Positions 1 through 64,000 of a stretch of 64,000 nucleotides of DNA are shown piece by piece. This DNA is from a bacterium (GTDB taxonomy: Bacteria; Vulcanimicrobiota; Vulcanimicrobiia; Vulcanimicrobiales; Vulcanimicrobiaceae): positions 45,001 to 109,000 of the forward strand of contig JAJYFL010000003.1 of assembly GCA_021790935.1 (NCBI GenBank), written 5' to 3'. Positions within the stretch are counted from its first letter, which is position 1; every line of letters begins with the position of its first letter. Under the pieces are notes generated by a model that saw only the letters and a program-made list of their open reading frames with translations, was not told the DNA's origin and ran no database searches. Position numbers and translations under genes: made by a program.

Positions 1-16
1 TTAAAAGGATGTCCTC

Positions 17-934
17 ATGAAGATCGCCCCAATCGGCTGCCTTCTCGTAGCGGCCGTTGCCCTCACCGCCTGTGGCGGCGGTGGTTCGACGAGCACAATG
101 CCGTCCGGCCCCACCACCTCCACGCTGAGCGCGTCGCTGATGGACGGCCCGTTCCGGACCTCGGGCGGCATCGTCACCGCCGTGAATATCGCCCTGGAAA
201 AGGTCGAGGCCGTTGGGAGCGGCGGCGTCCAGACCTTGGTGACCTTCACGCCGTCTAAGAATATCAACCTCCTGAACTACCAAACCTCACCGCTGACGCT
301 GGGCACGGCTCAGATCCCGGCCGGCCAGTACCAGCAGCTGCGCTTCGTCCTCGACACCTCGCAGGCCAGTAACACCACGGTGGTCGTGAACGGGACGACG
401 TACGACCTATCGATTCCCAGCGCAAGCGGCCCGGAAGGCTTCCAGGGAAGCACCAGCACCGACAACGGTGACGGTCCCGGCACCGCCGGCATCAAGGTCA
501 ACGTCGCCCTGAACGCACAGGCCGGCCAGACCTACGGGTTCCTGATCGACTTCAACGCCGCCGAATCGATCGTGCAAGCCGGCGGCAGCGGACAGTGGCT
601 GATGAAGCCGGTTCTGGTCGCGACCGCGCAGGCGCTGGCCGGGTCGATCTCTGGAACCGTGACGAACAACGCCGGAACGGGCGTCGCCAATGCCGAGGTC
701 CTCGCCGAGCAAAACGGCACCACGATCAACAGCGGCGTCACCGATGCCAACGGCAACTTCCAGATCAATGCGCTCCCGGCCGGCAGCTACACGCTGGTCG
801 TCAACAATACGTGGACCAGCCAAGCCGGTGCGGCCGAAACGGCGACCGGTGCCGACGGCACGGCCTCCGTCACCGACCCCAGCGCCGTCACGGTGACCGG
901 CGGCCAAACCACCACCGTCACGCTAACCGACTAA
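17..934 (+). CDS. DUF4382-type lipoprotein with C-terminal regulatory-like beta domain
   Basis: Predicted secreted lipoprotein of 305 residues. The N-terminus is a lipobox signal peptide (LTAC, Cys19) followed by a Gly/Ser linker. Residues about 35-190 resemble DUF4382: a short DGPF-like motif, alternating beta strands, and a Gln-Tyr-Gln-Gln-Leu-Arg stretch. Residues about 210-300 resemble a carboxypeptidase regulatory-like (Ig-type) fold, with the usual GTGVANAEV and TDANGNFQINALPAGSYTL pattern. An AAGGAT Shine-Dalgarno-like sequence precedes the ATG. It converges on the dehydrogenase gene across a hairpin. The function is unknown; surface carbohydrate or protein binding is only a guess from the domain types. 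Confidence 0.75.
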   Translation: MKIAPIGCLLVAAVALTACGGGGSTSTMPSGPTTSTLSASLMDGPFRTSGGIVTAVNIALEKVEAVGSGGVQTLVTFTPSKNINLLNYQTSPLTLGTAQIPAGQYQQLRFVLDTSQASNTTVVVNGTTYDLSIPSASGPEGFQGSTSTDNGDGPGTAGIKVNVALNAQAGQTYGFLIDFNAAESIVQAGGSGQWLMKPVLVATAQALAGSISGTVTNNAGTGVANAEVLAEQNGTTINSGVTDANGNFQINALPAGSYTLVVNNTWTSQAGAAETATGADGTASVTDPSAVTVTGGQTTTVTLTD

Positions 935-937
935 ACG

Positions 938-982
938 ATCCCGAGCCTGTCGAGGGGCTGAACCCTTCGACAGGCTCGGGAT
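938..982. terminator. Hairpin between convergent genes (TTCGACAGGCTC repeat family)
   Basis: Two 20-bp arms (938-957 and 963-982) pair with one mismatch around a 5-base loop. The core is CCCGAGCCTGTCGA and its complement. It lies between two convergent genes, so it could terminate both ways, although neither side has a clear T-run. The right arm plus GACA matches the repeat at 30826-30866, so this is also a dispersed repeat. Confidence 0.55.
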
Positions 983-996
983 GACAGGCGACGGGC

Positions 997-2598
997 TCAG
1001 GGGGTCAATTTTCGCGAGATCGATTTCGCCTGCAGGAAGAGCAGCAGGTAGTCGCGGCCGCCGGCCTTGCTGTCGGTGCCCGACATATTGAAACCGCCGA
1101 ACGGGTGACCCCCAACCAGCGCTCCGGTCGACTTGCGATTGAAGTACAGGTTCCCGACGAAAAAATCGTCGCGAGCCCGCTCGATTTTACGTTCGTCTCG
1201 CGTATAGACCGAGCCCGTCAGCCCAAACTCCGTATCGTTCGCGATCTCGATCGCGTGGTCGTAGTCGCGCGCTTTGATCACTGCGAGCACGGGCCCGAAT
1301 ATCTCTTCCTGCGCGATGACGGCATGGGGCGGGACGTCGGCGATGACGGTCGGCTCGAGGAAATATCCGCTCTCGCCGACGCGCTTACCGCCGTGGAGCA
1401 GGCGACCTTCGCGCGAGCCGATCTCGACATAACGAAGGTGGTCCTTCAGCGCACGCTCGTTGATCACGGGGCCCATGTGGAACGCGCCGTTCGTAGGGTC
1501 GCCCACGGTAATCTTCGCGACGCGCGCCCGGAGCTTCTCGACGAATTCGTCGTAGATGCTCGCCTCAACGATCGCTCGGGAGCAGGCCGAACACTTTTGA
1601 CCCTGAAACCCGAACGCCGAAACCGCGACGCCTTCGACCGCCGCGTCGATATCGGCATCGGCCGCGACCACGATCGCATCCTTGCCGCCCATCTCTGCGA
1701 CCACGCGCTTGATCCATCTCTGACCCGCGACGGGCTTCGCCGCCAGTTCGTTGATATGAAGGCCGACGCTCTTGCTCCCGGTGAACGAGATAAAACGCAC
1801 CAGCGGGTGGGAGACCATCGCGTCGCCGATCTCGGCCGCGCTGCCTGGAACGAAATTCACGACGCCGTTTGGAAGGCCGACCTCGTGCAGCAGATCGACG
1901 AACCAGGCGGCTATCACCGGCGCATCGCTCGACGGCTTGAGAATCACCGTATTGCCGGCCGCGATCGCGGCCGACGTCATCCCCGCCATGATCGCAAACG
2001 GAAAATTCCACGGCGGTATCGATAGACCGACGCCCAGGGGAATGTAGCGCAGCTCGTTTACCTCGCCGGCGACCGGGGTAACCGGCTGCGCTCCGGCGTA
2101 GCGCAGCGCCTCACGCGCATAAAACTCGAGAAAGTCGATCGCTTCAGCCGTATCGGCGTCGGCTTCGACCCAGGTCTTTCCCACTTCGCGCACCATGAGC
2201 GCGTTGAACCGGAAGCGTCGCCGGCGCACTAACTCGGCAGCAGAGAGGAGGTAGCCCGCCCGTTCCGCTACGGGGACGCTCTTCCACGCCGCAAAACGCT
2301 CGTGCGCCCTTTCGATAGCGCGCACCGCCTGCGGAAGCGAGGCGGAGGCAACGTGCCCCACGATTCGGTCCGGGGCCGACGGATCGCTAGACTGGATCTT
2401 TTTCGCGCAATCGACGCGCTCGCCATCGATAATCAGCGGATAATGCTTCCCGAATGCGTCGTCCACCTCGGCAAGGGCCGCCTGCATAGCCGCAATATCG
2501 GACGGGTCGGTATACGATCGGACCGGATCGTTCGCGAAGGGCGCTAGGCGCTCGAGGGAGATCGTCAAAATACCACTCCAACTCTTGAACGACTCCAT
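997..2598 (-). CDS. rocA: L-glutamate gamma-semialdehyde (1-pyrroline-5-carboxylate) dehydrogenase
   Basis: Oxidises glutamate semialdehyde/P5C to glutamate with NAD(P)+, the second step of proline and arginine catabolism. The 533-residue product is close to the usual ~515 of stand-alone RocA/PruA enzymes. The cofactor-binding region PPWNFPFAIMAG, the general-base region EMGGKD and the catalytic cysteine in FGFQGQKCSACSRA are all visible. The C-terminal GGHPFGGFNMSGTDSKAGG is typical of P5C dehydrogenases. The frame stays open upstream, but the ATG at 2598 gives the family N-terminus and has a GGAG upstream. The gene is divergent from lhgO. No proline dehydrogenase gene lies alongside. Confidence 0.88.
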   Translation of the reverse strand: MESFKSWSGILTISLERLAPFANDPVRSYTDPSDIAAMQAALAEVDDAFGKHYPLIIDGERVDCAKKIQSSDPSAPDRIVGHVASASLPQAVRAIERAHERFAAWKSVPVAERAGYLLSAAELVRRRRFRFNALMVREVGKTWVEADADTAEAIDFLEFYAREALRYAGAQPVTPVAGEVNELRYIPLGVGLSIPPWNFPFAIMAGMTSAAIAAGNTVILKPSSDAPVIAAWFVDLLHEVGLPNGVVNFVPGSAAEIGDAMVSHPLVRFISFTGSKSVGLHINELAAKPVAGQRWIKRVVAEMGGKDAIVVAADADIDAAVEGVAVSAFGFQGQKCSACSRAIVEASIYDEFVEKLRARVAKITVGDPTNGAFHMGPVINERALKDHLRYVEIGSREGRLLHGGKRVGESGYFLEPTVIADVPPHAVIAQEEIFGPVLAVIKARDYDHAIEIANDTEFGLTGSVYTRDERKIERARDDFFVGNLYFNRKSTGALVGGHPFGGFNMSGTDSKAGGRDYLLLFLQAKSISRKLTP

Positions 2599-2735
2599 CC
2601 GCGTGCTCCGCACTGCGGCCTGGAGCTTCGTGCGAACGTATGATACTGCACGCTCGTACCATACGCCTGGCATCCCCGGCGCTGCGCCTCCCGCGATAGC
2701 GGGCCCAGGCATTTCGCGGGAGAAAGACTGCCTCG
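2599..2735. promoter_or_regulatory. Divergent intergenic region between rocA and lhgO
   Basis: This 137-bp region must hold both promoters. A CGTATG/CATACG inverted repeat at about 2637-2665 encloses -10-like hexamers for each direction (TATGAT on plus, TATCAT on minus), but no convincing -35 was found. A small CCCGC-GATA-GCGGG hairpin lies at 2690-2703. GGGAGAAAG before 2736 is a good Shine-Dalgarno sequence for lhgO. Confidence 0.35.
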
Positions 2736-3944
2736 ATGTTTCATGACGTCGCGATCGTGGGCGGGGGAATCGTCGGGTTGGCGGTCGGCCGCGAGATCCT
2801 GTCCCGCCATCCGCACCTTCGCCTACTCGTCCTCGAAAAAGAGCCCACCATCGCCGCACACCAGACCGGGCACAACAGCGGCGTCATTCACTCGGGCCTC
2901 TACTACGCGCCGGGATCGATGAAAGCCAGGCTCTGCACCGAGGGACGCCGCGCGTTGTGGCGCTACTGTGACGAGAAGCAGATCGAGTACCGTCAGGTCG
3001 GTAAGTTGATCGTGGCAACCGAGGAACGCGAGCGCGCAGCCCTCGATGCCCTGATGCAGCGGGGAGTTGCCAACGGAATCGACGGGCTCGTCCTGCTGGA
3101 CGGCCACGGCATCGAACGCCGCGAACCGCACTGCCGGGGCATCGGCGCCATCTTCTCGCCGGTGACGGGCATCGTAGATTACGGTGCGGTCGCCCGCAGC
3201 TATGGCGACGATATTCGCGAGATGGGCGGCTCGATCCAAACCGGGCGTCGGGTGCTCGGCATCGACCGCAGGGCCGGCACGACGCGCATAAGGACGGACG
3301 CGGCGGACTACGAAGCGCGCAACGTGATCGCGTGTGCCGGCTTGATGGCCGACCGCGTCGCGAAGATGACGGGCGGCGGCGGCGATCCCAAGATCGTTCC
3401 CTTCCGTGGCGACTACCTGATCCTCAAGCCCGAAAAGCGCTATCTCGTGAGGGGCAACATCTATCCCGTCCCCGACCCCGCCTTTCCGTTCCTGGGCGTG
3501 CACTTCACGCCGAGGATGAACGGCGACGTATGGCTTGGTCCCAATGCGGTCCTCGCGTTCGCGCGAGAAGGGTATACCCTCCGCACGATCGATCTGCGCG
3601 ATCTCCTCGAATCGCTGACGTACGCCGGCTTCGTCAAGCTGGCCGGCCGGCACATGCGCGCGGGGATGGGAGAACTCTATCGCGATATCGTGCCGAGCGC
3701 CTACGTTGCGGCGCTGCAGCGCTACATCCCGGAGCTGACCGTTTCGGATACGTTGCCCGGACCTTCGGGCGTCCGCGCTCAGGCGATGCGCTCCGACGGA
3801 ACGATGCTCGACGACTTCGCCTTCGAGGAGTCCGACGGCGTGCTGCACGTGCGCAACGCGCCGTCACCCGCCGCCACCTCGTCGCTAGCCATCGCGGCCT
3901 ACGTCGCCGACGACGCCGATCGCCGTTTCGAACTGCGCCGCTAG
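2736..3944 (+). CDS. lhgO: L-2-hydroxyglutarate oxidase/dehydrogenase (FAD-dependent)
   Basis: FAD enzyme of the DAO superfamily that oxidises L-2-hydroxyglutarate to 2-oxoglutarate. The 402-residue length fits LhgO (YgaF). The N-terminus has the dinucleotide-binding GGGIVGLA motif. It is followed by QTGHNSGVIHSGLYYAPGS, a signature of this family, and a C-terminal GPSGVRAQ. A GGGAGAAAG ribosome-binding site precedes the ATG. It may feed glutamate/2-oxoglutarate metabolism together with the divergent P5C dehydrogenase, but that link is inferred. Its TAG stop is the first triplet after C3941 of the inverted-repeat element. Confidence 0.85.
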   Translation: MFHDVAIVGGGIVGLAVGREILSRHPHLRLLVLEKEPTIAAHQTGHNSGVIHSGLYYAPGSMKARLCTEGRRALWRYCDEKQIEYRQVGKLIVATEERERAALDALMQRGVANGIDGLVLLDGHGIERREPHCRGIGAIFSPVTGIVDYGAVARSYGDDIREMGGSIQTGRRVLGIDRRAGTTRIRTDAADYEARNVIACAGLMADRVAKMTGGGGDPKIVPFRGDYLILKPEKRYLVRGNIYPVPDPAFPFLGVHFTPRMNGDVWLGPNAVLAFAREGYTLRTIDLRDLLESLTYAGFVKLAGRHMRAGMGELYRDIVPSAYVAALQRYIPELTVSDTLPGPSGVRAQAMRSDGTMLDDFAFEESDGVLHVRNAPSPAATSSLAIAAYVADDADRRFELRR

Positions 3945-4109
3945 GAGCCTGTCGGAGTTGAGCCGTTTTCGGATTTGGTGCCGAATTTTGTTCGGAGACG
4001 AGGCGCGAAGAAGGAGCGAAGCCGTAGCTTCGTGACTGATGAGCAACGAAGTATCCGGGCAAAAGGCGGCCCAAAGACGGAAACGCGCTCAACTCCGACA
4101 GGCTCCTAG
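3941..4109. repeat. 169-bp inverted-repeat element with 23-bp perfect ends
   Basis: The ends (3941-3963 and 4087-4109) are perfect inverted copies beginning CTAGGAGCCTGTCGGAGTTG; similarity continues imperfectly for about 15 bp further inward. The interior has a small CGAAGC-CGTA-GCTTCG hairpin and no coding sequence. The left end supplies the lhgO stop (TAG) and the right end supplies the trpA stop (TGA). Diverged single ends occur at 26591-26614, 31587-31609 and 44938-44960. It could be a MITE-like element, a bidirectional terminator, or both. No target-site duplication was recognised. Confidence 0.7.
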
Positions 4110-4904
4110 CAGCAGCGGCTCTACGAATGAGCGGACGCGCGCAGCCGCGGCTTCGCCCGCCGATCCACCGTACGCATCGATCAAGGCACTGCCGACGATG
4201 ATGCCGTCGGCAAGCGGGGCCACGGCACGCACGTGCTCCACCTTGCTGACGCCGAACCCGACGGCGAGGGGTTTGTCCGTCAACGCGCGCATCGTCGCGA
4301 TCTGCGATCCCAACGGCGAGAAGTCGGGCTCCGTTCCCGCGCCGGTGACTCCTAACCGCGACACGACGTAGACGAACCCCGTGGCCTGCGCAGCAATGCG
4401 GGAAGCGCGGTCGCGCGTCGTGGACGGTGCCACGAGCAACGGCATCTCCACGGCGTTCGCAATCAGCGCGCCACGCAATTCGGCGCCTTCCTCAAGAGCT
4501 ACGTCGGGGACGATCACGCCCGCCACGCCTGCGGCAGCGGCGGCCTCGGCTAGGCGCCGGATTCCAAAGCGATAGACCGGATTGTAGTACGTGAAGAGCA
4601 CGATCGGCGGCCAACCGCGCTCCCGGCCTTGCCCAACCAACCGCAGCACGCCGGCCATGCGCGTACCCGCACGTAAGGCTCGCACGCCCGCTGCCGCGAT
4701 GGTCGGCCCATCGGCCAGCGGGTCGCCGTACGGGACGCCGACTTCGATCGCATCGACGCCGGCGTTCGCGAGCGTATCGAAGATCGCGGCGGTTGTCGCC
4801 AGGTCCGGATCGCCAGCCATCACGTACGGAATGAACGCGGCGCGACCGCGCTCCCGGGCACGCCGAAAGACCGATTCAAGCATAGCTGCAGCCCTGGGCG
4901 CCAT
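4089..4904 (-). CDS. trpA: Tryptophan synthase alpha chain
   Basis: Cleaves indole-3-glycerol phosphate to indole and glyceraldehyde 3-phosphate in the TrpAB complex. At 271 residues it has family length. The catalytic glutamate region (DAIEVGVPYGDPLADGP) and the phosphate-binding GFGVSKVEHV and GSALID motifs are present. Last gene of the trp cluster, starting 6 bp after trpB. A second ATG at 4883 is possible; neither start has a strong Shine-Dalgarno. The final residues, about LGACRS, and the TGA stop are encoded by the right end of the repeat element, so the native C-terminus has been replaced or extended. Confidence 0.95.
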   Translation of the reverse strand: MAPRAAAMLESVFRRARERGRAAFIPYVMAGDPDLATTAAIFDTLANAGVDAIEVGVPYGDPLADGPTIAAAGVRALRAGTRMAGVLRLVGQGRERGWPPIVLFTYYNPVYRFGIRRLAEAAAAAGVAGVIVPDVALEEGAELRGALIANAVEMPLLVAPSTTRDRASRIAAQATGFVYVVSRLGVTGAGTEPDFSPLGSQIATMRALTDKPLAVGFGVSKVEHVRAVAPLADGIIVGSALIDAYGGSAGEAAAARVRSFVEPLLLGACRS

Positions 4905-4910
4905 GCGCCG

Positions 4911-6104
4911 TCATTCCGCGCTCCGCGACGGGTACGCCGAGCGCACCTGATCGATGTCCTTGTCGCCGCGCCCGCTGAGATTCACGACGATCAAGTCGTC
5001 GCTATCGCGTTCGAGCGCCAGCTCGCGTGCGAACGCAATCGCATGCGCGCTTTCTAGCGCCGGGACGATACCTTCTAGCGCAGCTAGCGCGAAGAACGCT
5101 TCGAGTGCCTGCGCGTCGGTCACGGCAACGTACGTCGCACGCCCCGTCTGCTTCAAGTAGGCGTGCTCGGGCCCCACGCCGGGGTAATCGAGTCCGGCAC
5201 TAATCGAGTGCGTCTCGCTCACCTGGCCATCGGCGTCTTGCAAGAGATACGACCGCGATCCGTGCAGCACCCCAACGCTGCCGGCGCCCAGAGACGCGGC
5301 CGTGTGCGCACCCTCGAGACCTTCTCCCGCAGCCTCCACGCCCCACAAGCGCACGCCCGGATCGTCGACGAACCCGGCGAAAATCCCCATCGCGTTGCTC
5401 CCGCCGCCCACGCACGCGATCACGTCGCTCGGCAACCGGCCATAGCGCGCGAGGCATTGGCTTCGCGCTTCGACGCCGATAACTTTTTGAAACTCGCGAA
5501 CCATATATGGGTAGGGATGCGCGCCCACCACGCTGCCGATGACGTAGAACGTATCCTCGACGTGAGCCGCCCACTGCCGAAACGCCTCGTTGGTCGCATC
5601 TTTGAGCGTCTGCGTTCCACCCGTAACGGGGTGGACGCGCGCTCCCAGCAGATTCATGATATAGACGTTCAGCGCTTGGCGTTCGACGTCGGACGCACCC
5701 ATAAAGACGTCCACCGTCATGCCGAGTTTCGCGCCTACGGTCGCCGTCGCGACCCCGTGCTGCCCCGCGCCGGTCTCGGCGATGATTCGGCGTTTGCCCA
5801 TCCGTTGCGCCAGCAGGCCCTGGCCGACGGTATTGTTGATCTTGTGCGCGCCCGTGTGATTGAGATCTTCGCGCTTGAGCAGTAGCGGTGCGGCTGAAAT
5901 GCCGGCGAGATACCGTTGCGCGGCATAGAGCGGCGACGGCCGGCCCACGAAGTCGCGCAGAATCGCCTCGTACTCCTCCCAGAACGCCGGATCGGCAAAG
6001 GCTTCGTTCATCGCGAGCTCCAGCTCTTCGAGGGCTCCCACGAGAACCTCCGGAACGAACCGGCCGCCGAACTCTCCGAAGTATCCGCGTGAATCAGGTC
6101 GCAT
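4911..6104 (-). CDS. trpB: Tryptophan synthase beta chain
   Basis: PLP enzyme that condenses indole with serine to give tryptophan. At 397 residues it matches the TrpB1 type. The PLP lysine lies in HTGAHKINN, the glycine loop is GGGSNAMG, and the N-terminus ([13 protein letters not shown]) is typical. The ATG overlaps the 3' end of trpF by 11 bp, which suggests translational coupling. It is followed 6 bp later by trpA. Confidence 0.97.
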
Positions 6105-6714
6105 CGGCCTCCCTCACGGAACGCACGAACGAACGCATCTTCGCTTCGTCCTTCCTGCCGCCGGTCTCTACCCCGCCGCGTACGTCCACGCCATAGGGGC
6201 GAACCACGCGCACGCAGGCACCGACGTTCTCCGGCGTTAAGCCGCCGGCGACGATGACGCGCCGGCGACGCGCGATCGCCGCGATCGCATGCCACGAAAA
6301 GGCCACGCCGCTGCCGCCAGCCAGCCCCTCGATCTTCGAATCGAAGAGAAGGAGCGCATCCGCATACGAATCGGCCGCGCGCTCGAGCGCGGCTTCGTCG
6401 GCATGCGCTGGATCGACGTGGAGCGCTTTTATGGTCGTTCCACCGACCTCGGCGACGAAACCGCTGCTTTCGCCGCCGTGCAGTTGGATTGCCAAGTGCG
6501 GAAATATCGCGCGCGCCCTGCGAATCTCCGCGAGAGATGGATCGACGAAGACGCCTACCGGGACGACGGAGGGCGGCAACGCCGCGACGATGCGCTCGGC
6601 GTCACGAAAGGCTATCCGCCGCGGCGAGTCGGCAAAGATCATGCCGACGGCATCCGCACCGCAATCGACCGCCAGCAACGCGTCTTCGGCGCAGATGCAG
6701 CCGCAAAACTTCAC
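6094..6714 (-). CDS. trpF: Phosphoribosylanthranilate isomerase
   Basis: Isomerises phosphoribosylanthranilate to CdRP, the third step of tryptophan synthesis. The sequence [12 protein letters not shown] with the catalytic cysteine, [16 protein letters not shown] and AGGLTPENV mark TrpF, about 206 residues. The frame is open far upstream into trpC. I chose the GTG at 6714, which is 8 bp after the trpC stop. A CTG at 6726 overlapping the trpC stop is an alternative. Confidence 0.9.
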
Positions 6715-6722
6715 GAACGTTT

Positions 6723-7523
6723 TCAGAGGATCGCCTCGACGGCGGTTTTCAGCTCGCGTATGATCTCGGCAGGACGCTCGGCGCGCATCAGCGCCTCCCC
6801 TACGAGGAATCCCCGCGCGCCGGCCCCATATAGGCGCGCAACGTCGGCGGGCTTTTGAAGCCCGCTCTCGCTGATCGCCGTCACCTCGCGTGGAAGCATC
6901 GGCAGCAGGCGTTCGCTCACGCCCAGATCCGTCTCGAACGTGCGCAGGTTCCGGTTGTTGATACCGATCAGCGCCGCGCCTGCCTTCACGGCGCGCCCGA
7001 GTTCGCGCGCGTCGTGGATCTCGACGAGTACGTCGAGATCGAATTCGCGCGCCGCGGCGAGGTTTGCCGAGAGTGCTTCGTCGCTCAGTCCCGCGACGAT
7101 CAAGAGAATTGCATCGGCGCCGTACGCCGCCGACTGTGCGACCTGGTACGGTGTCGTCAAAAAGTCCTTGCGTAAGAGCGGGCAGCCGCACCGCGCGCGC
7201 ACGACGTCGAGAAACGCGAGCTCGCCCAAGAAATGTTCGGACTCGGTAAGCACGCTGATGGCGTCGATCCCGGCGGCGTCGTATGCGGCCGCGATCGCCC
7301 CGGGATCGAAATGACGCGCGATGATCCCGGCCGACGGCGAGGCGCGCTTGATCTCGCCAACGATCGCGGGCCCGCGCGCCGCCAAAATCGCCGCCGTGAA
7401 ACGGCGTCGCCCGGGCCGGCGCGCCGCCGCGCGCTCCCGCACCGACGCTAAGGGTTCGGCGGCCTCTTCGCGCGCGGCGGCGTACGCCTTACCGGCATAG
7501 ATGCGCTGGAGAATATCACTCAT
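6723..7523 (-). CDS. trpC: Indole-3-glycerol phosphate synthase
   Basis: Closes the indole ring from CdRP. The 266-residue TIM barrel shows the family landmarks GEIKRASPSAG, SVLTE, LLRKDFL, GINNRNL, SESG and GFLVGEALM. The ATG at 7523 starts the conserved domain and overlaps the trpD 3' end by 8 bp; the longer open frame upstream is not supported. It sits between trpD and trpF in a tightly packed cluster. Confidence 0.95.
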   Translation of the reverse strand: MSDILQRIYAGKAYAAAREEAAEPLASVRERAAARRPGRRRFTAAILAARGPAIVGEIKRASPSAGIIARHFDPGAIAAAYDAAGIDAISVLTESEHFLGELAFLDVVRARCGCPLLRKDFLTTPYQVAQSAAYGADAILLIVAGLSDEALSANLAAAREFDLDVLVEIHDARELGRAVKAGAALIGINNRNLRTFETDLGVSERLLPMLPREVTAISESGLQKPADVARLYGAGARGFLVGEALMRAERPAEIIRELKTAVEAIL

Positions 7524-8526
7524 GCGAGAGAGCCCTCGCTCGCGCAAACGTTCGCCCGGCGTGCCCTTCGCGCAGCGTTGCGCGGGCGAGCTCGACGCCG
7601 TCGCGCAGCGTCGCGGCGCGATCGCACACCAGGAACACGAGCGCGGCGTTGAGCGCCACAACATCCGCCCGCGGCGAGCGCTCTCCTCCAAGAATCGATT
7701 CGAAGGCAGCCTTGCAGGCACCCACAGAGCCTCCTCGCAGGCTCTCGAGCGGGGCATAGATGCCATATTCGGCCGGATCGAGGATCCAATTGCGATCCCC
7801 CGTCTCGTCGAAGGAATGAACCGTCGTCGGGCCGTCGCCCGCGACCTCGTCAATGCCGCTCGCGGCATGCACGACCGCCCCGCACCGCACGCCCAAGCCG
7901 CGCAGCACCTTGCCCATCGGAACCACGAGCGATGCGCGAGCGACGCCTACGACTTGGTGCGTAGCCCGCGCGGGGTTCGTGAGCGGGCCCAGGACGTTGA
8001 ATATCGTCGGCACGCCGAGCTCCCGCCGTACCGCAGCGACGTTGCGCATGGCGGGATGGTAGCGCGGAGCGTACATGAACGTGAAGTTGGTCTCGCGCAG
8101 CAGACGAGCAGCGGCGGAGGGTTCCACGTCGACGGCCATGCCGCAGGCCTCCAAAACGTCCGCGCTGCCGCACGCACCGGACGCCGCGCGATTCCCGTGC
8201 TTGCCGACCGGAACGCCCGCGGCCGCGACGACCAGAGCGGTCAACGTTGAGATATTGATGGTATCAGCGCCGTCGCCGCCGGTGCCGACCACGTCCGCCA
8301 GCATCGAACGGTCGTGCTCGACCCGGAGACTGCGCTCGCGCATCGCGCGAGCGGCGCCCACGATCTCCGCGGAACGCTCGCCCTTGGCCGCAAGCGCCAC
8401 GAGTAAACCCGCCGCCCGCACCGGCGTGACGGTGCCGTCGACGATCTCCCCAAAGAGATCGTACGCCTCGCTCTCGCCGAGGTCTTCGCCGCCGAGAATT
8501 CGGCGCAACAACAGTGCGTACTCCAT
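7516..8526 (-). CDS. trpD: Anthranilate phosphoribosyltransferase
   Basis: Transfers phosphoribose from PRPP to anthranilate. The 336-residue product carries the PRPP-binding VGTGGDGADTINIST motif, GKHGNRAASGACGSADVLE and NVLGPLTNPA. It starts only 23 bp after rplQ, so the trp genes appear to be transcribed with the alpha operon. The genes for the first step (trpE, trpG) are not in this window. Confidence 0.95.
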   Translation of the reverse strand: MEYALLLRRILGGEDLGESEAYDLFGEIVDGTVTPVRAAGLLVALAAKGERSAEIVGAARAMRERSLRVEHDRSMLADVVGTGGDGADTINISTLTALVVAAAGVPVGKHGNRAASGACGSADVLEACGMAVDVEPSAAARLLRETNFTFMYAPRYHPAMRNVAAVRRELGVPTIFNVLGPLTNPARATHQVVGVARASLVVPMGKVLRGLGVRCGAVVHAASGIDEVAGDGPTTVHSFDETGDRNWILDPAEYGIYAPLESLRGGSVGACKAAFESILGGERSPRADVVALNAALVFLVCDRAATLRDGVELARATLREGHAGRTFARARALSHE

Positions 8527-8549
8527 TGGAGCGGGACCGGGATTGAGGA

Positions 8550-8903
8550 CTACTTGACCAGTTCCAGGATCGAAAGCTCCGCCGCGTCGCCGCTGCGAAC
8601 CCGGCTCTTAACGATGCGCGTATATCCGCCGGCACGGCCCTTTAAGGCCGGAGCGATCTGTTCGATCAATTTCTTCACGACGGCCGGCTCCGTCAAATAC
8701 TCCGCACATTGGCGGCGTGCGTGCAGATCGCCGCTCGATGCCGTCGTAATCAGGCGCTCGATGACGCGGCTGACTTCCTTCGCCTTGGTCGTCGTCGTCT
8801 CGATCTTCTCGTGCTTGAAAAACGAGGTTGCGAGATTACGAAGCAGGGCCTTGCGGTGCCCGTCGGTCCGCGAGAGACGTTTGTAAGCGATTTGATGCGG
8901 CAT
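8550..8903 (-). CDS. rplQ: 50S ribosomal protein L17
   Basis: Large-subunit protein near the exit tunnel, 117 residues. The N-terminus MPHQIAYKRLSRTDGHRKALLRNL is diagnostic. The C-terminus ends with a short RIVKSRVRSGDAAELSILELV segment. It is the last ribosomal gene of the alpha operon, 11 bp after rpoA, and is followed by trpD. Confidence 0.96.
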   Translation of the reverse strand: MPHQIAYKRLSRTDGHRKALLRNLATSFFKHEKIETTTTKAKEVSRVIERLITTASSGDLHARRQCAEYLTEPAVVKKLIEQIAPALKGRAGGYTRIVKSRVRSGDAAELSILELVK

Positions 8904-8914
8904 CTCTGTTCGCG

Positions 8915-9841
8915 CTACGGACGGCGTAGCGAGAGCCCCCTCTCTTCCAGCACTTGCTTGATTTCATCCAGCGACTTCTTTCCGAAATTACGCATCTTCA
9001 TTATCTCGTCTTCGCTGAGGTCGAGCAACTCGGAAACCTTCGAAATGCCCGCGCGTTTGAGGCAGTTGAACGAACGCACCGACAAATTAAGCGTTTCGAC
9101 CGGAATATCCCACTCGCCGGCCGGCGTCTGCGTGACCGGCTGCTCCTCATTCGTAAAGTTCACGAAGAGGTCTAGCTGCTCTTGCATGATCGTTGCGGCC
9201 GTCGAAAGCGCGTCGTCCGGCGTGACGGATCCGTTCGTTTCAATTTCGATCGTTAGGCGGTCAAAATCGACGTTTTGCCCTACGCGAGTATCGTCGACCG
9301 TGAAATTCACCTTGCGAATCGGCGAAAAGATGGAGTCCAGCGGAACCAAGCCGATCATGTGTTCGACGTTGCGCTGCCGATCTGCCGTCACGTAACCGCG
9401 GCCCTTTTCAACGCCGATCTCCATCGAAAGCTTCGCCGATTTCGAGGAGAGCGTCGCGATATGATAGGCGGGGTCCAGAATCTCGACGTCGGCATCCGGG
9501 GTGATGTCGGCAGCCGTGACGTCCTTCGGACCGCTGATGCTAAGCGCCAGCACCTTTGGTTCGTCGCCACTCATCTTCACCGGCAGGCCCTTGAGATTCA
9601 GCATGATGGCGATCGTGTCTTCGACGATCCCCGGTATGGTGGAGAACTCGTGCAGCACTCCGTCGATCTTCATATACGTGATCGCGGCGCCGGGAATGGA
9701 GCTGAGGAGAATGCGGCGCAGCGCATTCCCGAGCGTAATGCCGAAGCCCCGTTCGAGCGGCTCGATTACGAATTTGGCATAATTTTCGCGGCGCTCGCGC
9801 GCTTCGATCGTGGCGCCTTGCGGCGTATCCAGGACGGTCAT
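8915..9841 (-). CDS. rpoA: RNA polymerase alpha subunit
   Basis: At 308 residues it is slightly shorter than the common ~330. The N-terminal dimerisation domain includes RGFGITLGNALRRILLSSIPG. The C-terminal DNA-binding domain begins near residue 240 and contains LNLSVRSFNCLKRAGI and the MRNFGKKSLDEI helix-hairpin-helix. Standard alpha-operon position, 82 bp after rpsD. Confidence 0.97.
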   Translation of the reverse strand: MTVLDTPQGATIEARERRENYAKFVIEPLERGFGITLGNALRRILLSSIPGAAITYMKIDGVLHEFSTIPGIVEDTIAIMLNLKGLPVKMSGDEPKVLALSISGPKDVTAADITPDADVEILDPAYHIATLSSKSAKLSMEIGVEKGRGYVTADRQRNVEHMIGLVPLDSIFSPIRKVNFTVDDTRVGQNVDFDRLTIEIETNGSVTPDDALSTAATIMQEQLDLFVNFTNEEQPVTQTPAGEWDIPVETLNLSVRSFNCLKRAGISKVSELLDLSEDEIMKMRNFGKKSLDEIKQVLEERGLSLRRP

Positions 9842-9923
9842 TGTTGTCTAGATGTTCCTTTGTTGCCGTTTACGTTATCCGTCGAGCTCTCGTGGAGCCG
9901 GCGATCGTACGCCTAACGGCGGC

Positions 9924-10580
9924 TTAGCGCGAGTAGTATTCGACGATGAGTTGCTCGTCGACCGGCGTATCGATCTGCTCGCGCGACGGTAACTGTAGCA
10001 CCTTCGCCGAGATATCCTGATCGTTCCATTCCAGCCACTCGGGGGCGTGCCGGGCGCGCGCAACCTCGAGATTCGACTCGAAGACCGGCGATTTTCTGCT
10101 CCGCTCGCCGATCGAAACAACATCCCCCGCCTTCACGATGAAGGAGGGAATGTTTACGAGCTTTCCGTTCACGCGGAAGTGGCGATGCGTGACGAGTTGG
10201 CGAGCTTGCGCGCGGCTGTTCGCAAGGTTGAGGCGGTAGACGACGTTGTCGAGCCGGCGCTCCAGAAGTTGGAGGAACGTCTTGCCGGTCTGGCCCGGAA
10301 CGCGCGCCGCTTCGCGGAAATAGTTTTCGAATTGAGTTTCATGCACGCCGTAGTAGCGGCGCATCTTCTGCTTCTCCCGCAGCTGGCGCCCGTATTCGGA
10401 GACCTTCTGGCGTCCTTTGCCCTGCGTCTTCTGGCCGGGCGCCGTGCCGCGGCGCTCGACCGCGCATTTCTTGCTCAGGCAACGGTCGCCTTTGAGGAAG
10501 AGTTTGATCTTCTCACCCGTCTTGCTGGCAGCTGTCTCCCGGCGGCAAAGGCGGCAAACGGGTCCTGTATAACGCGACAT
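9924..10580 (-). CDS. rpsD: 30S ribosomal protein S4 (zinc-binding form)
   Basis: Primary 16S rRNA-binding protein, 218 residues. The N-terminus keeps a four-cysteine zinc site (CRLC and C-x4-C in CLSKKC), so this is the C+ form. An S4 RNA-binding domain follows ([26 protein letters not shown]). In many bacteria S4 represses the alpha operon; no S4 target was recognised here. Confidence 0.97.
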
Positions 10581-10602
10581 ACTCTCTCTTCTATTTCCCT
10601 TG

Positions 10603-10998
10603 CTAAACGCGACGGCGCTTGGGCGGGCGGCAGCCGTTATGCGGAATCGGCGTCACGTCTCTTATGAGCGTGATCTCGAGGCCGGTGGCTTGGAGCGAAC
10701 GAATTGCAGCCTCGCGCCCGGCTCCCGGACCCTTCACGAGCACCTCGGTAGATTTCATGCCGTGCTCCATCGCCTTGCGAGCGACCGTCTCTGCCGCCAT
10801 CTGGGCGGCGAACGGCGTCGATTTCTTCGAGCCCTTGAAGCCGAGGTTGCCGGCCGAGGCCCACGCGATCACGTTGCCGAGATTGTCGCTCATCGTGACG
10901 ATCGTGTTGTTGAAGGAGGCGTGGATATGCGCCACGCCGCTCTGGACATTTTTGAACTCGCGCTTCTTCCGCGACTTCACTTGCTTTTTGGCAGCCAA
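10603..10998 (-). CDS. rpsK: 30S ribosomal protein S11
   Basis: Platform protein of the small subunit, 131 residues. The [18 protein letters not shown] and [10 protein letters not shown] motifs are diagnostic. The start codon is TTG at 10998 (TTGGCTGCC), with GGAG upstream; no ATG or GTG would give the expected N-terminus. It is separated from rpsM by an unusual 281-bp gap, whereas its spacing to rpsD is 22 bp. Confidence 0.96.
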
Positions 10999-11279
10999 CT
11001 AACGTACTCCGAATGGTTTATCCTAAGTCCCGAACGACGGGCTGTCGTCGCCTCGACCCCTTCGCTAAAAGAAGTCTGACGGAGCGGGCGCTCGGCGATT
11101 GCGCCCGCACCGGTACCCCCTCCGGCGGCGGAGGCGGACCGGCAATGTGCCATACGTGCCGCACCGAGGCGAGGCACGCGCCGCCGCGAGAGATGGCTGG
11201 CGGCGCCAAGCGCTTATGTTACCGCACCCACCCCTAAAAAGGCAAGCCCTTTGGGCGGCAGGCGGCGGTAACGGCCAGC
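10999..11279. other. 281-bp spacer inside the alpha operon between rpsM and rpsK
   Basis: The neighbouring genes are nearly contiguous, so this gap stands out. It is GC-rich. On the minus strand it opens with a weak AAAGG-GCTTG-CCTTTTT hairpin and T-run just after rpsM. A 63-codon minus-strand frame exists at 11018-11209, but it is Pro/Arg-rich and resembles no known family. It may hold a leader or an internal promoter for rpsK-rpsD-rpoA; none was identified with confidence. Confidence 0.3.
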
Positions 11280-11666
11280 CTACTTCTTGGTAGCGACCTT
11301 TTTCTTCCCCGCGACCGTGCGTTTTGGACCCTTGCGAGTGCGCGCGTTCGTTTTCGTTCGCTGGCCGCGCACCGGTAGGCCGCGGCGGTGACGAATGCCC
11401 CTGTAGCAGCCGATGTCCGTAAGACGCTTGATGTGGCCGGCCACTTCACGGCGCAGGTCCCCCTCAAGTTTGATCTGCAGGACGTCGATCGCGTCGCGCA
11501 GGCGCTTCTCGTCCTCTTCAGCCATCGCTTTCACGCGTAGATCGGGGCTGATGCCCGCATGCGCGAGGATCCGCTGCGCAGTCTTGGGTCCCACGCCGTA
11601 GATATAGGTCAGCGCAATCTCGATGCGCTTTTCGCGCGGCAAGTCGATACCGGCAATACGGGCCAT
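11280..11666 (-). CDS. rpsM: 30S ribosomal protein S13
   Basis: Small-subunit head protein contacting the P-site tRNA and L5, 128 residues. The N-terminus [26 protein letters not shown] and the motif [29 protein letters not shown] are diagnostic. The tail is lysine-rich. It lies 47 bp downstream of rpmJ. Confidence 0.97.
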
Positions 11667-11713
11667 ACTAGAACTCTCTCCTGTCGATCGGTCGCCGCAG
11701 GGCGAACGTGTTG

Positions 11714-11830
11714 TTACCCTTGTACCTGTTTATGCTTGGGATTGCTCTCGCAGATCACCCGCACTCTGCCTTCACGGCGAATGATCTTACATTTTTCGCA
11801 AATCCGCTTTACCGATGGTCGTACTTTCAT
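11714..11830 (-). CDS. rpmJ: 50S ribosomal protein L36
   Basis: A 38-residue protein, easily missed by length filters. It starts [19 protein letters not shown] and ends HKQVQG. The three cysteines and the histidine (C-x2-C, C, H) form the zinc site of the C+ form. It lies between map and rpsM, the usual place. infA, which often precedes it, is absent here. Confidence 0.96.
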
Positions 11831-11850
11831 GATTCCGATCCTGTCTGTTG

Positions 11851-12660
11851 TTAGGCCGAAGGGGCGCTCTCCTCGGCGGGTCGATAGAGGCGCGTATCCG
11901 GATGCTCCCCGATATCGCGCAGCGTCAAGATTTTCGGGCCGTCTGGCGTGACGGCGATGGTATGCTCGAAGTGCGCTGCGAGTTTACCATCTGCCGTGAC
12001 GACTGTCCAGCCATCCTTCAGGGTTTCGACCGCATGGCCGCCCTGGGTGATCATCGGCTCGACGGCCAGCACCAACCCTGGCCGCAACTCGCTTCCGCTC
12101 CCCGCGCGCCCGAAGTTGGGGACCTGCGGCTCCTCGTGCATACGCGTGCCAACGCCGTGGCCGACCAGCTCCCGGACCACGCCGTAGCCGTGTCCCTCGG
12201 CGTGCGCCTGTACGGCCCAGCCGATATCGCCCAGGCGTTTGCCGGGCTGCATCTGCGCTATGCCGGCCATCAAGCACTCCTGGGTGACGCGCATCAAGCG
12301 CACCGCCTCTTTGGAGACCGAACCGATAGGCACGGTTACGGCGCTGTCGCTGACATAGCCCTCAAAGGTCGTGCCGATGTCGATCGAGAGTATATCCCCC
12401 TCCCGCAGTTCGTAGTCGCCGGGGATACCGTGAACGACTTGCTCGTTGACCGACGTGCATATCGAGCCGGGGTATCCGTGATAACCCACAAACGTCGGCT
12501 CGCCGCCGAGCGCCCGGATACCGGTCTCCGCCAGCCGGTCGAGCTGCCTCGTCGTCACACCGGGCCGGGCCGCTCGCATCAAATCGCCAAGCACCTGCGC
12601 CGTGATCTTTCCGCCGCGCCGCATCGTCTCGATCTCGCGCGAGGATTTCAACGCAATCAT
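11851..12660 (-). CDS. map: Methionine aminopeptidase type I
   Basis: Removes the initiator methionine from nascent proteins. The 269-residue product shows the metal ligands in [29 protein letters not shown] and a C-terminal glutamate region. [22 protein letters not shown] is typical of type Ia. Its ATG overlaps the adk stop by 4 bp, so translation of the two is probably coupled. Confidence 0.96.
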
Positions 12661-13313
12661 GCCGTGCTCGGCTCGGCGAGGTGCAACGCGTCTCGAATCG
12701 CTTTGGAGACGGAATCGATCGGTTGGCGGGCGTCGATCTTCGCGAGCCGTCCCAAGGACGCGTAATAATCGACCAACGGGCGCGTCTGCGCTTCGTACAC
12801 CGCCAGGCGGTGCCGAACCGTATCAGCCCGATCGTCCTCCCGCTGCACCAGCGGACCACCATCGTCATCGTCAATGCCCGCGACGCGCGGCGGCGCGAAT
12901 TTTTCGTGATAGACGCGGCCGGTACGCGGATTCGTCCACCGCCCTATCAAGCGCTCCTCGAGCAGCGACCGGTCGATCTCCAGCACCAAAGCCGCCGCGT
13001 CGCCGCGGCCGCGCGCGGAAAGCAGCGCGTCGAGCGCCTCCGCCTGCGCGATGGTTCGCGGAAAACCGTCGAAAAGCACGCGACGGTCGCCCGAAAGTTC
13101 GCGTTCGACCATGCGCACGATCAGCTCGTCCGGCACCAGGTCGCCGCGCTGCATGTACGCTTCCGCCGATTTGCCCAGATCCGTACCGCCCGCCCGGTGT
13201 TCGCGTAACAGGTCCCCCGTCGCGATCTGCCGGTAACCGTAGCGATTACACAGAACGCGCGCCTGCGTTCCCTTGCCGGCCCCAGGCGGTCCGAGGAGGA
13301 TCGCGTCGCTCAT
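12657..13313 (-). CDS. adk: Adenylate kinase
   Basis: Interconverts ATP + AMP and 2 ADP. At 218 residues it has a P-loop (GPPGAGKGTQA), an AMP-binding region (ATGDLLRE) and FDGFPRT. The LID is the long form (TNPRTGRVYHEKFAPP) without the zinc cysteines. It overlaps both the secY stop and the map start by 4 bp each. Confidence 0.96.
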   Translation of the reverse strand: MSDAILLGPPGAGKGTQARVLCNRYGYRQIATGDLLREHRAGGTDLGKSAEAYMQRGDLVPDELIVRMVERELSGDRRVLFDGFPRTIAQAEALDALLSARGRGDAAALVLEIDRSLLEERLIGRWTNPRTGRVYHEKFAPPRVAGIDDDDGGPLVQREDDRADTVRHRLAVYEAQTRPLVDYYASLGRLAKIDARQPIDSVSKAIRDALHLAEPSTA

Positions 13314-14602
13314 CGCTTGATGAAACCGCGATAATCGCGCATGGCCAAACGCGCTTCGATTTGCGTAATGGTGTCGAGCGCCACGCCGACCACGATCAGC
13401 AGCGACGTTGAGGCGAGATAGAACGTCGTAATCGAAAGGCTCTGCTGCAGCGCGCCCGGGAGTACGGCCAGTATGCCGAGGTAGATGGCCGCGGCAGTGG
13501 TAATGCGCATGAGAACGCGGTTGATGTAGTCTACCGTCGGCTGCCCGGGGCGAATGCCCGGAATGAACGACCCGCTCTTTTTTAGGTTGTCGGCGATGTC
13601 TTTCGTATTGATGACGATCGCGCTATAGAAGAACGTAAAGACGACGACGAGAACGAAATACACGGTGTTGTAAAGAAACGAATTCGGGCTGAAATAGGCG
13701 TTGAGCCAATTGGCGACGGCGCCGATCGGCCCGGCCGTCGCACCGTGGCTAAACCAGGTAAGCGCCTGCTGCGGCAAGAGCAAAATCGATATCGCGAAGA
13801 TGATCGAGATGACGCCTGCGTTGTTCAGGCGCAACGGTATGTACGTCGAGCGTCCGGCGAACATCTTGCGGCCTACCACCCGCCTGGCCTGCTGCACCGG
13901 GATGCGCCGCTGACCTTGGTACAGAAAAACGATCGAGATGATGATGCCGATCGCGATCAAAACGTAGATCGCCAAATTCAGCAGGCTCTCGCCGCCCTTG
14001 CTCGTGGAGGCAACCGTCTGCGAAACGTACTGCGGATACCGCAGTACGATGCCGATGAAAATGATGAGCGAGACCCCGTTACCGATGCCCTTGTCGCTAA
14101 TCTGCTCTCCGAGCCACATCAGGAACATCGTGCCGCCGACCATCGCAGTTATGGCGAACAGTAAAAACCAAATGCTGCGATCGTAAAATACTCCGGAACC
14201 ACGCATCGACATAGACATAAACGTTGCCTGGGTAGCGGCCAGAACGATCGTGAGCCAGCGCGTATACTGGCTGATGCGCTTGCGACCTTCCTCACCGCCC
14301 TTCTTCGCCATCTCCTCCAACTGCGGCAGCACGACGGTCATCAGCTGCATGATGATCGACGCATTGATGAACGGCGTGATGCCCATAGCGATGACGGAGA
14401 GTTTTTGGAGCGCGCCGCCGGACAGGAACCCGAGCAGGTTATAGAACGACCCGCTCTGCAGAACGCGCTGCCAGGCCGCTTCGTTCACGTTGGGGATCTG
14501 AACGTGAATCATGAACACGAACAGCGCGAACGAGCCGAAAACGAACAACACCCGCTTGCGGATATCCGGAACGAGTAACGCAGCGCGCAGATTGTTGAAC
14601 AC
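13310..14602 (-). CDS. secY: Preprotein translocase subunit SecY
   Basis: Channel subunit of the Sec translocon, 430 residues, with about ten membrane segments. The plug/TM2 region includes GITPFINASIIMQLMTVV. The later loops carry GQRRIPVQQARR and the cytoplasmic IRPGQPT region. It follows rplO by 2 bp and is coupled to adk by a 4-bp overlap. Confidence 0.97.
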   Translation of the reverse strand: MFNNLRAALLVPDIRKRVLFVFGSFALFVFMIHVQIPNVNEAAWQRVLQSGSFYNLLGFLSGGALQKLSVIAMGITPFINASIIMQLMTVVLPQLEEMAKKGGEEGRKRISQYTRWLTIVLAATQATFMSMSMRGSGVFYDRSIWFLLFAITAMVGGTMFLMWLGEQISDKGIGNGVSLIIFIGIVLRYPQYVSQTVASTSKGGESLLNLAIYVLIAIGIIISIVFLYQGQRRIPVQQARRVVGRKMFAGRSTYIPLRLNNAGVISIIFAISILLLPQQALTWFSHGATAGPIGAVANWLNAYFSPNSFLYNTVYFVLVVVFTFFYSAIVINTKDIADNLKKSGSFIPGIRPGQPTVDYINRVLMRITTAAAIYLGILAVLPGALQQSLSITTFYLASTSLLIVVGVALDTITQIEARLAMRDYRGFIKR

Positions 14603-14604
14603 GC

Positions 14605-15201
14605 CTACTCGCCTTCTATGGTCGCGCCCGCGGCGACGAGCGCTTCTTTCGCCGAGTTCGAGAACGTTACGTCGCGGAAGCGGAGGCCCGGCGGCAACAC
14701 CCTACCGGCCTTGCTCCCGCCAAGCACTTTCACGCCATCGCGTAACGCCTTTATTTTTTTCGCGACTTTCAAGGTCTGCGGCGTCACCTCGACCGACGGA
14801 TCCCAGCCCGCCAAATCGTGCAGGTTGACGACCGCGAACTCGCTGCGAAAGTGCCCGATGTCGCGCGCCTTTTGCGAGTAGCCGCGGCGATGCGGAAGGC
14901 GACGCGCCCAGGGCGTCTGCCCCCCCTCGAACGACGGACCCTTGCCGCCGCCCGAACGCACGGTTTGGCCTTTTCCGCCCTCGCCGCCGGTCTTCACCAT
15001 GCCCGAACCGTGGCCGCGCCCCACGCGCGTGCGCTTGGGCCAACTGCCGTCGGCAGGCTTGATTCCGCCCAGCTTCAAAAGCGGGCCCGACGGCTCGGCA
15101 AGGCCTGCATGCACCGCCCGCGCCGTCTTTGCCGAAGCGGCCTTTGCCCCAGTCTTCGCGCTAGCCGGTTTCTTCGTCCCGGTCTGCTTCGTTTTTGCCA
15201 T
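14605..15201 (-). CDS. rplO: 50S ribosomal protein L15 with Lys/Ala-rich N-terminal extension
   Basis: About 198 residues against the usual ~146. The core starts near residue 41 with the typical KRTRVGRGHGSGMVKTGGEGGKGQ glycine-rich RNA-binding loop. The preceding part is Lys/Ala/Thr-rich and low-complexity. The ATG at 15201 has a GAGAGAGAG Shine-Dalgarno; the frame continues upstream into rpsE but without support. rpmD (L30), which normally lies between rpsE and rplO, is absent. Confidence 0.93.
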   Translation of the reverse strand: MAKTKQTGTKKPASAKTGAKAASAKTARAVHAGLAEPSGPLLKLGGIKPADGSWPKRTRVGRGHGSGMVKTGGEGGKGQTVRSGGGKGPSFEGGQTPWARRLPHRRGYSQKARDIGHFRSEFAVVNLHDLAGWDPSVEVTPQTLKVAKKIKALRDGVKVLGGSKAGRVLPPGLRFRDVTFSNSAKEALVAAGATIEGE

Positions 15202-15220
15202 ACTCTCTCTCTCGTGTTGC

Positions 15221-15733
15221 TCAGGCGGCGAAGATCTCGGCGACGCTCTTGCCGCGAAGCGCCGCAACCTGCTCGGCAGTCTTGAGCGAACGCAGCGCCT
15301 CGATCGTCGCGTACACCACGTTGATCGGATTGCTGCTGCCCAGCGATTTCGTCAGAATGTCGTGGATGCCGGCCAGCTCCAGCACGGCGCGCATCGCGCC
15401 GCCGGCGATAACGCCGGTACCGGGCGCTGCCGGCTTGAGCAGGACGTGCGCGGCGCCGATCTGATGGTTGACCAGATGCGGGATCGTCTTTTCGATCATC
15501 GGAACGGTTACGAGACTTTTCTTAGCCTGTTCGACCGCCTTGCGAATCGCCTCTGGAACTTCTCCGGCCTTGCCGATGGCGAAGCCGACCTTACCCTTGC
15601 GGTCCCCCACGACCACGAGCGCGCTGAAGCTGAAGCGTTTGCCACCCTTGACGACCTTCGCCACCCGGTTCACGCGCACGACGGTCTCTTCGAAGCCACT
15701 GTTGTCGCGATCGCGACCACCACGATACTGCAT
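15221..15733 (-). CDS. rpsE: 30S ribosomal protein S5
   Basis: Decoding-fidelity protein of 170 residues. The double-stranded-RNA-binding N-domain includes [19 protein letters not shown] and [14 protein letters not shown]. The C-domain includes [34 protein letters not shown]. It is followed directly by rplO, with no rpmD. Confidence 0.97.
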
Positions 15734-15753
15734 CTAGTTGCATCCCTCCGGCA

Positions 15754-16119
15754 TCAGAATTCGAGTCCCGCTTCGCGCGCCGCGTCCGCAAGAGCCTTGA
15801 CGCGGCCGTGATATTTCAGGCCGCTGCGGTCGAAGACGACGGATTTTATACCTGCTTGCTTCGCCTTGGCGGCGATGGCCACGCCGATCTTCTGTGCAGC
15901 CGCAAGGTTCGTCGTAGAAGGCAGCCCTTCTGCGAGCCCCTTCTCGCGCGTCGACGCCGCGGCGAGCGTGTGTCCCTTCGCGTCGTCCACGACGGTCGCA
16001 TAGATGTGGTGCAGCGTGCGGCGAACGAGCAGCCGCGGCCGCTCTGCCGTCCCCGCTACCTTCCGGCGCAGCCGCGCGTGGCGTTTACGGCGCGACTGAT
16101 CTCGCGAAACGTGCGGCAT
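15754..16119 (-). CDS. rplR: 50S ribosomal protein L18
   Basis: 5S rRNA-binding protein of 121 residues. The basic N-terminus [14 protein letters not shown] and the motifs [20 protein letters not shown] and [26 protein letters not shown] are typical. Its ATG shares one base with the rplF stop. Confidence 0.96.
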
Positions 16120-16667
16120 TATTTCTTCCCTGCCTTTCCGGCCTTACCGAGTTTCTTACGCACGTATTCGCCGCTATAGCGGACGCCTTTCCCTTTGTAT
16201 GGCTCCGGTGGGCGCAACCTGCGGATCTCCGCCGCGACCTGGCCGACCTGCTGCTTGTCGATACCGTCTACGTGAATGCGATTGGTTCCCTCGACCGAGA
16301 GCGTGATGCCGCTCGGCGGTTCGTAGGAGACGGCATGGGAATACCCTAGCGTCAAATTCAATTTTTCACCGGCCTTCGCGACGCGGTAGCCGACGCCCTG
16401 AATCTCGAGACTTCTACGAAAGCCCTTGCTCACTCCGACGATCATGTTATTGATCAGCGTACGCGTAAGACCGTGGGCCGCGCGGTGCTGTTTGGCATTA
16501 CCGCTACGCTCCACGAGCACGCGGCCCTCCTCGATCGACACCCCCACGTACGAGAGCACCGGCTGGCGGAGTTCGCCCTTCGGTCCCGTCACCCGCACCG
16601 CTCCGTCACCGACATCGACGTTCACGCCGCTCGGAACGGGAATCGGAAGCTTCCCAATTCTCGACAT
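16119..16667 (-). CDS. rplF: 50S ribosomal protein L6
   Basis: Protein of 182 residues next to the factor-binding site. It begins [15 protein letters not shown] and ends with the conserved [19 protein letters not shown] segment. Spacing to rpsH is 4 bp and it overlaps rplR by 1 bp. Confidence 0.97.
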
Positions 16668-16671
16668 TACT

Positions 16672-17073
16672 TCACCACACGTACGCGAGGACTTCGCCCC
16701 CGCACCCTTCCTTCTTGGCTCGTTTCCCGGACATGATTCCGCGCGAGGTCGACATGATTACGACGCCCAGCCCCCCGAGGACGCGCGGTATCTCCGTCTT
16801 GTTCGTGTATACGCGCAAACCCGGGCGCGAAATGCGCCGCAGGCCCGTAATGACCTTCTCTTTATTCGGTCCGTACTTGAGCGTGATCCGCAGCGTGCCC
16901 TGAGGGCCTTCTTCCAGGCGCTCGAACGCCGTGATAAAGCCCTCGTCCTTGAGAATCTGCGCGACCGCCTGCTTCATGCGCGACGCCGGAATGTCTACCG
17001 CCTGATGGTTCGCGGTATTCGCGTTACGGATTCGCGTCAGCAGATCGGCGATCGGATCGGTAATGACAGCCAT
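16672..17073 (-). CDS. rpsH: 30S ribosomal protein S8
   Basis: 16S rRNA-binding protein of 133 residues. The N-terminus [14 protein letters not shown] and C-terminus [26 protein letters not shown] are diagnostic. In other bacteria S8 represses the spc operon; a target site near rplE was not recognised. Confidence 0.97.
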
Positions 17074-17085
17074 CTTCTTATCCTT

Positions 17086-17271
17086 CTACCACGACGCTTT
17101 GGTTACGCCCGGGACGTTCCCCTTATGCGCGTTCTCACGGAAGCAGATTCGGCAAAGACCGAATTTCCGGTAGACGCCCCGCGGGCGCCCGCAGAGCAAG
17201 CAGCGGTTATGTGCGCGAACTGAAAACTTCGGTTTGCGTTTCGATTTTTCGATCAAACATGTTTTTGCCAC
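17086..17271 (-). CDS. rpsN: 30S ribosomal protein S14, zinc type (type Z)
   Basis: Short 61-residue form. CLLCGRP and CRICF give the four-cysteine zinc ribbon, and the start [24 protein letters not shown] is typical. It lies 6 bp after rplE and 12 bp before rpsH. No zinc-independent copy is visible in the window. Confidence 0.97.
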
Positions 17272-17277
17272 TGTGCG

Positions 17278-17850
17278 CTACCTCTGCAATCCCGAGTTGG
17301 ACGAAGACCCCTTTTGGAGCGGCAGGCCCATTGCCGCCAAGAACTCCATAGCCTCCTCGTCGTTTTTTGCCGTCGTCACGATGACGATATCCAGTCCGCG
17401 CATCTTGTCGACCTTGTCGAAGTTTATCTCCGGAAAGACGACTTGCTCGCGTAGACCTAAATTGTAATTCCCGCGTCCGTCGAACGACTTGCGCGGTAGC
17501 CCGCGGAAATCGCGAATGCGCGGGAGCACGACGTTGAACAGTTTATCGAGGAAGACGTACATCCGATCGCCGCGCAGCGTAACCTTCGCCCCGATGTTCA
17601 TGCCTTCGCGCAACTTGAACGCCGCGATGGATTTCTTAGCCTTCGTGACCACGGGCCGCTGGCCACTGATCGCCTGCAACTCGGCAACGGCCGTATCCAG
17701 CACCTTCCCGTTCACGATCGCCTCGCCAACGCTCATGTTGAGGACGACTTTCGCCAATTTCGGAATCTGATGGACGTTCCCATAGCCAAACTTATCCTGC
17801 AAACGCTTGCGGACTTCGCCTTGATATTTTTCTCTCAAACGCGCGGACAC
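17278..17850 (-). CDS. rplE: 50S ribosomal protein L5
   Basis: 5S rRNA- and P-site tRNA-contacting protein, 190 residues. [34 protein letters not shown] and [11 protein letters not shown] are diagnostic. It is 3 bp downstream of rplX. Confidence 0.97.
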
Positions 17851-17853
17851 GTT

Positions 17854-18219
17854 CTAACTCCCCTTTGCCGATTCGCGTGCAGGTTCTCCGCACTTTGCAC
17901 ATACGCGCTGCGGCGAACCGTCGGCCGCCCGGCCGTGACGGATGCGCACGGGTGCCTTGCACTTCTCGCAGACGTACTGGAGTGCCGAGAGCGGAAGCGG
18001 TGCCTCCTTCTCGAGGATGCCCCCCGTCTGCGCGGAACCCCCCATGTTTTGTTGTTGCGCCTCCTGCTTCGTGTGGCGCTTGACGACGTTCAACCCCTCC
18101 ACGGTCGCCTTACCGGCGTGCGGGAAAATAGCCTTGACGACGCCGCGCTTCCCCTTCTCCTTGCCGCGACGAATGACGACGGTATCGCCTTTAACGACAT
18201 GCGTTTTAGGTGCCATCAC
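17854..18219 (-). CDS. rplX: 50S ribosomal protein L24 with C-terminal CxxC pairs
   Basis: Assembly-initiator protein of 121 residues. The KOW motif region ([22 protein letters not shown]) is followed by the conserved [10 protein letters not shown]-terminal segment has two CxxC pairs (CEKCKAP and CAKCGEP), a possible zinc ribbon also known from other L24 proteins. The start overlaps the rplN stop by 4 bp. Confidence 0.95.
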
Positions 18220-18593
18220 AGTACCTCCGGTGCGAGCGAGGCGATCTTTAGAAAGCCGCGGTCGCGCAGTTCGCGCATGACCGGCCCGAAGACGCGCGTG
18301 CCGCGAGGATCCAAACTATCTTTATCGCCCTTTATGATCACGCACGCGTTGTCGTCGCACTTCACGACCGATCCGTCCGGGCGCCGAATAGGCGATGAGG
18401 TCCGCACGATCACGGCCTTGACCACCTGACCCTTCTTAACGGCCGCGCCGGGGATCGCACTCTTCACGGTTCCGACGATGATGTCGCCTACGTGGGCATA
18501 CGGGTGCCGGCTACCGCCCTGCACGTGAATGCACAACAGTTCGCGCGCTCCCGAGTTGTCGGCGACCTTGAGCCGCGTCTCTTGCTGAATCAT
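18216..18593 (-). CDS. rplN: 50S ribosomal protein L14
   Basis: Subunit-interface protein of 125 residues. [22 protein letters not shown] and the C-terminal [28 protein letters not shown] are diagnostic. It follows rpsQ by 4 bp. Confidence 0.97.
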
Positions 18594-18597
18594 CTCG

Positions 18598-18894
18598 TTA
18601 CTTCGCCTTTTCCACGATCTCGACCAGCCGCCAGCGCTTGTCCCTCGACATCGGGCGGCACTCCATGATGCGCACGGTGTCTCCGGTTTTGGCTTCGTTT
18701 CGCTCGTCGTGCGCCTTGAATTTCACCGATTTTCGGACGATCTTACCGTACACCGGATGCGGTACGCGCGTCTCCGAGACCACGACGATGGTCTTGTCCA
18801 TCCTGTCGGAGACGACACGCCCCTGCTTGACGCGACGCGGATGCCGGTCCGGTGAGCGCGGCGCTGCCGACGGCATGTTGTTAAGCTGCTCCAT
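18598..18894 (-). CDS. rpsQ: 30S ribosomal protein S17
   Basis: Small-subunit RNA-binding protein, 98 residues. [19 protein letters not shown] and [27 protein letters not shown] are typical. I chose the ATG at 18894, inside the rpmC 3' end (14-bp overlap), because GAGGAAACCC precedes it at good spacing. An ATG at 18876 just after the rpmC stop is the alternative. The first ~20 residues are an extension before the core. Confidence 0.93.
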
Positions 18895-19102
18895 GGGTTT
18901 CCTCGGCAATCCGCTTTTCAGAGATGACGGTTTGAATCTGTGCGTAGGCGCGGCGAGCGGCGCGAACCTTGCTGAAATCTGAGAGATGCCCGGTCCGCAA
19001 CGCAAAACGCAGGTTGAACAACTCTTCCTTCGTCTCGCGCGCCTTCTGCTGAAGCTCGACGATCGTCAGACCGCGCAGCTCTTTGAAATCCGTGTTCTTC
19101 AC
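18881..19102 (-). CDS. rpmC: 50S ribosomal protein L29
   Basis: Exit-tunnel rim protein and docking site for trigger factor and SRP, 73 residues. [35 protein letters not shown] is typical. It overlaps rplP by 4 bp and rpsQ by 14 bp. Confidence 0.95.
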
Positions 19103-19518
19103 GCTTGCGCCTCCTCACGCGAGACGATTTTCGTGCCGATCGGCAACTTGGATGCGGCCAGGCGCAGCGCTTCCTTCGCGACGTCCGGCGCGACGCCGGA
19201 GAGCTCGAAGAGGACGCGTCCCGGTCGCACGACCGCCACCCAGAACTCCGGGTTGCCCTTGCCGGCACCCATGCGTACTTCGGCCGGTTTTTTGGTTACC
19301 GACTTGTCCGGAAAGATCTTGATCCACACCTTGCCGCCGCGCTTGATGTGACGCGTCATTGCGATACGGGCGGCCTCGATCTGGCGGTTGCTCATCCAGC
19401 ACGGTTCGAGAGCCTGTAAACCGAATTCGCCAAACGTGAGCGTGCTGCCGCGCAGCGCGCGGCCGCTCATCCGGCCGCGATGTACTTTGCGCCATTTTAC
19501 GCGTTTTGGAGTCAACAT
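19099..19518 (-). CDS. rplP: 50S ribosomal protein L16
   Basis: Peptidyl-transferase-region protein of 139 residues. [54 protein letters not shown] and [24 protein letters not shown] are diagnostic. Its ATG shares one base with the rpsC stop (TGATG-type junction). Confidence 0.97.
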
Positions 19519-20417
19519 CAGTACGCACCCTCTCCCTCGACGGGCGCCATCGCCGGCGCGGCCTGCTCCACGGACGGCTCCGGCAGCGCGACCTCAACAG
19601 ACCCAACCGGTCCTTCCGGCGCCTCACCCGGGAACGGTTCCGCTTCCAAGGCCGGCGCGGCCGCGGGCGCAGCGAGGGGAACGGTCCCGCCGGCGCTAGG
19701 CCGGCTGCGCCCTCCACGCGATCCCCGCTCGCGGCGGTCGCGAAACGTTGCACGCTCCGAACGGTCGCGTCCCTGCTCTACGCGCGACTGATCGGGCAGA
19801 ACTTCCCCGCGGTAGATCCATACTTTTACGCCGATCCGTCCGAAGGTCGTGAACGCCTCGACGTTAGCGTAATCGATATCCGCGCGAAGCGTATGCAGCG
19901 GGACTTTCCCGTCGTGATTGCGCTCCGTTCGCGCGATCTCGGCGCCACCCAAGCGACCGGAAACCTGCACTTTGATACCGCGCGCGCCGGCCTTCATGCT
20001 GCGCATGATAGCCTGCTTCATCGCGCGCCGGAACGCGATCCGCTTCTCGAGCTGATCGACGATATTCTGAGCGACCAGGCGGGCGTCGAGCTCGATGTGC
20101 TTGATCTCGACGACGTTCACCTGGACGGTCTTACCGGTGAGCTGCTCGAGACTCTTGCGAATGTCTTCAATCCCGACGCCGCGCTTGCCGATGATGATAC
20201 CGGGCTTGCCCGTATTGACGATCACCCGGGCCTGATTCGAGCGGCGCTCGATCTCGATCCGGCTGATTGCCGCCGGACGCATCCAACGCGTAAAGTAGTT
20301 TCGAATGCGCACGTCTTCGTGCAGCCACTCTTTATAGTGCTTATCCTCGAACCAGCGGCTATCCCACGTCCGCGTGATGCCCAGGCGCAGCCCGACCGGA
20401 TGAATCTTCTGTCCCAC
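19518..20417 (-). CDS. rpsC: 30S ribosomal protein S3 with long C-terminal extension
   Basis: mRNA-entry protein. The KH domain ([28 protein letters not shown]) and the conserved [23 protein letters not shown] and [14 protein letters not shown] fall in the first ~215 residues. The product is 299 residues, so about 85 extra residues follow. The extension begins Arg-rich and becomes Pro/Ala/Glu-rich and acidic, probably disordered. Confidence 0.96.
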
Positions 20418-20428
20418 TCGTCTTCCCC

Positions 20429-20950
20429 TTATGATTCCGCAGGCTGGCCGGGAGCGCCGGCCCGCGCCGCAGTGCGCCGGCCGACGGGTTTACCGGCGCC
20501 CGGTTTCGCGGCGGCGCTACGTACGCTCACACGTTTACGCCCGATCGAGGCCCCGCCGCGCACGCGATGCGGAGCAGAAGCCGGCTTCTCACCTAGGGCG
20601 ACGGTCACGTGGGAGAGGCGCTTGCGCTTGAAATTCGCGCGACCTTGCGCGCGCGGGTCGAGGCGTTTGGTGAAGCGCCCGCCCGGGCCGCCGTCCACGG
20701 TGATCCGCGTAACGTAAAGGTCGTCCCCGTTCATGTCGTGATTGTTCTCGGCATTTGCGAGCGCGCTGCGGACGAGCTTCTCAATCGGTTCCGCCGCGAA
20801 GACGCCCGCAAATTGCAGAAGCACGAGCGCTTCCTTTACGCTCTTACCGCGAATGGCGTCCGCTACGCGGCGGAGCTTGCGCGGGCCCATCCGGGCGAAT
20901 TTCAGGTGCGCTACGGCTTCGGTGCGTTGCGGTGTATTCTGCTCGCTCAT
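20429..20950 (-). CDS. rplV: 50S ribosomal protein L22 with basic C-terminal extension
   Basis: Exit-tunnel protein. The core, about 115 residues, includes [20 protein letters not shown] and the tunnel-loop region [31 protein letters not shown]. The protein is 173 residues; the last ~55 are Arg/Ala/Pro-rich and low-complexity. It abuts rpsS with no gap. Confidence 0.95.
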
Positions 20951-21226
20951 CTATTTCACGCTGGCCTTGTCGCCGCCATGCCCGCGGAAGCTCCGCGTCG
21001 GCGCGAACTCCCCAAGCTTATGGCCGACCATGTTTTCAGTGATAAAGACGGGAACGTGCGCCTTGCCGTTGTGGACGCCGATGGTGTGCCCTACCATCGC
21101 CGGCACGATCGTAGAGGCGCGGCTCCACGTTTTAACGACTCGCTTCTCGCGCGCGTCGTTCATTTTCTCGATCTTGCGGAGCAGATGGTCCGCAACGTAG
21201 GGACCCTTCTTGAGGCTGCGACCCAT
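20951..21226 (-). CDS. rpsS: 30S ribosomal protein S19
   Basis: Small-subunit head protein of 91 residues. [23 protein letters not shown] and [36 protein letters not shown] are diagnostic. Confidence 0.97.
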
Positions 21227-21227
21227 G

Positions 21228-22055
21228 CTATTTAGCCTTCCGTTTCCGCACGATCATTTTGGTCGTGCGTTTGTTGCGCCGCGTCTTCTTACCCATCGTC
21301 ATCTGACCCCAAGGCGTCGTCGGCGGACGGCCCGACGTGGAGCGCGCCTCGCCGCCGCCGTGCGGATGGTCGACCGGGTTCATCGCAATGCCGCGAACGC
21401 TCGGGCGCTTGCCGCGATGGCGCTGGCGGCCCGCCTTGCCGATCACTTCGTTTTCGTGTTCGACGTTACCGAGCTGTCCGACGGTCGCGCGGCACGTCAC
21501 GAGAATCTTCCGGACCTCGCCCGACGGCATGCGCACCTGCGCGTAGTCGTCTTCCTTGGCCATCAATTGCGCGGAGCCCCCGGCACTGCGTACGAGCTTG
21601 CCGCCTTGCCCCGGCCGAAGCTCGATATTATGAATGACGGTGCCGACGGGAATATTCTTGATCGGCAGACAGTTGCCGGTCTTGATATCGGCGCCCGATC
21701 CCGACTCGATCGAATCCCCGACCTTCAGGCCGAGCGGTGCGAGGATATAGCGTTTTTCGCCGTCCTTGTAGTTGACGAGCGCGATGCGCGCCGACCGGTT
21801 CGGGTCGTATTCCAACGTCGCGACCTTTGCCGGGATCGCGTCCTTCGACCGCTTGAAGTCGATGAGGCGATATATCTTTCGAGTGCCGCCACCTTTATGG
21901 CGCACGGTGATGTGGCCGTTGAAGTTTCGCCCGGAATGTTTCTTGCGGACCTCCACGAGCGATCTCTCCGGAGCCACCTTACTCAATTCGGAGAAGTCCA
22001 TCGTCGTCATGAAACGCCGGCCCGCACTTGTCGGTCGATATTTTTTTACTGGCAT
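21228..22055 (-). CDS. rplB: 50S ribosomal protein L2
   Basis: Core 23S rRNA-binding protein of 275 residues. [42 protein letters not shown] and the peptidyl-transferase-near [13 protein letters not shown] with its conserved histidine are present. Confidence 0.98.
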
Positions 22056-22059
22056 ATGA

Positions 22060-22368
22060 TCACTGCTCGAAGTAGTTGATGCCGCCGAGCTCGATTTTTT
22101 GGCCCGGCTTAAGGGTGACGACGGCCTTCTTGAAGTCCGCCTGATGGCCTAGGGTACGTTGGCCGCGGCGCGCGAACGTGCGCTTTTTCCCGCCGACGTT
22201 TACGGTATTGACCTTGAGGACGTTCACCTTGAATATCTCTTCGACGGCGTGGCGAATCTGCGTCTTGGTCGCACTCGGGTGAACGACGAAGCTATATTGA
22301 TGTCCGAGGGCGTTGGCCATCGCCTTTTCCGTAATACGCGGCGAGATGATGATGTCGCGCGCCTCCAT
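22060..22368 (-). CDS. rplW: 50S ribosomal protein L23
   Basis: Exit-tunnel protein of 102 residues. It starts [18 protein letters not shown], and [26 protein letters not shown] is typical. Its ATG overlaps the rplD stop by 1 bp. Confidence 0.96.
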
Positions 22369-23030
22369 CAGGCTGCTCCTTCCGGGTTCTTGGTAAACGC
22401 AGCCACGATCCCATCGTACGCGCCGGTCGTAAAGACGATGCGCTCGTACCGGAGCACGTCCTTTACATCGAGCGCTCCGGCATGCGTAACGGCGACCCGC
22501 GCGAGATTGCGCGCCACGCGATGAAGCACTTCGCCGGCGCCCTCGTCGACTCCGTAGACGACCAGCGTTTTCGGCCCCTTTTTCGCGCCCTTCGCGCTGC
22601 CGTAAAGAAGGGCCGCGAAATCGGCCGTCTTGCCGATATCGAAGTTCTCGGCGTCAAGTAGCGTGATCGCACCGTTGCGGAACCGATCGGAGAGCGCGGC
22701 AATGAAGGCGGCTCGACGCTCTTTCTTGTTGATATCCGTAACGTACGAGCGGGGCTTCGGGCCGAAGACGACGCCCCCATGGCGCCATTGCGGCGAGCGA
22801 ATCGAACCTTGCCGCGCCCGGCCCGTGCCTTTTTGTCGCCACGGTTTGCGCCCGCCGCCGCTCACCTCGTCGCGGCGGAGCGTAGACGCGGTTCCCGCGC
22901 GCGGATTGGCCATCTCGCGAAAAACTGCGCGAAAGATCGCGTGCTGCTTGTCGTTATGCTCTTGTGCGAAAACCGCCGGGGTGGGCTCTTCGCGGAGGAT
23001 CTTACCGGAGCGATCGATGACGTTCGGCAT
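22368..23030 (-). CDS. rplD: 50S ribosomal protein L4
   Basis: Exit-tunnel protein of 220 residues. The conserved loop GGGRKPWRQKGTGRARQGSIRSPQWRHGG is present, followed by a typical L4 C-domain. In enterobacteria L4 autoregulates the S10 operon, but the short rplC leader here shows no obvious L4 target. It follows rplC by 1 bp. Confidence 0.97.
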   Translation of the reverse strand: MPNVIDRSGKILREEPTPAVFAQEHNDKQHAIFRAVFREMANPRAGTASTLRRDEVSGGGRKPWRQKGTGRARQGSIRSPQWRHGGVVFGPKPRSYVTDINKKERRAAFIAALSDRFRNGAITLLDAENFDIGKTADFAALLYGSAKGAKKGPKTLVVYGVDEGAGEVLHRVARNLARVAVTHAGALDVKDVLRYERIVFTTGAYDGIVAAFTKNPEGAA

Positions 23031-23031
23031 C

Positions 23032-23682
23032 TCAGCGGCCCTCCGCCGAGGCGGCTTGGCGGTTTGGCTTCACGCTCGTCTTCACGACGACGAGCGCGTT
23101 CTTCGGTCCGGGGATGGGCCCGCGAATCAGAAGCACGTTCCGCTCGCCGTCGGCGCGCACGATTTCGAGGTTCTGATGCGTGGTGCGGTCGACGCCGAAG
23201 TGGCCGGGGCGCCGGCTGCCCTTCACCGTCCGGCCAGCGTTGGTATCGCCGTTACTTGCCGGTTGCCGATGAATCATCGAGCCGTGGCTCGCACCACCGC
23301 CATGAAAGTTGTGCCGCTTCATGCCGCCCGCGAAACCATGGCCCTTGGAGATGCCGACGACGTCGACGCGGTCGCCGTTAACGAACTCACCGGCCGTGAT
23401 CGTCTGCCCGACTTCGACCCCGTCGATACCCTCGCGGAATTCGCGCACCCAGCGCCGCGGATCGACGCCGGCTTTCGTGTAGTGTCCGGCAAGGGCACGG
23501 GTCACGCGCGATTTCTTCACGTCGCCGAAGGCCAAGGCGACGGCGTCGTAGCCATGCTTTTCCTTCGTTCTGCGTTCGACCACGGTGCAGGGACCGGCTT
23601 CGATCACCGTGACCGGCACGTACCGGCCGTCATCGGTGAAAACGCTCGTCATCCCAACCTTGCGGCCAAGGATGTTTTTCAT
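23032..23682 (-). CDS. rplC: 50S ribosomal protein L3
   Basis: Assembly-initiating 23S rRNA-binding protein, 216 residues. ILGRKVGMTSVF, GISKGHGFAGGMKRHNFHGGGASHGSMIHRQPAS and GRTVKGSRRPGHFG are diagnostic. It opens this block because rpsJ lies about 3 kb upstream behind three metabolic genes. A GAGGAACG Shine-Dalgarno precedes the ATG. Confidence 0.97.
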   Translation of the reverse strand: MKNILGRKVGMTSVFTDDGRYVPVTVIEAGPCTVVERRTKEKHGYDAVALAFGDVKKSRVTRALAGHYTKAGVDPRRWVREFREGIDGVEVGQTITAGEFVNGDRVDVVGISKGHGFAGGMKRHNFHGGGASHGSMIHRQPASNGDTNAGRTVKGSRRPGHFGVDRTTHQNLEIVRADGERNVLLIRGPIPGPKNALVVVKTSVKPNRQAASAEGR

Positions 23683-23792
23683 ACGTTCCTCGTCCTATTC
23701 GGTTGCATAAAGGCCACGGGTCCTGGCGTACTTCTATTTTCTCCGCCGGCACGCGGTAAGAGACCGCGGCCAGCGTGGACCGCAACCTTCGC

Positions 23793-23821
23793 ATGGTATC
23801 AAGGATCGCGGGGCGCGTCAA
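23793..23821 (-). promoter_or_regulatory. Predicted sigma-70-type promoter for rplC and downstream genes
   Basis: On the minus strand TTGACG (23821-23816) and TACCAT (23798-23793) are separated by exactly 17 bases. They lie 110 bp upstream of the rplC ATG in the gap after the acyl-CoA dehydrogenase gene. The -35 matches 5/6 and the -10 4/6 of consensus. It would let the ribosomal block be transcribed independently of the inserted metabolic genes. Confidence 0.5.
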
Positions 23822-23851
23822 GGGCACCGTATAGCCGCCGGAATATCGACC

Positions 23852-25038
23852 CTACGAGAAGGCGGCCAACCCGGTGATCGACTGCCCCAGGATGAGCGTA
23901 TGCACCTCGCTCGTCCCTTCGTAGGTGAGGACCGACTCCAAGTTATTCATGTGACGAATCACGGGATACTCGAGCGTGACGCCGTTGGCTCCGAGGATCG
24001 TCCGCGCCTCCCGGGCTATCGCGAGGGCCTCGCGTACGTTGTTCAGCTTCCCGAAACTCACGTGGGCGGGGTGAGCTCGGCCCTCGTCCTTCATGCGCCC
24101 GATGTGAAGCGCGAGAAGCGTCCCCTTGTTCAACTCGAGGAGCATGTTGACGAGCTTCTCCTGCGTGAGTTGATATCCGGCGATCGGCCGGTCGAACTGT
24201 ACGCGGTGCTTGGCGTAGTCGAGGGCGGCTTCGTAGCACGCCCGCGCCGACCCCATCACCCCCCAAACGATCCCGTAACGCGCCTCGCTCAAGCACGCGA
24301 GCGGGCCTCGGAGGCCGCGAACCTCGGGGAATACGGCACTCCCGGGCAAGCGGCAATCCGAAAGAAGCAGCTCGCTGGTCACGGAGGCCCGCAGCGAGAG
24401 CTTGTGCTCGATCTTCGCGGTGGAGAAGCCTTTGGTAGCCGTTGGAACGACGAAACCGCGTATTCCGTCGTCGCTGCGAGCCCAGACGACGGCCACGTCG
24501 GCTATGCCGCCGTTGGTGATCCACATCTTGGTACCGTTGAGGACCCAATCGTCGCCATCCCGCCGAGCCGACGTGCGCATCCCGGCCGGATTGCTGCCGA
24601 AATCGGCCTCGGTCAGGCCGAAACAACCGATGGCCTCGCCGCGAGCCATGCGCGGAAGCCATTCGCGCTTCTGCTCCTCGCTGCCCCAATGGTGGATGGC
24701 AAACATCGCGAGCGACCCCTGCACCGATGCAAAGCTGCGCACGCCGGTGTCGCCCGCCTCTAACTCCATGCATGCCAGCCCGTAAGCTACGGCGCTCGCT
24801 CCCGGGCAGCCGTAGCCCTCTAGGTGCATCCCAAGCAGACCGAGCTCGCCGAGTTCTCTCGAGAGCTCGAGCGGGAGGATGCCCTCCTCGAACCACCGAG
24901 CGACGTTCGGGAGCACGCGCTTGCGCACGAATGCGCGGACCGTGTCGCGCACCAAACGCTCTTCGTCGCTGAGCAGGGCGTCTACGTTCAAGAAATCGGT
25001 CGGGTGCGGCGCTGCAACACGCTCGCGCTCGGTTGCGG

Positions 25039-25042
<4 letters not shown>
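23852..25042 (-). CDS. gcdH: Acyl-CoA dehydrogenase, glutaryl-CoA dehydrogenase type
   Basis: FAD enzyme of 396 residues. [19 protein letters not shown] is the flavin/substrate region, and the C-terminal YEGTSEVH contains the catalytic glutamate at the position used by glutaryl-CoA dehydrogenases. [22 protein letters not shown] also fits that subgroup. Glutaryl-CoA to crotonyl-CoA is the expected reaction, but substrate specificity is inferred. Its ATG overlaps the aldo/keto reductase 3' end by 4 bp. Confidence 0.8.
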
Positions 25043-26022
<980 letters not shown>

Positions 26023-26051
26023 ATATCCAACTCCCAACGCGGATGCAAGCG

Positions 26052-26477
26052 TCAGCGCTTCAGCACGCGCGCGATCTTATCGAAGAGCGCCTCCACGGAC
26101 CGCTCGTTCCCGTCCTCCAGGCGGCGCCACAGCATGCGTCCCTCGCCCTCGCTCAGCATCGCGTCGATGCGATGCTGCAGCGTCGTCCGTTTGGCTTCGC
26201 CGCTCAGATAGAAGCCGTGCGTTCCGTCGATGCCCTCGTTCTGAATGCGCCACACGATACGCTCCTCCGGGACGACCTCTTCGAGCAGCGCGTGGAAGCC
26301 GTTATGCCACTCCTCCGTTCGACCCGGAACGAGCGGACCGGGCGAGCGCATGAAGGGTTGCGCGGCAAACGGCCAGATGACGTCGTTCGAAGTCCCCATG
26401 TCGACGAGCAACTGGAAGATTCGCCGGCGCGTACCGGAGAAAGTGCGTTCGCGAACTTCGTGGAGCGGCAAGGGCAT
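26052..26477 (-). CDS. SRPBCC (START-like) domain protein
   Basis: A 141-residue protein with the small-ligand-binding SRPBCC pattern. An N-terminal strand ([22 protein letters not shown]) is followed by a proline loop, antiparallel strands ([23 protein letters not shown]) and a long C-terminal helix. AGGAGAACCT gives a strong Shine-Dalgarno. It is the first gene after the predicted terminator of the str operon. The ligand is unknown. Confidence 0.6.
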
Positions 26478-26536
26478 AGGTTCTCCTTCGCCGCTCGGCG
26501 CTGGTTGTCCGCGTGCGGCGCGCGCGGCGCCCGATC

Positions 26537-26571
26537 AAAAGGAAGAGCAGCCCGCGTACGCCGAGCTGCTC
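26537..26571 (-). terminator. Predicted intrinsic terminator after rpsJ
   Basis: Read on the minus strand, GAGCAGC and GCTGCTC form a perfect 7-bp stem (arms 26571-26565 and 26551-26545). The loop can itself pair, and TTCCTTTT follows. It lies about 40 bp downstream of the rpsJ stop, so it probably ends the str operon before the metabolic genes. Confidence 0.55.
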
Positions 26572-26590
26572 GGAACGGAATAGCGACCCC

Positions 26591-26614
26591 GGCCGCACTC
26601 CGACGGCCTCCTAG
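26591..26614 (-). repeat. Diverged copy of the TAGGAG repeat end at the rpsJ stop
   Basis: On the minus strand the sequence begins at the rpsJ TAG stop and reads TAGGAGGCCGTCGGAGTGCG. It matches the end of the 169-bp element at about 17 of 23 positions. The similarity could be partly chance; the position at a stop codon makes it worth noting. Confidence 0.35.
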
Positions 26615-26919
26615 GCTTTTAGTTCGATATCCACCCCGGCCGGAAGGTCCAGGTGCATCAACGCGTCCATCGTCTTCGGAGAAGCCTGCAGGATGTCGAT
26701 GAGCCGCTTGTGCGTACGCATCTCGAAGTGTTCGCGGCTCTTCTTGTCGACGTGCGGAGAACGGTTGACGCAAAACCTGTTGATCTCCGTAGGCAGCGGA
26801 ACGGGCCCGCTGACGAACGCGCCGGTGCGCTTGGCCGTCTCCACGATACGTTCGGCCGACTGATCGAGCACCTTATGGTCGTACGCCTTTAGGCGGATCC
26901 GAATCTTCTGCTTAGCCAT
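26611..26919 (-). CDS. rpsJ: 30S ribosomal protein S10
   Basis: Small-subunit protein and antitermination factor (NusE), 102 residues. [30 protein letters not shown] and the loop [35 protein letters not shown] are diagnostic. It sits 13 bp after tuf, at the end of the str operon, and is separated from rplC by three unrelated genes. Confidence 0.97.
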
Positions 26920-26932
26920 CTTTCTCTAAAGC

Positions 26933-28132
26933 CTAATCCGACACGGAGGTTACGACGCCGGCGCCGACCGTCCGGCCGCCCTCGCGGATCGCGAAGCGAA
27001 GCCCCTCTTCGCAGGCAATCGGCGTTATCAACTCGACGTCCATCGCCACGTTGTCGCCGGGCATCACCATTTCGACGCCCTCGGGAAGTTTGATCGTGCC
27101 CGTCACGTCGGTCGTACGAAAGTAGAACTGCGGCCGGTAGTTTGCGAAGAACGGCGTGTGGCGGCCGCCCTCGTCCTTCGAGAGCACGTACACCTCCGCT
27201 TTGAACTTCGTATGCGGCTTGATCGAGCCGGGTTTCGCGAGTACCTGGCCGCGCTCGATGCCGTCGCGGTCGATGCCCCTCAGCAGTACGCCGATATTGT
27301 CGCCGGCGATGCCGACGTCGAGGAGTTTGCGGAACATCTCGATGCCCGTAACGACCGATTTCTTCGTCGCTTCCTGCAGACCGACGATCTCGATCTCCTC
27401 CCCGACCTTGACCTGACCGCGCTCGACCCGGCCCGTACCGACCGTACCACGGCCGGTGATCGTGAAGACGTCTTCGATCGGCATCAGGAACGGCTTGTCC
27501 GTCTCGCGGACCGGATCTGGGATGTACTCGTCGACCGTATCCATGAGCTTGAATATCGGAGCGGCGTCCGGATCGTCGCGCCGGCCGCTCGAGTTGAGCG
27601 CCTTGAGCGCCGAACCGCGGATGATCGGCGTGTCGTCGCCGGGGAACTCGTACTTGGTCAAGAGCTCGCGGACTTCCATCTCGACGAGTTCCAGAAGTTC
27701 CTCGTCATCGACCATGTCGCACTTATTCAAGAATACGACGATCTTCGGAACGCCGACCTGGCGCATGAGCAGGATGTGCTCGCGCGTCTGCGGCATGGGC
27801 CCGTCCGTCGCAGAGACCACCAGTACCGCGCCGTCCATCTGCGCCGCACCGGTAATCATGTTCTTGATGTAGTCCGCGTGGCCCGGGCAGTCGACGTGGG
27901 CGTAGTGGCGCTTCACCGTCTCGTACTCCTGGTGCGAGATCGCAATCGTAATGCCGCGCTCTTTTTCTTCGGGAGCGTTATCGATCTCGTCGACGCCCCT
28001 CGCCTTGGCGAGGCCTTCCGTCGCAAGGCAGTGCGTAATCGCAGCCGTCAGCGTCGTCTTGCCGTGGTCGACGTGGCCCGTCGTGCCGATGTTAACGTGC
28101 GGTTTGGTGCGCTCGAATTTTGCCTTCGCCAT
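26933..28132 (-). CDS. tuf: Elongation factor Tu
   Basis: GTPase that delivers aminoacyl-tRNA, 399 residues. G1 GHVDHGKT, G3 DCPGHADY and G4 NKCDMVDD are intact, followed by domains 2 and 3 ending [17 protein letters not shown]. This is the only tuf copy in the window. A hairpin lies in the 94-bp gap after fusA. Confidence 0.98.
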
Positions 28133-28161
28133 GTGTTACGTCTTTATCCTCATTGGTTGAC

Positions 28162-28179
28162 CCGCCGAATGTTCGGCGG
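28162..28179. promoter_or_regulatory. Perfect hairpin in the fusA-tuf gap
   Basis: CCGCCGAA and TTCGGCGG pair perfectly around a 2-base spacer, 30 bp upstream of the tuf ATG on the minus strand. There is no T-run, so it is not a classical terminator. It could stabilise the processed tuf mRNA or bind a regulator. Confidence 0.4.
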
Positions 28180-28226
28180 CTGCCGCTATCTTGTGTCTTC
28201 GTTCCGTATATTCTCGCTTACGAGGT

Positions 28227-30314
28227 CTAGGGTTTCTTTCCAGCCGCCTTCGCAACGATCTCCTCTTCCACCGATTTCGGAGCCTTTTCGTAATGCGAGA
28301 ACTCCATCGTGTACGTCGCACGCCCCTGCGTGGCCGAACGCATGTCGGTGGCGTACCCGAACATCTCGGAGAGCGGGACGTTCGCCGTGATAACCTGCGC
28401 GCCGCCCGGTGCCTCCTCGGTCGTCTGAATCAAACCCCGCCGCCGGTTGAGGTCGCCCGTAATGGCTCCCATGTAGTCTTTCGGTGTCGTGACCTCGACC
28501 TTCATGATCGGTTCGAGCAGAATCGGCCCGGCGGACCGGTTTGCTTCCTTCCAGCCCATCGAGGCCGCAATCTTAAAGGCCATCTCGGAGGAGTCGACGT
28601 CGTGGTAGGAACCGTCGAAGGCCGTAACCTTGAAATCGAGCACCGGGAATCCTGCAAGCACGCCGCTTTGCGAAGACTCTTGGATGCCCTGCTGCACGGC
28701 CTTGGAATACTCCTTCGGCACGGCCCCACCGACGATCTTCCACTCGAACTTGAAGCCGCTGCCCGGCTCGAGCGGTTCGACGCGCAGCCAGACATCGCCG
28801 TACTGACCCTTGCCGCCCGACTGGCGGATGAATTTCCCCTGTTTCTCGACCGTCTTCGTAATTGCTTCTTTGTATGCGACTTGCGGTTTGCCGACGTTAG
28901 CCTCGACCTTAAACTCGCGCCGCAGGCGGTCGAGAATGATCTCGAGGTGCAGTTCGCCCATACCGGCGATAATCGTCTGCTGGGTCTCCTCGTCCGTACG
29001 CATCCGAAAGGTCGGGTCCTCCTGCGCCAATCGGCTCAGCGCCTGGCCGAGTTTGTCCTGGTCACCCTTGGTCTTGGGCTCGATTGCCTGTGAGATCACC
29101 GGTTCCGGAAAGGTGATCGACTCGAGAGTGATCGGAGTCTTCTCGTCGCAGAGCGTATCGCCGGTCCGCGTATCCGTGAGGCCTACCGCGGCGGCGATGT
29201 CACCCGCTCCGATCGCGTCGATGTCTTCTCGATGGTTGGCGTGCATCCGCAGGATGCGCCCGATCCGTTCCTTCTTACCCGAGCGCGAATTATAGACGTA
29301 CGAACCCTTGTTGAGTACGCCCGAGTAGACTCGAAAATACGTCAGATTCCCGTACGGGTCGGTCGCAATCTTGAATGCGAGCGCGCAGAACGGCTGGTTG
29401 TCGTCGGGCTCACGAACGATCCGTTCGCCTGTCTTCGGATCCAATCCGACGATGCGCTTCGCATCCAGCGGCGAGGGGAGATAATCGACGATCGCGTCGA
29501 GCAGCGGCTGAACGCCCTTGTTCTTGAAAGCCGATCCGCAGAGCATCGGAAGCACGGTGCCCGCGATCGTCGCTTTGCGCAACGCGGTTTTCATCCGGTC
29601 GACCGGCAACTCCTTACCGTCAAAGAACATCTCGAGCAGCTCGTCGTCCTGCTCGGCGATCGCTTCCACCAGCGCCTTCCGCCAGACCATCGCCAACTCG
29701 CGGAGTTCGCCGTCGACCTCTTCCTCGGCCATCGTCGACCCGATATCATCGCTGTAGAGGACCTTCTTCATCGTAAAGAGGTCAACGATCCCTTTGAAGC
29801 TGTCCTCGGCGCCGACCGGCACCTGGATGGGCGTCGCGTTGCCTCCGAGACGCTCCCGAATCTTGTAGACCGCGTTGAAGAAATCCGCACCCATACGATC
29901 CATCTTATTGACGAAGATGATCCGGGGGACGTTGTACTTGTTCGCCTGGCGCCAGACCGTCTCGGATTGCGGCTGAACCGCCGCGACCGAGTCGAAGATC
30001 GCCACCAGCCCATCGAGTACGCGAAGCGAGCGTTCCACCTCGACCGTAAAGTCCACGTGCCCAGGCGTATCGATTATGTTGACCCGCGTATCGCGCCAGG
30101 TGCAGGCCGTCGCCGCGGACGTAATCGTAATGCCGCGCTCTTGTTCCTGGACCATCCAGTCCATGGTCGCGGCGCCGTCGTGTACCTCGCCGATCTTATG
30201 CGTCCGGCCCGTATAAAACAGGATCCGTTCGGTACAGGTCGTCTTGCCTGCGTCGATATGGGCGGCGATGCCGATATTACGCGTCCGCTCCAGCGGATGT
30301 TCTCTGGTAGCCAT
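28227..30314 (-). CDS. fusA: Elongation factor G
   Basis: Translocation GTPase of 695 residues with the five-domain layout. G1 [20 protein letters not shown]3 DTPGHVDFT and G4 NKMDRMGA are intact. Domain IV includes [18 protein letters not shown]. It lies 14 bp after rpsG in the str operon. Confidence 0.98.
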
Positions 30315-30328
30315 GATCGGTGCGTCGC

Positions 30329-30799
30329 CTACCAGCGGTAATGCGCGAACGCTTTGTTCGCTTCGGCCATCTTGTGCGTGTCTTCACGCTTCTTGATCGC
30401 GGCGCCCATGTTGTTGGAGGCATCCACGAGCTCTGCCGCGAGCTTCTCTTCCATCGAGCGACCGGCTCGCGAACGCGCGTAGCCGATGAGCCAGCGCATG
30501 GCCATAGCCTGACGGCGGTCCGGGCGGACCTCCATCGGTACCTGATACGTGGCTCCACCGACGCGACGTGGGCGCACTTCGACCAGCGGCATGGCATTGG
30601 AGAGCGCCTGGTTGAAGACGTCCATCGCCTCGCGACCGGTCTTCTCGTGCACGATCTCGAGCGCGCCGTAGGTGATGCGCTCGGCTAGCGATTTCTTGCC
30701 CTGCAGCATCAATTTGTTGATGAAGCGGGCAAGCACTTTGCTGTTGAATCGCGGATCGGGCAGAATCTGCCGTTTCGGAGCAGGACCTTTACGTGGCAT
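30329..30799 (-). CDS. rpsG: 30S ribosomal protein S7
   Basis: 16S rRNA-binding head protein of 156 residues. [39 protein letters not shown] and the C-terminal [14 protein letters not shown] are diagnostic. The gap to rpsL (67 bp) is occupied by a dispersed repeat. Confidence 0.97.
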
Positions 30800-30825
30800 C
30801 TATCTCTTAAACTTCCTTAAAAAGC

Positions 30826-30866
30826 TGTCATCCTGAGCGTGTCGAAGGGCTGAGCGTGTCGAAGGC
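30826..30866. repeat. TTCGACAGGCTC-family repeat between rpsL and rpsG
   Basis: On the minus strand this reads CCCTTCGACACGCTCAGGAT then GACA. It matches the right arm of the hairpin at 963-985 with only C/G and A/G changes. A second partial unit (TGAGCGTGTCGAAGGC) stands directly beside it, touching the rpsL stop codon. Insertion here is unusual because rpsL and rpsG are normally close. Confidence 0.6.
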
Positions 30867-31307
30867 TTACTTCTTCTTATCGCGCTTGGCGCCATACTTC
30901 GAGCGCCCTTGCTTGCGGTTCGTCGTGCCCGAGGTATCGAGCGTGCCGCGAATGATGTGGTAGCGAACGCCCGGCAGATCCTTGACGCGCCCGCCGCGAA
31001 CGAGCACGACTGAGTGTTCTTGGAGGTTGTGCCCGATGCCGGGAATGTAGGCCGTAACCTCCGAGCCGTTGGTCAAACGGACGCGGGCGACCTTGCGCAG
31101 CGCCGAGTTCGGCTTCTTCGGAGTCACCGTCTTCACTTGGGTGCAGACGCCCCGCCGCTGCGGATTGCCGGTAACGTCGAAGGAACGCAAGGGAAGGTCC
31201 GGATGACCCGGCTTCGGACCAGTCTGAATGACCCGGAACGCCGGCGTCTTCACCTTTTTTTCGACCTTGGTTCGACCCTTACGGACCAGCTGGCTGATCG
31301 TCGGCAC
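30867..31307 (-). CDS. rpsL: 30S ribosomal protein S12
   Basis: Decoding-centre protein, 146 residues. [27 protein letters not shown] and [17 protein letters not shown] are diagnostic. The lysine in KKPNS commonly altered in streptomycin resistance is unchanged. First gene of the str operon, behind a near-consensus promoter. Confidence 0.97.
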
Positions 31308-31400
31308 GCGGCTCTCCTACTCCCCGAACGTGACGGTGCTTCCACTAATGGAGAACACACACAAATGCGGCCACACCCGGAGGTGGGCCTGAACTACGGC

Positions 31401-31429
31401 AGTATAGCAGGGAGTTCGGCAGGCGTCAA
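31401..31429 (-). promoter_or_regulatory. Predicted sigma-70-type promoter of the str operon
   Basis: On the minus strand TTGACG (31429-31424) and TATACT (31406-31401) are 17 bases apart, each 5/6 of consensus. Transcription would start near 31394 and give a leader of about 87 nt before rpsL. This is one of the clearest promoters in the window. Confidence 0.65.
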
Positions 31430-31586
31430 CGCGCCGCGGACAGGCCATCGGGGCCGCGCGAGAGCGTTTCTCGGGTGGCGGCACGCGCCGGCTGCGTTCG
31501 CTGCCCGCCTGCCCTGCCCGGCTCCGGCTACGGCGGGGAGGTTCGCGGCGAGCGGCAGCGGCCCCGGAGAGGTTTGGCTGCAACGC

Positions 31587-31609
31587 GCTCAAGTCAGACA
31601 AACTCCTAG
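31587..31609. repeat. Single repeat end of the TAGGAG family upstream of the acyltransferase
   Basis: It matches the end of the 169-bp element at 19 of 23 positions, and the flanking AACGC is also shared with 4082-4086. On the minus strand it begins CTAGGAGTTTGTCTGACTTG. Unlike the other copies it does not contain the stop of a recognised gene. The remainder of 31430-31643 is GC-rich without a gene. Confidence 0.55.
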
Positions 31610-31643
31610 GGTACCGATACAAGCCGCGACGAACGCCGCGCCG

Positions 31644-32807
31644 GTGAAGGAAGGACGGCTGGCCGTGCTCGATGGCTTGCGCGGCATCGCCGTGCTGCTC
31701 GTCCTCTGGTTTCACCTTTGGGAGATATCGTGGCTGCCCGCACCGTTTCCGGCCCTTGAGTTCGTTCCCGAGACGGGGTTCGTCGGCGTTCATCTCTTCT
31801 TCTTCATCAGCGGCTTCGTCATCATCTATCCGTTCGTGCGCGCGCAGTTCGCCGGCCGCGCCGCGCCCACGTGGCGGCACTTCGCGTATCGGCGCTTTAT
31901 CAAGATCGTTCCCTCGTACGTGCTTTCGATCGCCGTCGCGATTGCGATCGGGTACGCGCACTTCGCTTCATCCGGGCAAGCCGTGCGCGATATCGTGACG
32001 CACCTGCTCTTCATCCATACGTGGTGGTACGGAACGTACGGTTCGATCAACGGCGTCTTGTGGACGCTCGCCGTCGAAGCGCAGTTCTATCTCGTCTTCC
32101 CGGTGCTTTGGTGGTTCTTCAAACGGGCGCCGTGGCCGACGGGTGGGGCGATGGTCGCGTTTGCCTTGCTCTGGCGCAACTACGCGGCGAGCTGCTGCCT
32201 GCATACGACCGGCCTGTTGTGGTTCGAAAACTTCCCCGGCTACATCGACGTCTTTGCGTGCGGCATGCTGAGCGCCTACGCCTACGTATGCCTGCACGGG
32301 CGAATCGCCGGGCTCGCCGCAGCGTGGACGGCGACGCTCGTGGCCCTCGTGGGGTTCGCGTTTCTGGTCGCGCTGCTGCAAAACATGTGGGCGATGCGCA
32401 CGGTCGATCAATGGTCGACCGTATGGCAGATCGACAACCGCACCTGGATCGGCGTGGCGTTTTTCGTCATCGCCACCGCCTCGCTCCTCGCCGCGCCTTC
32501 CTGGCAACGCGCGCTCGGCAACCCGCTGCTGATCTTCTTTGCGACGATCTCCTACAACTTATACCTTTACCATCAAATGCTCGCCCGCGAACTTCTCTCG
32601 CATCGCATTCCGCCATACGCGACGGCCGATCCGCACGCCGATCACCAGTGGCAGATTCTCTACACGATCGTCGCCTTCGGCGTGACGATCGCAGAGGCTA
32701 CGCTCGTCACGTATGCCTTCGAGCGACCGCTGCTGCGGCTTCGGCCCGATCGCCTCCTCGCAGCGGCGTCGCGTCTGCGGCCGCATCGGGCACTTCCACC
32801 TATGTGA
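31644..32807 (+). CDS. Acyltransferase family 3 (OafA/YrhL-like) membrane protein
   Basis: Integral membrane O-acyltransferase, 387 residues, about ten membrane segments. The start RLAVLDGLRGIAVLLVLWFHL contains the family LDGLRG...H motif. Later segments include VHLFFFISGFVI and WTLAVEAQFYLVFPVLW. I chose the GTG at 31644 because the conserved domain starts just after it. Likely acylates surface or periplasmic carbohydrate. The TGA stop overlaps the GTG of the next gene by 4 bp, tying it to the pilin genes. Confidence 0.85.
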   Translation: MKEGRLAVLDGLRGIAVLLVLWFHLWEISWLPAPFPALEFVPETGFVGVHLFFFISGFVIIYPFVRAQFAGRAAPTWRHFAYRRFIKIVPSYVLSIAVAIAIGYAHFASSGQAVRDIVTHLLFIHTWWYGTYGSINGVLWTLAVEAQFYLVFPVLWWFFKRAPWPTGGAMVAFALLWRNYAASCCLHTTGLLWFENFPGYIDVFACGMLSAYAYVCLHGRIAGLAAAWTATLVALVGFAFLVALLQNMWAMRTVDQWSTVWQIDNRTWIGVAFFVIATASLLAAPSWQRALGNPLLIFFATISYNLYLYHQMLARELLSHRIPPYATADPHADHQWQILYTIVAFGVTIAEATLVTYAFERPLLRLRPDRLLAAASRLRPHRALPPM

Positions 32808-33286
32808 CAGAGCCGCTCTCCGCCCAGCGTGGATTCGCAATACTCGAAGCCGTGCTCGTGGTCTGCGTGCTGGCGCTCGCCGTCGGTGGAACCTTTGCAG
32901 CGGTATCGGCCGTCGCACGCCACAATCCCGACGAGCCGCATCGTGCCGCCGCCGCGCAGCGCGCGCAGATGCTGCTCGCCGCAGTCGCCGATTCCTGGAA
33001 GTACGCCGGCGCGACGACGCCGCTCGGCAGCGTAACCGCCTCCGCGGCTCTGCAGCCGGCGATCCCGAACGCGACGCCGATGCCCGTCAGCATCACCCTG
33101 AAAGAGCGGCTCGACCCGAGCGATCCGGGAGGCCAGACGCTTGACGCAAGCGTCATCGTCAGCTATCCGGATGGATCGCAATCGCGGAGCGTAACGTTTT
33201 CGAGCACGCTTCGTTCCCTGGCGCCCGAGCCCGGAGCGACGATCGCGCCGGGCGGTCTCGTCGCGCAGCCCAGCGGAGCGCCGTAG
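32804..33286 (+). CDS. Prepilin-like protein (type IV pilin/T2SS pseudopilin N-terminus)
   Basis: A 160-residue protein starting with GTG inside the acyltransferase stop. SAQRGFAILEAVLVVCVLALAVGG is a class III signal: Gly before the cleavage site, Phe+1, Glu+5, then a hydrophobic helix. The rest is a small beta-rich domain with no recognised family. First of three consecutive prepilin-like genes. Confidence 0.65.
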   Translation: MTEPLSAQRGFAILEAVLVVCVLALAVGGTFAAVSAVARHNPDEPHRAAAAQRAQMLLAAVADSWKYAGATTPLGSVTASAALQPAIPNATPMPVSITLKERLDPSDPGGQTLDASVIVSYPDGSQSRSVTFSSTLRSLAPEPGATIAPGGLVAQPSGAP

Positions 33287-34057
33287 GTGCTGGCAAACGC
33301 GCTCGTTCTCGCGCTCGTGGTCGTACTAGCCGGCGGCGCCATTCTCGAATCCGGCGCGGCCATGGCGCGGGTAGCCACCCACCTCGCGGCCGAGCGCTAC
33401 ACCCAAGCCGGATACGAGCGTGGGCTCAGCGCGCTCGAATCCAGCGTTGCGAACGATATCGCACGCGGGGCGGATCCCCGCACCGGGCCGTTCGCCCAGC
33501 CATCCGCGCCCGCGCCGCAATGCGCGGTCCCCGGGGCTCCCTGTTCGATCGAGCTGCGCGAATCACTCGCGATAACGACGCTCGCCCCAGTGGCAGCATC
33601 ACCCGCGCCAGCCGCGAGCTGCGATCCCGCCGCACCGAACTGCGCCGAAGACCTCGACGAGAACGGCGGAGTCCGCGAGGGACGCGTCTCGGGAGCGATC
33701 GCGATCTCGGTAACCGGCGCCGACGGCAGCACGCTGCTCGCGCGCGTGCGGACGGTGACGCTGCGTACCTTTGCGGTCGCTCCCTACGCGGCGATCACCG
33801 GAACGCGCGACGGATCGATCGACGATGCCGCTCGCGCCACATCCGAAGGCGACGACGGCGGCATAGCGCCGCCGACCGGACCGGCCTCGGCCTGCGCGAC
33901 TCCCGTCCCCACCGCGTCTGGGGCGCCGAACGCCGCCGACACGCTCATCCGCATCGCATATGTGAACGCCGCGAGCAACGCGTGCACCGACGGCACGCAG
34001 ATGGAGAGCGGCCCCTGGCAGAACGGCAACGCGCAATCGCCGCAATGGTCGCCCTAA
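33287..34057 (+). CDS. PilX-like accessory pilus assembly protein
   Basis: 256 residues from a GTG that directly follows the previous stop. The N-terminus ANALVLALVVVLAGGAILESGAAMARV is a single membrane helix with a glutamate, as in PilX/PulK-type minor pilins, but lacks a clear G|F cleavage site. The C-terminal half is rich in Ala, Asp and Thr, with scattered cysteines. Its TAA overlaps the next ATG (TAATG). Confidence 0.5.
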   Translation: MLANALVLALVVVLAGGAILESGAAMARVATHLAAERYTQAGYERGLSALESSVANDIARGADPRTGPFAQPSAPAPQCAVPGAPCSIELRESLAITTLAPVAASPAPAASCDPAAPNCAEDLDENGGVREGRVSGAIAISVTGADGSTLLARVRTVTLRTFAVAPYAAITGTRDGSIDDAARATSEGDDGGIAPPTGPASACATPVPTASGAPNAADTLIRIAYVNAASNACTDGTQMESGPWQNGNAQSPQWSP

Positions 34058-35568
34058 TGCGTGGCGCACGGCGCGGCTTCACGCTGGTCGAAGTGGTCGT
34101 GAGCATCGCGATCTTCATCGTCGCGATGCTTGCGGCGCTGGCCGCGACGCACGCCGTCGTCACCTGGAACCAGCGCTTGAACGTTCGCGACGCCGAGCAC
34201 TCGCAGCTCGGCGCCGCAATGAATCGCTGGCAGGCCGAGGCCGCATCCGCTTGGTCGATCTTTACGCCGGCGACCGATCTCTTCGGCAAGCCCAATGGCG
34301 ACGGACACGAACTCGATTTCTTCACGAAGGACGGCGTCGGCCGGGCGCACTTTTGGGCGTACGATTACGACGCGAGCGCCCTGCATCTGCAAAGATACCG
34401 CTACCTCCCAGGAGGAACGAACGTCGCGGACGGCACGCCGATCGAAGGCGTAACGGCGTTCACCGCGCAGACGCTGCCTGCAAGCGACCTCGCGCGGCCG
34501 GCCAGCGCGATCTACGACCCGCTCTTCGCGAACGCGGCAATCCGCGACGAACGCGTCGTCCTGGGCTACGGCAACGCCGTACTCGGCGGCAACCAACTCA
34601 CCCGCGTTCACGTCGCCGGAGCCGGCGTCGATAGCACGCTGCTGCTCGCCACGGGCACCGCACCGAGCGGCTTCACGATCGTCCTACGCTACACGCCCAG
34701 GCCCGGCGCTTCGCTTTCCGTCGTGCCGGCCCGGATCGCATTCGCGAGGGTGGGCATTGCGTACGTTCCGCCTGCGATGCAACTCGCGCAGATCGTCAAC
34801 CGCGCCCTCGGCGGCGGCGTCGCGGACGCGCAAAGTACGGCGCTCGCGTACAACCCGTTCCCGCATCCGAGCCCCCGCCCCCCGAGTCCCACGCCGTCGA
34901 TCGCCCCGACCGCAACGCCCACGGTAGCGCCTACGGCAGCGCCCACGCCTTCAGCAATGCCGCCACCTCGTTCGTGCAGCGGCGCGTATGCCTACAGCGC
35001 GAACGGCTCGCTCGATGCCAACGACGCGCGCATCGGTACCGACGCGAACGGCTGCTACACCGGCACGCCGAACGTCTACGCGAGCGAACCCGGGTACAGC
35101 GGTGCATTCAGCGTCTACAAGTACACATGTGGGTCGTACCTCTCGTGGGGACAATGGACTGGTTCCGGCCCGACGGCGAACGATGGCGTCGGCTCGGTCG
35201 CCGCGACGCCGGGCTGCACGTTCTACGTCACGAGCGCGGACCACCCGACTCCCGCGACGGGCGCACTGCCGGTGCAGGCGAGCGTCGCGGCGGTGACGTG
35301 CGGTAGTGAGGCGCAAGACGTCGCGCAGTACTACGGAATGAAGGCAAACCGGCCGTACAGTTACACGCCGTTCAGCGGCAACTCCGGCGGCGGCCAATTC
35401 AGCGTCCCCGGCGGAACGACCGTGACGTTCTGGAGCGTCCTGCAGACGTACAACCGGCAGACGAACGATATTTCGCAATCGGGCACGTGGGATACGACCA
35501 ATACCGGCGTATCGTGCGCGGTCACCTGGAAGTACGATCAGATTATCGGGACAGGCGAGTTCTCCTGA
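34057..35568 (+). CDS. Minor pilin with Pro/Thr stalk and C-terminal Cys-rich domain
   Basis: 503 residues. RRGFTLVEVVVSIAIFIVAMLAAL is a classical prepilin signal (G|FTLVE). Residues to about 265 look like a PilW/GspJ-type minor pilin. Residues about 268-306 are a Pro/Thr/Ala linker of repeated P-T-A units. The last ~195 residues are Gly/Ser/Tyr-rich with at least six cysteines and read as a separate extracellular domain. The ATG at 34057 overlaps the previous stop; an ATG at 34045 is possible. An adhesin-like role is inferred. Confidence 0.65.
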   Translation: MRGARRGFTLVEVVVSIAIFIVAMLAALAATHAVVTWNQRLNVRDAEHSQLGAAMNRWQAEAASAWSIFTPATDLFGKPNGDGHELDFFTKDGVGRAHFWAYDYDASALHLQRYRYLPGGTNVADGTPIEGVTAFTAQTLPASDLARPASAIYDPLFANAAIRDERVVLGYGNAVLGGNQLTRVHVAGAGVDSTLLLATGTAPSGFTIVLRYTPRPGASLSVVPARIAFARVGIAYVPPAMQLAQIVNRALGGGVADAQSTALAYNPFPHPSPRPPSPTPSIAPTATPTVAPTAAPTPSAMPPPRSCSGAYAYSANGSLDANDARIGTDANGCYTGTPNVYASEPGYSGAFSVYKYTCGSYLSWGQWTGSGPTANDGVGSVAATPGCTFYVTSADHPTPATGALPVQASVAAVTCGSEAQDVAQYYGMKANRPYSYTPFSGNSGGGQFSVPGGTTVTFWSVLQTYNRQTNDISQSGTWDTTNTGVSCAVTWKYDQIIGTGEFS

Positions 35569-35733
35569 ATGACATCGCGTCGCAGTCTTCGAGTGGCGAT
35601 CGCTACGCGACGTTCGCGTACGAACGACGCGATCCGCTTGCCGGCGGAGTCTTTCCACTGCAGGCGGCCGAACCGGGGCCAGCGGCGCACCGGGGCAAGT
35701 CGCAAGTCCTCAAGGTCTTTCTTCTTGATAGGT

Positions 35734-35762
35734 TTGTAGCCCATTAACTTTTATGGTAATAT
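35734..35762 (+). promoter_or_regulatory. Predicted promoter of the HigB/HigA-like pair
   Basis: TTGTAG (35734-35739) and TAATAT (35757-35762) are 17 bases apart. The predicted start lies only a few bases before the ATG at 35773, and no Shine-Dalgarno is visible, so the toxin-like gene may be translated from a nearly leaderless mRNA. The rest of 35569-35733 holds no supported gene. Confidence 0.45.
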
Positions 35763-35772
35763 AGCTCTGCCG

Positions 35773-36201
35773 ATGCCGATCAAGCGAAGCGCCGGCGATC
35801 TGGCCATTCACGTCGGAAAGCACCGTAACTTCGAGTGGTATTGGGCATCTAGCGCCGCTATGCCGGGCCTTGACGCTTATGAAGGCCTCGCCGTACGGGA
35901 TCAGGATGATTTTCTGGCCAGCGTCGTCCATTGGGGAGATGTGCCGCCGGGCGCTAAGGCATTGCAAACACGTATAAACACCGAGCACGAGAATCCCCTA
36001 ATCGTCGCCATCAAAGCCGGCAAGCAGCGCTTCACGGCCTTCCGAGAGGAGCATGGATCGACCTGGATCGTCTCCCACCGGTACGTCAAGGAGGGAGAGC
36101 GGCGGGACAAGACCGGCGACCGCGCGATTAGAAGGGCAATTGCAGATCGGGCGGACTATTTCAAGAGAGTCAGAGAAGGAACATATTATGAACGCAGCTG
36201 A
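35773..36201 (+). CDS. RelE/HigB-like (Gp49-type) putative toxin
   Basis: 142 residues. The C-terminal half (QRFTAFREEHGSTWIVSHRYVKEGERRDKTGDRAIRRAI) follows the Gp49-like/HigB pattern of two strands, a basic loop and an Arg-rich helix. The N-terminal half is not typical. It overlaps the next gene, an HTH protein, by 14 bp with the toxin first, as in HigBA. Toxicity by mRNA cleavage is known for the family and not shown here. Confidence 0.5.
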   Translation: MPIKRSAGDLAIHVGKHRNFEWYWASSAAMPGLDAYEGLAVRDQDDFLASVVHWGDVPPGAKALQTRINTEHENPLIVAIKAGKQRFTAFREEHGSTWIVSHRYVKEGERRDKTGDRAIRRAIADRADYFKRVREGTYYERS

Positions 36202-36589
36202 AGCGCGCAAGAAGCGGTCTGGATCGACGCTCGTCAAGCGCACGCGTGGAGATCAAAGCCGAGCTGCGCGAATCGATCGTCTTGTCGCCGAGGCATCGAT
36301 CGAGCACACCCTCCAGCTGATCATGGAGATAGAGAACGTTAGTGCGGCCGAACTCGCGCGGCGCGTCAAGTCGAAGCCGCCACAAGTTTCGCGCGATCTG
36401 CATGGTGGCTTGAGCAGAGCCCGGGTTTCCAGGCTTACGGCCCTTGCCGGAGCATTGGGTTACGACTTCTTTCCGATGTTTATCCCACGTAACGACCTAG
36501 AGAAACGCGAAACCCTCTTGACGGTTACGCGAGATGTGCTCCACCAGAGTCGGCCTGAAAACCGCAGCCGCCGGGCCAAGGCTTCCTAA
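36188..36589 (+). CDS. XRE-type HTH protein, putative antitoxin
   Basis: 133 residues from the ATG at 36188, chosen because AGAAGGAAC precedes it. The central ENVSAAELARRVKSKPPQVSRDL segment is a helix-turn-helix of the Cro/XRE type, followed by SRVSRLTALAGALGYDFFPMFI-like sequence. The tail is Arg/Lys-rich. Likely binds the toxin and represses the shared promoter. Confidence 0.6.
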   Translation: MNAAEARKKRSGSTLVKRTRGDQSRAARIDRLVAEASIEHTLQLIMEIENVSAAELARRVKSKPPQVSRDLHGGLSRARVSRLTALAGALGYDFFPMFIPRNDLEKRETLLTVTRDVLHQSRPENRSRRAKAS

Positions 36590-36757
36590 ACCGGCGTGAA
36601 TTGTCTTGATCGGTGCCCTCACCGGCGGCCGGTCGTGCAACAACCTGTCGCTTGAGCGGAAGGTTGAGTCGGGTCGCAGCCGCCCGGGCCGGGCGCCGGC
36701 GCTGGACTGGGCGGCGGTGAGGTTCCGATTGTCTTGCGACTGCTTGCCGGTAACGCG

Positions 36758-37723
36758 CTACGGCCAGGCGGTCCAGACCGGATCGCACGAGCCGAGGGTA
36801 TCGCTCGGCGCGGGCATCGGTGCGCCCGCCGGGCACGCGGTATCGATGCGCGGATCGTACCCCCACTCCTCCTCGCCGACGTTCAGATACCCCGCGTTTG
36901 CGAAGACCGTGAAGGCCCCGCCGTACCACAACGCGCCTGTGGAGGTTGCGATCGGGTAGCCCGACCACACCGCTTTGAATGCCGCGTTGAAGTCGGACGA
37001 CACCCAATCCGCGCATGACGCAGGACCGTTCGCCCCGTCCTCGTGGCTCGTTACGTAGCTTTCGCCGAAGCCGCCGCCCATATCGAGCGCGTTCTGCGCC
37101 TGGTTGATCTCGTAGACATTCTCTTCGAGCCATTCGTCGGGTACGACCGGCGCAAGGCCGAGCGCCGTGCGCTGCGCGTTGACCGCCTGGATGCAGGGCG
37201 TTTGCGTGGCCGGGTCGAGCGTCATCAGCCGGTACTCTCCGCTGGTCTCCGAGGCCGGCTGCGGTACGCTGTAGATCTGGCCCGTGAACGGGTTCTTGAG
37301 GTTCGCCATCGGCGGTGCATTCGGCGCTTTCAACGAGTTCGTACCGGCGCCCAGCGTCACGTTGTCGTGGACCGTCGCGCGCGAGTCGCGCGGCGAGTCG
37401 CTTCCGACGATGAGGAGATACTCGCCGGGCTGCGCGGCGAATGCGAACGTGCCGTTTGGCGCCGTCGTCCCCTCGGGGATGGGCGTTGCGTTCGGGGTCC
37501 ACGGTTCCAGCGCGACGCGCACGCCCAAGAGCGGCCTCTCCGCGTTGCGGTCGACGACGGTGCCCGAGACCGACGCGCTCAGGAGGCCGGGCGACGCTGA
37601 CGGAATGGTAGCCGGCGGGAGCGGGTTTCCGCTCCGCGCGAATCCGGCGCCGCCGCAAGCGGCGAGCAGCGCCGCCGCCGCGGATAGACCGAGCGCGCAA
37701 AACGTGGGAAACTTCACCTGCAA
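36758..37723 (-). CDS. Lipoprotein with regulatory-like domain and CAP-like C-terminal part
   Basis: About 321 residues. The N-terminus is a lipobox signal (LLAAC, Cys23). Residues about 45-130 resemble a carboxypeptidase regulatory-like domain (SGTVVDRNAERPLLGVRVAL, APNGTFAFAAQPGEYLL). The C-terminal part starts CIQAVNAQRTALGLAPVVPDEWL, reminiscent of CAP/SCP domains, but the match is weak. I chose TTG at 37723 because GAGGAG is spaced correctly; GTG at 37717 is the alternative. The 168 bp between this stop and the antitoxin stop hold nothing recognisable. Confidence 0.6.
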   Translation of the reverse strand: MQVKFPTFCALGLSAAAALLAACGGAGFARSGNPLPPATIPSASPGLLSASVSGTVVDRNAERPLLGVRVALEPWTPNATPIPEGTTAPNGTFAFAAQPGEYLLIVGSDSPRDSRATVHDNVTLGAGTNSLKAPNAPPMANLKNPFTGQIYSVPQPASETSGEYRLMTLDPATQTPCIQAVNAQRTALGLAPVVPDEWLEENVYEINQAQNALDMGGGFGESYVTSHEDGANGPASCADWVSSDFNAAFKAVWSGYPIATSTGALWYGGAFTVFANAGYLNVGEEEWGYDPRIDTACPAGAPMPAPSDTLGSCDPVWTAWP

Positions 37724-37836
37724 GAGCGTTCTCCTCGATGTGGGTGGGGATACCCGTCTCTTAACGCACGAATGTTGCCAGACTGAGAATGCTGCCGTTT
37801 CGATGTTTCTTTCGAACCAGCAGCGAAGAGAGCGCC

Positions 37837-38760
37837 GTGCACTCTCCACGGACGCTCGTCTACGCCGCGCTTTCGTATTGCGTGATGATGTGGGCGCTGA
37901 ACACCGTACTCGTGAAGCACCTGCTCGGCGACGTCGCTCCGCTGGCATTCACCGGAATCCGTTTCTTGATGATGACGCCCTTGGTCGTCCTCTTGGCCGT
38001 GCTGCGGCGCGAGCGCCTCTTCATGCACGTGCGCGACCTGCCGCTCTTGATCGCCTGCGCGGCCTGCGGCTACGGTGTCTACCAATACTTTTGGATCGTC
38101 GGCTTATCGTACACGACGGCTTTCGCCACCGCGCTTCTCTCGAGTCTCACCCCGATCTTCACGTTTGCGATCGTGGCCGTGGCGCGCATCGAACGCGTGC
38201 GCTCGGGCCGGTGGCTCGGCGCGCTCGTGGCTCTCGTAGGGGTGGCCATCTTCGAAGGCGCGTTCTCCGGGCACGCTTCGTTCCGGCTGGGAGACGCGCT
38301 TGCACTCGGGGCGGCGGCGATCTTTGCATTCTATAACGTCCTGAGCGCGCGGCTCCTGGACCGCTACACGCCGGTGGCGCTGGTTGCGATCACGATGTGC
38401 ATCGGCACGGTGATGATCTTGCCCGGAGCGATCCCGCAGATGCTTCACCAGAACTACGCGCATCTATCGCTATTCGACTGGCTGATCTTCGGCTATTCCG
38501 TCCTCTTTCCGATCGTCCTGACGTTTCCGGTTTGGAGCTGGGGCATATCGCGCCTGGGAGCCGCGCGTGCCTCCATCTTCCAGTTCGCGGTTCCCGTCCT
38601 TGCGGGTCTGCTCAGCCTCCCGCTGCTCCATGCTCGGATTGCGAACTATCAGATCGCCGGTGCCATCGCATGCATCGGGGGCATGGCCTTCTCGCAGGCG
38701 CTGGGCCGCATCTCGCTCACCGCGCTCTGGTCGGAGCGCACGCTTCCGCTCAAGCGCTGA
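37837..38760 (+). CDS. EamA/DMT-family transporter
   Basis: Membrane transporter of the drug/metabolite superfamily, about 307 residues, with the ten-helix two-EamA-repeat layout. LNTVLVKHLLGDVAPLAFTGIRF and YTTAFATALLSSLTPIFTFAIVAVARIERV are typical of the first repeat; a second repeat starts near LGDALALGAAAIFAFYNV. The GTG at 37837 follows GAAGAGAG; an ATG at 37789 in frame is possible. The substrate is unknown, perhaps export of amino acids or metabolites. Confidence 0.8.
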   Translation: MHSPRTLVYAALSYCVMMWALNTVLVKHLLGDVAPLAFTGIRFLMMTPLVVLLAVLRRERLFMHVRDLPLLIACAACGYGVYQYFWIVGLSYTTAFATALLSSLTPIFTFAIVAVARIERVRSGRWLGALVALVGVAIFEGAFSGHASFRLGDALALGAAAIFAFYNVLSARLLDRYTPVALVAITMCIGTVMILPGAIPQMLHQNYAHLSLFDWLIFGYSVLFPIVLTFPVWSWGISRLGAARASIFQFAVPVLAGLLSLPLLHARIANYQIAGAIACIGGMAFSQALGRISLTALWSERTLPLKR

Positions 38761-38801
38761 CGCGCGTAGGAAACGCTGCCATCGTGCGAAAAACCAGCGC
38801 G

Positions 38802-38996
38802 ATGGGCAAACGGGTCTGGTACTGGCTGCTGCTGATTCCGTTCGTCGCGACGCTCTGGCCGCCGTTCTACGCGCGCAGTAAACCGGCGCTCTTTGGGTTT
38901 CCGTTTTTTTACTGGTATCAGTTCGCATGGGTGATCCTCACCGCACTGCTCGTGCTGGTGGTCTACCTGGCCACGCGGGAGCGGCACGGTGGCTAG
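38802..38996 (+). CDS. DUF3311 small membrane protein
   Basis: 64 residues with two membrane helices (VWYWLLLIPFVATLWPPFY and FAWVILTALLVLVVYLA) and the internal FGFPFFYWYQ motif typical of DUF3311. DUF3311 proteins are usually encoded next to SSS symporters, as here: the stop overlaps the symporter start. An auxiliary-subunit role is likely, not shown. Confidence 0.75.
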   Translation: MGKRVWYWLLLIPFVATLWPPFYARSKPALFGFPFFYWYQFAWVILTALLVLVVYLATRERHGG

Positions 38997-40497
38997 CGGC
39001 ACGATCGTCTTCGGCGCGCTCGTACTCGCCGTCACGGTTCTCGGTTTCCTCGCCGCGCACTGGGGCCATCCCAACCTGAGCCGTCTCGACGAATGGGCGC
39101 TTGGCGGCCGCCGCTTTGGGACGATCGTATCGTGGTTTCTGCTCGGTGGCGACCTGTATACGGCCTACACGTTTATTGCCGTACCCGCGCTCGCATACGG
39201 AGCCGGGGCGCTCGCATTCTTTGCCGTTCCCTATGCGACGATCGCCTACCCGTTCGTTTTTCTCGTGATGTCGCGCTTCTGGACGGTTGCCAAACGCCGC
39301 GGCTACGTGACCACCGCCGACTTCGTGCGCGATCGTTACGGGAACCGCGTACTCGAACTGGCCGTCGCCGCCACCGGCGTGATCGCGGTGATGCCATACA
39401 TCGCGCTCCAACTCATTGGGATGCAGGTCGTCATCGAGCGCGCCGGGGTAGCGCCGACGCACGCCGCCGCCGTCTTGGCGCCGGTCGTCGCCTTCGTGCT
39501 GCTGGCAGCCTATACGTTCACCAGCGGTCTGCGTGCGCCCGCATCGATTGCGTTCGTGAAGGACGCGCTCATCTATATCACGGTGATCGCGGCGATCGTC
39601 ATCATCCCAGCTCGGCTCGGGGGCTGGGCTCACGTCTTCGCAACTGCGCAAGCGGCGCTCGCCGCGGCGCCGAAGCCGGGATCGATCGTCCTGGCGCCGC
39701 CGTCCTATCTCGCGTACGCGTCGCTCGCCTTCGGATCGGCGCTAGCCCTCTTCATCTACCCGCACTCGATAACGAGCGTTCTCTCCGCCAAGAGCGCCGA
39801 TGTCATCCGCCGGAATTGCGCGCTCTTGCCCCTCTACACGCTGCTGCTCGGTTTCCTGGCGCTGCTCGGCTATTGCGCGCTCGCTGCCGGAATCCACGCG
39901 AACAACCCTCAAAGCGCGATCCCGGATCTCTTCGAACGCTACTTCCCGAGCTGGTTCGTGGGAGTCGCATTTGCGGCGATCGTCGTCGGCGCACTTGTGC
40001 CGGCGGCGATCATGGCGATCGGCGCGGCGAACCTCTTTGCGAGCAACATCCTGCGAACGTTCCGGGCAAGCGAAGAACGGCCGGCGATCGAAACGAGAAG
40101 CGCTCGCATCGTCGCGCTGGTCGTGCTGTGCGGGGGGCTGCTCATCGCCACGCGGATCAAGCCGGCCTTCGCCATCGACTTTCAATTGCTCGGCGGAGCG
40201 TGGATCCTGCAGATCTTCCCGGCCGTGGTGCTCGGGTTGTACACGCGCCGGCTGCATCCGCAGGCGCTCCTGTTAGGCTGGGCGGCCGGCATGCTGGCGG
40301 CAACGTGGATGGCCGTATCGACGAATTTTGCCGCAGTCTTCCCGCTGCACGCTGGCGGGACGACGATCGCGGGATATCTCGCCTTCTACGCGCTCCTCGT
40401 CAACCTTGCGTGCGCCGCACTCTTCACGTGGCTCTTCAACGCAACCGGCATCGACGCTGGCCGAGACCTTACCGCTCCTTCAGATTATACGGCATGA
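38989..40497 (+). CDS. Sodium:solute symporter (MctP-like), copy 1
   Basis: 502 residues, about 13 membrane helices, SSS family. DEWALGGRRFGTIVSWFLLGGDLYTAYTF is the characteristic first-helix region, and FIYPHSITSVLSAKSADVIRRN fits the mid-protein motif. GTG start overlapping the DUF3311 stop by 8 bp. Monocarboxylates or amino acids are likely substrates by family resemblance. Paralogue of the gene at 43490. Confidence 0.82.
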   Translation: MASGTIVFGALVLAVTVLGFLAAHWGHPNLSRLDEWALGGRRFGTIVSWFLLGGDLYTAYTFIAVPALAYGAGALAFFAVPYATIAYPFVFLVMSRFWTVAKRRGYVTTADFVRDRYGNRVLELAVAATGVIAVMPYIALQLIGMQVVIERAGVAPTHAAAVLAPVVAFVLLAAYTFTSGLRAPASIAFVKDALIYITVIAAIVIIPARLGGWAHVFATAQAALAAAPKPGSIVLAPPSYLAYASLAFGSALALFIYPHSITSVLSAKSADVIRRNCALLPLYTLLLGFLALLGYCALAAGIHANNPQSAIPDLFERYFPSWFVGVAFAAIVVGALVPAAIMAIGAANLFASNILRTFRASEERPAIETRSARIVALVVLCGGLLIATRIKPAFAIDFQLLGGAWILQIFPAVVLGLYTRRLHPQALLLGWAAGMLAATWMAVSTNFAAVFPLHAGGTTIAGYLAFYALLVNLACAALFTWLFNATGIDAGRDLTAPSDYTA

Positions 40498-40520
40498 GCG
40501 GCTCCGCCGAGCCGGCGCCT

Positions 40521-42152
40521 TCATTGCGTTTCGTCGGCGGCTTTTTGCCGTAGGCGATAACGCTGGATTTTGCCCGTCTCCGTACGCGGAAGCGATTCGA
40601 CGAACTCGATCTCGCGGGGACACTTGAACGGCGCGATCCGGCTGCGCGCGAACTCGCGCAAGGTGTTTGCTTTGGCTTCGTCCGCTGCGATGCCGGCAGC
40701 GAGCACGACGTACGCCTTCACGATATTGGTCGAACGGAGGCGATCGGGCTTGGCGACGACGGCACACTCCTTGACGTCCGGATGTTCCATCAGCGCCGCT
40801 TCGACCTCCGGACCCGAGATATTGTAGCCGGAGGAGATGATCATGTCGTCCATGCGCGCGACGTACCAGAAGCGCCCCTCTTCGTCCATGCGGTATGCGT
40901 CGCCGGGATAGTTCCATCCGCTGCGAACGTAGGTGGTCTGGCGCTCGTCGTCGAGATACCGGCAGCCGGTCGGCCCCTTTACCGCGAGGCGCCCGACCGT
41001 GTTCGGCGGGAGCGGATTGCCTGCGTCGTCGTGAATCTCGGCGCGGTACCCCGGGACGACAAGACCGGTCGATCCGGGTATCGCTCGTTCGACCGGCGAG
41101 CCGACGAATATATGGAACATCTCCGTGCTTCCGATGCCGTCGAGGATCTTCACGCCGGTCTTCTCGTGCCAGGCCCGCCAGACCGGCGGCGGAAGCGTCT
41201 CACCTGCGGATACGCACGTGCGCAACGAACCGACGTCGTAAGCACCCACGGATTCGGCCATCGCACGGTAGGCAACGGGCGCCGTAAAGAGCACGCTCAC
41301 GCGAGATTCCTCGATCGCCCGCAGCAGCAGATCCGGCGTAGCCTTCTCGAGCAAGAGCGTAGCCGCACCGGCATGCATCGGGAAGAGCAGTAGGCCGCCG
41401 AGCCCATAGGTAAACGCGAGCGGTGGAGTCCCGCAAAACAGATCGTCGCGGGACGGCCGAAGGACGTGCGCGCAGTAAGAATCGCAACTTGCCAAGAGAT
41501 CGCGATGTGTTTGCACCGCCGCTTTCGGGCGGCCGGTCGTTCCGCTGGTGAAGGCGATCGCCGCGACGTCCTCTGCTGCGGTATCGACGTTCTCGAACGC
41601 CTCGGGCTTGCAGGCCATGCGCGCCTCAAGACTCTCTGGCTCGCCGCCGCCAAAGCAGATCGTCTGGAATCCCTCGATGGCGCCGCTCGCGATCCGCAGG
41701 TCGCCGGCCAGCCGCGCGTCGCAGAGCGCGTGGCCGACTGCCGCCTTCTCGATCATGAAGCGCAACTCGCCCGCCCGCAGGAGCGGCATGCTCGTTACCG
41801 CGATCGCGCCGGCTTTCAGCACCGCAAACCAGCAGGCCGCCAGCATCGGCGAGTTCGGCGCCCGCAAGAGTACGCGGTTTCCCGGAACGATCCCGAGATC
41901 GTCGACCAAGACGTGCGCGATGCGGTTGGACGTTCTCAGCACGTCGCCGTACGACCACGCAACGCCGCTGCCGAGAATGCAGCGCCTCTCCGCGTCCCCT
42001 GCGAGCACGTGCCGGTCGAGCAGGCGCACCGCACAGTTCATGCGATCGGGGTACTGCAATTCCGGCAGCGTAAAGATCATATCGGGACGTTGCTCGCGCG
42101 GCGGCAGGAGGCCGGCCGCAAAGGTGTCCACGTGCGCGCTTGCGACGGTCAT
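40521..42152 (-). CDS. Benzoate-CoA ligase-family AMP-forming ligase (2-aminobenzoate-CoA ligase-like)
   Basis: Activates an aromatic or short acyl acid with ATP and CoA. The 543-residue product has the AMP-binding AFTSGTTGRPKAAV motif, IGSTEMFHIFVG (A5), the WNYPGDAYRMDEEG region (A7) and the C-terminal catalytic lysine in PRTETGKIQR (A10). The N-terminus HVDTFAAGLLPPREQ and YPDRMNCA is typical of 2-aminobenzoate/benzoate-CoA ligases. ATG at 42152 is 7 bp after the SDR stop. Exact substrate unknown. Confidence 0.82.
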   Translation of the reverse strand: MTVASAHVDTFAAGLLPPREQRPDMIFTLPELQYPDRMNCAVRLLDRHVLAGDAERRCILGSGVAWSYGDVLRTSNRIAHVLVDDLGIVPGNRVLLRAPNSPMLAACWFAVLKAGAIAVTSMPLLRAGELRFMIEKAAVGHALCDARLAGDLRIASGAIEGFQTICFGGGEPESLEARMACKPEAFENVDTAAEDVAAIAFTSGTTGRPKAAVQTHRDLLASCDSYCAHVLRPSRDDLFCGTPPLAFTYGLGGLLLFPMHAGAATLLLEKATPDLLLRAIEESRVSVLFTAPVAYRAMAESVGAYDVGSLRTCVSAGETLPPPVWRAWHEKTGVKILDGIGSTEMFHIFVGSPVERAIPGSTGLVVPGYRAEIHDDAGNPLPPNTVGRLAVKGPTGCRYLDDERQTTYVRSGWNYPGDAYRMDEEGRFWYVARMDDMIISSGYNISGPEVEAALMEHPDVKECAVVAKPDRLRSTNIVKAYVVLAAGIAADEAKANTLREFARSRIAPFKCPREIEFVESLPRTETGKIQRYRLRQKAADETQ

Positions 42153-42159
42153 CTGCGCG

Positions 42160-42870
42160 TTAGGCCGGCTGCGGCAAGACGACCTCGCGGCCGTTCTCCT
42201 CGCCTTCACAGAGGTCTGCGACCGCGCACGCGACCTCTTCCGGCGAAAGGATGCGCCCGCCCGGATTGCTCTGGGCCAGGCGATCGCGTGCGGCATCCTC
42301 CGAGATGCGGGCGTGCCGCACGATGCTCTCGATCGCTTGGCGCATCATATCGGTCTCGGTGTATCCGGGACAGACGACGTTGAAGGTGACGCCCGTGGCC
42401 GCAAACTCGGCCGCAAGGGCGCGCGTGAGCCCGACCACCCCATGCTTGCTGGCGCAATATGCCGCGATATACGGCGCGCCGAAGAGCCCGGCGATGCTTG
42501 CCACGTTCACGACACGACCCCATTTGGCGGCGATCATATCCCCGATCGCGGACTGCGTACAGAGAAACGTGCCCGTAAGGTTCGTGGCGATGATGCGGTC
42601 CCACATCGCGCGATCCGTCCGCAGGAACGGCGCCGATTCGGCGATGCCGGAGTTATTGACGAGAACGCAGATCGGGCCGTTGGCGCGGCGGCACGCTTCG
42701 AACGCCCGGTCGAGCTCGTGCGCCGACGTGATGTCGGCTCGAACGCCGGCACTGCGACTGACGACGCTGACTCGCGCGCCGCGGGCGGCAAGCTCGCCGG
42801 AGATCGCGCGGCCTATTCCGCGTCCGCCGCCGGTGACGAGCGCGTGCTTACCCCGCAGCGCCCCGGTCAT
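42160..42870 (-). CDS. SDR-family NAD(P)-dependent dehydrogenase
   Basis: Classical short-chain dehydrogenase of 236 residues. The cofactor motif TGGGRGIG, NNSG, catalytic Ser in VVNVASIAG and YCASK (Tyr-x3-Lys) are present. Probably a 3-hydroxyacyl-CoA or beta-ketoacyl reductase, perhaps in the pathway of the adjacent CoA ligase. Its ATG overlaps the upstream membrane-protein gene by 4 bp. Confidence 0.85.
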   Translation of the reverse strand: MTGALRGKHALVTGGGRGIGRAISGELAARGARVSVVSRSAGVRADITSAHELDRAFEACRRANGPICVLVNNSGIAESAPFLRTDRAMWDRIIATNLTGTFLCTQSAIGDMIAAKWGRVVNVASIAGLFGAPYIAAYCASKHGVVGLTRALAAEFAATGVTFNVVCPGYTETDMMRQAIESIVRHARISEDAARDRLAQSNPGGRILSPEEVACAVADLCEGEENGREVVLPQPA

Positions 42871-43157
42871 CGCCCGGCGTAACCCATGACGACCTCCAAC
42901 AACCCCACCGCCAGCCCGCCGGCGAAGGCGACGGGCCAGCTCAGCAACGCGATGCGCCCCTGGCTGACCTGACGGCGCAGCAGCAGGAAGACCAGGCCCA
43001 CGCCGATCCCGACCCCCACGACCGTTGCGAGTGCGTGCAGTGCGAACGACGCGCCGTCGAACTGGCGGCGTGCGATCCGCGCAAAGAGATCGACGAGCAG
43101 GACGCCCGCCGTAAAGACTAGGACCGTGCGCACCGCACCCGCGAGATTAGAGGACAT
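42867..43157 (-). CDS. Small membrane protein of unknown function
   Basis: 96 residues with three predicted membrane helices (VRTVLVFTAGVLLVDLFARI, FALHALATVVGVGIGVGLVFLL and SWPVAFAGGLAVGLLEVVMG). No family recognised. It is first in a three-gene cluster with the SDR and CoA-ligase genes (ATGA overlap), so a transport-related or anchoring role is possible. Confidence 0.55.
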   Translation of the reverse strand: MSSNLAGAVRTVLVFTAGVLLVDLFARIARRQFDGASFALHALATVVGVGIGVGLVFLLLRRQVSQGRIALLSWPVAFAGGLAVGLLEVVMGYAGR

Positions 43158-43230
43158 GCGGGGTGTTTTCCCTAGCGCGCGCCGTATTCCGTCTTGCGCG
43201 CCGGCCCGGCGTAGGGGTTCGCGAGGCCTC

Positions 43231-43275
43231 TATACTACTAGAGCGCAGGCAGCCGTCTAGAGCGCAGGTTGCCGT
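43231..43275 (+). promoter_or_regulatory. -10 element and tandem 19-bp direct repeats before DUF3311/symporter cassette 2
   Basis: TATACT at 43231-43236 is a good -10. It is followed by two abutting copies of CTAGAGCGCAGGCAGCCGT (43238-43256, 43257-43275) that differ at two positions (CA/TT). GGAG at 43286-43289 is the ribosome site for the next gene. The repeats overlap the likely transcription start and could be an operator; a clear -35 is missing. Confidence 0.45.
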
Positions 43276-43295
43276 CGTTCTCACAGGAGTTACCG

Positions 43296-43493
43296 ATGAC
43301 GCGAACGCGATCGATCGTGCGCTGGGTGCTGGCGCTGGTACCACCGTTCATGCTCACGGCCGCGATCCCGTTCGCCAATCGCGTCGAGCCGCGCATCGCC
43401 GGGCTCCCCTTCCTCCTCGCCTGGATCGTCCTCTGGCTGATACTGACCCCGGCGTTCCTGGGCTGCATCTACCGCCTCGAGGGCCGGCCGTGA
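43296..43493 (+). CDS. DUF3311 small membrane protein, copy 2
   Basis: 65 residues, two helices (WVLALVPPFMLTAAIPFAN and LPFLLAWIVLWLILTPAFLG), same layout as the protein at 38802. The ATG at 43296 has CAGGAG at good spacing. The stop overlaps the symporter GTG by 3-4 bp. Confidence 0.72.
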   Translation: MTRTRSIVRWVLALVPPFMLTAAIPFANRVEPRIAGLPFLLAWIVLWLILTPAFLGCIYRLEGRP

Positions 43494-44941
43494 CGCCGGC
43501 CGCTACGGCACTATCGATCGTTGCACTCGTCGTCCTGGGAACCATCGGATTCGCGCTCTATGCCGTCCGGCGAGTCGAGATGGATCCGCAGCAGTATATC
43601 GTCGGCGGGCGATCGTTCGGCACGCTCTTCCTATGGATTCTCCTGGCCGGTGAGGTCTACACGAGTTTCACGTTTCTGGGCGCTGCGGGATGGGCGTACG
43701 GCAAGGGTGCTCCCGCATTTTACATCCTCTCCTACGGCACGTGCGGCTACATCCTCGGATACTTTTTCTTGCCGAAAGTTTGGCGCATAGGTAAGGAGCG
43801 CGGGCTCTTGACCTCGCCCGATTTCTTTCTCGATCGGTACGGCAGCCGCACGCTTTGCGTCTCCGTCGCGGTACTGCAGTTTTTTTTGGTCGTGCCGTAT
43901 GTCACCCTTCAATTGACCGGCCTTCAGATTCTGCTTTCGATGGCCGGGTACGGTGAATACCACGCCAAAATCGCGGTCGGCGTCGCGTTCGTACTAATCG
44001 CGCTCTTCGTCTTTACAGCCGGACTGCGGGGCACCGCGTGGGCCAGCGTCATCAAAGATGCACTCGTGCTGGGTGCCGTCGTCTTCGCGGGGATATTCAT
44101 CCCGATGCGCTTTTTTGGTTCGCCGGCGGCGATGATCGGCAAGCTCCTCGAAGTGCATCCGCATTGGCTGACGCTCTCGACCGGCACGAAGGGGCTCGGA
44201 ATGACGTGGTACGTCTCGACCGTATTGCTCACGAGCATCGGATACTATATGGGCCCACACTCGATCGCCGCGGCATACTCCGCTCGCGACGAGAACACGA
44301 TTCGCCGTAACGCAATCTTCTTACCGATCTATCAGATCGTCTTGCTGCTCGTCTTTTTTGCAGGCTTTGCCGCGCTCCTGATCGTTCCGGGCCTGCACGG
44401 GAGTGCGGTCGATCAATCCTTTATGTTGGTAGTGCAGCGCTTTTATCCGCCATGGGTACTCGGCGCGATCGCCGGCGCCGGCGCTCTCGCAGCGCTCGTA
44501 CCGGCATCTGCACTGCTCTTAGGAGCGGCAAGCGTTCTCTCCAAGAACGTCATCGGCGATCTGCTCGGTATCGCAACCGGCGACCGCGCGCGGACGTTCG
44601 TCACGCGCCTTCTCGTCGTCGTCGTCGCCGCCATGGCGCTCTACCTCTGGCTGGTTTACAAGACGACGCTCGTGAATCTGCTGCTGCTCTATTACAACGG
44701 CGTAACCCAGTTCATGCCCGGGTTCGTCTTCGCGCTCGTTTGGCGGCGCGTCGGCGCCTGGGGCGTCGGCGCCGGCATCGGCGCCGGGATGGCGCTAGCC
44801 GCATATCTGGCATATCACAGCATCGATCTCGGAGGGATCAACCCCGGATTCCTCGCGTTGCTCGTCAACGTCGCTCTCTGCGCGATCGTGACGCTCCTCG
44901 CACCCAATCGAAAGCCCGCCGGCGATGCGGCGGGCTCTTAG
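43490..44941 (+). CDS. Sodium:solute symporter (MctP-like), copy 2
   Basis: 483 residues, about 13 helices, SSS family. DPQQYIVGGRSFGTLFLWILLAGEVYTSFTFLGAAGWAYGKG matches the first-helix signature, and YYMGPHSIAAAYSARDENTIRRN parallels copy 1. GTG start in the DUF3311 stop (GTGA). Its TAG stop opens a repeat of the TAGGAG family. Confidence 0.83.
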   Translation: MTPAATALSIVALVVLGTIGFALYAVRRVEMDPQQYIVGGRSFGTLFLWILLAGEVYTSFTFLGAAGWAYGKGAPAFYILSYGTCGYILGYFFLPKVWRIGKERGLLTSPDFFLDRYGSRTLCVSVAVLQFFLVVPYVTLQLTGLQILLSMAGYGEYHAKIAVGVAFVLIALFVFTAGLRGTAWASVIKDALVLGAVVFAGIFIPMRFFGSPAAMIGKLLEVHPHWLTLSTGTKGLGMTWYVSTVLLTSIGYYMGPHSIAAAYSARDENTIRRNAIFLPIYQIVLLLVFFAGFAALLIVPGLHGSAVDQSFMLVVQRFYPPWVLGAIAGAGALAALVPASALLLGAASVLSKNVIGDLLGIATGDRARTFVTRLLVVVVAAMALYLWLVYKTTLVNLLLLYYNGVTQFMPGFVFALVWRRVGAWGVGAGIGAGMALAAYLAYHSIDLGGINPGFLALLVNVALCAIVTLLAPNRKPAGDAAGS

Positions 44942-44960
44942 GAGTTTGTCTGCCTTAGCG
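44938..44960. repeat. TAGGAG-family repeat containing both convergent stop codons
   Basis: TTAGGAGTTTGTCTGCCTTA closely matches the minus strand of 31609-31587, with one base change and one base missing. It holds the symporter stop (TAG, 44939-44941) on plus and the zinc-ribbon protein stop (TAA, 44957-44955) on minus. Confidence 0.6.
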
Positions 44961-45266
44961 ATAACTCGGCCGCAACTGGAAACAGTCCCGGCAATATACC
45001 GGCTTGTCGCCGCGCGGTTGGAACGGCACCTCCGCGACGCCGCCGCATTGGCTGCAGGTCGCCTGGAACATTTCGCGCGCGCGAGAGGCGCCTTGGCCTC
45101 CGCCCCCACCCGATTGCGAGCGCATCGCCTTGCGGGCCTGCCGGCAGTCCAGACACCGGTTCGGTTTGTTCTGAAAGCCTTTACTTGCATAGAACTGCTG
45201 TTCGCCTGCGGTAAACGCGAATTGACCGCCGCAGTCCACACAGTTCAACATTTCGTCAACGTACAT
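44955..45266 (-). CDS. CxxC zinc-ribbon protein
   Basis: 103 residues with four CxxC pairs: CVDC, CLDC, CSQC, CRDC. This predicts two zinc ribbons separated by a Gly-rich linker (SQSGGGGGQG). The N-terminal ribbon (LNCVDCGGQFAFTAGEQQFYASKGFQNKPNRCLDC) matches a common zinc-ribbon family, and the second resembles CxxC-x-CxxC proteins. Function unknown; nucleic-acid binding is a common guess. Confidence 0.75.
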   Translation of the reverse strand: MYVDEMLNCVDCGGQFAFTAGEQQFYASKGFQNKPNRCLDCRQARKAMRSQSGGGGGQGASRAREMFQATCSQCGGVAEVPFQPRGDKPVYCRDCFQLRPSYR

Positions 45267-45558
45267 TCGCGAGACTCCTTACTACGTGGCTGCTTCGGCG
45301 GCTCGACTGGCCTCATGTTCCCCGGCATACCTACCACGCGATTGTGTTGTGTGAAACCAGAGCATGAACGCGCGTCGAGAGCAGACGGAAACGCCGAAGA
45401 GGGCCGCCACATTGATCGGCCGCATCATCGGTGAAGGTTCGCTCCTGCGTCATCGCTCCGGTCGGGCTCCAGGTATCGTGTGCGGGCTACTGCTTCACCC
45501 CCTCGCGGAGTCCCTGCTTGGCCCGGGTGCTCGCCATCCGCACACCGAAAATCGGAGG
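45267..45558. other. 292-bp region before the amidohydrolase
   Basis: This region contains the promoters of the divergent zinc-ribbon and amidohydrolase genes. The amidohydrolase frame is open from 45364, but the upstream 65 codons do not resemble the M20 family. No riboswitch was recognised and no clear -10/-35 pair was found. Confidence 0.3.
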
Positions 45559-46737
45559 ATGGATTCGACCCTTGATATTCCCGACCGGCTTTATGCCGAT
45601 GTCGTCGCGCTGCGGCGCGACCTTCACGCTCACCCAGAACTGGGCTTCGAGGAGGTGCGAACGGCCGCAATCGTAGCGAACCGGCTGCGTGGGCTCGGTT
45701 TCGAGGTTCACGAAGGCATCGCGACGACCGGCGTGGTCGGGGTCATCCGGGGCCCTGCGCCGGGGCGCACGATCATGCTCCGCGCGGACATGGATGCGCT
45801 GCCGATCCTCGAGGAGACGAGCCACGCCTTCCGGTCCACTGCCGATGGGAAGATGCACGCCTGCGGACATGACGGACACGTCGCGATTCTGCTCGGAGCG
45901 GCAGCGCTGATTGCCGAGCGCAAGCACGAGCTCGCCGGCACGGTCTGCCTCGTCTTCCAGCCCGCCGAGGAAGGGCGCGGCGGTGCCAAAGCCATGCTCG
46001 AGGGGGGTCTCATCGAGCGCTTCGGCATCGAGCGGGCCTATGGGCTGCACTTGAGTTCCAACTACCCAAGCGGGACGCTCGGCTTCCGATCTGGCCCATT
46101 TTACGCCTCAAGCGACTCGATCGAGATTGAGATCCTCGGCGTCGGCGGCCACGGCTCCGCGCCGCACTTCGCGGTCGATCCTATCTACGCTGCCGCGAAC
46201 TTCATCACATCGCTGCAGCAGGTCGTAGCGCGGCAGATCGATCCGCTGGAACCGGCGGTCGTCACCATCGGATCCATTCACGGCGGAACGATACACAACG
46301 TCATCCCGCGAACCGTAAAGATGCTCGGCACCGCACGGGCATTTTCGGATACGGTGCGCCGGCAGATGCCCGAACGCATCGAGCGCGTACTGCACGCCTG
46401 CTGCGACGCAAGCGGCGCACGCTACCGGTTCGACTATCTCATGCGCTATCCGGTAACGGAAAATGACGCTTCGCAGGCGGCCTACGCGCGCGCGCTGGCC
46501 GAACGCATCGTCGGCGTGGATCGCGTCTTCACCGCCGACAAGCTGATGGGCGCCGAGGACTTTTCGTTCTTCGCGCAGCGCGTGCCCGCGTGCTTTTACA
46601 CGCTGGGCGCCGCAGGCGGCGAATCGACCAGCGTGCCGCACCATTCGAGCCTCTTCGACATCGACGAAGCGGCGTTACCAACGGGCGTTGCGATGATGGC
46701 GGCCCTGGCTTTCGACGCGCCGTTCGGCGCGCCGTAA
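45559..46737 (+). CDS. M20-family amidohydrolase (IAA-amino acid/hippurate hydrolase type)
   Basis: Metallo-aminoacylase-type hydrolase of 392 residues. DLHAHPELGFEE, MLRADMDALPI, HACGHDGHVAILLGAA, FQPAEEGRGGAKAM and the C-terminal MGAEDFSFFAQ and VPHHSS contain the metal ligands of M20D enzymes; the catalytic glutamates are in AEE. Likely cleaves N-acyl amino acids. The ATG at 45559 gives the family N-terminus, although GGAGG is unusually close to it; an upstream start cannot be excluded. Confidence 0.85.
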   Translation: MDSTLDIPDRLYADVVALRRDLHAHPELGFEEVRTAAIVANRLRGLGFEVHEGIATTGVVGVIRGPAPGRTIMLRADMDALPILEETSHAFRSTADGKMHACGHDGHVAILLGAAALIAERKHELAGTVCLVFQPAEEGRGGAKAMLEGGLIERFGIERAYGLHLSSNYPSGTLGFRSGPFYASSDSIEIEILGVGGHGSAPHFAVDPIYAAANFITSLQQVVARQIDPLEPAVVTIGSIHGGTIHNVIPRTVKMLGTARAFSDTVRRQMPERIERVLHACCDASGARYRFDYLMRYPVTENDASQAAYARALAERIVGVDRVFTADKLMGAEDFSFFAQRVPACFYTLGAAGGESTSVPHHSSLFDIDEAALPTGVAMMAALAFDAPFGAP

Positions 46738-46759
46738 CCCCGTGGCTCCAACCGTAGCC

Positions 46760-49700
46760 CTACGGCGTAGGCGACGGCTGAGGCGACGGCGGGCCCGCCA
46801 TCCGCGGCGGGGCAACGATGTAGAGCCCGAACGGAGCGGCGTAGTTTAGCGCCGGCAGGCGTTGCCCGCTCCAGCCCGTGGCGGTCACCACAGCCAGCGG
46901 CGCCGCGGCCACACGCGCGCAATTCAGGATAGCCGGAACCACACCGAGGTCGGTCGCGTTCAGCGCATACCACGTCCCGGCCTTGGCCGCTTGCGGCGTA
47001 ATCGTCCAACTCGGCGTCGCGGCGCCGGTCGCAAAGTGCGCGCTCAGTTCCTTCAATACTTCCTGCGCGGTCGATCTCAACTCGGGCGTGCATGCGGGGC
47101 CCGGGAGAACGGCGAACGGATCCTTCGGCGGTAGCGCCGGCAGACGGTAGAAACGGAAGCTCTCCGCACCCGGTCTTGGCGGACGGCGCACGAAGTAGAG
47201 CCCGACCGAAGGCATGAACGCGATGCTCGGCCGGAAGAACACCGGCGGCCCACTCTCCATATAGAGCCCGCGTTGCCGAGCCTCTTCCTGCGTCGTGACG
47301 TGCAGTGCCGCGCACGGGAAGATCGCGCGCATCTCCTGCAGTTTCGTCACGACGATGGCGAGCGCGTAGGTCGTCTTCAGACCGTGATAGGTCACCGCGA
47401 TGCCTGGAATCGCCGGCGCCGGCATCGCCGTCGGATATCCCGCGGAGGTCTTCGCCGCTTCGATGCGCGCGACGTAGGCTTTGAGTCCGCCGAGTATCGG
47501 GCCGGCAGTCCTTGCGTCGACCGGACTGCAGCGCCCCGACTGGGAGACGGCGAGCGGTTCGCTCGGCGCCGCAGACGGCAGCGCGGCCATCGCAGCAAAG
47601 AAACCGCGGCGCGGGCCGCGACGGCCCGCGTGCGGGAGACCGGCAGATGAGATCGCATTGCGCGCGGCGGCACCTTGACCGACGCGCACCGAGTAGGTGA
47701 CCGCATACGCGCGCGGGGAATCTGGGCGCGCGATCGTCGCAACCTTCGCGCCGCCGAGCGTCGTATAGGGAACCGCATAGGCGCTGCCGGCGAAGATGCC
47801 CCCGTACGTGTTAAAGACGTTGTTTGCGGCGAACGTAAGCGTTCCGCGGCTGAGCAACGTACTGATGCCGGCGTCGACGACCGTATGCGCCGGCAGGTTT
47901 TGCCAATTATTCCCGCCGGTGTACTGCGCGGTCAACAAGTACTCGAACGCCGAATGCGGCGTCTTGTAGTCCAGCGTGAGCCCGGCGCGATGCATCGGCA
48001 CGCCGGGGACCTGGGCTCCGGGGATCTCGATCGAGTACGGATTATCGATGCGCGGATCGTTGCTGTCGACGTTCACCATCGTCAGATCGTAGAACGGCTG
48101 AACGACGAGGTTCCCTATCGAAAAGAATCCGGAGATCGAGCCGCCTTCGTAGACCCGCTTGACCCCCCCGATCGGCGTAAAAAAGTAGACGTTCTGCGCG
48201 CCGAACGGCGTGCCCGGTGCCGCACCACAGCCGGCGGGCGAGTCGTAGATGCCCTGCACCAGGCCGAAATACCCTGGTGGAACGACGCCGAGACCCTCGA
48301 GCACCGTACCGTTGACCTGTGCCGGCAAGACCGTGCCCATCTGGACCTGCCGGTAGAACGACGCGCCGATCTCACCCGAGCGCAGGCGGTGCGTGTAACC
48401 CAAACGAGCTGACGTGGAGGAACTCGGGCCAGGCTCGTCGCCTGGCGCGCTCCCATAAGCGACGCCGCCGTTGCAATCGTAGCGTAACGATTCCGGATCG
48501 CTCAGCGCGCCGAAGCGCCCGGCGTGCGCCGCGACGCCGCCCACGTTGTAAGAAAAAGAATACGTATCGCTCTGCGTCGGCTGCCACGTCGCGCCGATAC
48601 CGGCCAGCACCGACGAGGGCGCGTTGCTCGCGTGGCTGATGCCAAGCGACGAGTCGATACGCAGATTCGCGTTCGAACGCACGTCGTCGTTGAGCGTGAT
48701 CGCGCTATAACTGGCATGCTGTGGCACCGCGACGTACGGTCGCGCCTGCGGAACGAGCGGCGCATACTTCGTCGACGTGTTCGCACTGTAGGCCGAGATC
48801 GAAATCGTGTGCCGCTGTCGTGCCGGCAGCGTCGCGTTGAGCGTCAGACCCGTCGTGTCGCCGGACTGCGAGAAGCCGGTGGGCTGCGCCTGCCCGTTGA
48901 CGTAGCGGTCTAGCAGGTTGCTTTCGTTCGCAGAGACGGTACCGTAGAACGAAGCCACGACCGAGGTGTCGCCGATCAGCGCGTCGTCCTGCAGAGCGTA
49001 CAAGTTGAAGTGCCCTTGATGCGAATTGCCCGGACCGTAACCGCACGGCAACGCGCCCGTCACTTGCAGGCAGGCGACCTCGTTGTAGCGCGTCGAGCTC
49101 ATGAACGTGCCGGTGATCGCCTGGGATTCGCTCGCGTCGTACCGGACCTTTAGGAGATCTCCACCGTATACCCCATCGCCCTCGTGCGTATAGTCGAGCC
49201 CGCTGGCATCGAGGTAGCGCATACCGTCGATCAAACTCGGAGACAAACGATACGTGTGCATCGCGGCGATGCCGAATTTTCCGATCGATCCGCTATCGGA
49301 GGCCGAATAGTTGAACTTTCCGTTACTTCCGGTGCTGAGCAAAAGGTCTCCCTGCCACGAGAGCGTCGGCTCCAGCGTTTGAAACGCCACGCCGCCGCCC
49401 AACCCGCCGATCTGTGGACCCTGGTGCACCGCGGCTCCGGTAAACAAGTCGGAGTTGAACATCCGCATATCGCCGGCCGTGCCCGGGGCGTTGAGCGGAA
49501 TGCCGTCGACGGTCAGCGCCGTTTGGCTCGCGTCGTGTCCGTTGAGCGAGATCGTTTGCGTTGCGTCCGAGTCGCTGCTCGAGGTGCTCACGGTCACTCC
49601 GGAGAGTTTCCCGAGCGCGTCGGTCAACGAGCTCGAAAGCTTTCGCTGCGCGCTATCTTGCGAAAGGCTTGTCGTCGAAACGGAGGCGGTGGATTTGGCG

Positions 49701-50062
49701 GTCACGGAGCCGATGATCTTGAGATTTTCGAAGGTTTGAGCGAGCGCGACCTCGACCGTTACGGCGTTGCCGTTGATAACCTCGAACTCCTTGCTCGTCA
49801 CGGCCCGGTAGCTGCGTGCGAAGACGCGCGCGCGATATATACCGTCCGGCACTTCCGTGAAACGAACCTTTCCATTCGCTCCCGTAAACTCGGCGGTAAT
49901 GACGGGGCCGTCGAGCAGCACGCGCGCCAGCGGAATCGGCGCCTTGGTCGCGGCGTCGGTGACGGCGATATCGATCTCGCCGGAGACCGACTGCGCGCGC
50001 GCCGCCGATGGCAGGACGCTCGCAAGCATGGCTATGGCAAGGAGCACTGCAATCGGACGCAT
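46760..50062 (-). CDS. TonB-dependent receptor with 300-residue C-terminal extension
   Basis: 1100 residues. A signal peptide ends near AARAQ (residue ~24). A regulatory-like beta domain follows (~27-110), then the plug (LTDALGKLSGVTVSTSSSD, TLTVDGIPLNAPG-like region) and a barrel that seems to end near residue 797 (YAVTYSVRVGQG). About 303 residues follow the expected C-terminal strand, with several cysteines and ending PSPQPSPTP. No family was recognised in the extension. The substrate is unknown. It lies 44 bp downstream of a two-component pair. Confidence 0.8.
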   Translation of the reverse strand: MRPIAVLLAIAMLASVLPSAARAQSVSGEIDIAVTDAATKAPIPLARVLLDGPVITAEFTGANGKVRFTEVPDGIYRARVFARSYRAVTSKEFEVINGNAVTVEVALAQTFENLKIIGSVTAKSTASVSTTSLSQDSAQRKLSSSLTDALGKLSGVTVSTSSSDSDATQTISLNGHDASQTALTVDGIPLNAPGTAGDMRMFNSDLFTGAAVHQGPQIGGLGGGVAFQTLEPTLSWQGDLLLSTGSNGKFNYSASDSGSIGKFGIAAMHTYRLSPSLIDGMRYLDASGLDYTHEGDGVYGGDLLKVRYDASESQAITGTFMSSTRYNEVACLQVTGALPCGYGPGNSHQGHFNLYALQDDALIGDTSVVASFYGTVSANESNLLDRYVNGQAQPTGFSQSGDTTGLTLNATLPARQRHTISISAYSANTSTKYAPLVPQARPYVAVPQHASYSAITLNDDVRSNANLRIDSSLGISHASNAPSSVLAGIGATWQPTQSDTYSFSYNVGGVAAHAGRFGALSDPESLRYDCNGGVAYGSAPGDEPGPSSSTSARLGYTHRLRSGEIGASFYRQVQMGTVLPAQVNGTVLEGLGVVPPGYFGLVQGIYDSPAGCGAAPGTPFGAQNVYFFTPIGGVKRVYEGGSISGFFSIGNLVVQPFYDLTMVNVDSNDPRIDNPYSIEIPGAQVPGVPMHRAGLTLDYKTPHSAFEYLLTAQYTGGNNWQNLPAHTVVDAGISTLLSRGTLTFAANNVFNTYGGIFAGSAYAVPYTTLGGAKVATIARPDSPRAYAVTYSVRVGQGAAARNAISSAGLPHAGRRGPRRGFFAAMAALPSAAPSEPLAVSQSGRCSPVDARTAGPILGGLKAYVARIEAAKTSAGYPTAMPAPAIPGIAVTYHGLKTTYALAIVVTKLQEMRAIFPCAALHVTTQEEARQRGLYMESGPPVFFRPSIAFMPSVGLYFVRRPPRPGAESFRFYRLPALPPKDPFAVLPGPACTPELRSTAQEVLKELSAHFATGAATPSWTITPQAAKAGTWYALNATDLGVVPAILNCARVAAAPLAVVTATGWSGQRLPALNYAAPFGLYIVAPPRMAGPPSPQPSPTP

Positions 50063-50106
50063 CGCCCTCTTTGTACACGACGACTTTGTGAAAACGCTGA
50101 GACCGC

Positions 50107-51597
50107 TTAGATGCGGATCGTAACCGTCGTGCCGCGCCCCGGAGCGCTGTCGATGGCGATCGTACCACCGGCCCGGTCGACGGCTCGTTTGGCAATCGCT
50201 AAGCCGAGACCCGTACCCGTGATCTCGCCGCGCTGGTCGCCGCGATAGAACCGCTCGAAGGCGTGCAGGCGCTCGGATTCGGTCATTCCCGGACCGTCGT
50301 CGCGAACGGTGATGACCGTCACGTCACCGTCGCGGCAGGCGCGCAGGTGGATGGCAGCATCCGGCGCGTATTTCAGCGCATTTTCGACGATATTCCACAG
50401 CGCTTCGCCTAATTCGCCGCGGTCTCCGTAGATTTCGCCGACGCCTTCGACGCTGTAGTCCACCTGGCGGCTTTCGTCGAGGCGCCGAGCCGCATCGCAC
50501 TGGCTGCGCAGCAGCTCGTCTACGGCGATCGGATCGCGCCGCGGCGTCGCCTCCGAATCCAAGCGGGCGAGGCGCATCAGGCGATCGATGAGCCCGCGCA
50601 TGTGCTCCTTCTCAAGCGCCATGGTCCCAAGGATCTGGCGGGCTACCTTGGGTTCTTCTATCGCGCCGCGCCGAAGTACGTCGATGTAACCCGCAATCAC
50701 CGTGAGCGGCGTACGCAATTCGTGCCCGGCGTCGGCGACGAACTGCCGCATGCGCTCCTCCGTTTGCCGGCGCACCCCCATCGCCGTCGCCACGCTCGCT
50801 GCGGCGTCGTTGTACGCTCCCGTCAGCGTAGCGATTTCATCGCCGCCGGCCGTAACGAAGCGGCGCTGAGTGTAGTCGCCCTCGGCCAGTGCCCGCAGCG
50901 ACTGCGTCACCTCCGTAAGCGGGGCAAGCGCGTGCTTTGAAAAGAGTCGCCCGACGAACCACGAGAGCAGGATCGCCACCACCGCGATGGCTGCCATGAC
51001 GCGCCAGTACGGAACGAGGTTGACCAGGATGAGCCAGGCATCTGGTGCGAACGCAACGTAGCCGCCGTCGACGGCCGTCAACGCCCAAGGCTCCGGGTGG
51101 ACGGGGCCGGCGCCGTGCGCGTGCACGACGCTTTCGTGGTAGATGATGCGCCCGACGGTCTGGCGTTGCAATGGCCGCGTGCCCCATGGCGGGAGCGCGG
51201 CTCCGCCAGTGCCGTTAGCGCTGGGATGCTTGCCGCCGGCCCCGGGTGGCGGCACCAGCACCGCCCGGTTGCGTACGATGCGAGCGAGGATGCGCGGGCG
51301 CAGATTCGGATCGCCGCCGAGAAAACGTCCCTTCTCATCGTACACGGCAACGCGCAGGCCGATACCGCTCAGGTCCTTGGCAATCTGCGGTGCGGCTTTC
51401 GCGAGGGGAACGCCTTGCAACTTGAACTGCTCGGTGAGTATGCGCGCCTCTTCGTGCTTTGCAATGACGATGTCGCCCGTGAACCCGAAGAGCTCGTAGA
51501 CCAGCGCCACCGACGATGCCAGAATTACGAGAAGGACGGTGATGCCGAGCAAGAGCGTAATGAGTCCGGCCAACCGCGAAGCGAGCGAACCTCTCAA
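50107..51597 (-). CDS. Sensor histidine kinase (EnvZ/BaeS type)
   Basis: 496 residues. TM1 (residues ~9-35), a periplasmic sensor region rich in Pro/Gly, TM2 (VMAAIAVVAILLSWFVGRLFS), HAMP, then HisKA with the phospho-acceptor histidine in DAGHELRTPLTVIAGY. The HATPase_c boxes are ENALKYAP, DDGPGM and GTGLGLAIAKR. The start overlaps the response regulator stop by 4 bp. Confidence 0.93.
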   Translation of the reverse strand: MRGSLASRLAGLITLLLGITVLLVILASSVALVYELFGFTGDIVIAKHEEARILTEQFKLQGVPLAKAAPQIAKDLSGIGLRVAVYDEKGRFLGGDPNLRPRILARIVRNRAVLVPPPGAGGKHPSANGTGGAALPPWGTRPLQRQTVGRIIYHESVVHAHGAGPVHPEPWALTAVDGGYVAFAPDAWLILVNLVPYWRVMAAIAVVAILLSWFVGRLFSKHALAPLTEVTQSLRALAEGDYTQRRFVTAGGDEIATLTGAYNDAAASVATAMGVRRQTEERMRQFVADAGHELRTPLTVIAGYIDVLRRGAIEEPKVARQILGTMALEKEHMRGLIDRLMRLARLDSEATPRRDPIAVDELLRSQCDAARRLDESRQVDYSVEGVGEIYGDRGELGEALWNIVENALKYAPDAAIHLRACRDGDVTVITVRDDGPGMTESERLHAFERFYRGDQRGEITGTGLGLAIAKRAVDRAGGTIAIDSAPGRGTTVTIRI

Positions 51598-52277
51598 TGT
51601 GATAATCCGTAGCCGACGCCGCGCACCGTACGAATGAGCGACGCCGAGTCCGCTTTATCGATCTTCGCGCGAAGGTACGAAATATAGGTTTCCACGATGT
51701 TCGGGCCACCCTCGAAATCGTGGCCCCATACGAGATCCAACAGATGGTCCTTGCTGAAGATGCGTCGCGGTTCTCGCATGAAGACGGCCAGCAAGTCGAA
51801 CTCTCGCTGGGTGAGATCGAGCCGCTCGCGCCCGCGCCACACTTCGTGCGTATCCGGGCTCAGCGCAAGGTCGCGCCAGCGCAGCACGTGCTCCTCGATC
51901 AGCTGCGGACGGCGCAACTTCGCCGTGAGACGCGCGATCAGTTCCTCGAAAACGAACGGCTTGACGAGATAGTCGTCGGCGCCGGCACCCAAGCCCGTCA
52001 CTTTATCGGACGTCTCGCCCTTGGCGGTAAGCATCAGGATTGGGGCTTGCGTGATCTCACGCAGCATCGGCAGGAGCGTGAACCCGTCGATCTTCGGCAT
52101 CATGACGTCGAGTACGATAACCTCCGGGTCCCACTCCCGCACCAGCGCAAGCGCCGCCCCACCGTCGGCGGCCGTGCGAACGTGAAAGCCCTCGCGCGTC
52201 AACCCGAGCTCGAGCATCTCGCGCACGAAGCGGTCGTCGTCCACGACCGCAATACGGGAATGTTGCATCAGCGGCAC
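51594..52277 (-). CDS. OmpR/PhoB-family response regulator
   Basis: 227 residues. Receiver with the phosphorylated Asp in VIVLDVMMPKIDG, and Lys in LVKPFVFEEL. The C-terminal winged helix includes LTQREFDLLAVFMREPRRIFSKDHLLDLVWG and NIVETYISYLRAKI. Partner of the adjacent kinase. The TonB receptor gene just downstream is a plausible co-transcribed target. Confidence 0.93.
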   Translation of the reverse strand: MPLMQHSRIAVVDDDRFVREMLELGLTREGFHVRTAADGGAALALVREWDPEVIVLDVMMPKIDGFTLLPMLREITQAPILMLTAKGETSDKVTGLGAGADDYLVKPFVFEELIARLTAKLRRPQLIEEHVLRWRDLALSPDTHEVWRGRERLDLTQREFDLLAVFMREPRRIFSKDHLLDLVWGHDFEGGPNIVETYISYLRAKIDKADSASLIRTVRGVGYGLSH

Positions 52278-52322
52278 TCTACGGTGGATGATGAGCCGAT
52301 ACCCTTGGAGGGCGCTGAGCGC

Positions 52323-52778
52323 TCAGGCCGCGCGCACCCGTACGGCCCCGCATCCGCAGCCGCGCTGCTCGATCAGGCAGGCGCGGTGGATCGCTTCGAG
52401 CGGGTGCGCCACGATCGTTACGCCGAGCCCGGCGAGCCCCTCGCAGAGGTCCTCGCCCGGGAGCCAGCGCGCAAACAGGTGCAGTTCCCCGGCCTTCGTT
52501 CCCTCCGCGAGCGCCGCAAGCGCCTCGGTGCACGAGCCGAGACCCTTGGAACGCAGGCGCGCGATCACGCTCGCCTCGAACGCCCGCGCACGCCAATCGC
52601 GTACGAGGAGCAGCAGTCTACGCGGTACGCGGGCGCTCGCGCCGTCGAAATCCACCACGGCCACCCGGGCGGCCGCGGCCACCGCCGCCTCGACGGCGGC
52701 ATGCAGCGCGGCCGGAATGATGCACGGATGCTCTCCAGCGGTTACCAGCGCACCCGTGCCTATCAAGTACTCATCCAT
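52323..52778 (-). CDS. Hypothetical protein, possibly eRF1 domain-3-like
   Basis: 151 residues with regular alpha/beta alternation. ALAALAEGTKAGELHLFA, GLGVTIVAHPLEAIHRACLIEQRGCGCGA and a preceding helix recall the third domain of the archaeo-eukaryotic release-factor fold found in some bacterial proteins. The resemblance is weak and may be misleading. A 26-bp palindromic site lies about 20 bp upstream of its ATG. No strong Shine-Dalgarno. Confidence 0.45.
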   Translation of the reverse strand: MDEYLIGTGALVTAGEHPCIIPAALHAAVEAAVAAAARVAVVDFDGASARVPRRLLLLVRDWRARAFEASVIARLRSKGLGSCTEALAALAEGTKAGELHLFARWLPGEDLCEGLAGLGVTIVAHPLEAIHRACLIEQRGCGCGAVRVRAA

Positions 52779-52796
52779 GGAACGATACTGCGCGCT

Positions 52797-52822
52797 TAGG
52801 GTGCCACCTGGCTGGCACCCTA
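52797..52822. promoter_or_regulatory. Inverted repeat upstream of the hypothetical gene
   Basis: Perfect 10-bp arms TAGGGTGCCA and TGGCACCCTA around a 6-base spacer (52797-52806, 52813-52822), centred about 32 bp before the ATG at 52778. It could be an operator, or a second terminator stem after the HD-GYP gene; there is no T-run. Confidence 0.45.
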
Positions 52823-52831
52823 AAAGTATGA

Positions 52832-52857
52832 AGGCGCGCTGCTTTCGCGGCGCGCCT
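52832..52857 (-). terminator. GC-rich hairpin after the HD-GYP gene
   Basis: AGGCGCGC and GCGCGCCT pair perfectly around a 10-base loop. On the minus strand TTCATACTTTTA follows, a broken T-run. It lies about 40 bp past the HD-GYP stop, so a modest intrinsic terminator is plausible. Confidence 0.4.
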
Positions 52858-52895
52858 GCCCACTACCCGGGGGAAAATATACCAGGGAGCCGCCT

Positions 52896-53888
52896 CTAGG
52901 CTGTAGAGGTGGCTTTCGGCATCGCGGTCTCTTCGGGACGCCGGCTCGTATGGAAGAGCCCGAGCATCGCTTCCACGACGCGAGGCTCCCATTGCGTGCC
53001 GCTTCCCGCGCGCAGGATCTCAAGCGCCTGGCGGGGCGGCATGGCATCGCGGTAGGGGCGATCGCTGATCATGGCGTGGAAGGCGTCGGCTACCGCGACG
53101 ATCCGGGCTTCGAAGGGGATAGTAGGCCCGGAGAGGCCGTCGGGGTAGCCGGCGCCATCCCAGCGCTCGTGGTGCGCGCGCACGATAGAAGCGCACCGTC
53201 GCAGTCCGGGAAGTTGATCGAGGATTCGCTGACCCGCGGCCGAGTGATCGCGCATGACGTCCCATTCGTCGGCGTTCAGCGGGCCGCGTTTGAAGAGGAT
53301 GCTGTCGGGCGTCGAGATCTTGCCGATGTCGTGCAAGACCGCGCAGAGCTCGATGAACGAGACCGACTCTTCGTCGAGGTGCATGGCCGTCGCAAGGCGC
53401 CGGGCCCATTCACCGGTGGCCTTGGAGTGGCAGCAGGTCGCGGAATCACGTTCCGCCAGCATGGCCAGCAACGCTTCGGTACTATCGGCGAAGGCCGGGT
53501 GCGGAGCCGGCACGGCGGCGCCCTCGAGATCCGCGATCGCCCGGTCGATCTCGGATTTCAAAACTTCAAGGAAGGTCAGCAGGCGCCCATGATCGATCTC
53601 GAAGTGGCTGGCCTCGGTCGCGATCGCCTGCGCAGCCGCCGCGGCCACCTGGCTGACGTGCGGCGCACCCAGGCGACGGCCCTCGCGCTCCGCCCACGTC
53701 GCCAACCCGATCGGCTTGGCGAGCTGCATCGAGAGGAGCAGCCGGTCGAGCAATAGCGCGACCGACGCATCGAGCTCGGCATCGCCGAGCAGCGTCGAAT
53801 CGTCTAACTGCTCTACGGCGTAGCGCGTCAGGCGCTCCAGATCCGGAGCGAGCGCGCCGGCCACGCCGGAGAGGGTACGGACTTCCAT
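52896..53888 (-). CDS. HD-GYP domain phosphodiesterase
   Basis: Probable c-di-GMP phosphodiesterase, 330 residues. The C-terminal half has HDIGK, the HSAAGQRIL helix, HHERWDGAGYPDGLSG (the HD-GYP signature, here as GAGYP) and VADAFHAM. The N-terminal ~150 residues are helical and of no recognised sensor family. No membrane segment. AAGGAACGCC precedes the ATG. A 22-codon gene lies 38 bp upstream and may be co-transcribed. Confidence 0.88.
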   Translation of the reverse strand: MEVRTLSGVAGALAPDLERLTRYAVEQLDDSTLLGDAELDASVALLLDRLLLSMQLAKPIGLATWAEREGRRLGAPHVSQVAAAAAQAIATEASHFEIDHGRLLTFLEVLKSEIDRAIADLEGAAVPAPHPAFADSTEALLAMLAERDSATCCHSKATGEWARRLATAMHLDEESVSFIELCAVLHDIGKISTPDSILFKRGPLNADEWDVMRDHSAAGQRILDQLPGLRRCASIVRAHHERWDGAGYPDGLSGPTIPFEARIVAVADAFHAMISDRPYRDAMPPRQALEILRAGSGTQWEPRVVEAMLGLFHTSRRPEETAMPKATSTA

Positions 53889-53926
53889 GAGGCGTTCCTT
53901 AAGGGGGATACGAAGTAGTGCTGGCC

Positions 53927-53995
53927 TTAACCGATTGGCGCCGGCGGCACCGAGAGGAACGTGATGATTGCAAGGACGATGGCGGCAGCGGTCAT
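53927..53995 (-). CDS. 22-residue hydrophobic peptide upstream of the HD-GYP gene
   Basis: A short frame encoding MTAAAIVLAIITFLSVPPAP followed by Ile-Gly. It is one hydrophobic helix with a proline-rich tail, and starts 7 bp after a clear GGGAG Shine-Dalgarno. It lies between a perfect palindrome and the HD-GYP gene on the same strand. It could be a membrane or secreted signal peptide or a translated leader. No family recognised; conservation would be the key test. Confidence 0.45.
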   Translation of the reverse strand: MTAAAIVLAIITFLSVPPAPIG

Positions 53996-54062
53996 AGCGG
54001 GACTCCCGTTCAAAGCAAAGGTGCTTATTGATGCCAGGATACCCGGAAGCGGTCCGCGGCGT

Positions 54063-54084
54063 CCCTACTTAAATTTAAGTAGGG
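54063..54084. promoter_or_regulatory. 22-bp perfect palindrome, probable operator
   Basis: CCCTACTTAAA is followed directly by its exact reverse complement, with no spacer. Its AT-rich core is striking in a high-GC genome. It lies 41 bp after the MalT-like gene stop and 68 bp upstream of the 22-residue peptide start. A dimeric regulator site is the simplest reading. Neighbouring 53996-54062 shows no clear -35/-10 pair. Confidence 0.6.
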
Positions 54085-54125
54085 CGATGCATGGCGGGGC
54101 GAGGTAGAGGGTGGGGCAGGCGAGT

Positions 54126-56756
54126 CTAGGCGATCAGGCCGGAGTGGCGCGCGAAGACGAGCGCTTCGTCGCGCCCGCTGCAGCCGAGTTTGGCGATCGC
54201 GTTCCGGATGTGCGTCTGGACGGTATAGACGCTACGGCCGTTTTCGACGGCGATCTCCTTCGGGCTCTTGCCCGCGGCGAGCCCCTGGAGCATCGCGAGC
54301 TCGGCACGCGTGAGGACCGATGCCTCAGGTTGCGAGGCCGCCAGATAGCGGGCGTACACGAGATCCAGGAGCCGCGCATACCCGCCGTAGCCAGCCGACC
54401 GCAGCGCCTCTAATGCCTCGGTGAGCTCCGCGCCGGCCGCCGGCGTCTTGAGCGCCCGTACGAGGCAGAGAACGGCCCGCCGAAGCATCCGCGCGGCCGG
54501 CGGCGCCTCCGGCCCCTCGCGCGCCAAGGTTCGGCCGGCGGCACCGCCGCGACCGGCAAGCGCTTCGGCGAGCCCGCCAAGCGAGCGGGCGATCTCGACC
54601 GTCAGCACGGCGCGGCTGGACGCGGGCACAAAAGAGGCGATTTGCTTGAGCGCGCGCTGGGCGCGATCGAGCCCCTCGTTACGTTTGCCGAGCGTCACCG
54701 CGTAGAGGGCGACCAGGGCCCCGTTCAAGATGCGGTCCTCTTCGTAGGTGACGCGCTCGGCCACCGGGGCGAGCAGACGGTAGGCCTCGTCGAAGCGGCC
54801 TTCGGCGGCGGCCAACCAGGAGTTGCCTTCCACGATGATCGCGCCGCGTACCCGGTCGCTGGTTGTCGCTTCGGCAAGCTGCCCGAGGATCGATCGCATC
54901 CGGTCGATACTGCCGCGGCACTCCTCGACATCCAGCATCTGGATCAGCGCCGTCTGGAGCGCCAGCCGATCGCCTGCCTTCGTCGCAGCTCCCACCGCCT
55001 GTTGCGCATACCACACTACTCTCGCGGGGCTTGCCTCTTCGTGGACCATCGTGACGATCGCGAGCACGTTATACGCACGAGCCGCCAGACTTGGCAATCC
55101 GGATGCGACTGCCAGATCCGCTGCTACCGTAAGGTGCTCTCGGGCCCCGGTGACGTCAGCTAGGTACATGCGCGCGACCCCGAGCCGCTGATAGACCTTG
55201 GCTCGCGTCGCGTCATCGTCGACGAGCTCGATACATGATTCCGCGCGGCGTATCTGCTCGGCTGCTCGTTCCTTGGGACCGAGGTACGCGTCGTCACAGG
55301 CCAGCACCGAGTACATCTCGGCACGCAGGCCGACCGGCATCTGCTCGTCATCGGCCAGGGGCGCAAGGAGCGCGCTCCCAGAGCGGCCCTGGTTGAACCG
55401 CAGCATCGCGAGCGGAATGGCCAGGCGTGCGGAGAGTTCGCGATCGCTCGTCTTCGCGAGCGCCCGCTCGAAGAGCGACTCCGCGCGGTCGAAGCGCCCG
55501 AGCGCCGCCTCGTTCATAGCCCGCATTCCGAGCACGACGGGGCTGCCCGCGCGGACGCTCTCGCCTAGGACGCCGACGGCGGCCTGCACTGCGTCTCCGT
55601 GCGCGCGATCGGCCAGATCGAAGCCCTCGCGTTCGAGCAGCCGCAGAATATCGCTCGCGGCGCCCGCCTTTGCGTAGGCGGTCAGCGCCGAAGCCGAACG
55701 CCCCGCCGCCTCGAGAGCGCCGCCGACGCGCGCGAGCATTCCGGCGACCGCGTCGTCGCCCTGCATCTCGAGCTGGTGATTCAGGAAATCGCGAAAGAGA
55801 TCGTGACAGTAGTAGACGCCCGGACGCTCGTGGTAGATGAACGCGACGCGAGCCCGCAACGCTTCGAGGACCGCCTTGCCGTTGGCGATGCCGCCGTGTT
55901 TGAGCGTCTCCGCATCGATGACCGGAAGGTAGGCGGCAAAGTGTAGGACGTCGCGCTCCTCGGCGGTCAGTGCCTCGTAGACTTGCTCCGCAAGGTAGCG
56001 GTAGATCATCTCGCGCGTCATCGACGAGATGTTGCGCAGATCGACCGAACGCGTGGAGGTGCGCAGCGCGAAACTCAACGCCGTCGGCCATCCCTCGGTC
56101 ATCTTCAGAATCTCGGCGAGCTCCTCGTCACGGACGCCGACGCGCGCCCAACGAGCGGTCTCGCGAGCCTCCTCGACGTTGAAGCGAAGGTCGCTTTCGT
56201 CGATCGGCAAGTCCATCTCACCGTAGGCCAGCCACGAGCCGACGGGGAGATCGAGCGACGAGCGCGAGGCCAGGATCCAGCGCGCGCGCCCTTTGGTACG
56301 CTCGATCAACGAAACCAAGAACTTCGTGACTTGCGGGTCGCGCTCGCCGACGTGCAGGTCGTCGACCGCGATCGTACCGGAGTACGTCTTGATGTGCGCG
56401 TGCATCCACGCCGCCAGATCGACGCCCTGCCGATTGGAAGCGAGCGTCTTTTCGTAGGCGCCGGAGAGCGTCTTGCGCGCGCCCGGCGCTATCTCGAGGA
56501 ACGCATCCGCAAGGCCGCGCGCGAAGCCCAAGAGCGCGCCGTTCTCGGGCCCGACGTCGTAGCGCACGTGCGGCGTATCGAGCGTATCGAGGTACTGCCG
56601 CAATGCGACTGACTTGCCGTAACCCGCAGGCGCGACGATCAATACGACTCGCTGCGTTGCAGCAGCCGCCATGCGCTCCAGGATGCGTGGCCGGCGGATC
56701 GGGGTGAAGACGCCGCCCGTCTCTACCCGTCCATCGGCCGCTACCGGCCGAATCAC
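54126..56756 (-). CDS. MalT-like ATP-dependent LuxR-family regulator
   Basis: 876 residues in the MalT/LAL layout. The N-terminal STAND NTPase has Walker A in APAGYGKSVALRQ and a Walker B-like TIAVDDLH. A long helical, TPR-like region (~340-800) rich in Ala/Leu follows. The C-terminal LuxR HTH is LTRAELAMLQGLAAGKSPKEIAVENGRSVYTVQTHIRNAIAKLG. Its inducer is unknown. It lies upstream of the peptide/HD-GYP unit and may control it. Confidence 0.88.
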   Translation of the reverse strand: MIRPVAADGRVETGGVFTPIRRPRILERMAAAATQRVVLIVAPAGYGKSVALRQYLDTLDTPHVRYDVGPENGALLGFARGLADAFLEIAPGARKTLSGAYEKTLASNRQGVDLAAWMHAHIKTYSGTIAVDDLHVGERDPQVTKFLVSLIERTKGRARWILASRSSLDLPVGSWLAYGEMDLPIDESDLRFNVEEARETARWARVGVRDEELAEILKMTEGWPTALSFALRTSTRSVDLRNISSMTREMIYRYLAEQVYEALTAEERDVLHFAAYLPVIDAETLKHGGIANGKAVLEALRARVAFIYHERPGVYYCHDLFRDFLNHQLEMQGDDAVAGMLARVGGALEAAGRSASALTAYAKAGAASDILRLLEREGFDLADRAHGDAVQAAVGVLGESVRAGSPVVLGMRAMNEAALGRFDRAESLFERALAKTSDRELSARLAIPLAMLRFNQGRSGSALLAPLADDEQMPVGLRAEMYSVLACDDAYLGPKERAAEQIRRAESCIELVDDDATRAKVYQRLGVARMYLADVTGAREHLTVAADLAVASGLPSLAARAYNVLAIVTMVHEEASPARVVWYAQQAVGAATKAGDRLALQTALIQMLDVEECRGSIDRMRSILGQLAEATTSDRVRGAIIVEGNSWLAAAEGRFDEAYRLLAPVAERVTYEEDRILNGALVALYAVTLGKRNEGLDRAQRALKQIASFVPASSRAVLTVEIARSLGGLAEALAGRGGAAGRTLAREGPEAPPAARMLRRAVLCLVRALKTPAAGAELTEALEALRSAGYGGYARLLDLVYARYLAASQPEASVLTRAELAMLQGLAAGKSPKEIAVENGRSVYTVQTHIRNAIAKLGCSGRDEALVFARHSGLIA

Positions 56757-56867
56757 CTATAAACCTTACCCAAATGGGGGAGGGTAATCCTCCCATAGGC
56801 CCGGCAGGGCCCATATCATCCAGCGCCAGCCGAGGGGACTCCAACCTCTCGCCGACAGCTTATCGGG

Positions 56868-56896
56868 TTGGAAGCGGCTCGCGAACATGGTAGAAT
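56868..56896 (+). promoter_or_regulatory. Predicted promoter of parDE
   Basis: TTGGAA (56868-56873) and TAGAAT (56891-56896) are 17 bases apart, 4/6 and 5/6 of consensus. The predicted start leaves about 35 nt of leader, with GGAG before the parD ATG. The rest of the gap back to 56757 shows no other feature. Confidence 0.6.
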
Positions 56897-56937
56897 GATT
56901 TCGGAATATCCGGTTGCCACCGCCATAGGAGCCGCTC

Positions 56938-57201
56938 ATGAAGACCATCAATGTTTCCGTCCCCGAGCCTCTTGAAGAGTTCGTTCAGCAGAAGGTCGCC
57001 TCGGGTGGGTACTCGTCGGCAAGCGAAGTCGTCCGTGAGGGCCTTCGGCTCTTGCAACAGTACGATGACGAACGGCTTCACACGCTGCGCGCAGCGATCC
57101 GCAAAGGCATGGAATCCGGCGAAGGGCGGCTCCTCGATGAAATCTCTACCGACGAGATCGCCCAACGCGGCAACGAACGTCTGCGCCGAGCGCAGGCGTG
57201 A
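56938..57201 (+). CDS. parD: ParD-like ribbon-helix-helix antitoxin
   Basis: 87 residues. MKTINVSVPEPLEEFVQQKV and GGYSSASEVVREGLRLLQQ form the CopG/ParD ribbon-helix-helix, and the C-terminal half is the toxin-binding tail. It overlaps the toxin gene by 4 bp. Expected to repress its own promoter. Confidence 0.88.
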   Translation: MKTINVSVPEPLEEFVQQKVASGGYSSASEVVREGLRLLQQYDDERLHTLRAAIRKGMESGEGRLLDEISTDEIAQRGNERLRRAQA

Positions 57202-57488
57202 AGGTCAGGCTTCTACCGGAAGCCGAGGCCGATCTCGACGACATCTGGTATTACATCGCTCTCGATGACCCCGGAGCCGCGTCGCGTACCATCGATACCA
57301 TCCTGGCACGACTAAGGGTTCTCGTCAGGTTCCCCGGCGCTGGTCGCGAGCGAGAAGACCTGTACCCCGGACTAAAATCGTGGCCCATAAACAACTATGT
57401 CGTATTCTACACGGTTAACGACGATATTCGCGTGGCTCGCATCTTGCACGGCCATCGCGACGTGCAGCGCGCTCTTTCGCAAGATTGA
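57198..57488 (+). CDS. parE: ParE-like toxin
   Basis: 96 residues, GTG start overlapping the parD stop. LLPEAEADLDDIWYYIALDDPGAA and YVVFYTVNDDIRVARILHGHRD are the family hallmarks (RelE/ParE superfamily). ParE toxins characterised elsewhere inhibit gyrase. First genes of the accessory island. Confidence 0.88.
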   Translation: MKVRLLPEAEADLDDIWYYIALDDPGAASRTIDTILARLRVLVRFPGAGREREDLYPGLKSWPINNYVVFYTVNDDIRVARILHGHRDVQRALSQD

Positions 57489-57500
57489 TCTAGAGCCGAC

Positions 57501-57684
57501 ATGAAGTTCGAATTGGAAGAGACGCTGCGAGGTGAGCCGGATGAGGTGCTACTCGACGATTTACGCCGCTGCGCTCAAGTGCTTCGAAGAGACACAACTA
57601 CCATGGGGCGACACCACTGACGCAAACCTTGAGACGAAGTGCGCAAGCTGCAATCTCGGGAAAGGCAATGCATTTGATGCCTAA
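57501..57684 (+). pseudogene. HNH endonuclease remnant
   Basis: An ATG at 57501 opens 39 codons (MKFELEETLRGEP..., LDDLRRCAQVLRRDTTTM) resembling the N-terminal repeat of HNH/homing-type endonucleases. In another frame, up to 57684, TDANLETKCASCNLGKGNAFDA matches the C-terminal end of an HNH domain. The middle with the HNH core is gone and the frames differ, so this looks like an internally deleted gene. It ends where the transposase region starts. Confidence 0.5.
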
Positions 57685-57701
57685 TGCTATCGGGAGATTG
57701 C

Positions 57702-59060
57702 GTGAACGCCAACGTCCTTAACCTGCCTCAGTATCGCGTGCTAAAGGTAGATGAAAGCGAGCACGATTATCATGTGTACACCGAGATCGCCGTAGAGCGC
57801 ACACCCTGCCCGCAATGCCGTTCCGGCAAAGTTCACCGTTGGGGCGCTCGGGAGATACTATTCAAGGACTTGCCGATGCACGGCAAGCGCGTAGGCATGT
57901 ACGTGCGCGCCAGGCGTCTACGCTGTGATGATTGCGGCAGGACCTTTCAAGAGCGACTGCCCGCATTGTCTGAGAAACGCCTAATGACAGAGCGGCTAGC
58001 GAGTTGGGTTGGAAAGCAGAGCCTCAAACGACCTTTCACTTCCATTGCCGATGAGGTGGGCGTCGACGAAGGTACGATCCGCAACATCTTTCGGGATTAC
58101 GTCAATGAGTTAGAGGCTCAGTTTGAGGTTGAGACACCGACTTGGCTGGGCATCGACGAAATACATATTCTGAAGCCGCGTTGCGTGGTTGCTAACATCG
58201 AGAGCGAGACAATCGTTAATATTCTGGCTGATCGCAACAAGAAGACCGTAGCGGGCTACCTGCACGTATTGCCACAGCGCGAGCGCGTGAAGTACGTCGC
58301 GATGGACATGTGGACGCCTTATCGCGACGCGGTTCGCGCCGTTCTACCGCAAGCAACGGTCGTGGTGGACAAATTCCACGTCGTTCGGATGGCAAACGTC
58401 GCGATGGAGCAGGTTCGCAAGGGCCTTAGAGCGAGTCTTCCGCCGAAACAGCGTCGAGGTCTTATGCATGACCGCTTCATCCTACTGAAGCGTTCGCACG
58501 ACCTCACCGTACAAGAGCAGTTCCTGCTCGATAATTGGAGCTCGTTGCATCCGACGCTTGGCGAAGCCTACCGCCTGAAAGAAGGCTTCTTCGGCATCTA
58601 CGATGCGCAAAACAAGGCGGCAGCTGAAATGCACTATCGCGCTTGGGAGAGCAGCATCCCGCAAGTTGTGCGTAGCGCGTTTGCACCGATCCTAACGGCC
58701 TGGAACAACTGGCACCCCGAGATACTCTCTTACTTCGACCACCCGATTACGAACGCGTACACCGAGTCGCTAAACAACCTGATCCGCGTGATGAACCGCC
58801 TGGGGCGAGGCTACAGCTTTGAGGCGTTGCGCGCTAAGATTCTCTTCACCGAAGGACCACAGAAACGGGAAGCTGCTCGCCCGAAGTTCGAGCGCCGCAA
58901 TCATCGCGAAGAGTCCTTCCTCGCCATGCGCACGATCTCGTCGCTCTCGTATGGCGATCCAACATGGGATGACGAGACGGAGCGTAACCTCGGAGTCGAT
59001 ATCCCAACACTTGCGGCAATGATCGAAGATGACCGCTTCTCAGCAGGACCCAACCGCTAA
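57702..59060 (+). CDS. ISL3-family transposase
   Basis: 452 residues from the GTG at 57702 (GGGAGATTGC upstream); the frame is open from 57684. The N-terminal zinc finger has CPQC and CDDC pairs. A helix-turn-helix follows (SIADEVGVDEGTIRNIF). The DDE core shows LGIDEIHILKP, VVDKFHVVRMAN and AYTESLNNLIRVMNRLGRGYSFEALRAKIL. The gene seems intact. Terminal inverted repeats were not found, so the limits of the element are unknown. Confidence 0.88.
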   Translation: MNANVLNLPQYRVLKVDESEHDYHVYTEIAVERTPCPQCRSGKVHRWGAREILFKDLPMHGKRVGMYVRARRLRCDDCGRTFQERLPALSEKRLMTERLASWVGKQSLKRPFTSIADEVGVDEGTIRNIFRDYVNELEAQFEVETPTWLGIDEIHILKPRCVVANIESETIVNILADRNKKTVAGYLHVLPQRERVKYVAMDMWTPYRDAVRAVLPQATVVVDKFHVVRMANVAMEQVRKGLRASLPPKQRRGLMHDRFILLKRSHDLTVQEQFLLDNWSSLHPTLGEAYRLKEGFFGIYDAQNKAAAEMHYRAWESSIPQVVRSAFAPILTAWNNWHPEILSYFDHPITNAYTESLNNLIRVMNRLGRGYSFEALRAKILFTEGPQKREAARPKFERRNHREESFLAMRTISSLSYGDPTWDDETERNLGVDIPTLAAMIEDDRFSAGPNR

Positions 59061-59301
59061 TTCCGAAGACCCGAAATAATACGCTCCATGCGAGATTATC
59101 GGGCTATAGGACCTCCCATGCGCGCGGGTCAAGCGGAGGCTGATACCACTATCCGGGAACGCACCGGCGAGATCACCTGCTGGCGCGTAGTCACTCTCGC
59201 CCATGGACCGGTGGTCGCCGCGCAGCTCGAAGTCGTCGGGAACGATCGCGGGTTCACCAAACGTCACCTGCAGTGAATCCTAATGAATCCCGGGGAGCAT
59301 C
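59061..59301. other. Spacer after the transposase
   Basis: No convincing gene. A 62-codon plus frame at 59088-59276 is not supported by a ribosome site or by family resemblance. The region should contain the right end of the IS and the 3' end of the fusion gene's transcript. No inverted repeat matching the left flank was seen. Confidence 0.3.
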
Positions 59302-61134
59302 TCAAACCGAGTGGCACGAATCGCCGTCGAAGACCACCAATGCATCGCCTGCGATTACGCCGGCGGATTCGATGGGGTTGGTGAGCCAGGCGATCGCGAG
59401 CGTGACGTCTTCGTGCGTACAGGCTTGTTTGGAGCCGGCGGCATGCAGCACTGCGTCGACGAGAAGCATTGCGGCATCGACTGTGAGATGCGGGGCGTTG
59501 GCTGCGCCGCCTTGTTGTGCGGCGGTGCGTTGTGCATTCCAGCCCTCGCGTTGGAGGATGGCGGCGATCGTGGTGACGCGCTTGGCTTGGCCGTGCCGGC
59601 GTTGCCAGAGCAGATCGCCGAGGACATCGCTTGCGTATCCCGGCACGAGAATGACGGCACGCAATTCCACCGGTGTTGCGGCGATGCCGAGCAACGCAAT
59701 GAGATCCGATGTGGTGAGCGCCGTGACCTTGTGCGTTTGCAATTCGCTGAGCAACTCGGATTCGTCGGAGAATGCTGGTCCGACGATCACGCCGTAATCC
59801 GCTTGGAGCTCTGCGATCTCTTTTGCCACCTCGGCGCAATCGGGTTGCGTGACGATCGTTTTCGCACTCTTGCACTCGATGGCGACGCGATAGCCGAGCG
59901 GCCCGAGGATCGCATCGGCGATGCCGTCGGCCTGATCGTGCCCACCGAGATGGGTGGTGAGAAATCCCAGTTGCGCGAACGCATCGCAGACGGCGATTTC
60001 GAAGGCGGTCGGATCGTCGCCGGTTGCCGTTCTGGTGAGGCGCTCGCAGAGTGCTTGCGTTCGTGCATCGTCGGGAGTTGCAGCTTGCGGCGCGAGAACC
60101 GGCCAATCGTCGGCGGGTTCGTTGATGCGAAAATTGCGTTGCTCGTCTTGGACGATCGGTGATTTGCGACCGCGACCGATGGCACGCGCGATATATTCGA
60201 TGAGCGCGCTATAGACGTACTTACGTAACGTCGTCTTGGGGATTAGGCCACGTTCGATCGCTTCGGCGCAGAGCGTTTGCGCATCGCGCGCAACGCCGTC
60301 GCTGAGAATGTCGATCGCGGCGTTAATAATACGCCCGCGCGGTTCCGGCGTGTGCCCCGGTGAAACGGCCATCGCCGGTAGCGGCATCGTCTGCGCGCCG
60401 ATCTCGACAATTTGACGCGCGAAGCGATCGCCGTGGGATTTCAGGCGATCGGGAAACTCCGCCGCGGTGCACGCCACGGCCCCGATTGTCGCGAGTTCAT
60501 CCCAGGCGATCGGCGTACACATCGGCAGCGATGGTGCGCCGCGCAGGCTATAGGGAAGCGCGCTATAGCGGCCGCGGGCGTTGCTCGATACGTGGATGTG
60601 CACGCGATTGGGATCGTGCGTGTTGGGCTGGTTGCTCAGCAGCGCCGGATGCGCGGCGACGACGGGATTGACGACACCATGCAACCATGCGCGCACGGCG
60701 ACGGCGTGCGGCGCATCGCTCAGCGGGATCCAGAGTGCGATGCCGCCGAGGCCGTCGGCGAGTGGAATCGCCGCGATACTCTCGCGCGCGAGGGCCGCGC
60801 GCAGCAGCGTTGCGGCTTCGCGGACGAGGTGCCAGGGCGTTTGCCGCGCTTCGATGAGAATCCGCCCGAAGCGGAGGCGATCTTCATCGGTGACGAGGCC
60901 CGCCCATGAGTGAAATTCAACGGCGTAGTAGCGGTGCACGCACCACAGCAGCCTCGACGCACTCAGGGGAATCTCGGTGACGGCGAAATGCGGTTGGCCG
61001 TGAAAGCCGGGCGGAAAATTCGCGTAGACGATGGGTTCGTCGGCGAAGTGCGCGGCGATCAGGGGTGCCGCGTGGTCATAGTGTGCGAGGAGATGCGGGA
61101 CGAGAGCCGCATCGTCAAATTTGCGCGCTTCCAT
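59302..61134 (-). CDS. LigD-polymerase-like (motif-degenerate) / winged-helix-like / PD-(D/E)XK nuclease fusion
   Basis: 610 residues. Residues ~12-215 align by eye with the LigD polymerase domain (AEP primase-polymerase fold): NFPPGFHGQPHF, LLWCVHRYYAVEFHSW, and above all ALPYSLRGAPSLPMCTPIAWDEL. The metal-binding DxD is replaced by a GRILIEA segment (~90-96). The GLH motif reads GGIALWI, and the third Asp region reads RVHIHV. Residues ~265-330 look like a winged helix. Residues ~375-485 form an Mrr-type nuclease: Glu379, Asp403/Asp407 and ECK (Glu420, Lys422). The ATG at 61134 fits the domain start. Flanked by IS sequence on both sides. A defence role is inferred. Confidence 0.7.
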   Translation of the reverse strand: MEARKFDDAALVPHLLAHYDHAAPLIAAHFADEPIVYANFPPGFHGQPHFAVTEIPLSASRLLWCVHRYYAVEFHSWAGLVTDEDRLRFGRILIEARQTPWHLVREAATLLRAALARESIAAIPLADGLGGIALWIPLSDAPHAVAVRAWLHGVVNPVVAAHPALLSNQPNTHDPNRVHIHVSSNARGRYSALPYSLRGAPSLPMCTPIAWDELATIGAVACTAAEFPDRLKSHGDRFARQIVEIGAQTMPLPAMAVSPGHTPEPRGRIINAAIDILSDGVARDAQTLCAEAIERGLIPKTTLRKYVYSALIEYIARAIGRGRKSPIVQDEQRNFRINEPADDWPVLAPQAATPDDARTQALCERLTRTATGDDPTAFEIAVCDAFAQLGFLTTHLGGHDQADGIADAILGPLGYRVAIECKSAKTIVTQPDCAEVAKEIAELQADYGVIVGPAFSDESELLSELQTHKVTALTTSDLIALLGIAATPVELRAVILVPGYASDVLGDLLWQRRHGQAKRVTTIAAILQREGWNAQRTAAQQGGAANAPHLTVDAAMLLVDAVLHAAGSKQACTHEDVTLAIAWLTNPIESAGVIAGDALVVFDGDSCHSV

Positions 61135-61369
61135 GGCGCGGTTAGTCGACGGCGAATCGCCCCAGCCCTGCCTTCGCAAACCGCAGGCTCGGCCGCGTAC
61201 CGGTTGAGCCGATGCTCGATTCGATGCAAGGGAACCGGGCTGCCACGACGCCGGCTCCTGGAGTGAGGAAAACGCGGTTGGGAAATGCGCTTCAGAGCGC
61301 GATATTTTCATCGCGACGAGAAACCGGCATAGGCAGCGTCTGCGGGAGAACGAGCGTGGAGCCCCTCAC

Positions 61370-61621
61370 GGCCGCGTTCCGAACAACGCGACACCACGAG
61401 GGCGCATGGACCGACGACTACGAACGGCAGGCGGCAAGAAGAAATACTCGCGGCGCGGCGTGACCGTAGAACCCGTGTTTGGTCACGTGAAGGAAGTGCG
61501 ACGAGGCAGGCGCTTCATGCGACGAGGTTTGACGGCGTGCGATAGCGAGTGGAAATCGATGGCAACGGCGCACAATGTATGCAAACTCCACCGGGCAAAC
61601 GCCCCGAAGAAGGCGGCATGA
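61370..61621 (+). pseudogene. C-terminal remnant of an IS1182-type DDE transposase
   Basis: GRVPNNATPRGRMDRRLRTA and KKKYSRRGVTVEPVFGHVKEV followed by RRFMRRGL and ATAHNVCKLHRA match the last ~85 residues of IS1182-family transposases. The catalytic glutamate region VEPVFG is kept but the first two-thirds of the gene is missing. The ATG at 61406 is internal to the match. The 61135-61369 stretch holds no gene, only the possible promoter of the fusion gene; 61622-61775 shows nothing. Confidence 0.65.
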
Positions 61622-61775
61622 GAGGAAGCCCCTGCGCATCTTCCCCGGAAACCCTGGCCCTTAGCGAGAATTTGGCCTCCCGGTTGCGCGCGCACAAAGT
61701 TGCGCTACAGACTCTGCTGCGCCATCGTTATGCCTGCCGCGCCGTAAGCGAGTGCCGCAACGCAGCCGGCAAACG

Positions 61776-62201
61776 TTAGCGAGCTGCGGTGCTTCGTTCC
61801 GTGCCGAGATGTACGGTCAGTATGCATGATTCCTCTCCGGGCTCAGCATTTAGGGGTTTACCGGCGCCGGCCGGACCGGGCTGCGTGATCGGGTCGTTCG
61901 TGCCGGCGCTGCTGCACAGTTGCCGGTTCGGGTTCGGCGGATACCACGTGCCCGCACCGGCACCGGTGTGCGATGGCGCGATCGCCCCCGAGAAGTGGCG
62001 ATCGTTGACCGCGACCTTGACGGTCCCCGACGAGACGACGGAGTCCGCCAGCGCGACGATCTTGATTTCGTCGAGCGTGCCGGCACTGTTGGTCGTGAAC
62101 AGCGGAGTGTCCCCGTCCCAGTGCAGCGTCTCGTAGGCCATCGTGCCGGTCGCGTTGGTGCCGGTGCGCATGTACGCTTCTTGCGAGAGCAGGTCGCCCA
62201 C
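61776..62201 (-). pseudogene. RHS-repeat-like fragment
   Basis: A 141-codon frame with a GTG start at 62201 and no clear ribosome site. YETLHWDGDTPLFTTNSAGTLDEIKI resembles the WDGD...N..G.ld..k pattern of RHS/YD-repeat proteins; the rest is Pro/Gly-rich with two cysteines. It is far too short for an RHS protein, so it is probably a 3' fragment of one. It may still be an expressed small protein. Confidence 0.4.
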
Positions 62202-62209
62202 ATCTGCTT

Positions 62210-62842
62210 TTAACTTGCGCGGGCGAGGCGCAAGAGAACGCTGCGATCCCCTTTGTAGGTGACGCCGCGCTTGCGTGCTTGGGCGAGCGGCGCCTTCGCG
62301 AGAAGCACGCGCGCGACTTCGCTTGCGGGTCCGGCGAGAATTGCATCGGGTCGCTCGACGCGGCCGATCCTCGAGCGAACCGTTCCATTCCCGATATGCA
62401 GCGTCACCGGATCGTCACCGGCACGGATTTCCAACGCCGCCGGCGGAAGCCCAGGCTCGCCGTCAGTGAGAAAGAGTTCGGCGGGAAGAGCAATCCAATA
62501 ACCGCGCACCTCGTCGCCCGGATCGGTTTTGGCGAGGAGCGGCGCTCCCCATCGCCCGAGCTCGCGCAACACCGGCCGTAGCGCCTCACCGAACGCAGTC
62601 AAGCCGTAGAGCGTCGTCGCGATCGGCGCGGGGGCCTCCTCGCGCACGACGATGCCCGCAGATTCCAGTTCGCGCAGGCGTTCGGAGAGCAGGTTCGAGG
62701 CGATACCCGGAAGACCGGCCCGCAGCTCCGTGTACCGCGCGCGTCCGCGCGTCATCAGTTCGCGCACGATCAGGAGCGTCCAACGATCGCCCACGAGATC
62801 GAGGGCTTTGGCGAGAGCGCAGAACTGGCCATAGGTTCGCAT
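62210..62842 (-). CDS. HxlR-family regulator with SCP2-like C-terminal domain
   Basis: 210 residues. LVGDRWTLLIVRELMTRGRARYTELRAGLPGIASNLLSERLRELESAGIV is the HxlR winged helix. The C-terminal ~90 residues (LEIRAGDDPVTLHIGNGTVRS) resemble an SCP2-like domain sometimes attached to this family. It is divergent from the SnoaL-like gene. Its -10 lies so close to the ATG that the mRNA is predicted to be leaderless. Confidence 0.85.
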   Translation of the reverse strand: MRTYGQFCALAKALDLVGDRWTLLIVRELMTRGRARYTELRAGLPGIASNLLSERLRELESAGIVVREEAPAPIATTLYGLTAFGEALRPVLRELGRWGAPLLAKTDPGDEVRGYWIALPAELFLTDGEPGLPPAALEIRAGDDPVTLHIGNGTVRSRIGRVERPDAILAGPASEVARVLLAKAPLAQARKRGVTYKGDRSVLLRLARAS

Positions 62843-62848
62843 GCTGCC

Positions 62849-62911
62849 ATTGTAGTCGTGCTTTATTATTTTGTCAAGTCACTTGACTTTTTAAACTACA
62901 ACTGCTACGCT
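62849..62911. promoter_or_regulatory. Divergent promoters overlapped by a 15-bp palindromic operator
   Basis: GTCAAG-TCA-CTTGAC at 62873-62887 is a perfect inverted repeat. For the HxlR gene, TTGACA (62877-62872) and TACAAT (62854-62849) are 17 bases apart, 6/6 and 5/6 of consensus, with the predicted start at the ATG. For the SnoaL-like gene, TTGACT (62883-62888) and TACGCT (62906-62911) are also 17 apart. Both -35 boxes lie in the palindrome, so the regulator probably represses both genes. Confidence 0.7.
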
Positions 62912-62940
62912 AAGCGAACGCGAAACGAAAGGAAGCCGCA

Positions 62941-63327
62941 ATGCAAAATATCTCCGATCTCAAAGGACGGACCGTCCGGTATATCGAGGCGTCGGGCTCG
63001 AAGGACTACGATACGGTACGCGAGATTCTCACGCCCGATGTCTCCTTCAAGGGACCCTTCATGAAACTCGGCTCCTCGCAGGCGTTTATCGCAGGACTGG
63101 AGCGCATGGCGCCGATTTGGGAGCGCAACGTCGTTCAGAAGGTCTTGAGCGACGGCAATCAGGTCTGCGTTCTCTACGATTTTGTGACGAACACGGCGGC
63201 AGGCGCAGTGCCGTGCATCGAACTGCTTAAGTTCGAGGACGATCGCATCTCGAGCGTGGAACTGTTCTTCGACCGCGCTCAGTTCGCGCCAGCACAGGAA
63301 GCGCTCGCAAAGCGCGCCGCTTCGTGA
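62941..63327 (+). CDS. SnoaL/NTF2-like protein
   Basis: 128 residues of the NTF2-like alpha+beta barrel type: an N-terminal helix, LTPDVSFKGPFMKLGSSQAFIAGLERM, then antiparallel strands (VCVLYDFVTNTAAGAVPCIELLKFEDDRISSVELFFD). AAAGGAAG precedes the ATG. It overlaps the VOC gene by 4 bp and is probably controlled by the divergent HxlR regulator. Ligand or substrate unknown. Confidence 0.75.
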   Translation: MQNISDLKGRTVRYIEASGSKDYDTVREILTPDVSFKGPFMKLGSSQAFIAGLERMAPIWERNVVQKVLSDGNQVCVLYDFVTNTAAGAVPCIELLKFEDDRISSVELFFDRAQFAPAQEALAKRAAS

Positions 63328-63692
63328 TCGCTGCGCTCGGGGCGCGCGTGCATTTGCTCGTGCGCCCCGTCCATCGCGGAGCGTTCACAGTACTCTTCCG
63401 CGACGCGCTCTCGTGCGATATGCGCGAGTTGGACTTTGGCTTACTGCTTCCGATCCTGCTCGTATCTTTTCCGGACGGCAGCGCGTTCAGCGTAGAGTTC
63501 GCTTCCGATCCGCCGGAAGAGTCAAGCGGAACATGGATCGAGTTCCGAACCGATAATGTGCCGGCGGTTCAACAAAAGTTACGTGAGGCGGGAGTTGTCA
63601 GTTTTCGCCACCCTGGGAGTTCGCACGACTATTTCAGAGCACCGGGCGGACAAGTGTTTCGAGTTCTCGACGTTGGATACCGCGGTCCCTAA
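63324..63692 (+). CDS. VOC (glyoxalase/bleomycin-resistance) family protein
   Basis: 122 residues, GTG start in the SnoaL-like stop. The C-terminal half (GTWIEFRTDNVPAVQQKLREAGVVSF, FRAPGGQVFRVLDVG) follows the VOC pattern. The N-terminal repeat fits less well, and few metal ligands are visible, so it may not be a typical metalloenzyme. Confidence 0.65.
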   Translation: MIAALGARVHLLVRPVHRGAFTVLFRDALSCDMRELDFGLLLPILLVSFPDGSAFSVEFASDPPEESSGTWIEFRTDNVPAVQQKLREAGVVSFRHPGSSHDYFRAPGGQVFRVLDVGYRGP

Positions 63693-63802
63693 AAGGTGAT
63701 TCGGCAGCGACTCCGCTCGCAATAGATCAGAGTTGCCTTAAATGAGCCGACCCAGGCAGTCTTGTTCATGAGAAGCACAGCTCAGGAAGGAGCAGGACTT
63801 AC

Positions 63803-64000
63803 GTGTATTCGCCCAAGTTTGCGAGAGTTTTCGTAGCGGTTGCAGCCATGGGACTTGTCTCGAGCGGCTTGGCGCGTACGAATTGTGGCCGAAACGCGAC
63901 CCCGAGTTACCGAGATATCACCACGATTCGCTATTACGCGTCAGACTGCCATGGGAACTGCCCGATTTACGAGGTGCTCTTCTCCCCTACCTATCGCGTT
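63803..64000 (+). CDS. DUF6438-like secreted protein (partial)
   Basis: The gene runs off the window; 66 codons are visible from the GTG at 63803, with AGGA upstream (an ATG at 63848 is the alternative). The N-terminus is a short signal-like segment. DITTIRYYASDCHGNCPIYEVLF matches the DUF6438 pattern of a Cys-x-Gly/Asn-x-Cys-Pro-x-Tyr motif. The 110 bp before it hold no other gene. Confidence 0.6.
   Translation, partial: MYSPKFARVFVAVAAMGLVSSGLARTNCGRNATPSYRDITTIRYYASDCHGNCPIYEVLFSPTYRV

Follow-up and report, generated by a model that had tools for sequence, protein, structure and literature searches.

Within the window, by which we mean the whole 64,000-nucleotide stretch of DNA that was analysed, the gene under study is an intact ORF on the minus strand whose product joins a LigD-polymerase-like half to an Mrr-type nuclease. 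Both parts score above the curated Pfam cut-offs (LigD_Prim-Pol PF21686, E = 4.4e-23, residues 59-237; Mrr_cat PF04471, E = 1.4e-6, residues 374-481), which bears out the fusion proposed in the preliminary description. An alternative ATG upstream, at 61311, lengthens the ORF; the start Met at 61134 is supported by the 98%-identical homologue in genome G070, which opens only 2 codons earlier. The features of the gene and its surroundings are as follows.

59302-61134, minus strand: whole gene, 610 amino acids plus stop (intact ORF, Pfam; start backed by the G070 homologue)
60385-61134, minus strand: NT, residues 1-250, LigD-type Prim-Pol predicted to be catalytically dead (Pfam; family profile vs. 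2iru)
60850-60858, minus strand: L-I-E (residues 93-95) replacing the DxD metal motif I (family alignment)
60736-60738, minus strand: A133 replacing the motif II His (family alignment)
60592-60594, minus strand: H181 replacing the motif III Asp (family alignment)
60097-60345, minus strand: MID, residues 264-346, conserved basic domain (conservation in 28 representatives, charge)
59677-60069, minus strand: NUC, residues 356-486, Mrr/FokI-like PD-(D/E)XK nuclease (Mrr_cat, FokI match)
59998-60000, minus strand: E379, invariant nuclease acid (fused-family alignment)
59926-59928, minus strand: D403, invariant Asp of the nuclease metal site (fused-family alignment)
59869-59877, minus strand: E420-C421-K422, the ExK motif (fused-family alignment)
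59326-59667, minus strand: CT, residues 490-603, conserved C-terminal domain (conservation)
59306-61202, no strand assigned: stretch 98.3% identical to the copy in G070, flanks unrelated (DNA comparison)
56938-57488: ParD/ParE-like genes
57684-59060: transposase of 458 amino acids
61406-61618: DDE transposase fragment

The gene thus sits between IS sequences near ParDE, as had been described, with an ISL3-family transposase domain among the scanned neighbours; its direct neighbours are mobile-element remnants, the ParDE pair and ordinary genes. Somewhat further away (54126-56756) is a LuxR-type regulator of 876 amino acids with GerE as its C-terminal domain, and several other LuxR-family proteins lie near loci of the gene’s relatives (e.g., L070). 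No M4 metalloprotease match was found in the window genome (G000), and no cognate methyltransferase adjoins the window nuclease, the only strong C5-methyltransferase match of this genome being on another contig. The window copy has no visible partner nearby and would act alone.

Translated searches recovered approximately 70 family loci in 40 of the 117 genomes of one class, with up to 7 loci per genome (seven each in G108 and G110). No match at E ≤ 1e-14 was present in the remaining 32 genomes of the phylum that were examined, and no family member was found on viral contigs (protein and family-alignment queries), in phages or on plasmids, the last yielding only two ordinary Prim-Pols, whose DxD and His are intact. 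An exact-peptide scan of contigs, which detects close relatives only, named two relatives, both metagenome bins. Within the family the NT and nuclease parts occur fused, as adjacent genes in either order, or each alone. The order is NT then nuclease at L050, L051, L062 and L064, and nuclease then NT at L060, L063 and, with a gap between the genes, L061; between coupled genes there are from a few to a few tens of bases, or a slight overlap. This pattern of fusion, re-ordering and coupling suggests that the two parts work together. Stand-alone dead Prim-Pol genes occupy a syntenic place in genus g35 (L068, 7886-8788; L069, 4915-5739), with no nuclease module detected there. At L072 (8773-9190) the nuclease module has, where the dead polymerase domain would be, an unrelated N-terminal extension of ~140 amino acids that may serve recognition instead.

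Relatives of the window gene have restriction and CRISPR genes among their neighbours. By class-wide counts, with expected values that are approximate (based on total genome size) and post hoc, calculated once the neighbours were known, as for all neighbour statistics given here, 3 of 32 C5-cytosine methyltransferase genes lie within 3 kb of a family member (P = 3e-5) and 2 of 10 strong Cas1 genes within 10 kb (P = 1e-3), both more than expected. At L048 a C5-methyltransferase gene follows immediately downstream in the same orientation, while at L049 a C5-methyltransferase and a Vsr gene are divergent from the family gene, which occupies the place of the restriction enzyme. These are the only two loci with a cognate methyltransferase beside the nuclease (C5 type, counted genome-wide). 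At L057 an NgoMIV-type type II restriction enzyme already stands beside the methyltransferase, so this locus says only ‘defence island’. Among CRISPR genes, Cas9 and Cas1 lie beside L055, Cas3c with Csd1 beside L052 and Cas4-Cas1 beside L073, and the second-closest relative adjoins a Cas9 gene. A control sample of 106 genes drawn from these genomes contained neither a methyltransferase or restriction enzyme nor Cas1 or Cas9; its best defence-library matches, with one gene apiece, were to a homing endonuclease (6e-21) and to PDC-M45B (6e-18). Accessory genome regions are generally rich in defence genes, and the methyltransferase, CRISPR and protease partners are each found at few of the 70 loci. 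The suggestion of a defence effector is supported by the restriction, CRISPR and protease genes near relatives, but not by the mobile-element remnants, ParDE and ordinary genes beside the window copy.

A third association above chance, an unexpected one, is with M4 metalloproteases (P = 2e-17). There are 8 well-matched M4 (protealysin-like) genes in the 117 class genomes, 6 of which lie within 1 kb of a family member; these six are within 530 bp of the family match, where they either abut the family gene or overlap it slightly, and are arranged as follows.

L044, 5289-6329: M4 gene, then the fused gene
L061, 7038-8039: M4 gene after nuclease and NT, with a gap between these two
L063, 7530-8534: M4 gene after nuclease and NT
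L071, 9307-10332: M4 gene after NT, nuclease facing
L073, 10475-11489: M4 gene convergent with a frameshifted fused gene
L114, 6994-8025: M4 gene, then the nuclease

The association survives the counting of L061 and L063, which are syntenic, as one event. All six linked proteins carry HExxH and an N-terminal (I/V)(I/V)P(P/M) stretch, which we take to be typical of protealysin-like enzymes. Comparison of neighbourhoods revealed no gene common to most family loci, and M4 genes are absent from the 1 kb around 64 of the 70 loci. The ‘single gene’ of the preliminary description consequently applies to the window locus, but not to relatives that are split into two genes or that lie beside an M4 metalloprotease or cytosine methyltransferase. 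An unconnected observation concerns L046, where a cluster of paralogues from a large lineage family, Virginiamycin-B-lyase-like in appearance (2512-5740, 11800-12813 and 18614-19690), resembles proteins at L035, L039 and L066.

The M4 genes invite the reading that protease and nuclease form a two-part toxin that kills the cell or a competitor, with NT as the immunity or inhibitor module. Protealysin normally shares an operon with its inhibitor emfourin (PMC9505478), NT also exists as a separate gene, and three quarters of the M4 genes of the class, six of eight, adjoin a family member. The absence of M4 from the 1 kb around most family loci is at odds with this reading, as is the M4-linked locus L114, which has no NT gene in the stretch read, and we regard it as unlikely.

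With a 22-member family profile, the polymerase homology of the NT domain widens to about residues 10-240; among solved structures this profile was significant only to LigD-type polymerases (E = 2e-28 to 7e-22; 2iru, 2.1e-28). Judged from sequence, NT is a member of the LigD-type Prim-Pol (AEP) evolutionary family. Catalytic residues were compared between 41 family Prim-Pol domains and 15 genuine LigD-type ones, of which 13 come from the class itself and 2 from plasmids, using the motif definitions hhhDhD, sxH and hD/E (PMC8656161). The first Asp of motif I is kept in 15/15 controls and 0/41 family domains. Neither the second Asp of motif I nor the motif II His is kept in any of the 41, being replaced by Glu in 24 and by Ala in 35, respectively, while the motif III Asp is kept in 4 and replaced by His in 20. 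The window protein has L93, E95, A133 and H181 at these places, and the loss of all three catalytic motifs that had been noted from the single sequence is thus confirmed. The 5'-phosphate pocket, an Asn and two Lys named for Prim-PolC (PMC5663958), is lost as well: the Asn is kept in 4/41 family domains, the first Lys in 0/41 and the second in 1/41. Lysine content is 1.7% in the family NT vs. 4.6% in genuine LigD-type domains, and net charge per 100 residues is -1.5 vs. +0.7. By its motifs and pocket, the family NT would not be classed as an active LigD-type Prim-Pol. The proposal that NT recognises DNA ends or 5'-phosphates is weakened by the loss of the pocket, the lysines and the positive charge, and is not supported; the architecture itself is, since NT falls within the AEP/LigD fold, the catalytic motifs are not retained in another register and fused homologues exist (22 fused family members were aligned).

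Both halves of the protein are maintained by selection. In the comparison of the window copy with the G067 copy, dN/dS is 0.21 for NT, indicating purifying selection, and 0.03-0.14 for the other domains. NT keeps LigD scaffold residues such as W77, N185, Y195, P208 and W211, and has conserved polar residues that are peculiar to the family and differ from the LigD consensus (H18, R91, D140, R148, H152 and S191). NT might have been remodelled rather than inactivated, with E95, D127 and H181 (codons at 60850-60852, 60754-60756 and 60592-60594, minus strand) forming a new metal or ligand site for a different chemistry. These three residues occur together at the catalytic-motif places in 14/41 family domains, and singly in 24 (E), 27 (D) and 20 (H); the full set is missing from over half of the members, making such a site very unlikely.

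Descent from the LigD/Prim-Pol family and the presence of genuine stand-alone Prim-Pols in these genomes would also fit an accessory role in NHEJ repair, in which the dead polymerase domain would serve as a scaffold at breaks whose ends the nuclease trims. Ku is present in 92 of the 117 class genomes, but the window genome (98.8% complete) and its two congeners gave no Ku match, and neither did G067 and G070, the closest carriers. The lack of a Ku match in the host and its two closest carriers is evidence against end joining, and the loss of the 5'-phosphate pocket and the patchy, multi-copy and horizontally moved distribution also argue against this role; it was rejected because Ku was not found in G000, G067 and G070, and its probability is lower again than that of a remodelled site. 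A stand-alone Prim-Pol with intact motifs remains in the window genome (L002, 1027-2139) despite the lack of a Ku match.

The window copy and that of G070, a genome from another genus, are 98.3% identical in DNA over 1,897 bp, which comprise the gene and 68 bp upstream only; the DNA comparison thus shows a recent horizontal transfer. In all other relatives the identity is lower and confined to the gene. Copies within a genome are mostly ~65% identical in DNA, so there has been no recent amplification, and several family copies are broken by stops or frameshifts. With mobile-element debris around the window copy, the sharp edges of the shared stretch point only to recent transfer, and are not taken as a sign of a self-moving element. 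Multiple and often broken copies, variable neighbours and the cross-genus copy indicate a turnover typical of defence genes. The least probable explanation, a self-copying mobile-element gene (transposase-like or a homing nuclease), would account for the multi-copy, patchy distribution and for a near-identical copy in another genus that is confined to the gene, but was rejected on the old divergence of the paralogues, the lower identity of the other relatives over the gene alone, and the position of the edges of the shared stretch in the mobile-element debris of the window.

The nuclease motif looks intact, as the preliminary description had it: E379, D403 and E420 are invariant and K422 near-invariant across the 22 fused members, 18 of which match Mrr_cat. 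The sole solved-structure match of the nuclease profile is a weak one to the FokI cleavage domain (E = 0.012), in an alignment that covers GFxxKHxGGxxxPDG and extends into the catalytic strand. Residues 356-486 are thus assigned by homology to the PD-(D/E)XK nucleases of Mrr/FokI-like type, and the conserved metal motif suggests that NUC cleaves DNA. MID, conserved across 28 representatives, gave no credible match in domain or solved-structure sequence searches, which did not confirm the winged-helix-like region of the preliminary description; nor was there a match to HARE-HTH (PF05066) in 41 genomes (0/41; control genomes positive). CT alone likewise had no credible match among solved structures, MID and CT show no mutual similarity, and no known modified-base-binding domain was found in the family domain search. 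A structure model built from three sequences reached a mean pLDDT of 30.6. As the only domain with a net positive charge, MID is the better candidate for DNA contact, and we infer that it, rather than NT, is the part that holds DNA.

We propose, with moderate confidence, that the window gene encodes a restriction-type DNA endonuclease that defends against phages or other foreign DNA, with NT as a recognition or gating module. In the proposed mechanism, the Mrr/FokI-like domain would cut DNA that is held by MID, and NT, having neither catalysis nor a grip on 5'-phosphates, would let cutting proceed only on foreign DNA or during infection. Most members are probably conditional, being triggered by infection or requiring DNA modification. 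Conditional activity is probable given that most loci have no nearby C5-methyltransferase and that several genomes contain many different copies; constitutive nucleases would probably not be tolerated where one genome carries seven different copies, most of them without a partner. Some relatives could be gated otherwise, either through the adjoining protealysin-like M4 protease or through Vsr and a cognate cytosine methyltransferase. By analogy, activation of a proenzyme by the protease is the nearest working model for the M4-linked subset, while classical restriction-modification fits better for L048 and L049. A bolder version of this endonuclease reading, which we put forward as speculation and consider doubtful, is that these proteins form a new class of immune effector. 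Their pseudo-polymerase, with its origin in end-joining repair, would sense nucleotides, an inhibitor or intermediates of phage replication and would silence the nuclease until infection, the gate being replaced or reinforced in some lineages by an intracellular thermolysin-like protease that cleaves and thereby activates the nuclease.

If the proposal is correct, a repair polymerase has become a pseudoenzyme in control of a restriction nuclease, and this in a lineage for which no system of the kind is listed, and the natural split, fused and protease-paired versions make the question of gating directly testable. Through the M4 link, the poorly understood protealysin-like proteases would gain a partner and perhaps a role, and the recent nuclease-protease principle would reach another protease family. 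No precedent for the architecture or the M4 link was found in the libraries and literature searched, and PADLOC lists no family member.

LigD polymerase domains and stand-alone Prim-Pols (2IRU, 5OP0) are homologous to NT over residues ~10-240 and have scaffold residues in common with it; the family domain differs in lacking the catalytic motifs and the 5'-phosphate pocket, in being lysine-poor and in its coupling to a nuclease. CRISPR-associated Prim-Pols (PMC8211822) also bring an AEP-type domain near cas1, as at some family loci, but these are active polymerases, whereas the family domain appears to be dead and is of LigD type. DndH (PMC10853773) embodies the same design idea, the reuse of inactive enzyme folds for recognition, with different domains; an inactive Prim-Pol is not described in the part of that paper considered here. 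Mrr- and FokI-type PD-(D/E)XK restriction nucleases resemble the family in the Mrr_cat domain (18/22) and, weakly, in the PD..ExK pattern of FokI, while the family has other recognition parts, an extra conserved C-terminal domain and usually no C5-methyltransferase nearby. Hachiman, AVAST and caspase-nuclease loci pair nuclease and protease genes (PMC12799240), as do 6 of the 70 family loci; in Hachiman and AVAST a trypsin-like protease activates its partner nuclease, which is a proenzyme (PMC12799240). The proteases of these loci are trypsin-like or caspases, whereas that of the family is M4 thermolysin/protealysin-like, and PMC12799240 makes no mention of a metalloprotease, LigD, FokI or primase. 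In kind, the proposed system belongs with what is already known, namely PD-(D/E)XK defence nucleases with recognition modules and nuclease-protease pairs.
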